Notes under the pieces: generated by a model | What the model was told of the DNA's origin: nothing | Database searches by the model: none | The model's input: only the letters and a program-made list of their open reading frames with translations | Part shown: piece by piece, positions 1 through 50,708 of the stretch | How positions within the stretch are numbered: position 1 is the first letter of the stretch | Layout: each line of letters opens with the position of its first letter | Translations under genes and position numbers: made by a program | NCBI GenBank assembly: GCA_020435995.1 | Contig: JAGQYO010000022.1 | Span: 1 to 50,708 of the forward strand | Reading direction: 5' to 3' | DNA: 50,708 bases | Source of the DNA: Flavobacteriales bacterium | GTDB taxonomy: Bacteria; Bacteroidota; Bacteroidia; Flavobacteriales_G; Salibacteraceae

Positions 1-140
1 AAAGGGTGGTTTTTCCAAAATACCAAAAAGGAAAAGGAGGTGTTGTTGGAAAACACTCTGGTCAAGTAAAGATTATTGAAGTGAAATCTGTTCATAACAC
101 TTGATGCTAACTCGTTATATAACACACCAAACTTAACATT
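1..140. other. Unassigned left edge, possible gene remnant
   Basis: No gene can be assigned. Plus-strand frame 1 is open from the edge to TAA at 67-69 and frame 3 to TGA at 102-104. On the minus strand an ORF from the ATG at 95 runs off the edge. All are under 35 codons and none is recognisable. The stretch also holds the perfect palindrome GTTATATAAC (114-123) and two copies of ATAACAC (94-100 and 119-125) just downstream of the recombinase stop. These could be part of a recombination site or chance in AT-rich DNA. Confidence 0.3.
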
Positions 141-1355
141 TTATCGGATTGAGTCGCGTGATAAAAGAATATTTTGACTGTTTTGTGTGCCGTTTTTTAG
201 GCTAATGTTATTCGCCCTAGATATCATCGTGTCAAACGGACTCCGTACCTTCAACAACTCCTTCTTGGTTACATGTGTGTAAATTTGAGTAGTCTCCGGC
301 CTCGAATGGCCTAATAGCATTTGTACATGACGCAAATCTACCCCTTGCTCCAATAAATGTGTCGCATAGCTGTGCCTAAAACTATGAGGCGTTACTCGCT
401 TTGTAATTCCCGCATTTTTGGCCGCCTTATGCACAATTGCCCGCACACTTGTTTGGGTGTAACTAGCACCATTCGCCCCGTAAAACAACAGCTGCCGTGG
501 TGTATATTCCCTCATATACTGCCTAATAAGCATGGCCAACTGTTCTCCCAAACTAACCACCCTCCACTTATTTCCCTTTCCCCGATGGATGTGTATTTCT
601 AACCGGTCAAAATCTATGTTTGATACACATAAATTCAACAATTCCCCCACTCGCAAGCCCGCTCCATACATCATCGATACCAAGGTTCTGTGTTTGATGT
701 TGTCTATTTGTCTCAATAGATCCAATATCTCCTCCGGACTCAGCACCGTAGGCAAAGCCTGCAACCGCTTGGGGGAAACAAGCTTTTCTGATGGCAAAAA
801 TGATTGTGGTAATATCTGTTGAAGTATCCTCAACGCAGATAACGCCTGCCGATGATAACTCCTTGAATAGTGATTCTTATATACCCAATCGGCACTAAAC
901 TCTTCTACATCCGATAGCGTTACTTCATTTGGCTGCTTTTTAATGAAATAGAAAAAACCTTTAATCATAGCGTAGTATGTGCTAATCGTTGATTCGGCGT
1001 ACCTGGCAGCCCTCATTTTTCGCAAAAACAAATCCAATACCGCGTCCACTTCTGGAACCTCCCTTTTCGTAAGCACCGCAAACTTGTCTACCTTGGTTTG
1101 ATGACTATAAGGCAGTTTTTTGGCGTCTTGCATAAACTGTTCAATCTCTAATTTATATCCTACACCAAATGCAGCCTTTATCTTTTTATAATTATCTCGG
1201 TTCAGCGGCAAATACCAACCACACTTCGATTGGCTCCACTTCGCCCCAATAGATCTACAAATGGGAATCACCTCCCAATCCTGAGCAAAAAGAATAAAAA
1301 TGTTGTTTTGGTTGCGATGATAGCGCAAGTCGAGGGTAATGGTTTTGATAAGCAT
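141..1355 (-). CDS. Tyrosine recombinase/integrase (XerC/D-like)
   Basis: Site-specific DNA recombinase of the phage-integrase family, 404 residues. Residues 1-75 form an extra N-terminal segment (GAKWSQSKCGWYLP) of a kind common in Bacteroidota integrases. A SAM-like core-binding domain follows at about 104-185, then the catalytic domain at about 203-370. The full active-site set is visible: Arg235 (GAGLRVGEL), Lys near 260-263 (RGKGNKWR), His324 and Arg327 (HSFRHSYATHL), His350 (LLGHS) and Tyr359 (QIYTHV), so it looks functional. I see no extra integron-integrase insertion between the catalytic patches. It is isolated, with no transposon or phage genes nearby, but it lies at the window edge, so partner genes could be outside. 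The ATG at 1355 is the start. Host-type XerC/D versus mobile-element integrase cannot be settled here. Confidence 0.9.
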   Translation of the reverse strand: MLIKTITLDLRYHRNQNNIFILFAQDWEVIPICRSIGAKWSQSKCGWYLPLNRDNYKKIKAAFGVGYKLEIEQFMQDAKKLPYSHQTKVDKFAVLTKREVPEVDAVLDLFLRKMRAARYAESTISTYYAMIKGFFYFIKKQPNEVTLSDVEEFSADWVYKNHYSRSYHRQALSALRILQQILPQSFLPSEKLVSPKRLQALPTVLSPEEILDLLRQIDNIKHRTLVSMMYGAGLRVGELLNLCVSNIDFDRLEIHIHRGKGNKWRVVSLGEQLAMLIRQYMREYTPRQLLFYGANGASYTQTSVRAIVHKAAKNAGITKRVTPHSFRHSYATHLLEQGVDLRHVQMLLGHSRPETTQIYTHVTKKELLKVRSPFDTMISRANNISLKNGTQNSQNILLSRDSIR

Positions 1356-1409
1356 GGCACTAAATTAGAAAAAAAAGGAATTAAAAACCTGAGAGGAGGA
1401 AAAAAAGGT

Positions 1410-1733
1410 TTATGTCGCACATCGAATACAAAGCGTATTTTCAGGCATAAGCATCAATCGTCCTTCCTGTATGTCGTTTCCACATCGGCTGCATTGCCCA
1501 AAATGATCACCACCAATTTTCTCTAAAGCCATGCCCAGCTTTTGTAATTTGTACTCAGCTTGGCGCAGCGCAGCCTCGTTTATCGATTTGTTGTTAATGG
1601 CATCCATTCTACTTATTCTGCCTATGGCCACGTCGGGTGCAATAGGTTTGGTAAGTTCCTTCAGTTCATTCACTTTCTGTTGGGTAGATAGGAGTTCAGT
1701 TCTTATTTTTTGCTCGAGCATTTCCTTGTCCAT
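1410..1733 (-). CDS. DksA/TraR-type C4 zinc-finger protein
   Basis: Small 107-residue protein with a helical N-terminal half, probably a coiled-coil hairpin (residues 3-70), and a C-terminal four-cysteine zinc finger: Cys81, Cys84, Cys102 and Cys105 in CSRCGNDI and LCIRCAT. This matches the DksA/TraR family, whose members bind the RNA polymerase secondary channel and modulate transcription. The acidic DxxDA tip motif of true DksA is not obvious, although a DVAIG/RMDAIN stretch is present, so the exact role is open. I chose the ATG at 1733. The frame extends to a TTG at 1763, but that codon lies against the poly-U tract of the upstream terminator, leaving no leader. It is followed 54 bases later by the recombinase gene on the same strand. 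Confidence 0.75.
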   Translation of the reverse strand: MDKEMLEQKIRTELLSTQQKVNELKELTKPIAPDVAIGRISRMDAINNKSINEAALRQAEYKLQKLGMALEKIGGDHFGQCSRCGNDIQEGRLMLMPENTLCIRCAT

Positions 1734-1761
1734 CTGCCTAAGTATTTTTTGTAATGGGTTC

Positions 1762-1792
1762 AAAAAAAAAAGCCGCTCTTGAGAGCGGCTTT
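1762..1792 (-). terminator. Rho-independent terminator after the OmpL47-like gene
   Basis: An inverted repeat pairs AAAGCCGCTCT (1769-1779) with AGAGCGGCTTT (1782-1792). Read on the minus strand it is a GC-rich stem followed at once by about ten T residues, the classic intrinsic-terminator form. It sits 20 bases beyond the stop of the 586-residue gene and ends that transcript ahead of the zinc-finger gene, which then needs its own promoter. Confidence 0.9.
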
Positions 1793-1812
1793 AGATTATG
1801 GGTATTTAGCAT

Positions 1813-3573
1813 TTAATCTTGATCCGACTGAAGGCCTACATAAAACTCAACAACCTTTTCCGAAGTGTTCCCCAACTTGTCTTTTGCCACAATTTTGAGG
1901 GTGTACATTATTTTCTTCTTCAAAAATCTGTTTTGCTCAGAAATATCAAGCGTTTGTGGCGAAGAGTAAAGCGTAAGTGGGCCGTCATTCATCGAGTACA
2001 TAATGGTTTCGGTACCTACGTGGTCGTCCGTTGCGCCCAAATACAAACGGGTGTAATTTGGATAAACCTGAAGCGATTTTCCGCCCTTGTTTTTACTTCC
2101 AATAGGTTGAATACTGAAGTTGTTGTAAATCTCAGGAGCCTGGTTGTCTACATATACGTTCGAAGTTTTTTCCTCCTCTACATTATTTACCCTATCCGTA
2201 GTTCTAAATGTTACCGTGTGGTATCCCGCACTAGGGATATTAAATTTGTTGTATTCAGCATAACTTCCGCCATCTACTTTATACTCTATTTTCTGCACCC
2301 CCGATTCGTAGTCCTTGGCAAACAAAGTCACAGCAGTTTCCTTGTTAATAAACAAAGTATCTCTCGAAAAAAATTGAGGATTGCCATAATTAATACCCGT
2401 CATGGGGCTCACGTTGTCCATATACACATTTAAGTACTTGTTGGGGGAGAGGTTTTGCACATTATCAGTGGCATCATATTTTAACGAATGTGGCCCTTTT
2501 ACGTTTGGAAAACTAATGTTGCTGCTGTAATCAAAGCGTTCGGTTTCATCTATTCGGTAATAAATTTTATTTACACCCGCTTTGTTATCAGTTGCCGCCA
2601 AACTCACCGTAGTTCGAGCCGAAACATAAAGGTAGTTTCCCTTGTATTGATCACCATTTACAGTGTTTTCAACTACAGGAGGAATTTTATCTAAATAAAA
2701 CTGAAAAGTCTTCTTCGTCTCGGTATTCTTTACATTATCCATAGAGTAATAGGTAAGGGTGTGATCTCCGTCAGCAAGCGAAGCTACCCCGATATTTCCA
2801 CCGTGAAGCCTATCCGAGCCATCGTCAAATGCATATTTGGTGTACCTTACTCCTGACGAGCCATCCGTTTTGCTCAAACTAAATTGCGTAGAAGGAGCGA
2901 TAATATTTCCATTGTACACTATACCTTCTATTGCATGATTGGATACAGGCGCAGTTAAATCCACCACAAAAACACTGTTTCTCACGTTTTCGGCATTACC
3001 TACATTATCATGGGCATACCAATAGAGCGTTTGTTCACCTTCGTTGCTCACGCTCACCGCCCCAGTATAATCCGTCCACGAACCGCTTCCTATTACATTG
3101 TGAATTTTTTCAACGCCCGAAACACCATCTCTCGAAGTGAGTTCGTATTGTAGTCCTACGCCAAAATAGGTTTTGCCACCGCTCACATATTTAGGCGCAC
3201 CCGAAAATTTCATACTCGTGTATGGTGCCAATCCATCGGCATAAAGCTCGTACAGAATTTCTTCTGGTGGTTGCTTCGTTTTCATCGAAGTTTTGTCTAC
3301 CGCCCACTTGCTTCTTATATAGTTTACGCCCTCTGTGTCAAGGTACATTGGGTCTGTGTAATCTGCTGACGCTTTGCTTTTTAAGTCGTGCATTTCGCCG
3401 CCGGGCGAGGTCGAAAACTTGAGGTACAATGGAAGTGATTTTTGCACGTAAGTGTTGCCGTCATTTTTATAAACCCTCTTCTCGTGATTGAGTTGTGCAG
3501 GTTGGGCAAATAGCCCTAAAAAGCCAAGCGATAACATCGCTGTCCATATCAAATTTATAACATCCTTGTTCAT
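1813..3573 (-). CDS. Secreted OmpL47-like Ig-fold repeat protein
   Basis: A 586-residue exported protein. Residues 1-23 form a signal peptide ending LGLFAQ. The rest is a chain of about five beta-sandwich units of roughly 90-100 residues, each with a DxxxP (DLTAPV, DKIPPV, DNVSPM, DNQAPE), an SGV or AGV turn, a YxxD segment and a final xDNV(x)N motif (AHDNVGNAENV, SMDNVKN, ATDNVQN, TTDRVNN). This is the repeat pattern of the OmpL47-type beta-sandwich/Ig-like family found on bacterial surfaces. No T9SS tail or lipobox is evident. Location is inferred as periplasmic or outer-surface, and the ligand is unknown. It is transcribed alone, with a strong terminator just downstream. Confidence 0.7.
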   Translation of the reverse strand: MNKDVINLIWTAMLSLGFLGLFAQPAQLNHEKRVYKNDGNTYVQKSLPLYLKFSTSPGGEMHDLKSKASADYTDPMYLDTEGVNYIRSKWAVDKTSMKTKQPPEEILYELYADGLAPYTSMKFSGAPKYVSGGKTYFGVGLQYELTSRDGVSGVEKIHNVIGSGSWTDYTGAVSVSNEGEQTLYWYAHDNVGNAENVRNSVFVVDLTAPVSNHAIEGIVYNGNIIAPSTQFSLSKTDGSSGVRYTKYAFDDGSDRLHGGNIGVASLADGDHTLTYYSMDNVKNTETKKTFQFYLDKIPPVVENTVNGDQYKGNYLYVSARTTVSLAATDNKAGVNKIYYRIDETERFDYSSNISFPNVKGPHSLKYDATDNVQNLSPNKYLNVYMDNVSPMTGINYGNPQFFSRDTLFINKETAVTLFAKDYESGVQKIEYKVDGGSYAEYNKFNIPSAGYHTVTFRTTDRVNNVEEEKTSNVYVDNQAPEIYNNFSIQPIGSKNKGGKSLQVYPNYTRLYLGATDDHVGTETIMYSMNDGPLTLYSSPQTLDISEQNRFLKKKIMYTLKIVAKDKLGNTSEKVVEFYVGLQSDQD

Positions 3574-3828
3574 AGTATATTGAGTAATTGTTACGGATAA
3601 AAGTAAGTTTTTTTAACATTGGAAAAAAGAATATAGATGTTATTCAAAAAAAGAATTTAATTATTCCACAACCGATATCGCTATTTGTGTGTTTTAAGCC
3701 ACCTTTATAAGTCAATTTCGATGAATAAACTGCTCATTATAATTACCTACAACTCCTTCTTTGGTTTATTCACAAAAACTTGTTTTTCAAAAGATAAATG
3801 GCCCTTTATTATGATGAACTGCACCGTC

Positions 3829-3836
3829 TAAATTTG
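3829..3836 (+). promoter_or_regulatory. Bacteroidota -7 element before small secreted ORF
   Basis: TAAATTTG matches the TAnnTTTG consensus of the phylum's housekeeping sigma factor. It lies 33 bases before the ATG at 3870 but downstream of an in-frame ATG at 3798, which favours 3870 as the real start. No clear -33 TTTG is present. The preceding gap (3574-3828) holds nothing else recognisable. Confidence 0.4.
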
Positions 3837-3869
3837 GTATTTATTTCCCAATTAATGAATTTAGCTGGC

Positions 3870-4097
3870 ATGAAAAAATGTGCAATTCTTCTTACTTTTC
3901 TGCTCTGTTTTACTATTAGCAGGGCCCTTCCTAAAGGGGTTACCGATATTCACTGGTCGAATGAGAATGTGTATAAAAAACAATCGAAGTTTCTTAAAAA
4001 GAACAAAAGAGAATGGTCGCGATACCAAGCTTGGGCCAGAAAAAACCGAAAAAGCATCATCAGCGAAGAGCTACCCACCACAGCCTATAAATCCTAA
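3870..4097 (+). CDS. Small secreted protein, unknown function
   Basis: A 75-residue product with a signal peptide (MKKCAILLTFLLCFTISRA) followed by a short, very basic mature part rich in Lys, Arg and Trp, ending near EELPTTAYKS. I do not recognise a family. The ATG at 3870 is preferred over 3798 because it begins exactly at a signal peptide and is preceded by a -7-like element. A second frame is also open across the region (3880-4167) but lacks these signs. It faces the gene at 4135-4479. It could be a lineage-specific peptide or a spurious ORF; the signal peptide is the main support. Confidence 0.45.
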   Translation: MKKCAILLTFLLCFTISRALPKGVTDIHWSNENVYKKQSKFLKKNKREWSRYQAWARKNRKSIISEELPTTAYKS

Positions 4098-4134
4098 TGT
4101 TGGGCTGCCCATTTCAAAAGTAGAACAAGTCGTA

Positions 4135-4479
4135 TTATTTCTTTTTGGTGGTGGGCTTGGGCTTTAAAGATGAAATAAACGCAACGCTTTGAGCAAAGTA
4201 GGGTTTGAGCGCTTCAATATCTTTTTGAAGATCCAGTGGCACTACGGCATAACCTCGCATTACCGAACCGTATTGGATAGAGAGTGGCGCATTGTGTTTT
4301 TCCATAAATTCCTTTTGACCTTCATCCGAAAACCTTAAGCTCAGCCTAGCTTCTTTGTCGAGAAACGAAAACATGTGGCCGTTGAGCGAAGTGTAGGGGT
4401 TGGCTTTACCTTTCCGCTGTATTGCTGGAAAATGCGCTACTAATTCTTCGTATTTTTTTAGTGCTTCCGAATATTCCAT
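4135..4479 (-). CDS. TfoX/Sxy N-terminal-like or related small conserved protein
   Basis: A 114-residue cytoplasmic protein without signal or membrane segments. The order of a KKYEELVAHFP helix, a strand pair around NGHMFSFLDKEARLSLRFS, a VMRGYAVVP loop and a final LKPYFAQSVAFISSLKPKP helix resembles the small alpha/beta fold of the TfoX N-terminal/MmcQ-like group. The assignment rests on pattern only and is uncertain. The start is the ATG at 4479; the longer reading from a TTG at 4512 adds an unlikely hydrophobic leader. No operon partner. Confidence 0.5.
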   Translation of the reverse strand: MEYSEALKKYEELVAHFPAIQRKGKANPYTSLNGHMFSFLDKEARLSLRFSDEGQKEFMEKHNAPLSIQYGSVMRGYAVVPLDLQKDIEALKPYFAQSVAFISSLKPKPTTKKK

Positions 4480-4622
4480 ATCGTGTAATTTAACAAGAAT
4501 CGAAAATAGCAAATCGAAGTGTTTTAATGAACCATTAGCTCCCCTTTTCCTAAGTTGGAAGTTTATATATCGGCCTCTCTAATAGTTTTTACCTAAAATT
4601 CATACAAAAGCACTTGGACTTA

Positions 4623-4630
4623 TAGCTTTG
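4623..4630 (+). promoter_or_regulatory. Bacteroidota -7 element before aat
   Basis: TAGCTTTG fits TAnnTTTG and ends 19 bases before the GTG start of aat, predicting a short leader. No good -33 element is visible. Confidence 0.4.
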
Positions 4631-4649
4631 CCTTAAAGTTTTTCGAAAG

Positions 4650-5327
4650 GTGATATTACTTCCCGAAACAGATATTCCTCATTTTCCACCTACTGAGTTG
4701 GCCGATGCCGATGGCCTTGTTGCTTTTGGCGGCAAGCTAAGTACCGATTGGCTTTTGAGTGCCTATATTCAAGGTATTTTTCCTTGGTTCAACCAAGGAG
4801 ACCCCATTTTATGGTGGTCGCCCGATCCGCGGATGGTACTGTTTCCTCATCATCTGAAAATAGCCAAAAGCATGCGTCCTTATTTCAACCAAAAGAAATT
4901 TAGAACAACCACAAATACGAGTTTTGAGCAGGTGCTTCGCGCATGTAGCCAAACCAAACGAAGGGGGCAAAAGGGGACATGGATAACCGAATCGATGGTT
5001 GAGGCCTACCTGAAAATGCACCTTTCGGGTTGGGCTCATTCAGTAGAAGTGTGGAATCCCAATGGCAATCTGGTAGGCGGACTCTATGGTTTGGTTATCG
5101 GAAAAGTGTTTTTTGGTGAGTCTATGTTTTCAAGAGAAAAAAATGCTTCAAAGTTTGGTTTTATTTCATGGATTCAATTGCTTACCGCGCATGGCATTAA
5201 GTTAATAGATTGCCAAATCTACTCCGAACATTTGCAGAGCTTGGGGGCAATGGAAATAAGTAGGGAAGAGTTTAAATCCTATTTAAAAGAGTGGACCGCA
5301 ACCACCGAAAGATTGAAATTGGTTTAG
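4650..5327 (+). CDS. aat: Leucyl/phenylalanyl-tRNA--protein transferase
   Basis: Cytoplasmic aminoacyl-transferase of the N-end rule pathway, which moves Leu or Phe from tRNA to proteins with N-terminal Arg or Lys so that ClpAP can degrade them. The 225-residue length is normal. Diagnostic segments are FPPTELADADGLVAFGG (11-27), YIQGIFPWF, PILWWSPDPRMVL (52-64), WITESMVEAY, HSVEVW, VGGLYGLVIGKVFFGESMFS and LIDCQIYSEHLQSLGA. Start is GTG at 4650; no ATG exists before the conserved FPP segment. Its 3' end overlaps the convergent ABC-transporter gene by 4 bases. It stands alone, which is usual for aat. Confidence 0.95.
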   Translation: MILLPETDIPHFPPTELADADGLVAFGGKLSTDWLLSAYIQGIFPWFNQGDPILWWSPDPRMVLFPHHLKIAKSMRPYFNQKKFRTTTNTSFEQVLRACSQTKRRGQKGTWITESMVEAYLKMHLSGWAHSVEVWNPNGNLVGGLYGLVIGKVFFGESMFSREKNASKFGFISWIQLLTAHGIKLIDCQIYSEHLQSLGAMEISREEFKSYLKEWTATTERLKLV

Positions 5328-8300
5328 CGGTTGAATAAATTCATGAATCTTCTCATTCCATCCAAAAACAGGAGAATAATAAGCACAAGCGTCATACTCC
5401 ATATCACAATCGAGTTGACCACATAGGTATCAATATATTTCCCAAAAAGCATCTTGCGCGGGGCAAAGAAATGCCCTCTTAATCCCTTGGCATCTCGATA
5501 AATGGGATTGTTTAATTGAATAAACCGACCTTCGTATTCGTCAATTTTCTTCAATTCCGACTTGTTAGTTACCAAGTCCGACAGCGATTGGTTCTTGTAC
5601 TTATTCTGAATCTCAACGAAATCTACATTCTTACTTTTCGACAATTGACTCAACTCATCATCCTTATCCTGGGTAGTTTTATTGTAAAGTCTGCTGTAAA
5701 AAGTGCGTTGTAATTTCAAGTACTCATTGAATTCGGCCATGGTTTCTAAGTTCACTTTGTCAGGAACCAAATGATCAGCAAATTGAAAAGCCAGTTTTGG
5801 ATAAAGCTTGTTCTGTTCGTCCACCTCAGCTTTTATCAATGCCAAACTCGATTCAAATGCTTCGCCTTTTTCATTAGACCTCAACATATTCTCGATCAAA
5901 CCAGCCTTTGCGTGCAATTCTGGAATCCAAAACGCTTTTCGGTAGTCTGCCATCAGCAGAATTTTGTCATACTCAAAGAAGTTTTTTTCAAACTTATTTT
6001 TCTTGAATTGGTTAACGGCTAGAGCTTCGAATGCCCATCGCGACGCCATCAATTCACCTATTACCGGCACTACGGTTCTAGAAGTAATAGTAGGGTTTAG
6101 TTTATCAAACTTGACAATTACACCACTAAAAATCAATTGAGGAATGATAAGGAAGGGAATAAGAATATATATGGTAACCGCCGAATTGAAACTAGCTGAT
6201 ATGTTTAACCCAAGTACATTGGCAAAACATGCCGCGCTAAATAGGATAAAGAAATAATCCATAAACATACCATCCACTCCCAATATGGTGTTACCTACCA
6301 GCACGAATGTGGCCGTTTGTATGGCTGAAAGTGTAAACATGATTAGAATTTTACTAATCAAGTATGCGCCATTATTTAAGTTCAGGAAGGACTCCCGTTT
6401 TCTAATTTTTTGATCTCGAATAATTTCTTCGGCACTCACCGTAAGCCCAATAAACAGGGCCACCACAACCGCCATAAACATGTAAGCCGGAATATTTTCA
6501 TTGTCATTGAAAACATACTCGCTTGTGGCCCGCGAAAAAGGGAAGTACCTTACAAAGTAAGAAAGTATGATGGCCAGCACCGGAGCTTCCAACAAATTAA
6601 TCAGCAAATACTGCTTGTTGGTTAACTTGCTTAAAACATCTCGGGTTACAAATATTTTAAATTGGTTTAATACACTAGCCAGTTTAAAGTCAATGTTTGG
6701 AGGAGACGGAGGATCTTCCACCACTTCTACATACTGATCAATCTTATCGAGGTACAGTTGGTACCATTCCTCGGGCGACACCTTCCGATTTTCGGTTAGA
6801 TGACCATATTCATCAACCACCTTTTGATCGATGATATTAAATATAATTTCGGGATTCACATTTCCCGAGGCATCTTCCTCGTCGGCATTGGCATAATTAG
6901 CCGCCCTTTTGAAGTACTTGATGCCTTCAACAGGATTACCGTTATATATAAGGTATCCTCCTACGTCTAAAATCATCAGTTTGTCAAACATTTTGAAAAT
7001 GTCTGACGATGGCTGGTGTATCACTACATAAATAAGCTTGCCCTTTAGCGAAAGCTCTTTGAGCAGGTCCATTATGTTTTGAGAATCTCTTGAAGAAAGT
7101 CCAGATGTGGGTTCATCCACAAACATGAGGGCAGGTTCTCTAATGAGTTCTAAACCAATATTTAACCTTTTTCTTTGGCCACCACTAATGTATCTGTCCA
7201 AAGGACTACCCACTTTTAGGTTGGCGGTTTCGCGCAATCCTAAACTGGTTAGTAAGTCTAGAACGATTTCTGTAATTTCTTCGTTGGATTTACCTCCAAA
7301 AATTAACTTGGCGTTGTAGTAAAGGTTTTGAAAAACCGTGAGTTCTTCTATCAGCAGATCATCCTGCGAAACGTAGCCAATCACACCCTTAATTACTTCG
7401 GGGTTTTTGTGGATATCAATACCATTGAGGGTTACAACTCCCTTGTTAGGGGTGTAGTTGGCATTGAGCACATTTAGCAAGGTAGATTTACCTGAGCCTG
7501 AGCCACCCATAATACCAATAAGCCGCCCGTTTTCTTCACACATCGTAAAGGGCCGAATTCCGATATTTCCGGTTACGAACCTATATTCTAAACCACTGGC
7601 TTTAAAAACTATTTTCTGGCCTTCCTTTTGCACCAAGAATGAGCTCACTACATCGCTATAGTAAATCGGGTTAACCTTGCTACTTCGAATCGAACAACCT
7701 ACTGTAAGGATATAAGTTCTTTCTTTAAATAGTATTTGCCCATTGAGGTATAAGTCTGAATTGCCCAAATAGCGCAATACAAACATATCCACGCTCGGAA
7801 ATTTGAGAACCAATATATTTCCTTCAATTCCGGGCTTGCTAATGTGCTTGGATAGTTGAAGGTTGCTGCTTTCTTCAGAATTAATGAGAAGAACATTTTC
7901 TAGGTCTGGAATATGAGTAGTATCACCTTCAATAAACTTCAAGCAGTCATCAAATTCTTCAACAGGTACGTTAAACGAGCGAGCTGCAGTGAGAAGAAAC
8001 TGAAGTTCATGGTCCGAAATATTCTCATCAGCCAGGATATATTCCAGAAGTCGAATAAGGATAACTACTTTTTGTTTTTGCTCTAAAACCGCGTTGATTT
8101 TAAAGCATACCGCCATCACATTTTCCTTACTTAAGGCATCTTTTCCATCGCCATGATGGATTTCTTTTATGTTTTTGTCGTATAAACTGAGGTATGTAGG
8201 AACTAATTTGGCATTCAATTCCTGATTGAGATAATTCTCGACAATTACCCTCGATTGGTGGGTTATGTCGTCTGCATCGGAGGCCAACGCAAACAATTTC

Positions 8301-8329
8301 ATAAGGGCCTTGAGTAGTTCTTCGCTCAT
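5324..8329 (-). CDS. TerB-like/ABC ATPase/ABC-2 permease fusion exporter
   Basis: A 1001-residue inner-membrane protein. Residues 1-135 are helical and acidic (FALASDADD, ILADENISDHELQFL) like TerB/DjlA-type domains. About 150-260 is a small beta-rich region (YLNGQILFKERTYILTVG) that could be a diverged FHA-like fold. About 262-490 is an ABC ATPase with Walker A GGSGSGKS (275-282), signature ISGGQRKR (381-388), Walker B LMFVDEP (401-407) and a VVIHQPS switch, the ABCG/WHITE style. From about 565 there is an ABC-2 permease with five membrane segments, then a charged region of about 200 residues and a final TM near the C-terminus. ABCG-type half-transporters have a loop between TM5 and TM6, but this one is unusually long. 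The substrate is unknown; export of a lipid or drug-like molecule is possible. A well-formed promoter lies at 8364-8394. Confidence 0.85.
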   Translation of the reverse strand: MSEELLKALMKLFALASDADDITHQSRVIVENYLNQELNAKLVPTYLSLYDKNIKEIHHGDGKDALSKENVMAVCFKINAVLEQKQKVVILIRLLEYILADENISDHELQFLLTAARSFNVPVEEFDDCLKFIEGDTTHIPDLENVLLINSEESSNLQLSKHISKPGIEGNILVLKFPSVDMFVLRYLGNSDLYLNGQILFKERTYILTVGCSIRSSKVNPIYYSDVVSSFLVQKEGQKIVFKASGLEYRFVTGNIGIRPFTMCEENGRLIGIMGGSGSGKSTLLNVLNANYTPNKGVVTLNGIDIHKNPEVIKGVIGYVSQDDLLIEELTVFQNLYYNAKLIFGGKSNEEITEIVLDLLTSLGLRETANLKVGSPLDRYISGGQRKRLNIGLELIREPALMFVDEPTSGLSSRDSQNIMDLLKELSLKGKLIYVVIHQPSSDIFKMFDKLMILDVGGYLIYNGNPVEGIKYFKRAANYANADEEDASGNVNPEIIFNIIDQKVVDEYGHLTENRKVSPEEWYQLYLDKIDQYVEVVEDPPSPPNIDFKLASVLNQFKIFVTRDVLSKLTNKQYLLINLLEAPVLAIILSYFVRYFPFSRATSEYVFNDNENIPAYMFMAVVVALFIGLTVSAEEIIRDQKIRKRESFLNLNNGAYLISKILIMFTLSAIQTATFVLVGNTILGVDGMFMDYFFILFSAACFANVLGLNISASFNSAVTIYILIPFLIIPQLIFSGVIVKFDKLNPTITSRTVVPVIGELMASRWAFEALAVNQFKKNKFEKNFFEYDKILLMADYRKAFWIPELHAKAGLIENMLRSNEKGEAFESSLALIKAEVDEQNKLYPKLAFQFADHLVPDKVNLETMAEFNEYLKLQRTFYSRLYNKTTQDKDDELSQLSKSKNVDFVEIQNKYKNQSLSDLVTNKSELKKIDEYEGRFIQLNNPIYRDAKGLRGHFFAPRKMLFGKYIDTYVVNSIVIWSMTLVLIILLFLDGMRRFMNLFNR

Positions 8330-8363
8330 TAATGGGTGTAACCTTTGCTTTGTTTAGGGTATC

Positions 8364-8394
8364 CAAATATAAGCAAGTGAACAAACCACACAAA
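8364..8394 (-). promoter_or_regulatory. Bacteroidota-type promoter of the ABC fusion gene
   Basis: On the minus strand TTTG (8394-8391) is separated by 19 bases from TATATTTG (8371-8364), matching the TTTG-N19-TAnnTTTG consensus in both parts and in spacing. The predicted start site would leave a leader of about 25-30 bases to the ATG at 8329. This is the best promoter in the window and separates the ABC gene from smpB upstream. Confidence 0.7.
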
Positions 8395-8437
8395 AAGTTA
8401 GAAAATATAATTCAACATTATTTGTTTAAAATGCCAA

Positions 8438-8908
8438 TTAACTATCTAAATCCTTCCGGTTTAAAGTCCTTTCAGTGTCTTTTTGTTTTAAGGATTCTCG
8501 CTTGTCATATAGCTTTTTCCCTTTGGCCACAGCCATATTCAGCTTGGCTAGTCCTTTTTCATTTAAAAAAAGTAGGGTAGGGATGGCAGTAAGTCCTTTG
8601 TTCTGTAAATGTTTTTCAATTTTTTCAATTTCTTGCTTTTTGAGAAGCAGTTTTCGGTCTCGATTGGTTTCGTGATTAAACTGGTTGGCCGAATCATATT
8701 CCGCAATATGCATATTTCGGATAAAAACTTCATCCTTCATCACAATTATATAGGCTTCGTTGATGGATGCTTTTCCCAACCTAATGGATTTAATTTCACT
8801 TCCAAAAAGTTTAATCCCCGCAGTGAATTTGTCGAGCAACTCATATTCATAAGAAGCCCCCTTGTTCTTAATTTTAATATCTGTTTTGAAAGGGGATTTG
8901 GTCTTCAT
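8438..8908 (-). CDS. smpB: SsrA-binding protein SmpB
   Basis: SmpB binds tmRNA and brings it to stalled ribosomes for trans-translation. The 156-residue length is typical. Visible hallmarks are NKGASYEYEL, AGIKLFGSEIKSIR, the GKASINEAYIIV strand, ANQFNHETNRDRKLLL, and the basic tail beginning AVAKGKKLYDKRESLKQKD that enters the decoding centre. It begins 12 bases after the TerB-DnaJ gene and is probably cotranscribed with it. The tmRNA gene itself is not seen in the window. Confidence 0.97.
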   Translation of the reverse strand: MKTKSPFKTDIKIKNKGASYEYELLDKFTAGIKLFGSEIKSIRLGKASINEAYIIVMKDEVFIRNMHIAEYDSANQFNHETNRDRKLLLKKQEIEKIEKHLQNKGLTAIPTLLFLNEKGLAKLNMAVAKGKKLYDKRESLKQKDTERTLNRKDLDS

Positions 8909-8920
8909 TTTACATACAAA

Positions 8921-9649
8921 TTAAGAGATGAACCTATCCTTTTTTACTTTTTCGTATGCATCTACGATTTTCTGAAATTTTTCCTTAGCAGCATTTTGGT
9001 GTTCTTCTCCCAGTTGTGCCACCATATCGGGATGGTATTTTGTAGCCAGTTTTCGATACGCCTTTTTTATTTCATCGTCTGTGCAATTCGGATCAAGGCC
9101 CAGTATGTCGTAGTAGGTAGCCGAATCCACATAATACATTGCTTTTAAAGAATGAAACTCTGATTCTGGAATACTAAGCCGTTTAGAAATGTCTTCTAAA
9201 ATTCCTACTTCCAACTTATGCACATAGTGATCGGCACGGGCAAGCCCAAATAAATATTGAACGAGCTGCGACCTCATCGACGGGGTCATATTTGATTTTA
9301 TCTGATCGCAAACTGGACCAATCGGCACATCTTTTTTAAGTAAATCCCTTAGTATTAATAGCGATTGTTTTGTCGATTTTGTTCCGAATTGGCCAACCAA
9401 GAATTTTTTTACAAACTCTAACTCCGACTTGCGAATTCGGCCATCGGCCTTCATGACCGCAGCTGTAAGCACCAGCAGGCTAACTTTAAAATCACCAGGT
9501 TGGGTTTCGCCATCATAGTTGGGGTATTCTTGGTAATTGTTAGATACATTGTCGAACATAGAACCGAGGAAAAAGCCCATCAGCCCTCCAATTGGGCCAC
9601 CTAGTGCCCAACCTACACCACCTGCAATCCATTTACCGTATTTAGCCAT
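8921..9649 (-). CDS. TerB and DnaJ domain co-chaperone (DjlA-like)
   Basis: A 242-residue protein. Residues 7-30 are a glycine-rich hydrophobic segment ([20 protein letters not shown]), likely a membrane anchor as in DjlA. About 50-165 is a TerB-like helical domain ([19 protein letters not shown]). About 178-242 is a C-terminal J domain ([20 protein letters not shown]) with an intact HPD motif in KYHPDM, needed to stimulate the DnaK ATPase. The order anchor-TerB-J matches DjlA. Position between the TPM genes and smpB in a run headed by htpG suggests an envelope protein-folding role, which is inference. Start ATG at 9649. Confidence 0.9.
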
Positions 9650-9701
9650 AATTATAGAATAGCAAGAATATTACATTTAGCTTCGAGAAACAACCCGCGC
9701 T

Positions 9702-10517
9702 TTACCAAGAGCCACCTGCGCCACCGCCTCCGAATCCGCCACCGCCAAATCCGCCGAATCCACCGCCCCCTGAAGAGAAGTCACTAAAAGAGCTGCCGCT
9801 ACCTCGGCTCATAGAGCTGGCGGCCAACATAGCAGCCCAAAATGGTAGGTTATGACCAGGTGAGTAGTAATTGCTCCTCCTTCGGTTTAATAGAAAAAAG
9901 AAGGCACCTATGAGTATGATAAAAGGCAAAAGACCAAAACGGCCCTTTCGTGCTTTTTTCGTTTTTTGAACATACTGTTGGGCTGTAAATTCCTTGAGCG
10001 CCAAACCTTTCAGTACCGTTAAGCTGTTTTGAATACCTGTATAATAATCGCCTTTTTTGAACTGAGGAATCATTTCTACCTCTACAATTCGCTTTGAAAT
10101 AGCATCGGGAATTACACCTTCAAGTCCGTAGCCTACGGCAATAAAAACATCACCTCTGTTGTCAGTAGCTGTTTCCTTTGGTTTGAGTAAAACCACCAAA
10201 CCATTGTCAAATCCCTTTTGACCTACGCCCCAGCTGTGTCCAATTTCGGTAGCATAACTTGCCTTGTCATAACCCTGCAAATCGTTTACAATTACCAACG
10301 TAATTTGGGTGGAGGTCGATTGTGCAAATGCCGATAAGTCTGCCTCCATTTGCTCTATTTGGCCAGGTGAAAAAGGATTTGCCTCCGGCTGAATAATATT
10401 TACTAGCCGCGCCGGCTGGGGCTTCATCGGAATCCCTTTTTCATCCAATTCGGCGAATAGACCCAAACTGAAAACCGTTAATAAAGTAAGGAACAAGGAC
10501 TTGTACAAAGTTTTCAT
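9702..10517 (-). CDS. YgcG-like TPM-domain membrane protein
   Basis: A 271-residue exported protein. Signal peptide 1-22 (MKTLYKSLFLTLLTVFSLGL). A TPM domain spans about 40-165 with QIEQMEADLSAFAQS, TQITLVIVNDL and VFIAVGYGLEGVIPD. A TM segment (LLPFIILIGAFFFLL) is followed by a glycine-rich tail (SGGGGFGGFGG). This is the layout of YgcG and of TPM proteins linked to photosystem repair in plants; the bacterial role is unclear. I use the ATG at 10517 instead of the frame extension to 10553: it starts the signal peptide and leaves a 1-base gap to the upstream TPM gene. It is the third gene of a lemA-TPM-TPM set. Confidence 0.88.
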   Translation of the reverse strand: MKTLYKSLFLTLLTVFSLGLFAELDEKGIPMKPQPARLVNIIQPEANPFSPGQIEQMEADLSAFAQSTSTQITLVIVNDLQGYDKASYATEIGHSWGVGQKGFDNGLVVLLKPKETATDNRGDVFIAVGYGLEGVIPDAISKRIVEVEMIPQFKKGDYYTGIQNSLTVLKGLALKEFTAQQYVQKTKKARKGRFGLLPFIILIGAFFFLLNRRRSNYYSPGHNLPFWAAMLAASSMSRGSGSSFSDFSSGGGGFGGFGGGGFGGGGAGGSW

Positions 10518-10518
10518 G

Positions 10519-10968
10519 CTATTTTTTGATTTCGTCACCAAAAGAAATTTCATCGCTCAATTCATTGATGTCGTCTGTTTTCCATGGAAAATACGACTTC
10601 AATTGTTTTCCGGCTTCTTCAATACCCAGAATGAGGCCTTTAGAAAGCGCATCATTTCTAAAATGATCAATCATTTTTTGCTTGGTAGAATCCCAAAAAT
10701 CAGAAGGTACTTTTTGGTTTATACCTACGTCGCCAATCACAGCGAATTTTCGATCTTCTGTAGCCAAGTAAATCAGCACACCATTTCTCAGTTCGGTTTT
10801 GTGCATATCGAGTTTTGCAAACCAATGAGCCGCGCTGTCAAGTGGGTCGCCACTGCATTTTTTTTCAATATGTACCCTTATTTCCCCTGAGGTTGCTAGC
10901 TCCGCTTTTTTAATAGCCGAAACTATGTTTTCCTGCTCTTCTTTGGTAAATGCCTCTCTTGCTCCCAT
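10519..10968 (-). CDS. Short TPM-domain protein
   Basis: 149 residues with no signal peptide, made mostly of a TPM domain: FTKEEQENIVSAIKKAE, TSGEIRVHIEKKC, NGVLIYLATEDRKFAVIGD, and a helix reading ALSKGLILGIEEAGKQL. The GVLIYLA and FAVIGDVGI strands are the family core. It is one base from lemA upstream and one base from the second TPM gene downstream, so the three are almost certainly one transcript. LemA plus soluble TPM plus membrane TPM is a recurrent Bacteroidota grouping; biochemical function is not established. Confidence 0.88.
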   Translation of the reverse strand: MGAREAFTKEEQENIVSAIKKAELATSGEIRVHIEKKCSGDPLDSAAHWFAKLDMHKTELRNGVLIYLATEDRKFAVIGDVGINQKVPSDFWDSTKQKMIDHFRNDALSKGLILGIEEAGKQLKSYFPWKTDDINELSDEISFGDEIKK

Positions 10969-10969
10969 C

Positions 10970-11548
10970 CTAAAAGTTTACTGCCGGCGCTTGTTCTGCA
11001 CCTTTTACGGCCTCAAAATAACCCTTCTTTTCAAAATCGAACCAGCCTGCATAAATAACACGAGGAAATTGTTTGATGTAAGTGTTGTAATCTCCAACCG
11101 ATTCGTTGAATCGCTTGCGCTCTACCGAAATGCGGTTTTCTGTTCCTTCCAACTGTGCTTGAAGTTCCAAGAAGTTTTGATTGGCTTTTAACTCGGGGTA
11201 TCGCTCCACCGAAACCAAAAGCCTACTCAAAGCACCACTCAATTGATCTTGAGCAGCTTGAAATTTAGCAATGTTTTCAGGTGAGAGGTCATCAGCACTT
11301 ATCTGAATTGATGTAGCCTTCGATCTGGCCTCAATCACTCCTTCAAGTGTGCTTTTTTCGAAATCTGCAGCGCCTTTTACTGTGTTCACCAAGTTGGGAA
11401 CCAAGTCGGCTCTCCGTTGGTATTGATTTTCAACTTGGGCCCATTGCTGCGCTATATTTTCTTGTTTTTGCACCATATTGTTATAGCCACAAGAACTCAT
11501 TAAAATGGCTCCAAAAGCCAAAACGAATAGCAACTTTATTTTTTTCAT
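10970..11548 (-). CDS. lemA: LemA family lipoprotein
   Basis: A 192-residue lipoprotein. The signal peptide ends in a lipobox (GAILMSSC, Cys20), so it is probably attached to a membrane by lipid. The mature part is helical with the family pattern QWAQVENQYQRRADLVPNLV, SRLLVSVERYPELKANQNF, TENRISVERKRFNESVGDYN and IYAGWF. LemA proteins are cell-envelope scaffold-like helical proteins of unclear function. Start is the ATG at 11548; the frame also opens at a TTG two codons earlier. It follows htpG by 18 bases and precedes the two TPM genes. Confidence 0.93.
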   Translation of the reverse strand: MKKIKLLFVLAFGAILMSSCGYNNMVQKQENIAQQWAQVENQYQRRADLVPNLVNTVKGAADFEKSTLEGVIEARSKATSIQISADDLSPENIAKFQAAQDQLSGALSRLLVSVERYPELKANQNFLELQAQLEGTENRISVERKRFNESVGDYNTYIKQFPRVIYAGWFDFEKKGYFEAVKGAEQAPAVNF

Positions 11549-11566
11549 GTTCAAATGTTGTTTTAT

Positions 11567-13459
11567 TTAGTCGATTAACTCGACACTTCTTTTTACAAAT
11601 TCAGTTAAATCTTTACCTGTGAGCAAGCCTTGTGAAAGTCTGGCCAAATCTGCCGCTTGTTTTGCTAATTTAGATCGCTTCTCAGAATCTTGTTCTACCA
11701 ATATTTTACTCGTTAGCGGGTGATTGGCATTCACCACCAGGTTGTACATGTCTGGGAAGTTACCCATGCCCATCATGCCTCCACCAGTAGCGCTTTGCTC
11801 TTTCATCCTCCTCATAAATTCTGATTGTGTAATCATCATAGGACTGTCCTTTTCATCGAGATTTTCCAAGGTTACAGAATACTTTTCTTTTTCAACGACT
11901 CCTTCAATGATTTCTTTTAGCTCCTTTTCTTGATCCTCGGTCAAATTGTGTTTTGTAGCTTCCGCTTTTTGAATCAATTTGTCCAGGGTGTCGGCATCCA
12001 CTCGGGTAAATTGGATGTTTTCCATTTTCATTTCGAAATTTTGAATCAAGTGAGCCGTTAATGGGCCATCCCACTCAATTACATTGTAATTTCTACTCTG
12101 TGCTGCATCAATATAGGCGTGTTGTGCCTCTTGGTTGGCGGCATATAGTGCGATAAGTTTACCCTCTTTGTTGGTTTGGTTTTCCTTGATTTTTTCCGTG
12201 TATTCAGCAATGGTATAAAACTTACCTTCAACATCCTTGAACAGGTAAAACTCTTTGGCTTTGTCATAGAATTTTTCTTCGGTGAGCATGCCATATTCTA
12301 CAAATAGTCGGATATCATCCCATTTTTTCTCGAAATCGGCTCTGTCTTTTTTAAACATAGATGCCAATTTGTCTCCCACTTTTTTGGTGATGTGCCCACT
12401 GATTTTCTTTACGTTGCCATCGCTTTGTAAGTATGATCTGGAAACATTTAATGGAATATCTGGCGAATCAATCACACCATGAAGCAAGGTCAAAAACTCA
12501 GGAACTATACCTTCAACACTGTCGGTAATAAAAACTTGATTGGAATACAACTGAATTTTGTTTTTCTGAAGTTGCATGTTTTGGTTGTTGCCGAGCTTAG
12601 GGAAGTACAATATTCCCGTTAAGTTAAAGGGGAAATCAACATTCAGATGAATATTGAACAAAGGCTCTTCGAAAGTCATAGGATACAACTCTCGATAAAA
12701 ACTTTTGTAATCCTCATCTTTTAAATCTGCTGGCACTTTGGTCCAAGCAGGGCTAGGGTTATTTATGATATTGTCAACTGTTTGGTCAATTTTTTTAACG
12801 TTGCCCTTGTCGTCTTTTGCGCCCTTTGGGTCGTCAATAGATTCTTTTTTTGTCCCGAATTTGATTTTAACTGGCAAGAACTTACAGTACTTATTTAGGA
12901 TACCAGAAATTCTAGAATCATCTAAAAACTCTTTGCTGTCATCGGCAATGTGCAGTGTAATGGTTGTACCTCGATCTGTTTTTTTTGATTTTTTGATTTT
13001 AAATTCTGGATCTCCATTGCATTCCCAAATTACAGCAGGCTCATCCTGGTAGCTCTTGGTTTCAACCGTTACATGATCCGAAACCATAAAGGCGGAATAA
13101 AATCCCAGACCAAAATGACCAATAATTTGTTCAGATTTGCCTTCGTATTTTTTTACGAACTCTTCGGCACCTGAGAATGCCACTTGGTTTAGGTATTTTT
13201 TAACTTCTTCTTCCGACATACCTAGGCCTTTATCGATCACTTGAATCGTTTTGGCCTTTTTATCCACCTTTACTTCAATGGTTGTTTCACCCAATTCGCC
13301 TTTGAATTCACCTAGTTTGTGTAGTGTTTTAAGCTTTTGGGTAGCATCTACGGCATTCGATACCAATTCTCGAAGGAAAATTTCGTGATCCGAATAAAGG
13401 AATTTTTTGATGATAGGGAAAATGTTCTCAGCTTGTACATTGATTTTTCCTGTTGCCAT
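11567..13459 (-). CDS. htpG: Molecular chaperone HtpG (Hsp90)
   Basis: Cytoplasmic ATP-dependent chaperone, 630 residues, close to the usual 620-630. The N-terminal GHKL ATPase domain shows the catalytic Glu31 and the Mg-coordinating Asn35 (FLRELVSNAVDATQK), DKGLGMS, and the ATP lid GHFGLGFYSAFMV near 115-127. The middle domain has NVSRSYLQSDGNVKKI. The C-terminal dimerisation domain includes PMMITQSEFMRRM and ends without the eukaryotic MEEVD. It heads a minus-strand run to smpB with gaps of 1-52 bases. A sigma-54-like sequence lies upstream at 13512-13528. Confidence 0.98.
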   Translation of the reverse strand: MATGKINVQAENIFPIIKKFLYSDHEIFLRELVSNAVDATQKLKTLHKLGEFKGELGETTIEVKVDKKAKTIQVIDKGLGMSEEEVKKYLNQVAFSGAEEFVKKYEGKSEQIIGHFGLGFYSAFMVSDHVTVETKSYQDEPAVIWECNGDPEFKIKKSKKTDRGTTITLHIADDSKEFLDDSRISGILNKYCKFLPVKIKFGTKKESIDDPKGAKDDKGNVKKIDQTVDNIINNPSPAWTKVPADLKDEDYKSFYRELYPMTFEEPLFNIHLNVDFPFNLTGILYFPKLGNNQNMQLQKNKIQLYSNQVFITDSVEGIVPEFLTLLHGVIDSPDIPLNVSRSYLQSDGNVKKISGHITKKVGDKLASMFKKDRADFEKKWDDIRLFVEYGMLTEEKFYDKAKEFYLFKDVEGKFYTIAEYTEKIKENQTNKEGKLIALYAANQEAQHAYIDAAQSRNYNVIEWDGPLTAHLIQNFEMKMENIQFTRVDADTLDKLIQKAEATKHNLTEDQEKELKEIIEGVVEKEKYSVTLENLDEKDSPMMITQSEFMRRMKEQSATGGGMMGMGNFPDMYNLVVNANHPLTSKILVEQDSEKRSKLAKQAADLARLSQGLLTGKDLTEFVKRSVELID

Positions 13460-13511
13460 TTTTACAGTGTTTTATTGTTAGATATTATTTTTTCGCTTTG
13501 CATGGGCCAAG

Positions 13512-13528
13512 GTCAATGGATGTGCCAA
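13512..13528 (-). promoter_or_regulatory. Possible sigma-54-like promoter of htpG
   Basis: On the minus strand the sequence is TTGGCACATCCATTGAC, against the consensus TGGCAC-N5-TTGCW. The -24 half is perfect, and the -12 half has A in place of C. It would give a leader of about 45 bases to the htpG ATG. The mismatch falls in the important -12 GC pair and no activator site was identified, so this is tentative. Confidence 0.25.
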
Positions 13529-13615
13529 TGAATTTTGTGTGACATTATGGCGGAAGAACGTCAAACAAAACTCTGCCGATGGAACAAGACGCGTAAAACA
13601 AGTAAAATTCATTCT

Positions 13616-13623
13616 TATTTTTG
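13616..13623 (+). promoter_or_regulatory. Bacteroidota -7 element before secreted G8-like gene
   Basis: TATTTTTG matches TAnnTTTG and ends 18 bases before the ATG at 13642, predicting a very short leader. No -33 element stands out. Confidence 0.4.
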
Positions 13624-13641
13624 CTAAAATCTTCATCTTCA

Positions 13642-14607
13642 ATGCAACACCTTATTTTTACTTTATTCTTGGGTATTTCTTGTTTGGGTATGTCCGCCAC
13701 CAAAACAGCTAATAGCGGTAATTGGAATACGGCTGGAACTTGGTCTCCGTCAGGGATCCCACAAGATGGCGATGAGATTATTATCAATGGTAATGTGAGC
13801 ATTGCTCAAAATGATATAATTAACCTGACCAATGTGAGAATTACCATAAACGGAAGTTTGCTGGTAAACAAAAAAGGCGAACTGAATCTTGATGCGAATT
13901 CTACATTGATAGTGAGTTCCTCAACGGGAGTATCTTTTACCCACGGTAATTCCTATGTTAGGCTGGCACCATCGGTTACATTTCACGGTTCGGGAGATAA
14001 TTTTGTTGGACCTCAATCATGCAACCACCAAGGCTGTACTAATTCTGTAACCCCTTTACCAGTGGAGCTTGTTTCATTTATTGCACAGATGATGGAAGAC
14101 CGAGCCCATTTGGAATGGAAAACGGCTTCTGAAATCAACAACGATTACTTTGTGATAGAGCGGCTTGATGATAACAATTTTTGGTTAGCCATAGGTGAGG
14201 TTCACGGAAACGGTACCACCAATGAGATGCACTTTTATACCTATGATGACTATGAAGTTGACCCATATTCCGATGCCTATTACAGGCTCAAGCAAGTTGA
14301 TTTTGATGGTAACTTTGAGACTTTCGATATAAAAAAATCCGAAGCGTTAAAAACCCAAGGTCATGCTTATCGGGTTATTCGAACATTAAATAGGATTGAA
14401 ATTCAGTTTGAGGACGACCACATCGAAAGCACCGAAATCTCGCTAATCGATGCCAATGGTATGGTACTCAAAAAAGAAGTATTCGGCCAAGCTTTTAAGG
14501 GGCAAAAAGTATCATTCGATTTAGTTGAATATCCCGCCGGTTGGTATGTAGTGGGCATATCTGGAAAAGATAACATGCACTTTGAGAAAATGATTAGGGT
14601 AAAATAA
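13642..14607 (+). CDS. Secreted protein, G8-like N-terminus and T9SS tail
   Basis: A 321-residue exported protein. A signal peptide ends near GMSATKT. The next 40 residues, NWNTAGTWSPSGIPQDGDE then IIINGNV, resemble the start of G8-type beta-helix domains seen in Bacteroidota surface proteins, followed by a few short beta rungs (ITINGSLLVNKKGELNLD). After PLPVELVSF comes a region of about 100 residues (WKTASEINNDYFVIERLDD, YYRLKQVDFDGNFE) that in this phylum usually precedes a C-terminal sorting domain. The end (ISLIDANGMVLKKEV, PAGWYVVGISG, FEKMIRVK) fits a type A T9SS domain that is cleaved on secretion. Start is the ATG at 13642; the frame extends to TTG 13621, inside the -7 element. Its convergent neighbour shares the plan. 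Confidence 0.75.
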   Translation: MQHLIFTLFLGISCLGMSATKTANSGNWNTAGTWSPSGIPQDGDEIIINGNVSIAQNDIINLTNVRITINGSLLVNKKGELNLDANSTLIVSSSTGVSFTHGNSYVRLAPSVTFHGSGDNFVGPQSCNHQGCTNSVTPLPVELVSFIAQMMEDRAHLEWKTASEINNDYFVIERLDDNNFWLAIGEVHGNGTTNEMHFYTYDDYEVDPYSDAYYRLKQVDFDGNFETFDIKKSEALKTQGHAYRVIRTLNRIEIQFEDDHIESTEISLIDANGMVLKKEVFGQAFKGQKVSFDLVEYPAGWYVVGISGKDNMHFEKMIRVK

Positions 14608-14638
14608 GGATTGCCTCAATGGGCAAATGCTGAAGTGG

Positions 14639-16144
14639 TTATTCTATGATAATTTTTTGAGAAAAGGTGTTCGCCACATCCTTAACAAACACTACATAAA
14701 CTCCCGCTTGAATCCCCGTAGGAATTTGACATTGTTCACCTAATAATTTAAGCGTCCAAACTTGGCCCGAAAGCGAAATCAATTCAATGGTGTTAACCTC
14801 CGCGCTTACATGCTCGAAAGTTAGTTTTTGGCCCGCGTTCAAAACTGTGGGGTAGATAAAGGGGTTATTTTTGGTATCCGCGTTTTCGTCATTTGGTTTT
14901 ATTATTTGTAAGTCTGAATAACCTTTTCTTCCATCAAAATCAACGTTTTTCAACCTGTAGTACAAGCTGATGGATGCATCTGGTTGAAAATCCTCAAATT
15001 CATACTCTATTTGTTCGTTTGAGGTACCAGCACCGGGCACTTCTCCCACGCTTGAAAATTCTCTACCATCTTTTGAAACCTGGATTTCGAACCTAGCATT
15101 ATTAATTTCGCTCAGCGTTGCCCATCGCACCATTACAAAGGCATCTTTCCTCTCTACCCTAAAGTTTATCAGTTCGATAGGTAGGGGGCCGTTACAATTT
15201 TGGTTGTAGGTAATCGCTCCTTGGTTGTTGCTGTTGTTATCATAGTAGTTGTTATTGTTGCTGGAGCAAATACAAGCAGTTCCAGTCCCACTCAGGTTTA
15301 CACCATTGTCTACTTCAAACTTATTTTCGCCTTCTGTGCCAGTATCATCACAAAGGTTCAAAACCCCATTGAGAGATACAGTTGCATCGTCTTCTAGCTC
15401 TATATCATCCTCCACTGTTATGGTTCCCGTGTTGGTAAAAAACGAATCATCTTTCACCTTTAAATCGTTTTTAACTACAATGTAACCACCCGCATTATTG
15501 GTAAAACTAGCGTCATCTTTCACTTCTAAGTCCTCATTAATGGTAATGGTGCCAGAATTTGTGAAAGAAGCATCGTCCTCTACTTTTATTTTTTCGATGT
15601 TTCCTGAAGCGCCAAAATTGAAGGTAACCCCACCATCGTCCTTTACTTTTAATTCGTCTGAAAGGGTTATTGAGCCCGATATAACCAACGAACCGTGGTC
15701 TTCAACTTCTAGTTTTTTTCCTGTAAATGAACCTGATGAACCAATGGTCATAGTACCATCCTCTACCTTTAAGTCATCGGTCACAGTGGTTGGTCCATTA
15801 AGGGTAAGGGTGCCTTCTACTTTGTCTATTTTTTTTATAGAAATAGTTCCGTTATTGGTAAGGGTGCCGCCTGTTTTTATTTCTTTTATTTCCTTGGTTC
15901 CTGTTAAGGATGCTCCACTATTTATAGTAAGCGTTCCTTCAACAGTTAAGTCGGCGTTCATGGTTACCGCTGCATTGATTATTACTACATCTCCACTGCT
16001 AATGGTCGTACCAGGATAACTGGGACTCCAACCAGCAGCAGATGTGTAGTTTCCAGAACTGGATTTGGTATACGTTGCGGCCCATGCTTGAGAGCACAAC
16101 AAACCAATAGTGAAAACAATGAAAAAGGGTTTAATCCTAATCAT
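14639..16144 (-). CDS. Secreted beta-solenoid repeat protein, T9SS cargo
   Basis: A 501-residue exported protein. Signal peptide 1-22 ends SQAWA. From about 45 to 270 lie about ten short rungs built on the theme of an (E/K)VxDDasFTNxGtITI strand pair, for example KVEDDASFTNSGTITI, EVKDDASFTNNAGGYIVV and LKVKDDSFFTNTGTITV, which predicts a right-handed beta-solenoid. A low-complexity Asn/Tyr stretch follows (SSNNNNYYDNNSNNQ). Then PLPIELINF opens the same linker domain as in the convergent neighbour (WATLSEINNARFEIQVSKD, YYRLKNVDFDGRKG), and a C-terminal beta domain ends SLSGQVW, GVYVVFV and FSQKIIIE, a type A T9SS sorting domain. Probably a surface adhesin or matrix protein; the ligand is unknown. 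Confidence 0.75.
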   Translation of the reverse strand: MIRIKPFFIVFTIGLLCSQAWAATYTKSSSGNYTSAAGWSPSYPGTTISSGDVVIINAAVTMNADLTVEGTLTINSGASLTGTKEIKEIKTGGTLTNNGTISIKKIDKVEGTLTLNGPTTVTDDLKVEDGTMTIGSSGSFTGKKLEVEDHGSLVISGSITLSDELKVKDDGGVTFNFGASGNIEKIKVEDDASFTNSGTITINEDLEVKDDASFTNNAGGYIVVKNDLKVKDDSFFTNTGTITVEDDIELEDDATVSLNGVLNLCDDTGTEGENKFEVDNGVNLSGTGTACICSSNNNNYYDNNSNNQGAITYNQNCNGPLPIELINFRVERKDAFVMVRWATLSEINNARFEIQVSKDGREFSSVGEVPGAGTSNEQIEYEFEDFQPDASISLYYRLKNVDFDGRKGYSDLQIIKPNDENADTKNNPFIYPTVLNAGQKLTFEHVSAEVNTIELISLSGQVWTLKLLGEQCQIPTGIQAGVYVVFVKDVANTFSQKIIIE

Positions 16145-16254
16145 AATGCAAAGGAATGAAAGAATCCGATAGGTTGACCATTATAGTGACGAACTCAGCA
16201 AAATATTCGATAAAGGGTATTTTTTTAAGTTTTCATTTGTTATTCGAGTTATAC

Positions 16255-16262
16255 TAGTTTTG
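16255..16262 (+). promoter_or_regulatory. Bacteroidota -7 element before pepE
   Basis: TAGTTTTG fits TAnnTTTG, with TTTG at 16236-16239 as a possible -33 part, but the 15-base spacing is shorter than usual. The predicted leader to the ATG at 16283 is about 15 bases. Confidence 0.4.
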
Positions 16263-16282
16263 ATTTTTAAATATAAATTGCC

Positions 16283-16999
16283 ATGCGAAATCTCCTTTTA
16301 CTGTCAAATTCCTCAATTCCAAATGAACCCTATTTCAATTGGGGGAAACCATTTGTAAAACAATTTTTAGGGTCGAACAGACTAAAGGTTCTTTTTGTGC
16401 CGTACGCTGGGGTTTCGATGAGTTGGGATGAGTACACAAAGACAATATCGATGGTATATAATGAACTGGGCCATGACGTAGTGGGAATCCACGAATTTGA
16501 TGATCCCAAAAAAGCGGTGAGAGATTGTGCCGCGTTGGCTGTGGGTGGTGGAAATACTTTTCGGTTATTTGAAAAACTTCATGAGTTTGACCTTATAGAT
16601 ACAATTAATCATAGAATTAATGAGGGTATGCCTTACATGGGATGGAGTGCAGGCACCAACACGGCTTGCCCTTATTTGTTCACAACCAACGATATGCCGA
16701 TTGTGCAACCCAAAAGTTTTAAAGGGCTTGGGCAACTTCCATTTCAAGTGAATGTGCATTATACCAATGCTTCAATTGCAGGACACGGCGGAGAAACACG
16801 CGATATCAGATTGGCTGAGTTTCAGGTTCTACACCCAAAAACTAACTTAGTGGGCCTTAGGGAATGCTCGTTGATTGAAGTATCTGGCGACAAATATTTT
16901 TTGAAGGGGAGAGGCAACACCATGAAAGTTTTTAAGGCTGATGGGAATCACTTGGAAATTCATGAAGGTGAGTTTAATCCCTCTAGTTGGGGGTTTTAG
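16283..16999 (+). CDS. pepE: Dipeptidase E (alpha-aspartyl dipeptidase)
   Basis: Cytoplasmic serine peptidase of family S51 that hydrolyses dipeptides with N-terminal Asp. The 238-residue length is normal. Key residues are Ser122 in MGWSAGT, Asp137 in TTNDMP and His159 in VNVHY. Each is two residues beyond the Salmonella PepE triad Ser120/Asp135/His157, so the spacing is conserved exactly. AVGGGNTFRL and FVPYAG are also typical. The stop overlaps the convergent TPR gene by 17 bases. With the DPP-IV and POT genes elsewhere in the window it suits growth on peptides, though they are not in one operon. Confidence 0.95.
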   Translation: MRNLLLLSNSSIPNEPYFNWGKPFVKQFLGSNRLKVLFVPYAGVSMSWDEYTKTISMVYNELGHDVVGIHEFDDPKKAVRDCAALAVGGGNTFRLFEKLHEFDLIDTINHRINEGMPYMGWSAGTNTACPYLFTTNDMPIVQPKSFKGLGQLPFQVNVHYTNASIAGHGGETRDIRLAEFQVLHPKTNLVGLRECSLIEVSGDKYFLKGRGNTMKVFKADGNHLEIHEGEFNPSSWGF

Positions 17000-19900
17000 T
17001 AGGATCACGTGTTTCTAAGTCCCATATAAAAGTAGAAACAGGAACTCCGTTTTTAAAGTAGTACAAACCACCCCAATCGTGGTGAACTCGGTTAAACTCC
17101 GTTCCCACTTTGTCTTTCACAACAAATCGGGTAGTAATGGTTTTTCGGTTTTCTTTTCTAGATTCTTCGGTCACACCTGGTGGATATTTTTTACCCAATT
17201 CATTTTGAAATTTCCGAACATCGGCTCTCTCTTTTTGGTTTTCGTCTAGCAATTCGGTCTTAAATCCCTGTGGCTTGGGTCTAGGTTTGTTATGTGTTCT
17301 AGCCAAAATCATTTGATTCATTCGGTTTTTCATTTCAATTGCCTCATGAATGGCCTGTTTTAAACTGTAGGATACGGGATCAATTAAGAGTCCTTCTTGG
17401 TATTTACTAATAGCTTTGTCATACTGTCCGCCAGCATAAAGGTCGTCTCCAGCATCTAAAAATTGTCTGATCTTGGCTTCTTGTTCTGCTTTTAGTCTTG
17501 CGGCTTCCTCCATTTTAGCCTGCTCTGCTCGAGCGGCTTCCAATTTCCCTTCAATTTCTTTGAGCCCTTGAATTGCCGCAGCGTTGGTAGATTCTAATGC
17601 TAACACCTCTTTATATTTTTCTTCAGCCGCCAAATAGTTTTTTCGAATCACTGAAGTATGAGCTTCTCTAAGGTGCGTATTGATTAACTCTTCTTTTTCC
17701 AACGCATTCAAGGCTTCAAGTCGCTCTGCCTCTTGAATTTTGAGTTGTTTGGCTTTCACTATTCGAGCCGAGGCTTCGCTGTTTTCAGGGTCAACATCTA
17801 TTATTTTTCCATAGGTTTCCATAGCTTCATCGTACTTTTTGGACGCCACCAATTGATCGCCAATACTCATGTAGCTTCTAATTTGAATGTTCTTTTCTTT
17901 TTCAAGTTTGGCACTAGCTTCTGCTTCGGCTCTCTCCTTGTTGGCCTTGGCATCGGCTTCTTGCTGTTTCTTTTGCAGCTCCGACTTTTCTTTTAGGGTA
18001 GCTACTTTAGATGTAGCTATTTCATATCCAGGGCTAATGGCGAGCACTTCCCCTAATTTGGCAATGGCTCTGTTATAGTTTTTGGCATCAGCGGCGAGGT
18101 CTGCCTCGGCCATAAGTGCTTCAATTTTGGCGGCCTTATCTGCCTCACTTTGAGCTGCGGCTTGTTCGGCCAATTTCTGTTTTTCTGCTTCTTCTGCTGC
18201 CAATCTTTCTTTTTCTGCGGCTGCCAATTGCTCCGAGGCTAGCTTATATTTTGATTGTGCTATTTCATTGGATTGATCTAGGTCGATGGCCGATTTATAA
18301 TTGGCTTGAGCCTCAGCGAGGCTTTTCTTTTTTAAGGCCTTATCTCCTAGTGAAATAAATTCCGCTACCTTGGCATCTATTTCAGCTTTTGATTTCGCCA
18401 ATTCTTCCGCTTCCTGCTTAGCTTTTGCATCGGCCAATGCTTTGGCACTTAATTTATCGAGTTCAATTATTTCTGATTTGGCTTGCTCGTGGTTGGGGTC
18501 GAGTGCCAATATTTCTCGGAATTTACCTTTTGCCGCATCGTAATTCGCTGCCGTTTTAAGTACAAAAGCTTCCTTTTGGAGGTTTTCTATCTTCAACAGA
18601 CGCTCTTCCATGAGCTTTTCAGCAGCTGCAATTTCATCCAATTTTTTAAGTCCGGCCTCATTGTTTGGAATCAATTTAAGTGATTCATTGGCTTTTTCTC
18701 GGGCATTTACAAATTGACTGGATTTCAATAAATTATCAGATTCTTCAAGTAGAGCGGCAACCTTGTTCAGTTTTTCTTTTTGCTCTGCATCAGCAGCGGC
18801 AAGTTTTTCTTGTTCAGCTTTTTTTCTTGCTTCTTCAGCTGCTAGTTGCTCAGCTTCGATGGCTACAATAGCGGCTAAACCCTCTGCCGCAGCCGCGTAG
18901 TTTTCATCAAGTGCCAAAATTTCGGTGTAAGTTGCTTTTGCCTCGGTTAACTTTCCGCTTGTTTTTTGTTTGTCAGCGCTAACCATAAGCTTGTCAATTT
19001 TAGCTTGTTTTTCGGCCATCTCTTTTTCTTCAAGTGCTTTTTGCTTGGCTTGTTCTTCGGCATTAGCGAGCGAAATTTTTTCGGCCGCATCAATTTCCTC
19101 TAGTTTGGATTTTGCCCCGGCATGTTTTGGAACCACTAGCAGAGCTTCATTGGCCTTTTTGCGAGCGCCTTCAAAATCTTTGGTATCTTTTAGCTCAGTT
19201 GCTTCGGCTAGCAAATTGTTCACTTGATCCTCTTTTGCTTTAAGAGCGGCTGCCGCAGCTGCTGCGGCTTCTAGCTCGGCTGCTTTCTGCGCATTGAGCG
19301 CCGCGTTCTTTTTTTCTTCCTCGACCCTCGCTATTTCCGCAGTTTCCAAAGTTTCTATCTCCTTCAGTTTTGCAGTGGCATTGGCATGTGTGGCCATTAT
19401 GGCCAATGAAGCGCTTACTTTAGCCTTTGCGCCAGCGAAGTCTTTACTAGCCGCCAAGGCATCTGCTTCCGTAAGTAATACTGCAACTTGAGCTTCTTTA
19501 TCTGCTTTTTCTTTGGCTTCTGCTTCTAATTTTTCTTTTTCTACTTTCTCTTTTTTCGCGTTGGCATCAAGCTTTTGTAATTCTGACAATTCCTTTTGAG
19601 CCGTTTTTTCGTCTGGGAAAAGGAGCAGAGCAGATTCCACTTCTTTTATTGCTCCTTCAAAATCGTTTGCTGCCTTTAAGGTGGCCGCTTTCGCCATAGC
19701 TTCGTCAAAAACTTGTTCTTGTTCTTTTAACGCCATTTCTGCTTGTTCTTTTTCTGCCTTTTGCTTGGCAAGCGATTCTGCTTTGGCAATTTTAGCATCT
19801 GCTGTTGCGCTGCCAGCTGGATAAGCACTTTTGGCATCGAGGTAAGCTTGTTTGGCTCCTTCAAAATCTTCAGAAGCAAGCAAGGCATCGCCGCTTTTTA

Positions 19901-21755
19901 TCAATTCTTGAAATTGTGCTTCTGCCTCTGCTTGAAATTTTGTTGCTTTTTGTTTTTGTGCTTGGTCAATGAGGTTTTTAGCCCGGACGTCTGTTGGTAA
20001 CAGTTGCTGCGCTTCATTAAAAACGGCAATAGCTTCATCAAATTTTTCTTCTTTTAACAGGGCTTCACCTTGTTTCAATTTTTCAGCAAACTGCTCATTC
20101 AGCAAACTTTTTTCTTTTTCAGCTTTTAAGCGAGTGGCTTCTGCTTTGAGTTCAACGGTTTTGGTTTCTGATGGAAGTATGCTGTGCGCTTCATCGAGTT
20201 TTGCTATCCCGCCATCAAAATCCTCTTTTTTAATTAATTCTTCTGCTTCTGTCAGCACAGCATCGAATTGAGCTTTGACCCGTGCAGCATCTTCTTGGGT
20301 GATGAGTTTATTGGTTTGCTCTATAAGTTCTTTGTGCCGTGGATTTTGCGGAATTATTTTGCCGGCTTCTTCAAATTTTGCGATGGCCTCGGGGTAACTT
20401 TTATTTTTAAGTGAGGCTTCGCCAGCTAAAATCAAATCATCGTATTCCTTTTGAACAGCAGCTTGAGCGTCATCTTTTTTACTTTTTTCAGCTAAGGTGA
20501 TCATGGTTTTTGGATGTTGTTCGAGCGGGAGGACAGCCTCGGCCTCTTTATATTTTGCGATGGCTGCATCGTAGTCTTTATTTTTTAGGAGCTCATCCGC
20601 TTCCCTTACGAGGGCGTCATATTGCGCGCGAATTTCTGCCTTTTGAGCCGCAACTTTTAATTCATCGCACTCTTTGATTTTTGTTTTTGGATATATTTCC
20701 TGACTGATCAGAGCGCTAGCTTCTGTATATTTTGCTTTGGCCTCATCAAAACTGCTGGATTTGAGCAAGGCATCTGCTTCTTTGATAATTTCATCGTATT
20801 TGGCCTTGGTGTCAGCCGCCAATTGGTTTGCTTTCAGCTTATTGGCTTCTGCAATTTTTGTTTTGGGGGTGGGGTCATTTGGCTTTATTTTTTGGGCAGC
20901 TTCATAGGCCAAAATTGCATTGTCATAATCCTTCGATTTAATCAATTCGGATGCTTTGTTCATTTCATCGGCAAAGGCAGCTTCTGTTTTTGCTTGTTCT
21001 TCTGCCTTTAGGGCCTGTTCACCTAAGCGGGTTGCATTGTCAATTCGTGCTTTTGGTTCTACTTCACCAGGTTTTGCCTCTTGGGCCTTCTTGTAAAAAT
21101 CAATGGCCCCCGAATAGTTCTTCGATTTCATGAGCTCGTCACCCGATTTCATGGCATCATCATACTTCGCTTGTAGTTCTGCCGCTTCTGCCTTTTTTTT
21201 CAGTTCTTCTTCATAGGCTATTTTTTCCTTCTTGGCCAGCGCAATTTGGTCGGTGGCATAGGCATCTCCTTCCTTGACTTTTGCTGCATTTTCGTATCCA
21301 GCTATCGCCTCATCGTAGCGCTTGCCCGTGAAGTAGACATCTGCTTTGGCAATTATTTCCTTGTATTCAGCTTCTATGGCTGCGGCTTTTTCTTCAGCTT
21401 CTGCCTTTTCTTTTAATTCTTTAACCTTGGCAATTTGCTCTTCGGGATAGGTTTCTAACGGGCCCCATTTTTTGGCCTCTTCGTAGGATTCGATGGCATC
21501 TGCATATTTACGTGCTCTTACAAGTGCATCGCCTTTGGCCTTTGCGGCGGCGTAGTTGGCTTTGAATTTTTCTTCGTTTTTGGCGGCTTTTTCGGCGTTT
21601 TTCTTCTTCTCTTCCTCGGCTCTAAGCTCGGCCTCAATAGCATCCAAAATATCATCTTGTGAATAGGCATTAGACGTAGCTAATAAACCAATTACAAGCA
21701 GAAACGCACACAATATCCTTCTTCCCAAACTTTTGCCTGTTAATCGCTTACTCAA
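16983..21755 (-). CDS. Giant TPR-like repeat protein, secreted, 21 units
   Basis: A 1590-residue exported protein. The N-terminus is a basic stretch plus hydrophobic core ending SNAYSQ (about 1-33). Residues 70-1475 carry 21 TPR-like helical pairs of about 40 residues, each typified by (G/A)DxLxxxxxYxxAIxxYxxAxxxxP, joined by Ala/Glu/Lys-rich helices likely to be coiled coils, with a mean period of about 68 residues. Residues 1500-1590 are a distinct C-terminal domain (TRFVVKDKVGTEFNRVHH, WGGLYYFKNGVPVS). The product should be a very long helical rod or solenoid in the periplasm or at the outer membrane. No T9SS tail or lipobox is seen. The start appears to be TTG at 21755; no ATG is in frame ahead of the signal. 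Function unknown; a scaffold for an envelope machine is a guess. Confidence 0.8.
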   Translation of the reverse strand: MSKRLTGKSLGRRILCAFLLVIGLLATSNAYSQDDILDAIEAELRAEEEKKKNAEKAAKNEEKFKANYAAAKAKGDALVRARKYADAIESYEEAKKWGPLETYPEEQIAKVKELKEKAEAEEKAAAIEAEYKEIIAKADVYFTGKRYDEAIAGYENAAKVKEGDAYATDQIALAKKEKIAYEEELKKKAEAAELQAKYDDAMKSGDELMKSKNYSGAIDFYKKAQEAKPGEVEPKARIDNATRLGEQALKAEEQAKTEAAFADEMNKASELIKSKDYDNAILAYEAAQKIKPNDPTPKTKIAEANKLKANQLAADTKAKYDEIIKEADALLKSSSFDEAKAKYTEASALISQEIYPKTKIKECDELKVAAQKAEIRAQYDALVREADELLKNKDYDAAIAKYKEAEAVLPLEQHPKTMITLAEKSKKDDAQAAVQKEYDDLILAGEASLKNKSYPEAIAKFEEAGKIIPQNPRHKELIEQTNKLITQEDAARVKAQFDAVLTEAEELIKKEDFDGGIAKLDEAHSILPSETKTVELKAEATRLKAEKEKSLLNEQFAEKLKQGEALLKEEKFDEAIAVFNEAQQLLPTDVRAKNLIDQAQKQKATKFQAEAEAQFQELIKSGDALLASEDFEGAKQAYLDAKSAYPAGSATADAKIAKAESLAKQKAEKEQAEMALKEQEQVFDEAMAKAATLKAANDFEGAIKEVESALLLFPDEKTAQKELSELQKLDANAKKEKVEKEKLEAEAKEKADKEAQVAVLLTEADALAASKDFAGAKAKVSASLAIMATHANATAKLKEIETLETAEIARVEEEKKNAALNAQKAAELEAAAAAAAALKAKEDQVNNLLAEATELKDTKDFEGARKKANEALLVVPKHAGAKSKLEEIDAAEKISLANAEEQAKQKALEEKEMAEKQAKIDKLMVSADKQKTSGKLTEAKATYTEILALDENYAAAAEGLAAIVAIEAEQLAAEEARKKAEQEKLAAADAEQKEKLNKVAALLEESDNLLKSSQFVNAREKANESLKLIPNNEAGLKKLDEIAAAEKLMEERLLKIENLQKEAFVLKTAANYDAAKGKFREILALDPNHEQAKSEIIELDKLSAKALADAKAKQEAEELAKSKAEIDAKVAEFISLGDKALKKKSLAEAQANYKSAIDLDQSNEIAQSKYKLASEQLAAAEKERLAAEEAEKQKLAEQAAAQSEADKAAKIEALMAEADLAADAKNYNRAIAKLGEVLAISPGYEIATSKVATLKEKSELQKKQQEADAKANKERAEAEASAKLEKEKNIQIRSYMSIGDQLVASKKYDEAMETYGKIIDVDPENSEASARIVKAKQLKIQEAERLEALNALEKEELINTHLREAHTSVIRKNYLAAEEKYKEVLALESTNAAAIQGLKEIEGKLEAARAEQAKMEEAARLKAEQEAKIRQFLDAGDDLYAGGQYDKAISKYQEGLLIDPVSYSLKQAIHEAIEMKNRMNQMILARTHNKPRPKPQGFKTELLDENQKERADVRKFQNELGKKYPPGVTEESRKENRKTITTRFVVKDKVGTEFNRVHHDWGGLYYFKNGVPVSTFIWDLETRDPTKTPN
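17331..21548 (-). repeat. Coding repeat: 21 TPR-like units of about 68 codons
   Basis: The section encoding the 21 TPR-like units of the 1590-residue protein. First unit GDALVRARKYADAIESYEEA, last GDDLYAGGQYDKAISKYQEG. Only the helix pattern is conserved between units, not nucleotide sequence, so duplication is old and not an active slippage repeat. Confidence 0.75.
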
Positions 21756-21784
21756 TATATGAATTGGACTTTCAGAATGACCGG

Positions 21785-21792
21785 CGAATATA
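21785..21792 (-). promoter_or_regulatory. Variant -7 element of the TPR giant gene
   Basis: Minus-strand TATATTCG, one base from TAnnTTTG, followed by CCGGTC. It would leave a leader of about 20-25 bases to the TTG at 21755. The same variant with a similar flank precedes the POT transporter gene. Confidence 0.3.
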
Positions 21793-21881
21793 CAAATTAT
21801 GATCCCTAGAAATAGGTGAACTTGGTTACCAAATGTTATAAGTTAATCTTAGTAAATCATTGAAAGTATTTGGCGGGTAAA

Positions 21882-21913
21882 TTGAGTAATTGCCAGGCCA
21901 CGACCTACTTTTG
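21882..21913 (+). promoter_or_regulatory. Promoter of conserved hypothetical gene, nearly leaderless
   Basis: TTG (21882-21884), a 21-base spacer and TACTTTTG (21906-21913) match the Bacteroidota promoter form. The -7 element ends only 5 bases before the GTG at 21919, so the mRNA is likely leaderless or nearly so. Confidence 0.5.
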
Positions 21914-21918
21914 CATCC

Positions 21919-22488
21919 GTGCAATTCTTGGAGCCATTTTATAATTGGAGGGGTTTATATATCGCGGAGGAAGACGATCGATCACCGTTTTTTGAGCGTG
22001 AATATTCCGAGTTTTATTTTACCGATCGCATTTACGACCATTACATCCATCCCCAATGGGACAACATTGGTTCAACAACCTTGTTTGCCAAGGTTATTTT
22101 CACGGATTACGATGAGAGATTTTCTATTATCGAACTATTAGGTGAGTGGAATGACACGCTTTATAACGACATCATGACTTTAAAAAGAGGTATAATTGAC
22201 CATTTGATTGGTGAAGGAATACAAAAGTTTATGCTCATTGGCGAAAACGTTTTGAATTTTCATTCCTCAGATGACAGTTATTATGAAGAGTGGTACGAGG
22301 ATATCGAAGATGGTTGGATAGCTTTGCTCAACTTCAGAGAGCATGTTATTCAGGAGTTTAGCCATGGAAATATTGATAGCTATTTTATTATGGGCGGAAA
22401 ATTAAACGACATAAGCTGGCGCACCAAATTGCCCATGGAACTATATGAAGCTGTTGATCATTTGGTATTAAAACGAATAGGATGTTAA
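21919..22488 (+). CDS. Conserved hypothetical protein (Bacteroidota)
   Basis: A 189-residue soluble acidic protein rich in Trp, Tyr and Phe, with no signal, membrane segment or recognisable catalytic motif. It opens with FYNWRGLYIAEEDDRSPFF and contains HPQWDNIGS, IELLGEWNDTLYNDI, KFMLIGENVLNFHSSDDSYY and DGWIALLNFREHV. I recall similar uncharacterised proteins in this phylum but cannot name a domain. The start is GTG at 21919, set by the promoter immediately upstream; no ATG is close. Its stop overlaps the start of the Asp-box gene by 7 bases, so the two are probably cotranscribed although one is cytoplasmic and the other secreted. Confidence 0.75.
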   Translation: MQFLEPFYNWRGLYIAEEDDRSPFFEREYSEFYFTDRIYDHYIHPQWDNIGSTTLFAKVIFTDYDERFSIIELLGEWNDTLYNDIMTLKRGIIDHLIGEGIQKFMLIGENVLNFHSSDDSYYEEWYEDIEDGWIALLNFREHVIQEFSHGNIDSYFIMGGKLNDISWRTKLPMELYEAVDHLVLKRIGC

Positions 22489-24020
22489 GGATATTTATAG
22501 TCTTTGTAATTGTTTTTTTTGGCACAGGCGGTATGGCGCAGCCGATAAACATTTTGGTAAGTAACGCCAACAAACCCGAAGAACCTACTATTTGTATAGA
22601 TCCGAAAGACCCGATGCGTGTTGTGGCGGCTGCCAATATCAACAACTTATATCTGAGCAAGGATGGTGGCGTTTCATGGAGTTATCAAAAAGCAACTTCT
22701 ACGCTGGGAGTTTGGGGGGACCCGACAATTGTTTCTGACCAAGAAGGCAATTTTTATTATTTCCATTTATCAAATCCAGCTAATGGTAGCTGGATAGATC
22801 GCATAGTATGTCAAAAATCGACTGATGGAGGTGAAACTTGGTCGGATGGGGTAGGCATTGGAAAAAATGGAACCAAGGCTCAAGACAAACAGTGGGCTGT
22901 AGTTGATGATGATGGAAACATTTATTTAACCTGGACGCAATTTGATAAATACGGTAGTCGAAATCCAATGGATTCGACCATTATTAGGTTTTCAAAAAGC
23001 ACGGATAAAGGCGAAACTTGGAGTACTCCTTTACGCCTCAGCGAAAAAGCTGGTAACTGCATTGACTCGTCGCTCACCACCGAGGGTGCGGTGCCAACTA
23101 TTGGACCCAATGGAGAAGTTTATGTGTCATGGGCGGGCCCAGCAGGTTTAACTTTTGATAAATCCTTGGACGGCGGCACGACTTGGCTACCGAATGATAT
23201 TATGATCGATTCGTTAAAAGCGGGATGGAATTATCAAGTTCCCGGGATTAACAGGTGCAACGGACTTCCGGTAACTACGTGTGATAGAAGCGGAGGTGTG
23301 CATAACGGTACGATTTACGTGAATTGGTCTGATCAAAGAAATGGCCTGGACAATACTGACATTTGGCTTGCTAAATCTGTTGATGGAGGTCAAAACTGGT
23401 CGCCACCTATTCGTGTAAATGACGATACTTCAAAAAGGCATCAATTTCTTACATGGATGACAGTTGACCAAAGTACAGGTTATTTATATTTTGTGTTTTA
23501 TGATCGACGCCGAACACAGGGCATTGAAACCGAAGTATTTGGTGCTTTATCGAAGGATGGAGGTGAAACTTTTCAAAATTTTATCATCAGCGAAAGCCCA
23601 TTTGTTCCTAACGATTCTGAGTTTTTTGGTGATTATACCAACATCAGTGCGGTTAATGGAAAAGTGATGCCCATTTGGGCGCGATTGGACAATAAAAAAC
23701 TCAGTATATGGACTGCCGATTTATTTTCAACCCTTGGGCAAAGCGAACCTGTAAATGAGGTTGAGGGAGTAGTTGCCTTTCCAAATCCAGCATCGGGTTG
23801 GACAAATGTTCGGTTTAAAGTTAAAAACGAAGAACTAGTGAGTTACCGAATTCTCTCTAGCGATGGAAAGGAGCTATTGAACTATCCAGCCGATACCTTT
23901 GTAAAAGGCAGCCATGAGATCCGTATTCCACTTGATGTGTTCGACGCTCCTGGTAGATACATCTGTGAATTACACATCGGTTCAAAAATCATTAACAAGA
24001 AAATTATCGTGAGGGATTAA
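22482..24020 (+). CDS. Asp-box beta-propeller protein with T9SS tail
   Basis: A 512-residue exported protein. Signal peptide 1-19 ends GGMAQP. Six Asp-box (BNR) motifs of the SxDxGxxW type are seen: SKDGGVSW, STDGGETW, STDKGETW, SLDGGTTW, SVDGGQNW and SKDGGETF, which predict a six-bladed propeller as in sialidases and related proteins. The sialidase FRIP motif and an obvious catalytic Arg triad are not recognised, so naming it a sialidase would go beyond the evidence. After about 420 the type A T9SS sorting domain begins (EGVVAFPNPASG, SYRILSSDGKELL, PGRYICELHIG, KIIVRD). Overlaps the preceding gene by 7 bases. Probably an extracellular glycan-binding or glycan-processing protein. Confidence 0.85.
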   Translation: MLRIFIVFVIVFFGTGGMAQPINILVSNANKPEEPTICIDPKDPMRVVAAANINNLYLSKDGGVSWSYQKATSTLGVWGDPTIVSDQEGNFYYFHLSNPANGSWIDRIVCQKSTDGGETWSDGVGIGKNGTKAQDKQWAVVDDDGNIYLTWTQFDKYGSRNPMDSTIIRFSKSTDKGETWSTPLRLSEKAGNCIDSSLTTEGAVPTIGPNGEVYVSWAGPAGLTFDKSLDGGTTWLPNDIMIDSLKAGWNYQVPGINRCNGLPVTTCDRSGGVHNGTIYVNWSDQRNGLDNTDIWLAKSVDGGQNWSPPIRVNDDTSKRHQFLTWMTVDQSTGYLYFVFYDRRRTQGIETEVFGALSKDGGETFQNFIISESPFVPNDSEFFGDYTNISAVNGKVMPIWARLDNKKLSIWTADLFSTLGQSEPVNEVEGVVAFPNPASGWTNVRFKVKNEELVSYRILSSDGKELLNYPADTFVKGSHEIRIPLDVFDAPGRYICELHIGSKIINKKIIVRD

Positions 24021-24073
24021 GCCTCATTAATTTGTATTTTGTGAAACTTATTAAAACTAAAATTTAACGCCTT

Positions 24074-25012
24074 ATGGAAATTCCGATAGTCTTAATTATT
24101 CTGGCATTGGCCCTATACGATTCTGTGGTGATTGTACCCGAGAAAAAACAAAAGGTAATTCAGCGATTGGGTAAATTTTCGCACCTGGCTACCGCTGGTA
24201 TTAGCTTCAAATTACCCATAATTGATCGAATTGCCGGAACTGTAAATATGAAAATTCAGCAATTGGATGTGGAAATTGAAACCAAAACCATGGACAATGT
24301 GTTTGTGGATATCCGTGTATCTGTCCAGTATTTGGTGATACCAGAGAAGGTGTTCGATGCTTTTTACGCATTGGAAAATCCAGAATCTCAAATTGCATCT
24401 TATGTATTTGACGATGTAAGAGCCGAGGTTCCTAAGTTGGAACTCGACGACGTATTCAGCAGAAAAGAGGACATAGCCGTTGCGGTGCGACACAACCTAA
24501 GTGAATCGATGGAAGCTTATGGTTTCAAATTCGTAAAAACACTCATTACCGACATTAACCCAGATGCGCACGTGAAGGATTCGATGAATAAAATAAACGC
24601 GGCCAAAAGAGATAAAGAAGCTGCACGTGAAGCCGCGGAAGCGGAAAAAATTACCATTGTTAAACGGGCTGAAGCAGATGCCGAAAGCAAGAGACTTCAG
24701 GGAGAGGGTATTGCACAGCAGCGAATTGAGATTATTAGGGGATTTAAGGAGAGTGTAACCGATTTTCAAACGTCGCTAACGGAGATAAAATCAGCTGAAA
24801 TCATGCAATTTGTGCTCATGACACAATACTTTGATACACTCAACAATATCGGTTCGGGAAGCAACTCAAACACGCTTATGGTTCCGCATTCGCCTGCGGC
24901 CATGAATGATTTTTATCAGCAAATCATAGCTGGAACTGTAATGGCCAACAAGGCTGAGGAAGCTACTGATGCCATACACACCGAATCGAAAAGGAAGGCT
25001 GGAGACAAATAA
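24074..25012 (+). CDS. SPFH/band-7 (stomatin-like) membrane protein
   Basis: A 312-residue membrane-anchored protein. The first 18 residues form a hydrophobic N-terminal hairpin or anchor. The SPFH domain follows at about 20-190: VVIVPEKKQKVIQRLGKF, ISFKLPIIDRIAGTVNMKIQ, ETKTMDNVFVDIRVSVQYLV and KTLITDINPDAHVKDSMN. A long charged helix (NAAKRDKEAAREAAEAEK, about 175-230) then drives oligomer formation. The layout matches the QmcA/stomatin branch, which forms ring-like assemblies in membranes and often associates with proteases. No NfeD-type or HflK partner is adjacent. It is the last gene of the plus-strand run and faces the lytic transglycosylase 4 bases away. Confidence 0.92.
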   Translation: MEIPIVLIILALALYDSVVIVPEKKQKVIQRLGKFSHLATAGISFKLPIIDRIAGTVNMKIQQLDVEIETKTMDNVFVDIRVSVQYLVIPEKVFDAFYALENPESQIASYVFDDVRAEVPKLELDDVFSRKEDIAVAVRHNLSESMEAYGFKFVKTLITDINPDAHVKDSMNKINAAKRDKEAAREAAEAEKITIVKRAEADAESKRLQGEGIAQQRIEIIRGFKESVTDFQTSLTEIKSAEIMQFVLMTQYFDTLNNIGSGSNSNTLMVPHSPAAMNDFYQQIIAGTVMANKAEEATDAIHTESKRKAGDK

Positions 25013-25016
25013 GTAA

Positions 25017-26432
25017 TTACTTCTTAATGAGGTTACAATAGTGTAAATACCTACCGTACACTTCTTTTACGTAATCATAAGGCTCTTGACCTCGGCAGTA
25101 TCCGTGTTGGCAAATGGTATCAGTATAAAATTCTACATCTGATTTTTTGAGAATGTAAAGCTCTACGTTTTCGTCCCACATTAATGGATTATGGCCATAT
25201 TTTGCGGCGAGTTTTTTTGCATCAATAATATGCCCAACGCCTACATTATATGAAGCAAGCACGAACTTGGTGCGCTGGATACTATCCGAAATGCTTTTCT
25301 GCCATATTTTATCTAGCCGTTTTAAATACTTGCTTCCCGCTTCTAGGTTGGCCTGTGCGTTTGTTATGCTCATAGAATCTAAGCCGTAATCCTCGGCGGT
25401 GCTGGGTATAAGTTGCATAAGGCCCGTGGCACCTGTCCACGACTCGGCGGCGGTATCAAATTTTGATTCCTGATAAATAAGTGAAGCCAGTAGCCGCCAG
25501 TCCCAGTTTATGCTCTTGGCGTATTTTTTAATCAAATCGTCAAAGGGTGAAATCCCTCCCTTCATGGAGGAATACTCGCTCGATAGCTTCTGTTTGAGCA
25601 CCGTGCGAGCTTTAAAATATTTGGTAATAATGGTATGGAAATCATTTGTTTGTTTTTGATAATTGAGCCAGTCGTTGAGTTTCTTGAGCAACATGGTGTC
25701 AGTTCGTCTTACAGCCCATGCAATATGTCGTGGTGTTCCAATTGGTGTAGTGATGTGAATATTGGGATGAAATCTTTTTTGGACTTTAGCGACGTTTTCA
25801 TCGGCAACGGTATAGTCAATTTCACCACCCGACACTTGTGCAATGAGCTGTAAGGTTTTGTTCATTACCTTGCTGTCAGAGGAGTCAGCTACGCCAATTA
25901 TTTTGATTTTTGGGTTCAAGGTTTTGTTCACTTCGATGAGGTGTTCGTAAAACGATGACTTTAACCTTACATATACCGTTTTGCCAGCTAATTCTTCAAC
26001 GGTTTGAATGAGGCTATCAGACGAATACCGCTGCACTAGTACTTCCTTAGTTTCGAATAAATCAGTTGTGAAGTTCACGCGCTTTGCGCGCTCTGGCGTT
26101 ACTGTGATATTAGCACACACAATATCACCAAATCCACTGTTGAGCATGGGCAAAACACTATCTAGTTTGTAGATTACTTTGATGTTTAGTTCAAGATCAT
26201 TTTCTTGAGTAAACCGCTTGAGCAACTCATACTCAAAGCCCATAGGCTGCCCTTTATACACAAAATAGCTTGTTGTAGAATTATCAACTAGCGCTGTAAT
26301 TGATCCTCGCGTGGCAATAGAATCAAAGTCGAATGAGTAGGGGGGTGGAGGTAGTGGTTTGGGTTCGTTTTTACATGAAGTAACCGATAAGGCAAATAGC
26401 AAAAAAGAATAAAAGAAAAACTTTAATTTCAT
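25017..26432 (-). CDS. mltF: MltF-like lytic murein transglycosylase lipoprotein
   Basis: A 471-residue lipoprotein of the envelope that cleaves peptidoglycan glycan strands. Signal peptide with lipobox SVTSC (Cys20). Residues about 40-270 form a family 3 solute-binding-protein-like domain (GSITALVDNSTTSYFVYKG, GFEYELLKRFTQEN). About 300-440 is a Slt-type lysozyme-like domain with the catalytic Glu in ASLIYQESKFD, then GATGLMQLIPSTAEDYG and ASYNVGVGHI. This combination is diagnostic for MltF, in which the N-terminal domain senses muropeptides. Three bases separate it from the small membrane gene upstream, so it belongs to a three-gene unit with the PorE-like gene. Confidence 0.93.
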   Translation of the reverse strand: MKLKFFFYSFLLFALSVTSCKNEPKPLPPPPYSFDFDSIATRGSITALVDNSTTSYFVYKGQPMGFEYELLKRFTQENDLELNIKVIYKLDSVLPMLNSGFGDIVCANITVTPERAKRVNFTTDLFETKEVLVQRYSSDSLIQTVEELAGKTVYVRLKSSFYEHLIEVNKTLNPKIKIIGVADSSDSKVMNKTLQLIAQVSGGEIDYTVADENVAKVQKRFHPNIHITTPIGTPRHIAWAVRRTDTMLLKKLNDWLNYQKQTNDFHTIITKYFKARTVLKQKLSSEYSSMKGGISPFDDLIKKYAKSINWDWRLLASLIYQESKFDTAAESWTGATGLMQLIPSTAEDYGLDSMSITNAQANLEAGSKYLKRLDKIWQKSISDSIQRTKFVLASYNVGVGHIIDAKKLAAKYGHNPLMWDENVELYILKKSDVEFYTDTICQHGYCRGQEPYDYVKEVYGRYLHYCNLIKK

Positions 26433-26434
26433 CT

Positions 26435-26623
26435 TTATCCCAGGGTTTTTACCAGCAAATATAGCGTCCCTAAGATGGCAATGATATAAATAATAACTTT
26501 ATAAGATCCTTTGTAATAACGGTTTGTAATACTGCGATCGCGCCAATATGACCATCCAATACCAAGTACAAAAACCAAGATAAACAAGGTCATAAATACA
26601 ATCTGTCCCTTGCTAAATTCCAT
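26435..26623 (-). CDS. Small two-TM membrane protein
   Basis: 62 residues with two predicted membrane helices, about 7-24 (VFMTLFILVFVLGIGWSY) and about 43-60 (VIIYIIAILGTLYLLVKT), separated by a basic loop (RDRSITNRYYKGSYK). Comparable tiny proteins occur in other Bacteroidota but no function is known to me. It begins one base after the PorE-like gene ends and stops three bases before mltF, so it is surely translated from the same message. A link to cell-wall or OmpA function is only by position. Confidence 0.8.
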   Translation of the reverse strand: MEFSKGQIVFMTLFILVFVLGIGWSYWRDRSITNRYYKGSYKVIIYIIAILGTLYLLVKTLG

Positions 26624-28612
26624 TTATTTTACGTCAATGATCTTAAATTCCGTTCTGCGGTTTTGTTGGCGACCTTCTTCGGTGTCGTTTGTAGCAATGG
26701 GTGAGGCTTTGCCCATACCTGTAGTGCGGAGTTGTTTTTTGTTTACTCCAATAGAAATGAGGTAGTCCGCCACAGATTCGGCTCTTTGCTGAGACATTTT
26801 TTTGTTGATTTCGTCTGAGCCCACATTGTCCGTATGCCCTATAATTTCAACCTTTATTTTTGGGAATCGGTCCATCAATTCTTTTATATTATTCAATTCA
26901 ATTTTTGATTCTTCACGTAAGGTATAGGCATTGAAATCGAAGAAGATATTGTTAAGTGTTACACTGGCACCCTTTTGCACTTTCGATAACTCTACATCTT
27001 CCTTAATCATCCCGAAGTCTTTTTTATCTTTTAAGTTAATCTGTTCAGAGTAAAAGAGATGATTTTTTTCGCTGTCTTTCACCGTTACCGAATAGTTTTT
27101 TCCAGCTGGAAGTACAACAAGGTATTTACCTGTAACACTGTTTGCTTTTCCAACATAAACCATCTCTCCAGTCTCCATTATCTTTACTTCTATATCGGCA
27201 CCCAGTGGGATTCCTGTAGTTGGATCAACAACTTTTCCCTTGAGGAGGGTAACGTGGGCTGGGTCTGGATTGAGAAACGTAATTTCATAAATGTCTTTTT
27301 CTCCTTTGCCATTTGGGCGATACGAGGAGTAGAGTGCTTTTCGGTTACTGGCCGCAACTACAAAAAACAGGTCGTCGCCAGGGGTATTTATCGGAAAACC
27401 AATGTTTACTGGCTTAGTCCAACTTCCGTCTTCTTGCAGCGTGGTATAGAAAATATCAAAGCCCCCCATAGTAGAGTGTCCTTTGCTGGAGAAGTAGAGG
27501 GTTTTACCATCCGGGTGCATAAAAACACTTTCTTCGTCATATTCTGAGTTGACTATTGGACCTAGATTTTTTGCAGGCCCCCACTCTTCGTATTTTTCGA
27601 GCCATTGACTCACGTAAATATCTCGTCCACCTTGGTTTTCATCTGGTCGGTTAGATACAAAATAGAGATGTTTTCCCTCGTAGGAATAGCATGCGGACGA
27701 CTCATGGTACTGAGTATTTACATTTAAATTGAGTTTTTTTGGCTTGCTCCAAGAGCTCCCATTTAAGGTGCTTTCCAGAATATCACCATTGCCATAGTGG
27801 TTTTGAAAGTAGAGGAGCTTTTGCCCATCTGCCGAAAGACCTACCGCCGATTCGTGCTCTGATGTATTTACAGGAGGCCCTATATTTATTGGCATGCTCC
27901 AATTTCCTTCATCGTCTTTTTCGGTGAAATAGATATCCTCATAAAAATCATTGAGTATCAAATCCATTTTTCCGCCAGTGGTATTTTCTCTACGTGAGGT
28001 GAAAAATAGTTCTGTTTCATCGGCATTGATGATGGGTCCATATTCTGGATCGGGACCATTTATCGTGTTTCCAATATTTTCAACAATTACCCTTATCGGT
28101 TTTTTTACTAATTCTCTACCTGATATACATTCTTCTATAAACTTGTTAAGTGAATTCATTAGCTCTACATCATTGGCCTGTTCCACAAAGGGACGGTATG
28201 ATTTGTATTCTTCTATGGCTTCGTCAAACCGAGCAGAAAAATGAAAGGCACGTGCTAAATCGAAGTTAATCTCCTTGTCAATATTAGGTTCAAGTTCTTT
28301 TGCTTTAAGCAAAAAAGGCAGTGCCTTGGTCTTGAATGCTGAACTATATAAGTAGCAGTGGCCAATGCGGAAATTCAAGAAAGCATTATCGGGGTTTAAT
28401 TTGTAAGCATCTAAATAATAATGTAAGGCAGATTTTAAATAACTATGCCCGCGCTCGTACCAATGGTTTCCCTCTTGAATATTTTGCAGCGCAATTTCAA
28501 GCTCGGCTGGACGATCGGGAAAATTCTCCGAATTGAATTCAATGTTTTTTTGACCAAACAACAATGCTGGACAAAAGATTAAAATGGCAACTAGTATCTG
28601 ACGGTAATTCAC
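26624..28612 (-). CDS. PorE-like TPR/beta-propeller/OmpA protein
   Basis: A 662-residue exported protein. Signal peptide ends PALLFGQ. Residues about 40-160 hold TPR helices (ALHYYLDAYKLNPDNAFLN). About 180-440 is a WD40-like PD40 beta-propeller with blades such as ELFFTSRREN, KLLYFQNHYGNGDI, HLYFVSNRPDENQGGRDIY and TLYFSSKGHSTMGGFDIFY. About 455-530 is a carboxypeptidase-regulatory-like domain (LKGKVVDPTTGIPLGADIEV). About 545-662 is a peptidoglycan-binding OmpA domain (EIIGHTDNVGSDEINKKMSQ, QQNRRTEFKI). This is the order described for PorE of the type IX secretion system in Porphyromonas gingivalis, though several paralogues per genome are normal. Start codon GTG at 28612. First gene of a unit with the small membrane protein and mltF. 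Confidence 0.88.
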   Translation of the reverse strand: MNYRQILVAILIFCPALLFGQKNIEFNSENFPDRPAELEIALQNIQEGNHWYERGHSYLKSALHYYLDAYKLNPDNAFLNFRIGHCYLYSSAFKTKALPFLLKAKELEPNIDKEINFDLARAFHFSARFDEAIEEYKSYRPFVEQANDVELMNSLNKFIEECISGRELVKKPIRVIVENIGNTINGPDPEYGPIINADETELFFTSRRENTTGGKMDLILNDFYEDIYFTEKDDEGNWSMPINIGPPVNTSEHESAVGLSADGQKLLYFQNHYGNGDILESTLNGSSWSKPKKLNLNVNTQYHESSACYSYEGKHLYFVSNRPDENQGGRDIYVSQWLEKYEEWGPAKNLGPIVNSEYDEESVFMHPDGKTLYFSSKGHSTMGGFDIFYTTLQEDGSWTKPVNIGFPINTPGDDLFFVVAASNRKALYSSYRPNGKGEKDIYEITFLNPDPAHVTLLKGKVVDPTTGIPLGADIEVKIMETGEMVYVGKANSVTGKYLVVLPAGKNYSVTVKDSEKNHLFYSEQINLKDKKDFGMIKEDVELSKVQKGASVTLNNIFFDFNAYTLREESKIELNNIKELMDRFPKIKVEIIGHTDNVGSDEINKKMSQQRAESVADYLISIGVNKKQLRTTGMGKASPIATNDTEEGRQQNRRTEFKIIDVK

Positions 28613-28618
28613 GTTTGG

Positions 28619-28647
28619 TAAAAGTAAAAAACTATGTTAGCCTTCAA
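28619..28647 (-). promoter_or_regulatory. Possible promoter of the PorE-like gene
   Basis: Minus-strand TTG (28647-28645), an 18-base spacer and TACTTTTA (28626-28619), one base from TAnnTTTG. The -7 element is only 6 bases before the GTG, implying a leaderless or very short message. Confidence 0.3.
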
Positions 28648-28658
28648 CAGAATAATGA

Positions 28659-29198
28659 TTATTGATTTTGATTTTCTTCCTGCTGTTTTTGCATTTGTTT
28701 GATAAGGTAATTGGTGTACTGTTGGTATTGATTGGTGCCAAAAAACATGAGGGTACTCATAAACGGCTCGGGTTGCTGAAAACCAGCTATAACGTGAATT
28801 CGAGTCATGTTTTCATCGAGTATGGCAAATGAAGGATAACTCATCTGACCATCGAGAATGGAATAGGCAAAATAATGAGTACCTCGTTTGTCGACGGGAG
28901 CCGTATTAGCAAACTTATAATTGTTGAATACAATGGTGTCTTTTGTTTCCGCATCGAATTTTACGGCGTAATAGTATTTGTTCATAAAGAAGGCCACATT
29001 CGGATCAACAAAGGTAGTGGCATCCATTTTTTTACACCACCCACACCAGTCGGTATACAAATCGATAAAGATTTTTTTCTTTTCTACCTTCATGGCTTCT
29101 TGAGCCTGCTCCATAGTCATCCACTGAATAGGCGGAACTTCTTGGGCCAAAAGGGCCGTGGAAAAGGTGATGATTAAGGCAGTAAGGATTGTTTTCAT
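28659..29198 (-). CDS. Secreted thioredoxin-fold protein (CGWC)
   Basis: A 179-residue exported protein. Signal peptide 1-18 ends ALLAQ. Thioredoxin-like core with the redox motif WCGWC (Cys52 and Cys55) after KKIFIDLYTD, then ATTFVDPNVAFFMNKYYY and a second half with SYPSFAILDE, where the cis-Pro is expected. This fits the thioredoxin_7/DUF255-like group of periplasmic thiol-disulfide proteins common in Bacteroidota. The C-terminus is a Gln-rich tail (MQKQQEENQNQ). Transcribed alone; a 46-base gap separates it from the PorE-like gene downstream on the same strand. Confidence 0.88.
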   Translation of the reverse strand: MKTILTALIITFSTALLAQEVPPIQWMTMEQAQEAMKVEKKKIFIDLYTDWCGWCKKMDATTFVDPNVAFFMNKYYYAVKFDAETKDTIVFNNYKFANTAPVDKRGTHYFAYSILDGQMSYPSFAILDENMTRIHVIAGFQQPEPFMSTLMFFGTNQYQQYTNYLIKQMQKQQEENQNQ

Positions 29199-29290
29199 CT
29201 AATTACAATTTAGCAAAAGCCAAATATATTACTTAGGGTGGTAAGCTAGGCTACCCATTTGTTAAGCAGCGTGAATTGGTTTTTAATAAA

Positions 29291-29322
29291 AAAAAGGCGA
29301 TCCGTAACCGAATCGCCTTTTT
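29291..29322. terminator. Rho-independent terminator after POT gene
   Basis: An 11-bp perfect stem, AAAAAGGCGAT (29291-29301) with ATCGCCTTTTT (29312-29322), around a 10-base loop. A runs on the left and T runs on the right make it usable in both directions. It lies 20 bases past the stop of the peptide transporter on the minus strand. Confidence 0.88.
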
Positions 29323-29342
29323 AAGAATTTCATACTTGATTT

Positions 29343-30872
29343 TTATTCCACTCCGTGCATGAGTTTTTGAAGCGGCTTTGCTAAAATAATCAGCAAAACA
29401 GCAATTCCCAAAAGGACAAATCCTATGGTGGTGAAGATAGATACGTATTGAATCAATCCCGCATCTGGAGTGAGTGCTTCTCCTCCTTCGTGGCCCCCAG
29501 TGAGTGCAGCTATTTTTCCGCCAAGATAATTGGCTATCGCAAAGCTCAAAAACCAAGCACCCATAGCTGTTCCAGCCATTTTCTTGGGAGATAATTTGGT
29601 TACCATTGAAAGACCAATTGGCGAAAGAAACAATTCGCCCGTAGTGTGCAACATGTACAAGAAAAACAGGGTGAGAATTGGAACTTGTGCCGCTTCATTA
29701 GCGAATTGGAGCCCAACTTGCGTAAGTAAAAATCCGGCAGCTAATTGGATAATTCCGTAAGCGAATTTTAATGGAATACTCGGGTTTTTGCCAATGGCCG
29801 AAAGTTTGACCCACATGATGGAAAAAATAGAACCGAAGGTGATGATAAAGAAGGGGTTGAAGAATTGAGTCATAGAAGCGGGCATAATCCAACCAAATAT
29901 TTCGCGATCTACGTTTCTATCGGCAAATAGGGTAAGTGAAGTTCCCGCTTGCTCAAAACATGCCCAAAATGTGATATTAATAACCATGAAAATAATGAGT
30001 GCAACCATTCGATCCTTCCACATAGAAACGCCTTCCACTTTGTCTTCTGCAATACCAGCTTTAATAAGCGACCAAGAAACAAACAAGAAGAGGCCCAATA
30101 AGATATAGTCAAGTATCTGATTTTGAAGAATAAGCACATAACACAACGGAATCAACAAAAAGGAACCAACCGTAATAACCTGAATTTTATTAAAAGGCCC
30201 AAAGGCTTTGGCCAATCCTTCTTCTTGAAAGTCCACGCCTGGCGCAGAGGCAAACTTTTTTCTACCACTCCAAAAAATGAAGATTCCCAGCAACATTCCT
30301 ATTCCAGCCAAACCAAATCCCTTATCGAAGCCATAGGTCTCGCCTACGTAAGCAACAATGGTGGTTGCCAGCAGCGCACCAATGTTAATACCTATATAAA
30401 ATATGGTGAATCCAGAATCCCGCCTGGGGTCATTATCTCGATAAAGTTTTCCAACTATGGTAGATATGTTGGCTTTGAAATAACCATTTCCAATAATGAT
30501 GGCACCCATACCAATCATCATGAGGTTTTCATGGTTTAAGAGGATGGGCACGCCATCTGATCCAAACGAGGGTTGGCTAAATACCAAAAGAAACTCCCCA
30601 ACGGCCATCATTAAACCGCCCAGAATAACTGCATATCGATAGCCCAAGAACTTGTCGGCCATTCTACCCCCTAAAATCGGAGCTGCGTACACCAATCCTG
30701 TATAAGCACCATAAATTAACGAAGCTTCCGCATCACCTTTCATGAGCGATTTTACAAGAAAAAGGGTGAGCAATGTTCTCATTCCGTAATAACAGAAACG
30801 TTCCCACATTTCTGAAAAGAAGAGGGTCATTAAACCTTCGGGGTGTCCTTCTCGGACTACTTTATCTGACAT
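29343..30872 (-). CDS. POT family proton-coupled peptide transporter
   Basis: A 509-residue inner-membrane symporter importing di- and tripeptides with protons. Membrane segments fill nearly the whole length, 12-14 predicted. The proton-coupling ExxERFxYYG motif appears as EMWERFCYYGMR (21-32). The two PTR signatures are GAYTGLVYAAPILGGRMAD and FTIFYIGINIGALL. PASMTQFFNP and TTGELFLSPIGLSMVTKL are conserved late motifs. The DPP-IV gene upstream on the same strand releases dipeptides, so a joint role in peptide use is plausible, but 93 bases and a separate promoter-like element lie between them. Confidence 0.95.
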   Translation of the reverse strand: MSDKVVREGHPEGLMTLFFSEMWERFCYYGMRTLLTLFLVKSLMKGDAEASLIYGAYTGLVYAAPILGGRMADKFLGYRYAVILGGLMMAVGEFLLVFSQPSFGSDGVPILLNHENLMMIGMGAIIIGNGYFKANISTIVGKLYRDNDPRRDSGFTIFYIGINIGALLATTIVAYVGETYGFDKGFGLAGIGMLLGIFIFWSGRKKFASAPGVDFQEEGLAKAFGPFNKIQVITVGSFLLIPLCYVLILQNQILDYILLGLFLFVSWSLIKAGIAEDKVEGVSMWKDRMVALIIFMVINITFWACFEQAGTSLTLFADRNVDREIFGWIMPASMTQFFNPFFIITFGSIFSIMWVKLSAIGKNPSIPLKFAYGIIQLAAGFLLTQVGLQFANEAAQVPILTLFFLYMLHTTGELFLSPIGLSMVTKLSPKKMAGTAMGAWFLSFAIANYLGGKIAALTGGHEGGEALTPDAGLIQYVSIFTTIGFVLLGIAVLLIILAKPLQKLMHGVE

Positions 30873-30903
30873 ATTAAATAGAGTTTAAATCTTATGAAGC
30901 CGA

Positions 30904-30911
30904 CGAATATA
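30904..30911 (-). promoter_or_regulatory. Variant -7 element before POT gene
   Basis: Minus-strand TATATTCG followed by TCGGCT, 32 bases before the ATG at 30872. One base from TAnnTTTG and nearly the same as the element ahead of the TPR giant gene. Confidence 0.3.
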
Positions 30912-30965
30912 AAACAATTTATAAGCGATTCCTTTTTTTACCAATCACTAAAAAACTTGATTTAA

Positions 30966-33146
30966 TTAAAGGTTTTTATAAATGTATTCGGTAAGTAAAT
31001 TGTATAAGTGTAGCCTTGTATTTCCGCCATAAATTCCATGATTTCGATCTGGATAAACCATCAAGTCGAATTGCTTGTTCGCTTGCTGAAGTGCGCTTAC
31101 CATTTCAACCGAATTTTGAAAATGTACATTGTCGTCAGCGGTTCCGTGAATGAGCAGGTATTTTCCCTTTAACTTGTCTACATGGGTAATTGGGGAATTC
31201 TCATCGTATCCCGGGTTTTCTGCTGGAGTTTGCATGTAGCGTTCTGTGTAGATGGTGTCATAGAATTTCCAATTGGTAACAGGAGCAACGGCAACAGCCA
31301 TCTTGAATACATCGGCACCTTTAAACAAACACAAACTCGACATGTATCCGCCATAACTCCATCCCCAAATTCCTATACGATTGGCATCTACATAAGGCTG
31401 TTTCGCTAACCATTTAGCAGCTTCAATTTGGTCTACAGTTTCGTACTTACCAAGTTGCAAATAAGTGAGTTTTTTAAAATCTTCACCACGGGCTCCTGTT
31501 CCTCTGTTATCCACCGACACTATAAGGTATCCCTTGTTGGCTAGCATTTGATACCACAAATAATTAGCACCTCCCCAGCTGTCTTTCACCGTTTGTGAAC
31601 CTGGGCCACCATATACGTACATCAAAACAGGGTATTTTTTATTGGGATCAAAATTTATGGGTTTAATCATTGAACCGTTGAGTTGAATGTCCTCTGATGT
31701 TTTAAACGAAAAGAATTCTTGAGGTGAGTTGGGGTATTGACCAAGAATGGCTTTGAGGCTTGCGTTGTCCTTCAAATTTCTAATTTCCTTACCATCAGAT
31801 GAGTTCAAGGTAATATTTGGGGGTGTGTTGGCACTGGAGTGTGTAAGAATAAAATATTGAAATCCTGAAGAAAAAGAGGCGCTGTTGGTACCTGATTTAG
31901 AAGATAGTTTGGTAAGCCCATTGCCGCTTATTTTAATACGGTACACTTCTCTTTTCATTGGGCTTTCCTTTGCCGCTTCAAAATAAATTAATCCATTTTT
32001 TTCGTCAACCCCGTACATTTCAGTTACTTCCCAATTGCCTTGTGTGATTTGGGTTTTCTTTTTTCCATTGTAGAGGTAAATGTGGTTGAAGCCACCTACT
32101 TCTGAGGTCCATATAAATTTTTTATTTCCACTTAAAAAAGTCAGGTTATCGTGAATATCAATATAGGTGTTGTTCTTTTCTTCAAGCAAGGTAGATATTT
32201 GTCCATTTACTGGGTTTACGCTGTAAAGTCGAACCTCATTTTGATGGCGATTTAAACCTGTTACTGTAAAAAAGTCATCATTTGTCGACCATTTGATTCT
32301 TGCCTTATAATAGTCGGGAATTTGCGCTTGAATGGTTGCTTTGCTAGTCAAATCGTAGGCGTGTATACTCACATTCGCATTTACCTCTCCGGCCTTTGGG
32401 TATTTAAACTTATAATCCGATGGATAAAGTGCGTGGTTGTATTTAGGCATATTGAATTCTGGTACTTCAGATTCGTCAAACTTCATATAAGCGATATACT
32501 TTCCTGAAGGTGACCAAAAGAAGGCCTTGTCAAAAGCAAATTCTTCTTCATAAACCCAGTCAGTTGCACCGTTGATGATTTTGTTCGGGCTTCCATCTGT
32601 GGTTATTTGAATCATGCTTCCATCTATCAAGTCTCCCACAAACAGGTTGTTGTCTTTAACAAAGGCTAGTTTTTCTCCGTCAGGGGATAAGGTCGCGTAT
32701 CGTTGTTTAGTTTCGGACGACCAATCAATATTTTTTGTTTTCAGGTTGAATATGTAGTTTTTTTCTTGAGTAGAATGTCTGTAAATTGCCTCAGTTTCAC
32801 TTGATATAAGCACCTTCGATTCGTCAGACGATAGGGTATAGCTATCAATTTTAATTCCTTCTTCGCCTGTTTGTGCCTTGGCCAAATCGGTGGACGAAAA
32901 AATAGCTGAGACCAATTCTCCAGTTTCATAGGAATATTTGTTCACCGTACCTGCGCCACCGCGATCCATATCTAGCGTGGTGTAGTGCATGCCATCGTTC
33001 ATCGACCTCAGGCCATATACACCTTCTGATCTAAAGGTTCCTGTTTTCCAAATATCCTCTAATGTGATTTCCCTATCTGATTGTGCTATTGTCAATTGGG
33101 AAATGAGTGTGAACATTCCTACTAGGGTAGAAGTAAATCGTAACAT
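30966..33146 (-). CDS. Dipeptidyl peptidase IV (S9B) exported
   Basis: A 726-residue serine peptidase that removes X-Pro or X-Ala dipeptides from peptide N-termini. Signal peptide 1-21 ends LTIAQ, so it acts in the periplasm or at the surface. The N-terminal beta-propeller (about 40-460) contains the substrate-anchoring double Glu in DWVYEEEF. The C-terminal alpha/beta hydrolase has VYGGPGSQ, Ser597 in GWSYGGY, Asp671 in GTADDNVHF and His703 in DRNHGI, with the same spacing as human DPP4 to within a few residues. The 180-base gap to the divergent glycosyltransferase presumably carries both promoters; no clear -7 element was found there for this gene. Confidence 0.95.
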   Translation of the reverse strand: MLRFTSTLVGMFTLISQLTIAQSDREITLEDIWKTGTFRSEGVYGLRSMNDGMHYTTLDMDRGGAGTVNKYSYETGELVSAIFSSTDLAKAQTGEEGIKIDSYTLSSDESKVLISSETEAIYRHSTQEKNYIFNLKTKNIDWSSETKQRYATLSPDGEKLAFVKDNNLFVGDLIDGSMIQITTDGSPNKIINGATDWVYEEEFAFDKAFFWSPSGKYIAYMKFDESEVPEFNMPKYNHALYPSDYKFKYPKAGEVNANVSIHAYDLTSKATIQAQIPDYYKARIKWSTNDDFFTVTGLNRHQNEVRLYSVNPVNGQISTLLEEKNNTYIDIHDNLTFLSGNKKFIWTSEVGGFNHIYLYNGKKKTQITQGNWEVTEMYGVDEKNGLIYFEAAKESPMKREVYRIKISGNGLTKLSSKSGTNSASFSSGFQYFILTHSSANTPPNITLNSSDGKEIRNLKDNASLKAILGQYPNSPQEFFSFKTSEDIQLNGSMIKPINFDPNKKYPVLMYVYGGPGSQTVKDSWGGANYLWYQMLANKGYLIVSVDNRGTGARGEDFKKLTYLQLGKYETVDQIEAAKWLAKQPYVDANRIGIWGWSYGGYMSSLCLFKGADVFKMAVAVAPVTNWKFYDTIYTERYMQTPAENPGYDENSPITHVDKLKGKYLLIHGTADDNVHFQNSVEMVSALQQANKQFDLMVYPDRNHGIYGGNTRLHLYNLLTEYIYKNL

Positions 33147-33326
33147 ATCTTAAATGAATTTGGTGGCAAATAAAGTAAGAAAGTTGGTTGTGGTGAAGTA
33201 CTTATTGATAATTGGTAATTGAATCAAGAAATTCGGTTTGAAAACTTTGCGAACTGAATCAGTTCCTTGGCCTCAATTGTTTTAAAATTGCGATGAGAAT
33301 CTTAATGGCACACTTTTATTAAATAA

Positions 33327-34355
33327 ATGTCTTTCAAAATGCCTAGTCGCTCTTATTCAATAGTCATCCCCGCCCGAAATGAGGAGAAATATATCGAAAG
33401 GCTTCTTGATTCAATCGTTGCGCTAGACTATCCAAAAGATAAGCTTGAAGTTTTTGTAGTTGACGGCGAAAGTGACGATAAAACGGCAGAGTTGGTGCAA
33501 GATTATTGCAGCCGGTTTCCTCACATTCACCTAATACTAAATCCAGATAGGGTTACGCCAATTTCACTGAACATGGGAATCATGGCCAGCACCACGGATG
33601 TGAGAATCATATTAGGTGCGCATTCAGAAATTCATTCTGATTACATTAAAGAATGTGAAAAGGCATTTGAAGTTTCAAATGCAGATTGTGTGGGAGGCAT
33701 TATCGACAACGTGTACGAAAACCAAACTTCGGCGTCAGTTGGCAAGGCCATGTCGAGTCGATTTGGAGTCGGGAATGCCCATTTTAGAACAGGCACTTTT
33801 GAAGGGTTTGTCGATACGGTTGCCTTCGGGGCTTATAAAAAAGAAGTTTTTGACACCATTGGTTACTTTGATGAAGACTTGGTTCGAAACCAAGATGATG
33901 AATTCAATTATCGACTTTTGGCCAGTGGGCGAAAAATTTGGCTCTCCTCCAGTATTCGCTGTAAGTATTATGTGCGTGCTTCATTCAAAAAACTTTGGAA
34001 ACAATATTACCAATACGGTTATTGGAAGGTATTTGTAAATAAAAAGCACAAGGCAATTACCACCATTCGGCAGCTCGTTCCGTTTTTTATGGTGGTTTAC
34101 ACATTAGCCCTGCTGCTCGGCACGATGGTTTATCCCAATTATGTGTACTTATTTTCATTGCCTCTTTTCGCCTACCTCTTACTGGGGTTATCCATGTCTG
34201 TTTCGGCAGGTGAGGGCATAGCCCAAAAGGCGCAGATTTGGTTTACCTTCTTCATTTTGCACTATGGTTATGGGCTTGGCTATCTCGTAGGAATATTTCA
34301 TTTCTATTTGCTCGGCAAAAAACCCAGCGAAAAAAGCAAAGCACTCAGCCGATGA
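33327..34355 (+). CDS. Family 2 glycosyltransferase (ExoA-like)
   Basis: A 342-residue membrane-associated glycosyltransferase. The GT-A domain (about 8-240) starts SYSIVIPARNEEKYIERLL and has FVVDGESDDKT with the nucleotide-binding Asp, VDTVAFGAYKKEVF, and the acceptor-site region ending RNQDDEFNYRL. Two to three hydrophobic segments follow at 245-335 (MVVYTLALLLGTMVYP). The pattern is close to ExoA-type enzymes of exopolysaccharide synthesis. Its TGA overlaps the ATG of the O-antigen-ligase-like gene (ATGA), so the two are translationally coupled and should act on the same surface polysaccharide. Sugar specificity cannot be read. Confidence 0.88.
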   Translation: MSFKMPSRSYSIVIPARNEEKYIERLLDSIVALDYPKDKLEVFVVDGESDDKTAELVQDYCSRFPHIHLILNPDRVTPISLNMGIMASTTDVRIILGAHSEIHSDYIKECEKAFEVSNADCVGGIIDNVYENQTSASVGKAMSSRFGVGNAHFRTGTFEGFVDTVAFGAYKKEVFDTIGYFDEDLVRNQDDEFNYRLLASGRKIWLSSSIRCKYYVRASFKKLWKQYYQYGYWKVFVNKKHKAITTIRQLVPFFMVVYTLALLLGTMVYPNYVYLFSLPLFAYLLLGLSMSVSAGEGIAQKAQIWFTFFILHYGYGLGYLVGIFHFYLLGKKPSEKSKALSR

Positions 34356-35617
34356 AAAGACGGGACACCATTCACCTTTGGCTAACCATTGTTTTAGCTT
34401 TCCTCATGCCTGTATATCAGAAGTGGGTTCCTATGGTAATGGTACTAATTGCGGTGAATTGGCTCGCGGGAGGAAAACGCGCATTTCGCTTCTCGACAAA
34501 ACCCAACATAGGTGCTTTAATCTGCATGGCGGTGTTTTACATAATTCACGTTTTGGGCATGATGTGGACTTCCAACACGGGGTTTGGAACTTTTGATTTG
34601 CAAGTAAAACTCCCCATGTTGTTGTTTCCTATTATCTATTTGTCCTTCGATTTTTTTTCAAGAGAAGATCTACACAAGGTTTTTTGGGGTTTTATTTTCG
34701 GTTCGCTAGTCGCTATTTGTATTGGAATTGGAAACGCTGTATTTGTGTACAATACAGGTGAAAGTCCCATGCTGGATTTTTATAGCGAAAAAATAAGTCC
34801 AGTGTTGCACATCGGTTACTTTGCTATGTATCTAAATATGGCGTTGGTGCTTACTTTATACATGATTTTGGCTAGCGAAAAAAGGTTTTACACGGTTAAG
34901 AATGCCACGTTGATATTGTTATCCATGATTTTTGCAATTGCTATTTTCTTAAGCACTTCTCGGAATCAATTTGCGGTGATGGCACTTATTATTCTTCTGT
35001 TATTTATTTATGGTGTAGTGAGATACAGAAAATGGTTGATAGGGGTGTTGGCCTTACTTGTAGTCTGGATTGGGATAAGTTTTATGTTTAAGGATATTGG
35101 TGCACGCGAATCCGATGTTCATGGATTTCAAGAAGTGGCCGACTTGGTGAAAAACGAAGGTAAGGTGGACAAAAAGGCGTTTGAAAGCACTTCTGTACGC
35201 GTGCTTATATGGAATTCAGCTTGGACGCTTATCAAAGAAAACCCAATTTTGGGTGTGGGCACAGGAGATATAAAAGATGAATTGATTCGATTGTATACCG
35301 AAAACCAATATGAGGTATTAATAGAAAAAAGGTATAATTCACATAACCAATACCTTCAGTCTTGGGCAGCTCTTGGACCATTTGCACTTCTTAGTTTACT
35401 TGGTAGTTTGGGTTTTGGAATGTGGGTATCTTTTAAAAATAACAACTTCGTTTATGGCCTTTTTACATTGATTATGGGAGTTGCTTGTGTAACCGAAAGT
35501 TCTTTGGAAGTGCAGGCTGGCGTAGTGTTTTATGCATTTTTTTTAAGCCTATTTGCCATAGGCACACAGAATGGCGCGTTTTATAACTCTTATGAAACCG
35601 ACACAGAATTTGATTAA
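34352..35617 (+). CDS. O-antigen ligase/Wzy-like membrane protein
   Basis: A 421-residue polytopic inner-membrane protein with about 10-11 predicted helices. The Wzy_C/WaaL-type core is recognisable: FLSTSRNQFAVMAL, then a large external loop of about 85 residues containing TSVRVLIWNSAWTLI, NPILGVGTGD and YNSHNQYLQSWAALG, whose His is the conserved family residue, followed by the last helices. Members either ligate O-antigen to lipid A core or polymerise repeat units; I cannot tell which. Start is the ATG at 34352 in the ATGA overlap with the glycosyltransferase; the upstream frame extension lies inside that gene. Confidence 0.85.
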   Translation: MKRRDTIHLWLTIVLAFLMPVYQKWVPMVMVLIAVNWLAGGKRAFRFSTKPNIGALICMAVFYIIHVLGMMWTSNTGFGTFDLQVKLPMLLFPIIYLSFDFFSREDLHKVFWGFIFGSLVAICIGIGNAVFVYNTGESPMLDFYSEKISPVLHIGYFAMYLNMALVLTLYMILASEKRFYTVKNATLILLSMIFAIAIFLSTSRNQFAVMALIILLLFIYGVVRYRKWLIGVLALLVVWIGISFMFKDIGARESDVHGFQEVADLVKNEGKVDKKAFESTSVRVLIWNSAWTLIKENPILGVGTGDIKDELIRLYTENQYEVLIEKRYNSHNQYLQSWAALGPFALLSLLGSLGFGMWVSFKNNNFVYGLFTLIMGVACVTESSLEVQAGVVFYAFFLSLFAIGTQNGAFYNSYETDTEFD

Positions 35618-35635
35618 AGAGCAGCTTTATCGATA

Positions 35636-35655
35636 GTTCACTATTGACAGTGAAC
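35636..35655. other. Small inverted repeat between convergent genes
   Basis: GTTCACT and AGTGAAC form a 7-bp stem with a 6-base loop across the stop codon of the minus-strand TPR gene, 19 bases after the O-antigen-ligase-like stop. There is no T tract, so it is at most a weak terminator or an RNA-stabilising hairpin. Confidence 0.3.
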
Positions 35656-36405
35656 GGGAATTAGTTCTTTAACGGCAGGGCTGTTATCTCCAAGTTCCTT
35701 GGCCTTTTTTAAATCTGCACATCCATCTTCTATTTTACCTAAGTTGATCAGAATGACCCCCCGATTCGCATAAGCCATTGTATGCTTTGGATCAAGGTTT
35801 AGCACCCTTGTATAATCGGCTAAAGCGTCATTAAATTCCTGCATTTCGGAATTGATTAATGCTCTGTGAAACAAGGCTTTAATATTATTGGGGTCCACGG
35901 CCAAAAGGCGGTTGTAAACTTGCTCTTCTTTACCTATTTCATCTTCTTTGATATAAATCCGAGCAAGGTGATCGTACAATTCAGTTTTTTCTGGAAACTG
36001 ATTAATTGCACGCTCCAATTCCATTTTGGCGGACTCGTAATCGCCTAAATAAAAGGAACAAAATGGAGCGTAATAGGAGCTTTCTAAAATTTCGGGATCT
36101 GATTTCTGCAACAAAGCAAAAGACTCTTTCGCATCTTTATACATTTTTAGGTTGAAATAAGCTAAGGCTAAATTGAAACGAGCAGTGGCATAATCTGGCT
36201 TGTATTCAAGCGATTTTTTAAAATCTTGAATTGCCGCATCGTATTCCCCAGTTTGAAATTTTGCGGCACCTGCTGTGTTGTATTCAATATGCTCTTGGCC
36301 AGGTAAAATTCGCACTTCTTCTTCTTGAGAAAAAAGTACGCCACAGAAGGTTACAAATAAAAAAATTGCGCATAATTGTTGACCAAGATAGGTGTTTATG
36401 ATCAT
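35641..36405 (-). CDS. Secreted TPR protein
   Basis: A 254-residue exported protein. A signal peptide (MIINTYLGQQLCAIFLFVTF) ends near VLFSQEE. The remainder is about six tandem TPR units: YNTAGAAKFQTGEYDAAIQD, FNLALAYFNLKMYKDAKESF, CSFYLGDYESAKMELERAIN, YDHLARIYIKEDEIGKEEQV, FHRALINSEMQEFNDALADY and YANRGVILINLGKIEDGCAD. It is probably a periplasmic protein-interaction scaffold. The reading frame is open to 36630, but that overlaps the divergent accC gene and lacks a signal; the ATG at 36405 is the sensible start. It stands alone, convergent with the polysaccharide pair. Confidence 0.85.
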   Translation of the reverse strand: MIINTYLGQQLCAIFLFVTFCGVLFSQEEEVRILPGQEHIEYNTAGAAKFQTGEYDAAIQDFKKSLEYKPDYATARFNLALAYFNLKMYKDAKESFALLQKSDPEILESSYYAPFCSFYLGDYESAKMELERAINQFPEKTELYDHLARIYIKEDEIGKEEQVYNRLLAVDPNNIKALFHRALINSEMQEFNDALADYTRVLNLDPKHTMAYANRGVILINLGKIEDGCADLKKAKELGDNSPAVKELIPVHCQ

Positions 36406-36417
36406 CTTAATTTGTCT

Positions 36418-36425
36418 TAGTTTTG
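36418..36425 (+). promoter_or_regulatory. Bacteroidota -7 element before accC
   Basis: TAGTTTTG fits TAnnTTTG; the predicted leader to the ATG at 36471 is about 38 bases. It lies just upstream of the divergent TPR gene start. No strong -33 element. Confidence 0.4.
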
Positions 36426-36470
36426 ACTTTCTCAATAGACAGCGAAGATATCCATTTGAATTAAAAGAAA

Positions 36471-37952
36471 ATGAAAAAAATACTGGTAGCCAATAGAGGA
36501 GAAATTGCATTAAGGGTGATGAAAACATGTAAGCGACTGGGAATAAATACCGTTGCGGTTTATTCTGAAGCTGATTGGGATGCTCCTTTTGTGTATTTTG
36601 CTGACGAAGCGATTTGCCTTGGTCCACCACCTTCTAATAAGTCATATTTATTGATGGATAAGATCATTCAGGAGGCTTTAAAACTCGGAGTTGAAGGAAT
36701 TCATCCAGGCTATGGATTTTTAAGTGAAAATGCCGAATTTTCTCAGAAAGTAACTGATGCTGGGATGACATTTATAGGCCCAGAACCAGAAGCAATTCGC
36801 GTGATGGGCAATAAGCTAGCAGCCAAGGAAGCAGTAAAAAAATATAACATTCCCTTGATTCCTGGAACCGAAGGGGCAGTTAGTGATCTAGAAGAAGCGA
36901 AGAAAGTTGCTGTTGAAATTGGTTTTCCAATATTGATAAAAGCCTCAGCTGGCGGTGGGGGAAAAGGTATGCGAACCGTTCACGAAGAATCGGAACTAAG
37001 TGAGCAACTTCAAATGGCCATGGGAGAAGCCAAAAGCGCATTTGGTGATGGCTCTGTTTTTATTGAGCGTTATGTGACTTCGCCACGTCATATAGAATTT
37101 CAAGTGCTTGCGGACACCCACGGAAATGTGGTTCATTTATTCGAGCGTGAATGTTCCATACAGCGCCGTCATCAAAAAGTGATTGAAGAAGCGCCCTCGG
37201 CTGTGCTAACCCCTGATTTGCGAGCCGAAATGGGATTGTGTGCCGTTAATGTTGCCAAAGCATGCAACTATAGGGGAGCTGGAACAGTGGAATTTATACT
37301 GGAAAACGACAAAGATTTTTTCTTTCTAGAAATGAACACTCGGCTTCAAGTAGAACATCCTGTAACGGAAGAAATTACTGGGTTGGACTTGGTGGAGCAA
37401 CAAATAAAAGTAGCTCGGGGAGAGAAGTTGGCATTTGAACAATCGGATTTAAAAATAAATGGACATGCTCTTGAAGTTAGGGTTTATGCCGAAGATCCTC
37501 AAAATGGATTTTTACCTGACATAGGAAAGCTGGTGAAGTACAAGCAGCCAACTGGTGAAGGGGTTCGAGTTGATGACGGATTTGAACAAGGAATGAATAT
37601 CCCAATCTATTATGACCCGATGATTTCGAAGCTGATAACGCATGGCAAAGATCGGAGAGAGGCCATTTCTCGAATGGTACAGGCAATAGATAATTATAAA
37701 GTAGAGGGGGTGAAAACAACACTTCCTTTTTGCAAATTTGCCATCCAGCACAAGGCCTTTGTGTCAGGTGCTTTTAACACACATTTTGTTGAGTTGTATT
37801 TTAAGCCAGAATATTTAGATCATTTTGACGAAAAAGAAGAAGAAATGGCAGCTATTTTAGTTGGCAAATTATTTGAGATGAAGGAAAATGAAGCCAAAAT
37901 GGTTCAAACAGATCATTCAGCTTCAGATTGGAAAAGAAACAGATTAATTTAA
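36471..37952 (+). CDS. accC: Biotin carboxylase subunit of an acyl-CoA carboxylase
   Basis: A 493-residue cytoplasmic ATP-grasp enzyme that carboxylates the biotin of a carrier protein using bicarbonate and ATP. Signature regions are KKILVANRGEIALRVM (2-17), GIHPGYGFLSENAEF, the glycine-rich ATP loop KASAGGGGKGMR (157-168), RHIEFQVLADTHGNVVHL, RECSIQRRHQKVIEEAPS and EMNTRLQVEHPVTEEITG (about 290-307). It is about 45 residues longer than E. coli AccC and ends without a biotin-carrier domain, so the carrier and the carboxyltransferase must be encoded elsewhere. It could serve acetyl- or propionyl-CoA carboxylase; the length is more like the acyl/propionyl type. The next gene starts 16 bases on. 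Confidence 0.93.
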   Translation: MKKILVANRGEIALRVMKTCKRLGINTVAVYSEADWDAPFVYFADEAICLGPPPSNKSYLLMDKIIQEALKLGVEGIHPGYGFLSENAEFSQKVTDAGMTFIGPEPEAIRVMGNKLAAKEAVKKYNIPLIPGTEGAVSDLEEAKKVAVEIGFPILIKASAGGGGKGMRTVHEESELSEQLQMAMGEAKSAFGDGSVFIERYVTSPRHIEFQVLADTHGNVVHLFERECSIQRRHQKVIEEAPSAVLTPDLRAEMGLCAVNVAKACNYRGAGTVEFILENDKDFFFLEMNTRLQVEHPVTEEITGLDLVEQQIKVARGEKLAFEQSDLKINGHALEVRVYAEDPQNGFLPDIGKLVKYKQPTGEGVRVDDGFEQGMNIPIYYDPMISKLITHGKDRREAISRMVQAIDNYKVEGVKTTLPFCKFAIQHKAFVSGAFNTHFVELYFKPEYLDHFDEKEEEMAAILVGKLFEMKENEAKMVQTDHSASDWKRNRLI

Positions 37953-37968
37953 ACTAAAATTATTTTTT

Positions 37969-38712
37969 ATGGCTCTTATTGAAAGATCCTCAAATCCGGC
38001 ATTTAGCGACAAAATTTTTGACAAGGCCATGGCCGGCACCTGGGACGAGAAAATGACAGTACAAGGCACTGTCAATAAGTCACTTATTTTATTTGTTACC
38101 ATGCTCGTTCCTGCTCTATACGTATGGAATTTATACTATTCTGGTACGAGTACCACTGGGCTCATGCTCCTTGGTGGCATTGGTGGTTTTATTGCCGCCT
38201 TGGTTACTATTTTTAAACCAACTTCAGCAGCCATCAGCGCACCTATCTATGCTGCCCTAGAAGGCTTGTTTTTAGGTGGAATTTCTGCCATGTTCGAATC
38301 GAGTTATCCAGGTATAGTCATGCAGGCTGTTGGGCTAACCTTCGGAACTATGTTCGTTATGTTGTTTGGGTACCGAAGTGGATTAATTAAAGTTACAGAG
38401 AAATTTAAAGCAGGCGTGTTTGCCGCAACTGGTGCAGTTGCATTTGTGTACTTCTTGAGTTTTATCTTTAGTATGTTTGGAGGTAGCATGCCAATGATTC
38501 ACGAAGGCGGGCTTATGGGTATTGGCTTTAGCCTAGTTGTAATTGTCATAGCAGCATTAAATTTGGTTATGGACTTTGATTTTATCTACAAAAACGCTGT
38601 TACCGGTGCACCTAAATACATGGAGTGGTTTAGTGCATTTGGATTAATGATTACCCTGGTGTGGCTCTACTTGGAGTTTTTACGTCTTTTATCAAAATTG
38701 AATCGCGAATAG
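37969..38712 (+). CDS. Bax inhibitor-1/YccA family membrane protein
   Basis: A 247-residue integral membrane protein with seven predicted helices. The start NPAFSDKIFDKAM, the motif APIYAALEGLFLGGIS, the TFGTMFVMLFGYRSGLIKVT stretch and the conserved late segment VMDFDFIYKNAVTGAPKYME followed by WLYLEFLRLLSKL identify the Bacteroidota branch of the Bax inhibitor-1/YccA family. Eukaryotic and some bacterial relatives behave as pH-sensitive calcium leak channels; the role here is unproven. It follows the biotin carboxylase gene by 16 bases and is probably cotranscribed, without obvious functional link. Confidence 0.93.
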   Translation: MALIERSSNPAFSDKIFDKAMAGTWDEKMTVQGTVNKSLILFVTMLVPALYVWNLYYSGTSTTGLMLLGGIGGFIAALVTIFKPTSAAISAPIYAALEGLFLGGISAMFESSYPGIVMQAVGLTFGTMFVMLFGYRSGLIKVTEKFKAGVFAATGAVAFVYFLSFIFSMFGGSMPMIHEGGLMGIGFSLVVIVIAALNLVMDFDFIYKNAVTGAPKYMEWFSAFGLMITLVWLYLEFLRLLSKLNRE

Positions 38713-38740
38713 GCATAGGTTTTGTAACTTTACCTACGAA

Positions 38741-39355
38741 ATGGTAAAATACCTTGTGATATTTGTTTTGGGATTGAGTTGTTTAGGGCTGCAATCACAA
38801 ATTGAAAATACAGAATCCGCAAATCCATTTGATTATTCAAGTGGATTTGTTGTTCCTGCCCATATCGAAAATGGCGATACCATTCCTACAGTTGGCCTCA
38901 AACCGTACTACATATTTGATTATAGAACCTTTGCGAGTAAAAGCGAGCAGCGAAAATACACGCGCCTTCAATACAATGTAAAAGTGGTTTATCCTTATGC
39001 CAAACTTGCTGGACAGCTCCTCAATAAATATGAACACGAAATGGACACCATCACCGATAAAAAAATCCGAAAACAGTATTATAAAAAAGTAGAGGAGGAG
39101 CTGCTAGCGAAGTACTCAGACGAATTAAAAGAGATGACGATATCTCAAGGTAGGATTTTAATCAAATTGGTGGATAGAGAAACGAACAGAACTTCCTATG
39201 AATTAGTTCATGACTTAAGAAGTGGATTCACTGCATTTTTTTGGCAGGGCTTGGCTAGGTTATTTGGCCACGATTTAAAATCTGAATATCTGGCCGAACA
39301 AGAAGACAAATACATAGAAGAAATTGTACTGGCCATTGAACACGGCCAATATTAA
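38741..39355 (+). CDS. DUF4294 secreted protein
   Basis: A 204-residue exported protein. Signal peptide 1-20 ends CLGLQSQ. The mature part matches DUF4294, a family seen in Bacteroidota: NGDTIPTVGLKPYYIFDY, RKYTRLQYNVKVVYPYAKLA, a charged helical middle (KKIRKQYYKKVEEELLAKYS), MTISQGRILIKLVDRETN and FFWQGLARLFGHDLKSEY. Function unknown; periplasmic location is inferred. TAACTTTA, one base from the -7 consensus, lies 9 bases before the ATG. The gene ends 3 bases from the convergent S4 gene with no visible terminator. Confidence 0.9.
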   Translation: MVKYLVIFVLGLSCLGLQSQIENTESANPFDYSSGFVVPAHIENGDTIPTVGLKPYYIFDYRTFASKSEQRKYTRLQYNVKVVYPYAKLAGQLLNKYEHEMDTITDKKIRKQYYKKVEEELLAKYSDELKEMTISQGRILIKLVDRETNRTSYELVHDLRSGFTAFFWQGLARLFGHDLKSEYLAEQEDKYIEEIVLAIEHGQY

Positions 39356-39358
39356 AGT

Positions 39359-39571
39359 CTATTGCTCGATTTTAATGTTTTGGTTTTTGTAGCCCACCAC
39401 ATCATTCACTCTTAGTTTTCGCCGGATTCGCAGTTCAATTTCACCATTAACAAGCACTAAACCATCGTTGATCATCATTTTGGCTACTCCTCCTGAGTCA
39501 ACACTTCCTGTTATTTTAAGAAGTTTGTTAAGTTCAATATATTCCTTGCCAGAAAGGTGAAACGATTTCAT
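39359..39571 (-). CDS. S4-domain RNA-binding protein (YbcJ-like)
   Basis: A 70-residue protein made of one S4 domain: YIELNKLLKITGSVDSGGVA, KMMINDGLVLVNGEIELRIR, then RKLRVNDVVGYKNQNIKIE. It resembles the short YbcJ/YaaA-type S4 proteins, likely binding structured RNA or the ribosome; the exact target is unknown. It is the last gene of the minus-strand run that begins with dapD, 41 bases after the TerB gene. Confidence 0.9.
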   Translation of the reverse strand: MKSFHLSGKEYIELNKLLKITGSVDSGGVAKMMINDGLVLVNGEIELRIRRKLRVNDVVGYKNQNIKIEQ

Positions 39572-39612
39572 TAACCTACGAAAGGAATGATATGGTGCAC
39601 TTCAAGATAAGT

Positions 39613-40047
39613 TTAACTGTTGGCTTTCATAAAAGCATCAATTCTTTCCACAGCATCATCCTCGTAGAGTTTTTCTACAACCAATGCAATAACCTCCTCA
39701 ACCAACTTAGGCACTAGTGCAGTAGGAAATCCTAAACCAACAGCAAATGCTGAGATCTTAGTTACTTCGGCCTCGTTTTGTACGCCGTCTGCCATTACCA
39801 TACGGCCCAAGTTATAAAGTTGGGTATAACGCTCTTGTTTTGTTGCGGGGGGCGTGAAGTGCATTTTATCAATATTCACGATAATATCGTCAACGTCCTC
39901 TTCAGATAATTCATAACGACGCGCAATACGAAGAAGTAGTTTTCTCTCTGCATCATCAATTACCCCATCTGCTCCTGCTATTCTAACCAAATTTCTAATG
40001 TGGCTTTTGGCCTTTTCTCGGCCTCCCATTGCATCTCCAATCGACAT
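39613..40047 (-). CDS. TerB family protein
   Basis: A 144-residue soluble helical protein of the TerB family. Features are the repeated acidic signature VRIAGADGVIDDAERKLL and GRMVMADGVQNEAEVTKI, which in TerB bind metal, and the helix RYELSEEDVDDIIV. TerB was first named in tellurite-resistance clusters, but there are no other ter genes here (no TerC, TerD or TerZ), so resistance should not be inferred. It is the third TerB-type domain in this window. 60 bases separate it from miaA upstream. Confidence 0.88.
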   Translation of the reverse strand: MSIGDAMGGREKAKSHIRNLVRIAGADGVIDDAERKLLLRIARRYELSEEDVDDIIVNIDKMHFTPPATKQERYTQLYNLGRMVMADGVQNEAEVTKISAFAVGLGFPTALVPKLVEEVIALVVEKLYEDDAVERIDAFMKANS

Positions 40048-40107
40048 ATTCCTCTGTTTTATGTTGCAAAATTAAGTTTTAAGGCCACTAAAAATAGAAA
40101 TTAAAAC

Positions 40108-41016
40108 TTAAAGTGTAATTCTCTTGGCCAGTAAACTTTTTATGTCCTCTATTTGTTGTGGTTGAAACCAATAATAATCATCTCTTCTCCTCAGCCAGGT
40201 GAGTTGTCTTTTTGCATAGCGACGGCTATTTCTTTTAATTAATTCAACGGCTTCGCCAAGCGTAATCTCATTGTTTAAGAAAGAAAATAACTCCTGGTAA
40301 CCAACTGTTTGTAGTGGTTTTAGCGGCTCATATTCCCTTAGGGATTTAACCTCTTCGAGCAGGCCACTTGCCATCATAATATCTACTCTTTCGTTGATTT
40401 TTCGATACAATTCTTGCCGGTCGCTGTTTAAGGCAATTCGAATCACATCAAAATCTCTTTGTTTCGGTTGCTGGCTAAGTTGCTCTGAATATGGTCTACC
40501 TGTTACCTTACAAATCTCGAGCGCTCTTATAACCCGTTGCGGATTTTGCGTATCTACCGATTTGGCAAAAACTGGATCTAGTTTTTGTAGCTCCTCTACC
40601 AGTTCATTCAAGCGGCCTTCAACAACTTTTTGAGATAGTTCGGTACGCAAGGCTAAATTCTCGGGAGGAAGTTCATCAAATCCTTCGCAAATAGCGTCTA
40701 TAAAAAGGCCCGACCCGCCACAAAGTATAACTTGACTATGCTTTTCGAAAAGATGATTCAACAAATCAATTCCTTCTTTTTCGTATCGTCCAGCATTTAC
40801 AGGATCGGAAACAGAATGTGAGTTGATAAAATGGTGCTTAACTTGGCTTAGTTCAGCAGCCGTTGGCTTGGCGGTGCCAATGTTTAACTCGCGATAAAAT
40901 TGTCTTGAATCGGCACTTACAATTTCAGTGTTTAACCATTGAGCTAGTTCAATGGACAGTGCAGTTTTACCAACTGCAGTTGGCCCTGCAACAACAATGA
41001 GGCGTGCTTTGCTCAA
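40108..41016 (-). CDS. miaA: tRNA dimethylallyltransferase
   Basis: Cytoplasmic enzyme that adds a dimethylallyl group to N6 of A37 in tRNAs reading UNN codons. 302 residues, normal length. P-loop GPTAVGKTALSIELA near 11-25, EIVSADSRQFYRELNIGTAK, VKHHFINS, GGSGLFIDAI, QNPQRVIRALEI, and the late TVGYQELF and RNSRRYAKRQLTWLRR. The start is TTG at 41016, within a TTGA overlap with the stop of the upstream gene, so translation is probably coupled. The frame has no better start upstream that would avoid deep overlap. Confidence 0.97.
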   Translation of the reverse strand: MSKARLIVVAGPTAVGKTALSIELAQWLNTEIVSADSRQFYRELNIGTAKPTAAELSQVKHHFINSHSVSDPVNAGRYEKEGIDLLNHLFEKHSQVILCGGSGLFIDAICEGFDELPPENLALRTELSQKVVEGRLNELVEELQKLDPVFAKSVDTQNPQRVIRALEICKVTGRPYSEQLSQQPKQRDFDVIRIALNSDRQELYRKINERVDIMMASGLLEEVKSLREYEPLKPLQTVGYQELFSFLNNEITLGEAVELIKRNSRRYAKRQLTWLRRRDDYYWFQPQQIEDIKSLLAKRITL

Positions 41017-41543
41017 TTTGGAGAATACTCATCAAAATCCAAGTCCGAATAATCTTCGGGGTTGTAGCCGTCCTCGTAACTATCGCCTCCATCCTCATCA
41101 GAATCGTCTCCCGAAAAATCAACGGGTTCTTTATCCATTTGGTGAGGGGCTTCCCCGACCTCTAAAACTAATTGAGGATACTCAATTCCTTTTTGTTCAG
41201 GCTGAATATCTATTACTTCTAAATAAAAACACCACATCAAATAGAAGTCGAATACGTAGAGCATTTTTTCGCCCTTTCGTTCCAATTTTTCTTCTATTTT
41301 GATATCCGACATGGTCGGCATTTTCTTAGGTCCAAATTCTTCCTGTATGTCCATTAGGGGAATTTCTTCACCCTTATCCCAATTGTCGTTTGTTTCATAG
41401 AACGAAGCCATTTCGTGTGGCTGCCATCCAAAAGCCTGAAGAATAACAAAGTGTAAATCCTCAAAGTTGGATTCGCCTTGAACTTCAATGTCTCGGAATA
41501 CGTCTTTTTCCGTATCTAATAAAACCCTTAGCTTGTAAATCAT
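41013..41543 (-). CDS. pRiA4b ORF-3-like protein
   Basis: A 176-residue acidic protein. The family pattern is visible: VFRDIEVQGESNFEDLHFVI, LQAFGWQPHEMASFYE, a KMPTMSDIKIEEKLERKGE stretch, and MLYVFDFYLMWCFYLEVIDI. The last 40 residues are a disordered Asp/Glu/Tyr-rich tail (SGDDSDEDGGDSYEDG). The family is named after a plasmid ORF, but here it sits in a conserved core-gene run and shows no mobile context. Start ATG at 41543; the frame extends three codons to TTG at 41552. Its TGA overlaps the miaA TTG. Function unknown. Confidence 0.85.
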   Translation of the reverse strand: MIYKLRVLLDTEKDVFRDIEVQGESNFEDLHFVILQAFGWQPHEMASFYETNDNWDKGEEIPLMDIQEEFGPKKMPTMSDIKIEEKLERKGEKMLYVFDFYLMWCFYLEVIDIQPEQKGIEYPQLVLEVGEAPHQMDKEPVDFSGDDSDEDGGDSYEDGYNPEDYSDLDFDEYSPN

Positions 41544-41578
41544 AGCGTGCAAAATTAGAAATAGTTAGTGGTTAATGC

Positions 41579-42970
41579 CTACAAGTCGAGCTGAACAACA
41601 AATCCCGCTGAAATCCAACCATAATTGGCCAATACTGTGGCAGGTTTTCCGTTCAAAAGCACTTGTTTTTCGCCAGGTGAAAAATTGTAATTGTACATAA
41701 GACATACGCCATAAAGTGTATTTTCTGCTAAGAATGGCAGCGGAAACGATAAAATAGCGCCAGCTTCGCCATGAAACACAAGGCCCATCGCCAAGTAGGG
41801 CGGAACTGACAAATCACTTCCCGCATAATAACTTTCCTTCTTAAATGCCGCATTCAGTCCCACTTTAGGATTCAACTGAAGTTTGGGGCGTTCTTTTAAA
41901 AACTGTACGTAAGCTCCTAATTCTGTTTGTGAATAATGTCCGTTTACAGCAGGATAGCTATCCAAATGATCGGCATCGTAAGCACCATAGAAATGCTGGA
42001 AGGAAAACCGCAGATGATCGTTCCATAGCTTGGTGTCGTTCCAGTGGTACTTGTTGTAAAAGTCCAATCCTTGAGCAAAGGCTCCAAATTCTAAAATTAC
42101 ATCAGCTTTTTGAAAGGGTTTTCGCTCGGTTTTGTTTTGGATATAAAGTGCAAGACCCCCCACCGAATAATCGCTTTGTAGGTATGCATTCCAAAAAAGT
42201 CGAGTTCCGCCTACACGCCGGTTAAAGCCAAATCCAAACCCAGATTCCTTTGCCGCGAGTTTATTCATAACTAATTGACCCGTAAGGTCTTCGGTGTATC
42301 GGTAAAACATTTCTATGGTGAGTTTAGAAAGATGATAGGAGTAACTTCCTATGGCAAATCTCGCATCCAACATCAATTGGTAGTTTGGAGCGTAAACGAC
42401 TTTCATGGATGGCGAAAAGGCATAAAACATTTTTTCGCGTCCGCCCATTCTAATAGGATCGGTAAACATTTGAAAACCAGTTAGGGCAAAGGTTTTGCTT
42501 AAGTTAGCATAGGGTAAAATCACGGATGGAACACCGAGTAAAGTATGGGTAGACTCCTGAAATTTTTGTCCTCCTAGATTTCCAGAGACTACCAACCCGC
42601 CTAATATTCCAGCATTGAACCATCCACCTTTGCTCCTGAGCAAGTTGTAATAACCTTCTAACCAAAGCTCGTCCAACCTAGAACCTTGTGTTGAATCTTC
42701 GTAATTTTTGTTGGTGATCAATGAATAGTTTGAGCGAACGCCATAGTGGCTGCTTTGATCAAAAATGAGGTAAATGCCAAAGGTTCGCCCATCATCATTA
42801 ATCCTAGCAAATCCGCCACCCCAACTGTCATTTATAGCACCGCCTTCAATATCCCATGTTGGTTTAATGATGGGAGGAAAGGAATCTAATTTTTGAGCAT
42901 TTAATGTAGCGCATCCAAAAAAACTAACGGCCACCAAAAGGCAAGCTAAAAAAGTAGATTGGATTTTCAC
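41579..42970 (-). CDS. Predicted outer-membrane beta-barrel protein
   Basis: A 463-residue exported protein whose signal peptide (KIQSTFLACLLVAVSFFG) ends CATLNAQ. The mature part consists of alternating amphipathic strands with aromatic ends and Gly/Asn turns, for example RTFGIYLIFDQSSHYGVRS, FNAGILGGLVVSGN and ANYGWISAGFVVQLDL at the C-terminus, with the final hydrophobic strand expected of barrels. No named family is recognised; it could be a lipid A deacylase-like or transporter-like barrel. The start is GTG at 42970; an earlier TTG at 43012 lies inside the upstream gene and would bury the signal. Part of the minus-strand run with the CCA enzyme. Confidence 0.7.
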   Translation of the reverse strand: MKIQSTFLACLLVAVSFFGCATLNAQKLDSFPPIIKPTWDIEGGAINDSWGGGFARINDDGRTFGIYLIFDQSSHYGVRSNYSLITNKNYEDSTQGSRLDELWLEGYYNLLRSKGGWFNAGILGGLVVSGNLGGQKFQESTHTLLGVPSVILPYANLSKTFALTGFQMFTDPIRMGGREKMFYAFSPSMKVVYAPNYQLMLDARFAIGSYSYHLSKLTIEMFYRYTEDLTGQLVMNKLAAKESGFGFGFNRRVGGTRLFWNAYLQSDYSVGGLALYIQNKTERKPFQKADVILEFGAFAQGLDFYNKYHWNDTKLWNDHLRFSFQHFYGAYDADHLDSYPAVNGHYSQTELGAYVQFLKERPKLQLNPKVGLNAAFKKESYYAGSDLSVPPYLAMGLVFHGEAGAILSFPLPFLAENTLYGVCLMYNYNFSPGEKQVLLNGKPATVLANYGWISAGFVVQLDL

Positions 42971-42989
42971 CGCTAACTCTATGAATAAG

Positions 42990-44405
42990 TTAAAGTTTCG
43001 ATTGTAGCCCAAGTTCTAGTCCCTTTTTAATCATAAATGACTTGGCAGCTTCATATTCATTAGCAATTTCCCCGTCTAAAATAGCTTCTTTTATGGCCGA
43101 TTTGATAAGCCCAACTTCCTTACAAGGTTTTAAGTCGAAGGTAGAAATGATTTCCTCTCCAGAAATAGGTGGTTGAAAATTCCGAATTCTGTCTTTTTCT
43201 TCGAGCTCCACCAGCTTTTTTCTAACTATTTTAAAATTAGATAGGTATTTCTTTTTCTTAAATGCGTTTTTGGTCGTGATATCAGCCTCTACCAACATCA
43301 TGAGGTCATCGATGTCATCGCCAGCATCAAATAGCAGCCGTCGAATGGCGCTATCAGAAACATCCTCCTTGGTTAAAGCTGCGGGTCTTGAACTCAACAT
43401 AACCATTTTTTGAACATATTTCATCTTGTCATTGAGGGGCAGCTTAAGCCGTTTGAACAACGTCGGAACCATTTTCGACCCTTTGAATTCATGGCCGTGA
43501 AATGTCCAGCCAACCTGTTTGTCAAATCGTTTTGAAGCAGGTTTTCCGATATCGTGTAACAGGGCAGCCCAGCGCAACCACAAGTTTTTGGAATGCTTCG
43601 AGAGGTTGTCTACAACTTCTATGGTGTGGTAAAAATTGTCTTTATGACTTTGGCCTTCAACTTCTTCAACTCCTTGTAAATCGCTTATCTCTGGTAAAAG
43701 AATTTGAAGTAACTCTGTTTTGTACAACAAATCAAAGCCAACGGAAGGTTTTTCACAGGCCAGAATTTTATTTAGCTCTTCGGTAACACGCTCCTTGCTA
43801 ATAATCTCAATTCGCTTTTTGTTTTTCTTGATGGCTTCTAAAGAATTAGTTTCAATCTTAAAATTAAGTTGGCTCGCAAATCGAATGGCTCTTAACATCC
43901 TCAGAGGGTCGTCAGAATAGGTTACATCTGGCTCCAAGGGAGTTTTAAGAATTTTTGCTTCCAGATCACTAAGGCCGTTAAACGGATCAATTAAATCTCC
44001 CCAATTCCATTTGTTCAATGAAATTGACATGGCATTAATTGTAAAATCTCTTCTGTTTTGGTCATCTTCAATGGTGCCGTCCTCTACAATTGGCTTGCGA
44101 CTTTCTCTTCGGTACGATTCCTTGCGGGCGCCTACAAATTCAAATTCCAATCCCTTGGTTTTGATCATTGCCGTTCCAAAATTCTTGAATACACTCAGGT
44201 ATTTTTTCTTGCCCAAAGCTGTGGCTACCTTGGTTGCCAAATCAATTCCATTGCCCAGCACCACAAAATCTATGTCCTTGATTGGGCGCTCTAGAATAAC
44301 ATCGCGTACAAAACCACCCACGGCATATACTTCCATTTGCTCCTTGTCTGCAATCTCGGATATTGTTTTGAATATGGGAAGACTAAGCTTTTGGGATAAA
44401 TTCAT
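42990..44405 (-). CDS. cca: CCA-adding/poly(A) polymerase family enzyme with HD domain
   Basis: A 471-residue nucleotidyltransferase of class II. The head domain has [20 protein letters not shown] with the catalytic DxD in KDIDFVVLG, then [12 protein letters not shown] and [18 protein letters not shown], the tRNA/nucleotide-binding segments. [11 protein letters not shown] forms the body, and [14 protein letters not shown] is an HD phosphohydrolase motif. In Bacteroidota this single protein is generally the CCA tRNA nucleotidyltransferase; a poly(A) polymerase role cannot be excluded by sequence alone. It follows tsaC by 3 bases. Confidence 0.92.
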
Positions 44406-44408
44406 GAA

Positions 44409-44972
44409 TTATGCTCTCAGAATTTGAACTTCACCTTTCAACCCGATTTTAAGAATAGATGACGGTTTTTTTGTTCCTAAATCTGGGAATAGCACCGTAT
44501 AGTCTACTTTTTCTTTAATCAAAGGGTTAATATCGGAGAACGAATTTGGTGATTTATCTCCACTGATGTTTGCTGAAGTTGACACAATTGGCCGCCCAAA
44601 GTTGTTTATCATTTTGTGCAAGGCACCAGTTTTTATCATTCGCACCGCCACGCTTCCATCTTCCGCACATACATTTTTGGCTACCCAATTGGCATTGGGT
44701 AAAACCAAGGTTAATGGCTCAGTTGCGGTATCAAATAAGTCCCAAGCTACTGCCGGAACAGTTGGAATTACACGATTTAGCATGGCGTCGTTTGCAACTA
44801 GAATCACCATGCTCTTTGAATCGGTACGTCGTTTAATGTCAAATACCCTTTGAATGGACTCTGGTCGTGTCGCATCACATCCAATTCCCCATATCGTGTC
44901 GGTGGGGTATAAAATTATCCGACCTTCTTTAAGGTGAGAAACAGCCTCCAGAGATATTTCTAGCTCATTCAT
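44409..44972 (-). CDS. tsaC: L-threonylcarbamoyladenylate synthase (Sua5/YrdC/TsaC)
   Basis: A 187-residue cytoplasmic enzyme making threonylcarbamoyl-AMP for the t6A37 modification of tRNA. YPTDTIWGIGCDATRPESIQ near 22-41, KRRTDSKSMVILVAN, EPLTLVLPNANWVA, GSVAVRMIKTGALH and PIVSTSANISGDKSPNSF are the family motifs. It lacks the extra C-terminal Sua5 domain, so it is the short TsaC form. Its ATG overlaps the stop of the GT4 gene (ATGA), giving coupled translation. Confidence 0.95.
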   Translation of the reverse strand: MNELEISLEAVSHLKEGRIILYPTDTIWGIGCDATRPESIQRVFDIKRRTDSKSMVILVANDAMLNRVIPTVPAVAWDLFDTATEPLTLVLPNANWVAKNVCAEDGSVAVRMIKTGALHKMINNFGRPIVSTSANISGDKSPNSFSDINPLIKEKVDYTVLFPDLGTKKPSSILKIGLKGEVQILRA

Positions 44973-46081
44973 TTTATCGACTTGTATACGTTCATTAAAT
45001 CGGTGGCAAGTTTAGTTTCTTTGAATTGAAGAAGGTGTTTTGCTCCTGACTCTTTTAATCTTGATTGAATTTCTGAAGAATCGATAACAGATTTAATTGC
45101 GCCGCCTAATTCTTCAATGTTATTAGAATCGACATACAAAGCGCCATCACCACCAGCCTCAACGAAACACCCATCTTGGGTTGTTACTACAGGTGTGCCG
45201 CAGGCAATGGACTCTAAAACTGGGATGCCAAATCCTTCAAAAACAGAAGGGTAAACACTTAAAGTAGCCATTTGGTAAACAGCTTTAAGTTCCTGATTAT
45301 TAATATTGTGTAAAAAGTATATTTTAGATTTTAAATCGGGGTTATTATGAATGTAATTCATTAATTCTCCTACATACTTGGTCGACTTTCCAATTACAAT
45401 TAAGGGACAATTAACCTTCATGGCTTCCATTGCTTGTAAGATTTGAAGCGCATTTTTTCGCTTTTCGATAGTCCCTACGCAGACCATAAATTGCTCGGGC
45501 AACTTATATTTTTTCAGCACTGAATTTTGAAAAGACCTGTCGACCTTGGTATTGAAAATGGGATCGCAACCTTGATAAACCACCTCAATTTTGTCGGCTT
45601 CCACATCTAAATAATCTATGATATCTGCCTTAGTTGTTTCACTTATAGCAACTATTTTATCTGCAGTTTGGGCTGCGTGTTTAAACTTCTTCGTGTAAAT
45701 GATGCGGTCGGCTGGTTTGTACAAATCAGGAAGTCTCAAAAAAATAAGATCGTGAATGGTGACGACCTTACCCACAGCGCTTTTTTTAATTCCGTAGGGC
45801 AACTCGTTGCTCAATCCGTGATAGATATCGAGTCCGTGTTTTTTTGCTTTACTCGCTCCACCAAATGTGCGCCAATAAGACGCCAGTATGCCATTTTTGG
45901 GGTTTACTTCAGAGATGTGTTCGCCTTCGGGAGGGCTCCATAAATTTGAAGATTTTGGGTTAAAAAGAACATACTGATGCTCGGGGTGATGTTGTGCCAA
46001 TATGCGCACAACAAATCGGCTGTAGTTGCCTAAGCCGCTGGCATTGTGAAATGCTCTTTTTGCATCAAATCCAATTATCAC
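44969..46081 (-). CDS. Family 4 glycosyltransferase (GT-B)
   Basis: A 370-residue cytoplasmic or membrane-associated glycosyltransferase. The N-terminal Rossmann half starts MIIGFDAKRAFHNASGLGNY and includes KVVTIHDLIFLRLPDLYKP. The C-terminal half has FMVCVGTIEKRKNALQIL and the donor-binding ATLSVYPSVFEGFGIPVLES with the E-x7-E pattern of GT4, then ACGTPVVTTQDG. It probably adds mannose- or glucose-type sugars to a surface glycan; donor and acceptor are not readable. Start GTG at 46081; it lies 33 bases after dapD and overlaps tsaC by 4 bases. Confidence 0.92.
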   Translation of the reverse strand: MIIGFDAKRAFHNASGLGNYSRFVVRILAQHHPEHQYVLFNPKSSNLWSPPEGEHISEVNPKNGILASYWRTFGGASKAKKHGLDIYHGLSNELPYGIKKSAVGKVVTIHDLIFLRLPDLYKPADRIIYTKKFKHAAQTADKIVAISETTKADIIDYLDVEADKIEVVYQGCDPIFNTKVDRSFQNSVLKKYKLPEQFMVCVGTIEKRKNALQILQAMEAMKVNCPLIVIGKSTKYVGELMNYIHNNPDLKSKIYFLHNINNQELKAVYQMATLSVYPSVFEGFGIPVLESIACGTPVVTTQDGCFVEAGGDGALYVDSNNIEELGGAIKSVIDSSEIQSRLKESGAKHLLQFKETKLATDLMNVYKSIK

Positions 46082-46114
46082 CTTGCAATTTTTTTATCTG
46101 ATCGAGAAGCGCAT

Positions 46115-46921
46115 TTATACCGCTACATTGTATTCCCTTAGCGCGTCGTTCAAAGATGTCTTTTTATCGGTGCTTTCTTTTCTTGTGCCAATAATAAGCG
46201 CACAGGGTACTTGATAAGTGCCAGCTGCAAACTGTTTGGGTATCGTACCTGGAATTACAACCGATCTTGCGGGCACAATTCCTCTATATTCTTTAGGCTC
46301 GGCACCCGTTACGTCTATTATTTTGGTACTTCCTGTAAGCACTACATTGGCTCCTAAAACTGCTTCGGTTTCTACTTTTACGCCTTCAACTACAATGCAG
46401 CGCGACCCAATGAAGGCACCATCTTCGATAACGACCGGAGAAGCTTGTAAAGGTTCTAATACACCGCCAATGCCAACTCCGCCACTCAAATGAACATTTT
46501 TCCCAATTTGAGCACATGAGCCTACCGTTGCCCAGGTATCCACCATAGTTCCAGAATCTACATAAGCACCGATATTTACATAAGAAGGCATCATAATTAC
46601 ATCTCTTGCCACAAACGAACCATAGCGAGCAATGGCATGAGGAACCACACGGATACCTTTTTCCTTATAACCTGTTTTTAATGCAATTTTATCGTGAAAT
46701 TCAAATGGCCCCACTTCAATGGTCGCCATTTTTTGAATGGGAAAATACATGACCACGGCTTTTTTTACCCATTCGTTTACCTGCCAAGTTCCATTTATTT
46801 TTTCTGCGCATCTGAGCCTTCCATTGTCAATTTCTTCAATTACAGCTCTTATTGTTTTTTGGACTGATTCGTCATTAAGCAAATCTCGTTGGTTCCAAGC
46901 TTTTTCGATGATATCACGCAT
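46115..46921 (-). CDS. dapD: Tetrahydrodipicolinate N-succinyltransferase
   Basis: Enzyme of the succinylase branch of lysine and meso-diaminopimelate synthesis, transferring succinyl from CoA to tetrahydrodipicolinate. 268 residues, close to the 274 of E. coli. An N-terminal helical domain (IEKAWNQRDLLNDESVQKTI) precedes a left-handed beta-helix of hexapeptide repeats: GTMVDTWATVGSCAQIGKNV, HLSGGVGIGGVLEPLQASPV, and GSRCIVVEGVKVETEAVLGA. It heads the minus-strand run down to the S4 gene and has its own near-leaderless promoter. It shares the 85-base divergent region with ruvX. Confidence 0.97.
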   Translation of the reverse strand: MRDIIEKAWNQRDLLNDESVQKTIRAVIEEIDNGRLRCAEKINGTWQVNEWVKKAVVMYFPIQKMATIEVGPFEFHDKIALKTGYKEKGIRVVPHAIARYGSFVARDVIMMPSYVNIGAYVDSGTMVDTWATVGSCAQIGKNVHLSGGVGIGGVLEPLQASPVVIEDGAFIGSRCIVVEGVKVETEAVLGANVVLTGSTKIIDVTGAEPKEYRGIVPARSVVIPGTIPKQFAAGTYQVPCALIIGTRKESTDKKTSLNDALREYNVAV

Positions 46922-46935
46922 TTTCTAAGTTTTTG

Positions 46936-46943
46936 CAAATGTA
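46936..46943 (-). promoter_or_regulatory. Bacteroidota -7 element of dapD
   Basis: Minus-strand TACATTTG, a perfect TAnnTTTG, 14 bases from the dapD ATG at 46921, so the leader would be short. The -33 region (TTTT about 18 bases upstream) is weak. Confidence 0.45.
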
Positions 46944-46985
46944 GCCACCTCGCCAAATAATAAAATCGTTGTATTGCTATCATTT

Positions 46986-46993
46986 TACCTTTG
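46986..46993 (+). promoter_or_regulatory. Bacteroidota -7 element of ruvX
   Basis: TACCTTTG, a perfect TAnnTTTG, 13 bases before the ATG at 47007 and downstream of the alternative in-frame ATG at 46974. It supports the shorter start. The -33 element is not clear. Confidence 0.45.
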
Positions 46994-47006
46994 CCAAAGT
47001 TTTATT

Positions 47007-47426
47007 ATGGCGCGAATATTAGCAATTGATTACGGTGAGAAACGAACCGGACTGGCCGTTACCGATGTTTTACAGATCATTTCGAATGGACTTGAAACGG
47101 TAGAAACCTCCGATTTGATGGATTTTTTAAAATCGTATCTTGCCCAGGAAGAGGTGGAAGCCGTGGTTATTGGCTTGCCTACTGGCCTTAATAATGAGCT
47201 ATCCGCCGTTGAATCATCCATTCAAATCTTTATTAATAAATTTAAAGCTAGATATCCGAAAATACCCGTTATTCGCGAAGATGAACGATTTACATCGAGT
47301 ATTGCCGCGGCAAGTATGATAGCCGGAGGGGTTAAAAAATCAAAACGTAGAAACAAAGGACTTTTGGATAAGATAAGCGCTACCTTAATTTTGCAAAGCT
47401 ACTTAGAGCGAAAACAAAGACTATGA
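47007..47426 (+). CDS. ruvX: Putative pre-16S rRNA nuclease (YqgF/RuvX)
   Basis: A 139-residue RNase H-fold nuclease involved in 16S rRNA 5' maturation, also annotated as a Holliday-junction resolvase. The catalytic Asp in ARILAIDYGEKRTGLAVTD, then VVIGLPTGLNNELSAVE, VIREDERFTSSIAA and the late DKISATLILQSYL are typical. The ATG at 47007 is chosen over 46974 since it starts at the conserved MARILAIDYG and follows the -7 element. It overlaps def by 4 bases. Confidence 0.95.
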   Translation: MARILAIDYGEKRTGLAVTDVLQIISNGLETVETSDLMDFLKSYLAQEEVEAVVIGLPTGLNNELSAVESSIQIFINKFKARYPKIPVIREDERFTSSIAAASMIAGGVKKSKRRNKGLLDKISATLILQSYLERKQRL

Positions 47427-48019
47427 TTTTACCCATTTATGCCTTTGGGCATCCTGTTCTTCGAAAGGAATGTGACGAGATAGAAAGCCAATACAAAGAC
47501 CTAAGCAAGTTGATAAAAGACATGTATGAGACCATGTATTCGGCTAGTGGTGTTGGGTTGGCGGCGCCTCAAGTAGGTCTTAGCATTCGCTTGTTTATTA
47601 CCGATGCCACACAATACGCTTTAGACTTCAAAGATTCGAAAGATCCTGAAGAGCAAAGGGAGTATGAGAACCTAAAGAATTTTAAGAAGGTATTTATCAA
47701 CCCGATTATAATTGAGGAAACAGGTGATGAGTGGGGTTTTGAAGAAGGATGTTTGAGTATTCCGGATATTAGAGCCGAAGTAAACCGTCAAGAAAGGGTG
47801 GTGATTGAATACTACGACGAAAATTGGGAGCTTAAGGAGGAAACTTATGATGGATTTGCGGCAAGGGTTATCCAACACGAATATGATCACATTGAAGGAG
47901 TGTTGTTTACAGATTTGGTAAACCCAGTAAGGAAAAGGTTAATACAAAACCGCCTCAAACGCATTAAGGAAGGAAATATCGAAACTCGGTATAAAATGAA
48001 ATTTTTAAAACAGAGATGA
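47423..48019 (+). CDS. def: Peptide deformylase
   Basis: Cytoplasmic metalloenzyme that removes the N-formyl group from new proteins. 198 residues. The three motifs are GVGLAAPQVG, EEGCLSIP and QHEYDHIEG; the Cys of motif 2 and both His of motif 3 bind the metal. An insertion of about 15 residues between motifs 1 and 2 (LDFKDSKDPEEQREYENLKN) resembles other Bacteroidota deformylases. Overlaps ruvX and the following lipoprotein gene by 4 bases each, so the three are one translationally coupled operon. Confidence 0.98.
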   Translation: MILPIYAFGHPVLRKECDEIESQYKDLSKLIKDMYETMYSASGVGLAAPQVGLSIRLFITDATQYALDFKDSKDPEEQREYENLKNFKKVFINPIIIEETGDEWGFEEGCLSIPDIRAEVNRQERVVIEYYDENWELKEETYDGFAARVIQHEYDHIEGVLFTDLVNPVRKRLIQNRLKRIKEGNIETRYKMKFLKQR

Positions 48020-48588
48020 AAAAAATAATGCTAATAGCGCTTGCTGGGATTTTATTTTCCTGTGGTTCAAACAATTCGAACGACGCCGAAAAATTAAAAA
48101 AAGAGGCCGTAGAAGGTATCGAGAAACTGGAGGCGGAATTGAAATCTTCTGTTGAACTTTCACCCAACCTGAAGAAGGCAAATAAACTCATTGAGATGTA
48201 CGTTACCTTCGTCAACAACAACCCCAATGACGACCATTGTGGGGAGTTTATTTTTAAGGCAGGCGAAGTTTCAATGGGAACCGAACAATATAAAAGAGCC
48301 ATTGGTTTTTTTGAGAATGTAATCACCAATTATCCGGGTTATGAAAAAATTGTGGAAGCCCATTATCTAGTGGCCTTCATCTATGATTACTACCTCGATC
48401 AAAAGGGTGTAGCTGAGGATAAATACAAGCTGGTGATTGAACGTTTCCCTCGCAATGACTTCGCAAATGAGGCTAGGGGAGCTATCAATAACTTGTATTT
48501 GAGCGACGAGGAACTGATTAAAAAATTTGAGGATCTGAACAGATCGGCTCAGGAGAAAGTAGAAGCCATGCAGGAGAAGGAATTATAA
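48016..48588 (+). CDS. TPR-containing lipoprotein
   Basis: A 190-residue lipoprotein. The signal peptide ends in the lipobox ILFSC (Cys16) followed by a Ser/Asn-rich linker. The mature part has helical repeats including YKRAIGFFENVITNYPGYEK and AEDKYKLVIERFPRNDFANE, the pattern of tetratricopeptides similar to the outer-membrane BamD/YbgF-like lipoproteins; a BamD role is not claimed because the protein is shorter. The C-terminus is a charged helix. Overlaps def by 4 bases. Probably outer-membrane attached and a partner for the OmpA-like protein encoded next. Confidence 0.88.
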   Translation: MKKIMLIALAGILFSCGSNNSNDAEKLKKEAVEGIEKLEAELKSSVELSPNLKKANKLIEMYVTFVNNNPNDDHCGEFIFKAGEVSMGTEQYKRAIGFFENVITNYPGYEKIVEAHYLVAFIYDYYLDQKGVAEDKYKLVIERFPRNDFANEARGAINNLYLSDEELIKKFEDLNRSAQEKVEAMQEKEL

Positions 48589-48694
48589 GCCCTGTTTTTT
48601 CTTTCAGTTACCTTGAGTTTATAGCGTTAAATAAAGGGCCATTTTTGAAATGGTAAGGGATTTGTGTATCATTGTTTTTCCCTCAAAGCACAAA

Positions 48695-50611
48695 ATGAAA
48701 ATACAATCTTTATTGTTCGTCTTTATTCTAGCGGCGAACCTTCTTCAAGCCCAGTATACAAGTACAAAGAAATCGGCAATTTCGAAATACCAAGGCGGCA
48801 TTCGCGCCTACCAAATGCTCGATTTTACCAATGCAATACTTTTGTTAGATGCCGCTATTGAAAAGGATGCCAATTTTATTGAACCACATTTAGTATTAGG
48901 AGATATTTATACCGAAAGAAAGGAATTCGAAAAAGCCGAAATAGCCTACAACAACGCTATTGCGATTGATCCTAGATTTAAACCACACGTTTATATGTCG
49001 ATAGCGGCTGTGGAAATGAACTTGGCCAAATACGATGAAGCTAGAGGTCATTTGGAGGCCTATGCCCGTATGGAAGACTTGCCTCCACCATTGGTAGAAA
49101 AATGGAAAAGATTGCACACCACTTGTGTTTTTGCTGCTGAGGCAATTAAAAACCCGGTTCCATTTGATCCAAAGAACATGGGGCCGAATATTAATTCACC
49201 TTTTGAGGATTACCATCCTTCGATGACTGTGGACGGGAAGATGTTTGTATTTACGGGTAAAGATATGGTGGGAAAGTCGCAAAACGGTCGCCCTGTTTTT
49301 AAGGAAGACCTGTTTTATGCTTACAGAGGAGTAGATGATAGCTGGGGTAAAGCGCGAAATTTTGGACCTCCTATTAATACCAGACCGTACAATGAGGGTG
49401 CTTCGAGTATTTCTCACGATGGTAAGTACTTGTTTTTTACCGCGTGTAACAGAGAAGATGGATTGGGATCTTGTGATTTGTATTTTACATGGAAGGAAAA
49501 CGGACAATGGGTGCAACCTCGAAATATGGGGGCCAATATCAATACAGGTGCATGGGAATCTCACCCTTGTTTGTCGCCTGATGGCAAAACCTTATACTTT
49601 GCGAGTAACCGTTCAGGAGGTAAAGGAAGCAGTGATATTTGGAAATCTGTAAAACAAGCCGATGGTACCTGGGGCAAGCCCGAAAACATGCCGTTTAATA
49701 CCAAATATTCGGATATGACGCCTTTTATTCATGCTGATGGCATTACCATGTACATATCAAGTGAAGGCTATCCGGGTATGGGAGGACACGATATTTTTAT
49801 CATTCGAAAAGAAGGAAATGGTTGGGGAAGCCCAGTGAACGTAGGATATCCTATAAATACACAATTGGATGAGCACGGTATGATTGCCGATCCGAATGGC
49901 TTACATGCTTATTATGCCTCAGAAAGAGAAGGTGGCATGGGTATGCTTGACTTATACCGCTTCGATTTGCCTCAAAATGCTCGTCCTTCTGTTGTTGGTT
50001 ATCTGCACGGAACCGTATTCGATAGCGAAACCAAAGAAAAACTCGAAGCAGAAATTGAACTTATTGATTTGGAAAATGAAGAAGTTGTGGCCAGCACCAT
50101 TTCAGATAATTCAGACGGTAGTTTTTTGGTTTCATTACCACCCGGAAAAGACTATGCGCTCAATGTTTCTAGAAAGGGCTATTTATTCTATTCGGAGAAT
50201 TTCTCCCTTAAAAAGAATGCGGGTAGCGAACCACAAAAACTCGAAGCACCACTTATTCCTATCAAGGCTGGTGCAAGTATGGTATTGAAAAATGTGTTTT
50301 TTGAAACAGGAAAATTTGAGTTGACTGCTTCGTCAAAAGCCGAACTCAACAAATTGCATACATTTTTAAAAACCAATCCAACCCTCAAAGTTGAGTTCGA
50401 CGGACATACCGACAACCAAGGTAATGAGGCGATTAACAAAACATTATCACAAAATAGGGCAGAGGCGGTTAAAAAATTCATGACAGATAAGGGCATTGAA
50501 GCAACAAGACTTACTGCAAAAGGATATGGTTCGGCCAAGCCGATTGCATCAAATGATACTGATGAAGGTCGCCAGAAAAACAGGCGTACAGAGTTTAGGA
50601 TATTGGAGTGA
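48695..50611 (+). CDS. Second PorE-like TPR/beta-propeller/OmpA protein
   Basis: A 638-residue exported protein. Signal peptide 1-20 ends NLLQAQY. TPR helices at about 30-150 (PHLVLGDIYTERKEFEKAEI, VYMSIAAVEMNLAKYDEARG), a PD40 beta-propeller at about 165-420 (MFVFTGKDMVGKS, YLFFTACNREDGLGSCDLYF, TLYFASNRSGGKGSSDIWKS, TMYISSEGYPGMGGHDIFII), a regulatory-like beta domain at about 435-510 (GYLHGTVFDSETKEKLEAEI) and a C-terminal OmpA domain (VEFDGHTDNQGNEAINKTLS, GRQKNRRTEFRILE). The same domain order as the gene at 26624-28612. The frame opens at 48650, but the ATG at 48695 begins the signal peptide. 106 bases after the TPR lipoprotein gene. The stop lies 6 bases before a tandem repeat. Confidence 0.9.
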   Translation: MKIQSLLFVFILAANLLQAQYTSTKKSAISKYQGGIRAYQMLDFTNAILLLDAAIEKDANFIEPHLVLGDIYTERKEFEKAEIAYNNAIAIDPRFKPHVYMSIAAVEMNLAKYDEARGHLEAYARMEDLPPPLVEKWKRLHTTCVFAAEAIKNPVPFDPKNMGPNINSPFEDYHPSMTVDGKMFVFTGKDMVGKSQNGRPVFKEDLFYAYRGVDDSWGKARNFGPPINTRPYNEGASSISHDGKYLFFTACNREDGLGSCDLYFTWKENGQWVQPRNMGANINTGAWESHPCLSPDGKTLYFASNRSGGKGSSDIWKSVKQADGTWGKPENMPFNTKYSDMTPFIHADGITMYISSEGYPGMGGHDIFIIRKEGNGWGSPVNVGYPINTQLDEHGMIADPNGLHAYYASEREGGMGMLDLYRFDLPQNARPSVVGYLHGTVFDSETKEKLEAEIELIDLENEEVVASTISDNSDGSFLVSLPPGKDYALNVSRKGYLFYSENFSLKKNAGSEPQKLEAPLIPIKAGASMVLKNVFFETGKFELTASSKAELNKLHTFLKTNPTLKVEFDGHTDNQGNEAINKTLSQNRAEAVKKFMTDKGIEATRLTAKGYGSAKPIASNDTDEGRQKNRRTEFRILE

Positions 50612-50617
50612 ATTTTT

Positions 50618-50708
50618 AATGTTGAATGTTGAATGTTGAATGTTGAATGTTGAATGTTGAATGTTGAATGTTGAATGTTGAATGTTGAATGTTGAATGTT
50701 GAATGTTG
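50618..50708. repeat. 13 perfect copies of a 7-bp tandem repeat
   Basis: The unit AATGTTG is repeated exactly 13 times (91 bases) without a single change and continues to the window edge, so the true number may be higher. It starts 6 bases after the stop of the PorE-like gene. No reading frame in it has a start and family match. Perfect copies point to recent slippage or to a collapsed assembly end. Confidence 0.97.

Follow-up and report, generated by a model that had tools for sequence, protein, structure and literature searches.

A 21-unit TPR rod with a conserved, unnamed C-terminal domain: a candidate spacer of the Bacteroidia cell envelope

The window (the whole stretch of DNA analysed here, 50,708 nucleotides, which is the entire contig C122 of a 3.76 Mb Bacteroidota genome) contains a gene for a very long protein that consists mostly of helical repeats and ends in a small, separate domain. 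What does such a protein do, and in which part of the cell does it act? A first reading of the letters and open reading frames, which we call the sequence-only reading, had described an exported rod and had offered a spacer, a cable and a scaffold as possible roles. Among these options "spacer" is the best supported. We judge it reasonably likely that the window protein is an exported, soluble rod that serves as a tether or spacer, most likely in the periplasm, with the C-terminal domain (CTD) as its docking end.

The plus strand across the gene is full of stops, and the gene is a single long open reading frame on the minus strand (Table 1). The frame of 1590 that had been noticed earlier is present, with the qualification that it lies on that strand and begins with TTG. 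The signal peptide that had been predicted is also seen in the sequence; it is type I-like as read from the sequence, and N termini of comparable type occur in nearly all relatives whose N terminus is intact. Assignment of the protein to a compartment is based on this signal peptide and on the absence of other anchors.

Table 1. Positions of the rod gene, its parts and a PorE-like neighbour in the window
Feature	Residues	Window positions	Strand	Remarks
TPR-rod gene		16983..21755	(-), i.e. 21755 -> 16983	1590 codons, TTG start, stop included
Signal peptide, N-terminal	1-33	21657..21755	(-)	Predicted cleavage AYS/Q (CAFLLVIGLLATSNAYS/Q), without lipobox
Conserved lead segment, N-terminal	33-62	21570..21659	(-)	Begins DDILDAIEAELR; 69-86% identity among orthologues
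21 TPR units and helical linkers	65-1471	17343..21563	(-)	Profile search; step 58-88
CTD (C-terminal domain)	~1500-1590	16986..17258	(-)	AlphaFold2, family alignments; YPxGxTEE and WGGxYYFKNG motifs
PorE-like protein (PD40 propeller and OmpA)		26624..28612	(-)	4.9 kb from rod; possible functional neighbour

An iterated profile trained on the repeats found exactly 21 units, the number given by the sequence-only reading, each with an expect value below 1e-14. A further profile match of 15 residues (E 0.27) was judged spurious and was not counted as a unit. The mean step between units is 68.05 residues, in agreement with the period of about 68 residues proposed at the outset, but the period is not constant: steps are approximately 59 residues for units 5-10, vary from 58 to 88 later in the chain, and are quantised by helical turns. 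In an autocorrelation analysis the lags of 118 (0.00) and 59 (-0.06) rise above the global-shuffle maxima (-0.32), as do the lags of 68 and 63. The Pfam model TPR_2 matches the whole protein with an expect value of 1.4e-38; the Pfam search of the window protein returned TPR repeats alone, and the NCBIfam search nothing over the cut-off. An identity as Amuc_1098, which scored 24.6 bits against an NCBIfam cut-off of 750, was rejected as coiled-coil/TPR similarity.

In an AlphaFold2 model of residues 1420-1590, built with 72 sequences, the last unit is predicted as helices of 21, 14 and 26 residues with a pLDDT of about 98, indicating that a unit is one TPR pair followed by a long third helix. 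The last unit matches TPR structures with DALI-scale Z scores of about 9-10, and TPR structures filled the results of a fold search with the C-terminal 171 residues. The TPR-type helical pairs that had been proposed thus agree both with the TPR_2 match and with the TPR helices predicted for the last unit, and the Ala/Glu/Lys linkers between units are supported as helical. Classical TPR proteins consist of 34-residue repeats that pack head to tail. The window rod shares with them a significant TPR profile match, but it has only one TPR per 57-88 residues, and a long third helix lies between units.

Step lengths were compared in 59 related rods, with 657 steps in all. The spacing of units clusters at 53, 56/57, 59/60, 63/64, 67, 71, 74/75, 78, 81, 85, 88 and 92 residues, and spacings of 58, 61, 62, 65, 72, 73, 76, 77, 82-84 and 86-87 are almost unoccupied. 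The best-fitting period is 3.55 residues (R 0.60). When weighted across 28 clusters R is 0.59, versus a null mean of 0.17 (sd 0.057, maximum 0.385, 1000 trials) obtained by jittering every distinct value by up to 3 residues inside its cluster; the clusters were frequency-weighted and were formed at 60, 70 and 85% identity. Coarser clustering (single linkage at 50%, with 53 proteins in one cluster and distinct values only) yielded uninformative R values of 0.12-0.14. The 3.55 periodicity is absent from the distance between the last unit and the CTD and from the position of the first unit (R 0.07 each). Because step lengths are one alpha-helical turn apart, successive units are expected to be joined by one continuous helix. 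On the most direct reading of these spacings, one and the same helix serves as the third of a unit and as the first of its successor, and shifts in its length are tolerated only as whole turns; such changes would keep the angle of each unit to its neighbour constant.

The whole chain may accordingly be pictured as a straight, rigid rod. If all helices were axial, we estimate a length on the order of 100 nm, from (1361 - 20 x 35) x 0.15 nm. A rod of this length exceeds the width of the periplasm and, if straight, could not stand radially within it. A compact TPR superhelix in place of the extended rod is possible; the stacked form would be several times shorter. A comparison may be made with spectrin-type rods, which the window protein would resemble in having three-helix units whose last helix continues as the first helix of the next. 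The units here differ in being TPR-derived, of about 57-88 residues, and show no sequence kinship with spectrin; the comparison extends only to how such rods work.

The CTD, which had been set apart on sequence alone as a domain with a WGGLYYFKNG core, was borne out by structure prediction. A model of the CTD together with the last unit has a pLDDT of 91.5, and of about 97 over most of the CTD, which is connected to the last TPR unit through a low-confidence linker. Predicted alone (pLDDT 85.8), the domain consists of a helix, a five-strand meander and a short helix. It represents a family without a name in Pfam or NCBIfam and without a clear fold in the PDB. Searches of the CTD against Pfam returned only noise (the best match, Tcp10_C at 0.0069, occurred in 2 of 26 CTDs), NCBIfam gave no family match, PDB sequences gave nothing below 0.08, and neither the CTD nor the whole protein had a Pfam match to the C-terminal domains of TolA or TonB. 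A fold search of the CTD scored highest with SMC heads (Z 5.4, Foldseek E 0.07, 66 residues at an rmsd of 3.0), and PUR folds scored nearly as well; a Z of 5.4 falls in the range of common arrangements and is not evidence of kinship with either. A literature search found no publication on the CTD family and no experiment on any member. The earlier remark that no named protein has such a build therefore holds for Pfam, NCBIfam, PDB sequences and the literature searched, but the protein is not a singleton, because it belongs to a large family of paralogues that extends through much of the class Bacteroidia.

Relatives of the CTD are present in all 35 genomes of the host's bacterial family, in 1-8 copies each. 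They occur in 136 of 296 genomes sampled from the class Bacteroidia and in 2 of 296 genomes of a phylum-wide sample, one of the two being the window's own genome. In every one of 102 proteins read, the CTD lies within 20 residues of the C terminus; these proteins come from previously collected loci and from 80 loci in named genomes, which belong to Flavobacteriales, Cryomorphaceae, Bacteroidales and other Bacteroidota. Cryomorpha ignava, a cultured relative, is among the species with a CTD protein. The invariance of WGG..YFK in the 80 loci is partly a matter of ascertainment, because the search used a set of more closely related CTDs.

The region preceding the CTD is variable. Two or more TPR units are found in 72 of 129 non-redundant family members, and the other spacers are a Lys/Glu/Ala-rich helix, MORN arrays (three members) or, in a few members, Pro-rich sequence. 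An N-terminal beta-sandwich domain related to CarboxypepD_reg is conserved in 84 of the 129; the window rod and its orthologues are without this domain, common though it is among their relatives. The orthologues have approximately 19-22 units, allowing for missed ones. Their identity is lowest in the TPR region (36-48%), higher in the CTD (56-59%) and highest in the lead segment (Table 1). Near-identical adjacent units occur in many rods, indicating that units have been gained through recent tandem duplication.

Constant ends, an interchangeable and weakly conserved middle, the gain and loss of units, and linkers that preserve phase together point to a spacer or tether that makes its contacts at the ends. 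The repeat structure, the quantised linkers, the family-wide C-terminal position of the CTD, the swapping of spacers and the stronger conservation of the ends are supported directly, and from them we infer the tether function and the periplasmic location. The exported, rod-like protein of the sequence-only reading is likewise supported. Its 21 TPR-derived units, each of three helices, would form a long alpha-helical rod that sets a distance; the length of the rod would be fixed by the number of units and of linker turns, and its points of contact would be the conserved N-terminal segment and the CTD. The CTD would then be the end that docks to a partner; it is probably an envelope docking module in the place that is held by the peptidoglycan-binding OmpA domain in related proteins. 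A bolder proposal, which we advance tentatively and consider rather doubtful, is that the CTD is a new envelope-addressing "plug" of the Bacteroidia that docks any spacer to one common receptor in the envelope, and that the paralogous rods within a cell serve as rulers whose differing lengths are adjusted through the number of units and in steps of whole turns.

Two known systems are instructive for the tether reading. In the periplasmic force transducers TolA and TonB, domain II is a spacer, helical or proline-rich and variable in length, and the end domain is kept (PMC12204202). The window protein is similar in carrying a small C-terminal globular domain on a length-variable spacer. It differs in that it has no evident N-terminal transmembrane anchor, its signal peptide looking cleavable, and in that its spacer is made mostly of TPR units and no TolA/TonB family match was obtained. 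PorE (PG1058) binds peptidoglycan via its OmpA domain (PMC7192894). The likeness to PorE and PorE-like proteins is that of exported, modular Bacteroidota envelope proteins with TPR and carboxypeptidase-regulatory-like domains (the latter in the CTD family) and a C-terminal docking domain; the differences are that the window protein lacks a lipobox, a propeller and an OmpA domain, that the unnamed CTD stands at its end, and that its TPR part is far longer. OmpA domains and beta-propellers (PD40/WD40) were absent both from the window protein and from the 24 families matched by 53 members. PorE thus sets a precedent within the Bacteroidota: a periplasmic protein of modular build whose C-terminal domain binds the wall. 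The window rod may work like TolA/TonB and PorE, but it belongs to neither family. At locus L054 a 782-aa protein (346-2694) combines the N-terminal domain of the CTD family (1.9e-33), beta-sandwich beads and a C-terminal OmpA domain (1e-19), and its gene is divergent from that of a 1070-aa CTD rod. In this single clear case, the CTD and the peptidoglycan-binding OmpA domain appear to be alternative ends.

The CTD might instead be a C-terminal sorting signal, of a class additional to A, B and C, and direct the rods through the type IX secretion system (T9SS) to the cell surface, where they would be fibres or adhesins. Its strictly C-terminal position in 102 of 102 proteins and the several cargo-like paralogues per genome agree with this explanation, as do the at least 150 type A tails in the window's own genome (G000), and the conserved domain of about 80-90 residues is comparable in size, position and number of paralogues to that of T9SS type A cargo (TIGR04183). 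SprA is found in 135 of the 136 CTD-bearing genomes of the class sample, but it is nearly universal in that sample (288 of 296), so that the co-occurrence carries no weight either way; SprA is moreover far commoner than the CTD (227 versus 2 of 296 genomes phylum-wide, and 288 versus 136 of 296 in the class). Among the listed NCBIfam matches of 77 CTDs at E <= 10 there was no sorting-domain model, whether of type A, B or C, and hhalign of the CTD versus type A tails of the same genome gave a probability of 0.14% (the tail set included two wrongly chosen ORFs). These results rule out the CTD as a type A sorting domain (TIGR04183), to which it has neither sequence nor profile similarity, and its predicted fold of helix, meander and helix is unlike type A. 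We regard sorting to the surface as an unlikely role for the CTD.

Alternatively, the TPR units could be binding sites for peptides or proteins, which would make the molecule a periplasmic scaffold or chaperone for many clients, held to the envelope by the CTD. TPRs are usually protein-binding modules, and 21 units would provide many potential sites. In relatives, however, Lys/Glu/Ala helices or MORN arrays replace the whole TPR region under the same CTD, and no part of the protein is less conserved than the TPR region. This pattern fits a spacer better than specific binding; a client-binding role seems to us improbable. There is a still smaller chance of a periplasmic cable or rail, built from rods that join at their ends or along their sides. 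A filament under the outer membrane has been seen in gliding Bacteroidota, and its make-up is incompletely known (PMC9870892); the existence of filaments of this type, together with the great length of the rod and the uniform phase of its units, would be in keeping with such a cable. Many sampled families of the class and of the phylum nonetheless have SprA and no CTD, and CTD rods therefore cannot be a universal part of gliding. Nor do any gliding genes adjoin the rod at the window locus.

The window protein brings to light a widespread, unannotated family of exported rods. It would be possible to name the CTD, to solve its structure and to use it in finding its envelope partner, and if the receptor of the CTD is a fixed one, a location would follow for many hypothetical proteins of the Bacteroidia. 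The quantised linkers are a case in which TPR units strung on continuous helices are revealed by sequence alone, and this design is of interest both for protein rods and for the setting of distances in the bacterial envelope.

The genes near the rod in the window encode PepE, HtpG, T9SS cargo, a band 7 protein and an MltF-like transglycosylase. The PepE gene is convergent with the rod gene and overlaps it by 17 bases, and the presence of PepE and HtpG beside the rod is lineage synteny. The neighbours at this locus show no secretion or motility machine, and no tol-pal or exbBD genes were seen adjoining the rod. At L105, L113 and L124, PorE-like or OmpA genes directly flank the rod, and at L128 the rod is in a similar cluster; the frequency of PorE-like genes near CTD genes is not clearly over background, given 12 OmpA matches above the cut-off in the window's own genome. 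A second PorE-like PD40-OmpA protein is encoded on the contig at 48650-50611 (+), and it and the one at 26624-28612 take the top two places among the genome's OmpA matches. Elsewhere in the window, the product of 13621-14607 (+) matches a G8 domain and a T9SS tail, both weakly.

Other loci of the family have features of their own. On the 5' side of CTD genes, and divergent from them, a conserved set of two or three small exported proteins is encoded at L095, L098, L101, L102, L109, L115, L116, L125, L126, L127, L129, L133, L134 and L055. One of these proteins has about 155 aa, another contains TPRs and has about 170 aa, and another contains cysteines and has about 138 aa; Pfam searches with the ~155-aa and ~138-aa proteins gave no credible family. 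The CTD proteins of L112, L114 and L119 begin with a long N-terminal MORN array, which is followed by a Lys/Glu/Ala helix. Tandem pairs of CTD genes, encoding proteins of about 410 and 600 aa, occur at L038 (8288-12024), L042, L046, L050 and L051. In four of these five loci a gene that encodes nothing but the N-terminal domain lies ahead of the pair, and in some of the loci conserved exported genes are found further upstream.
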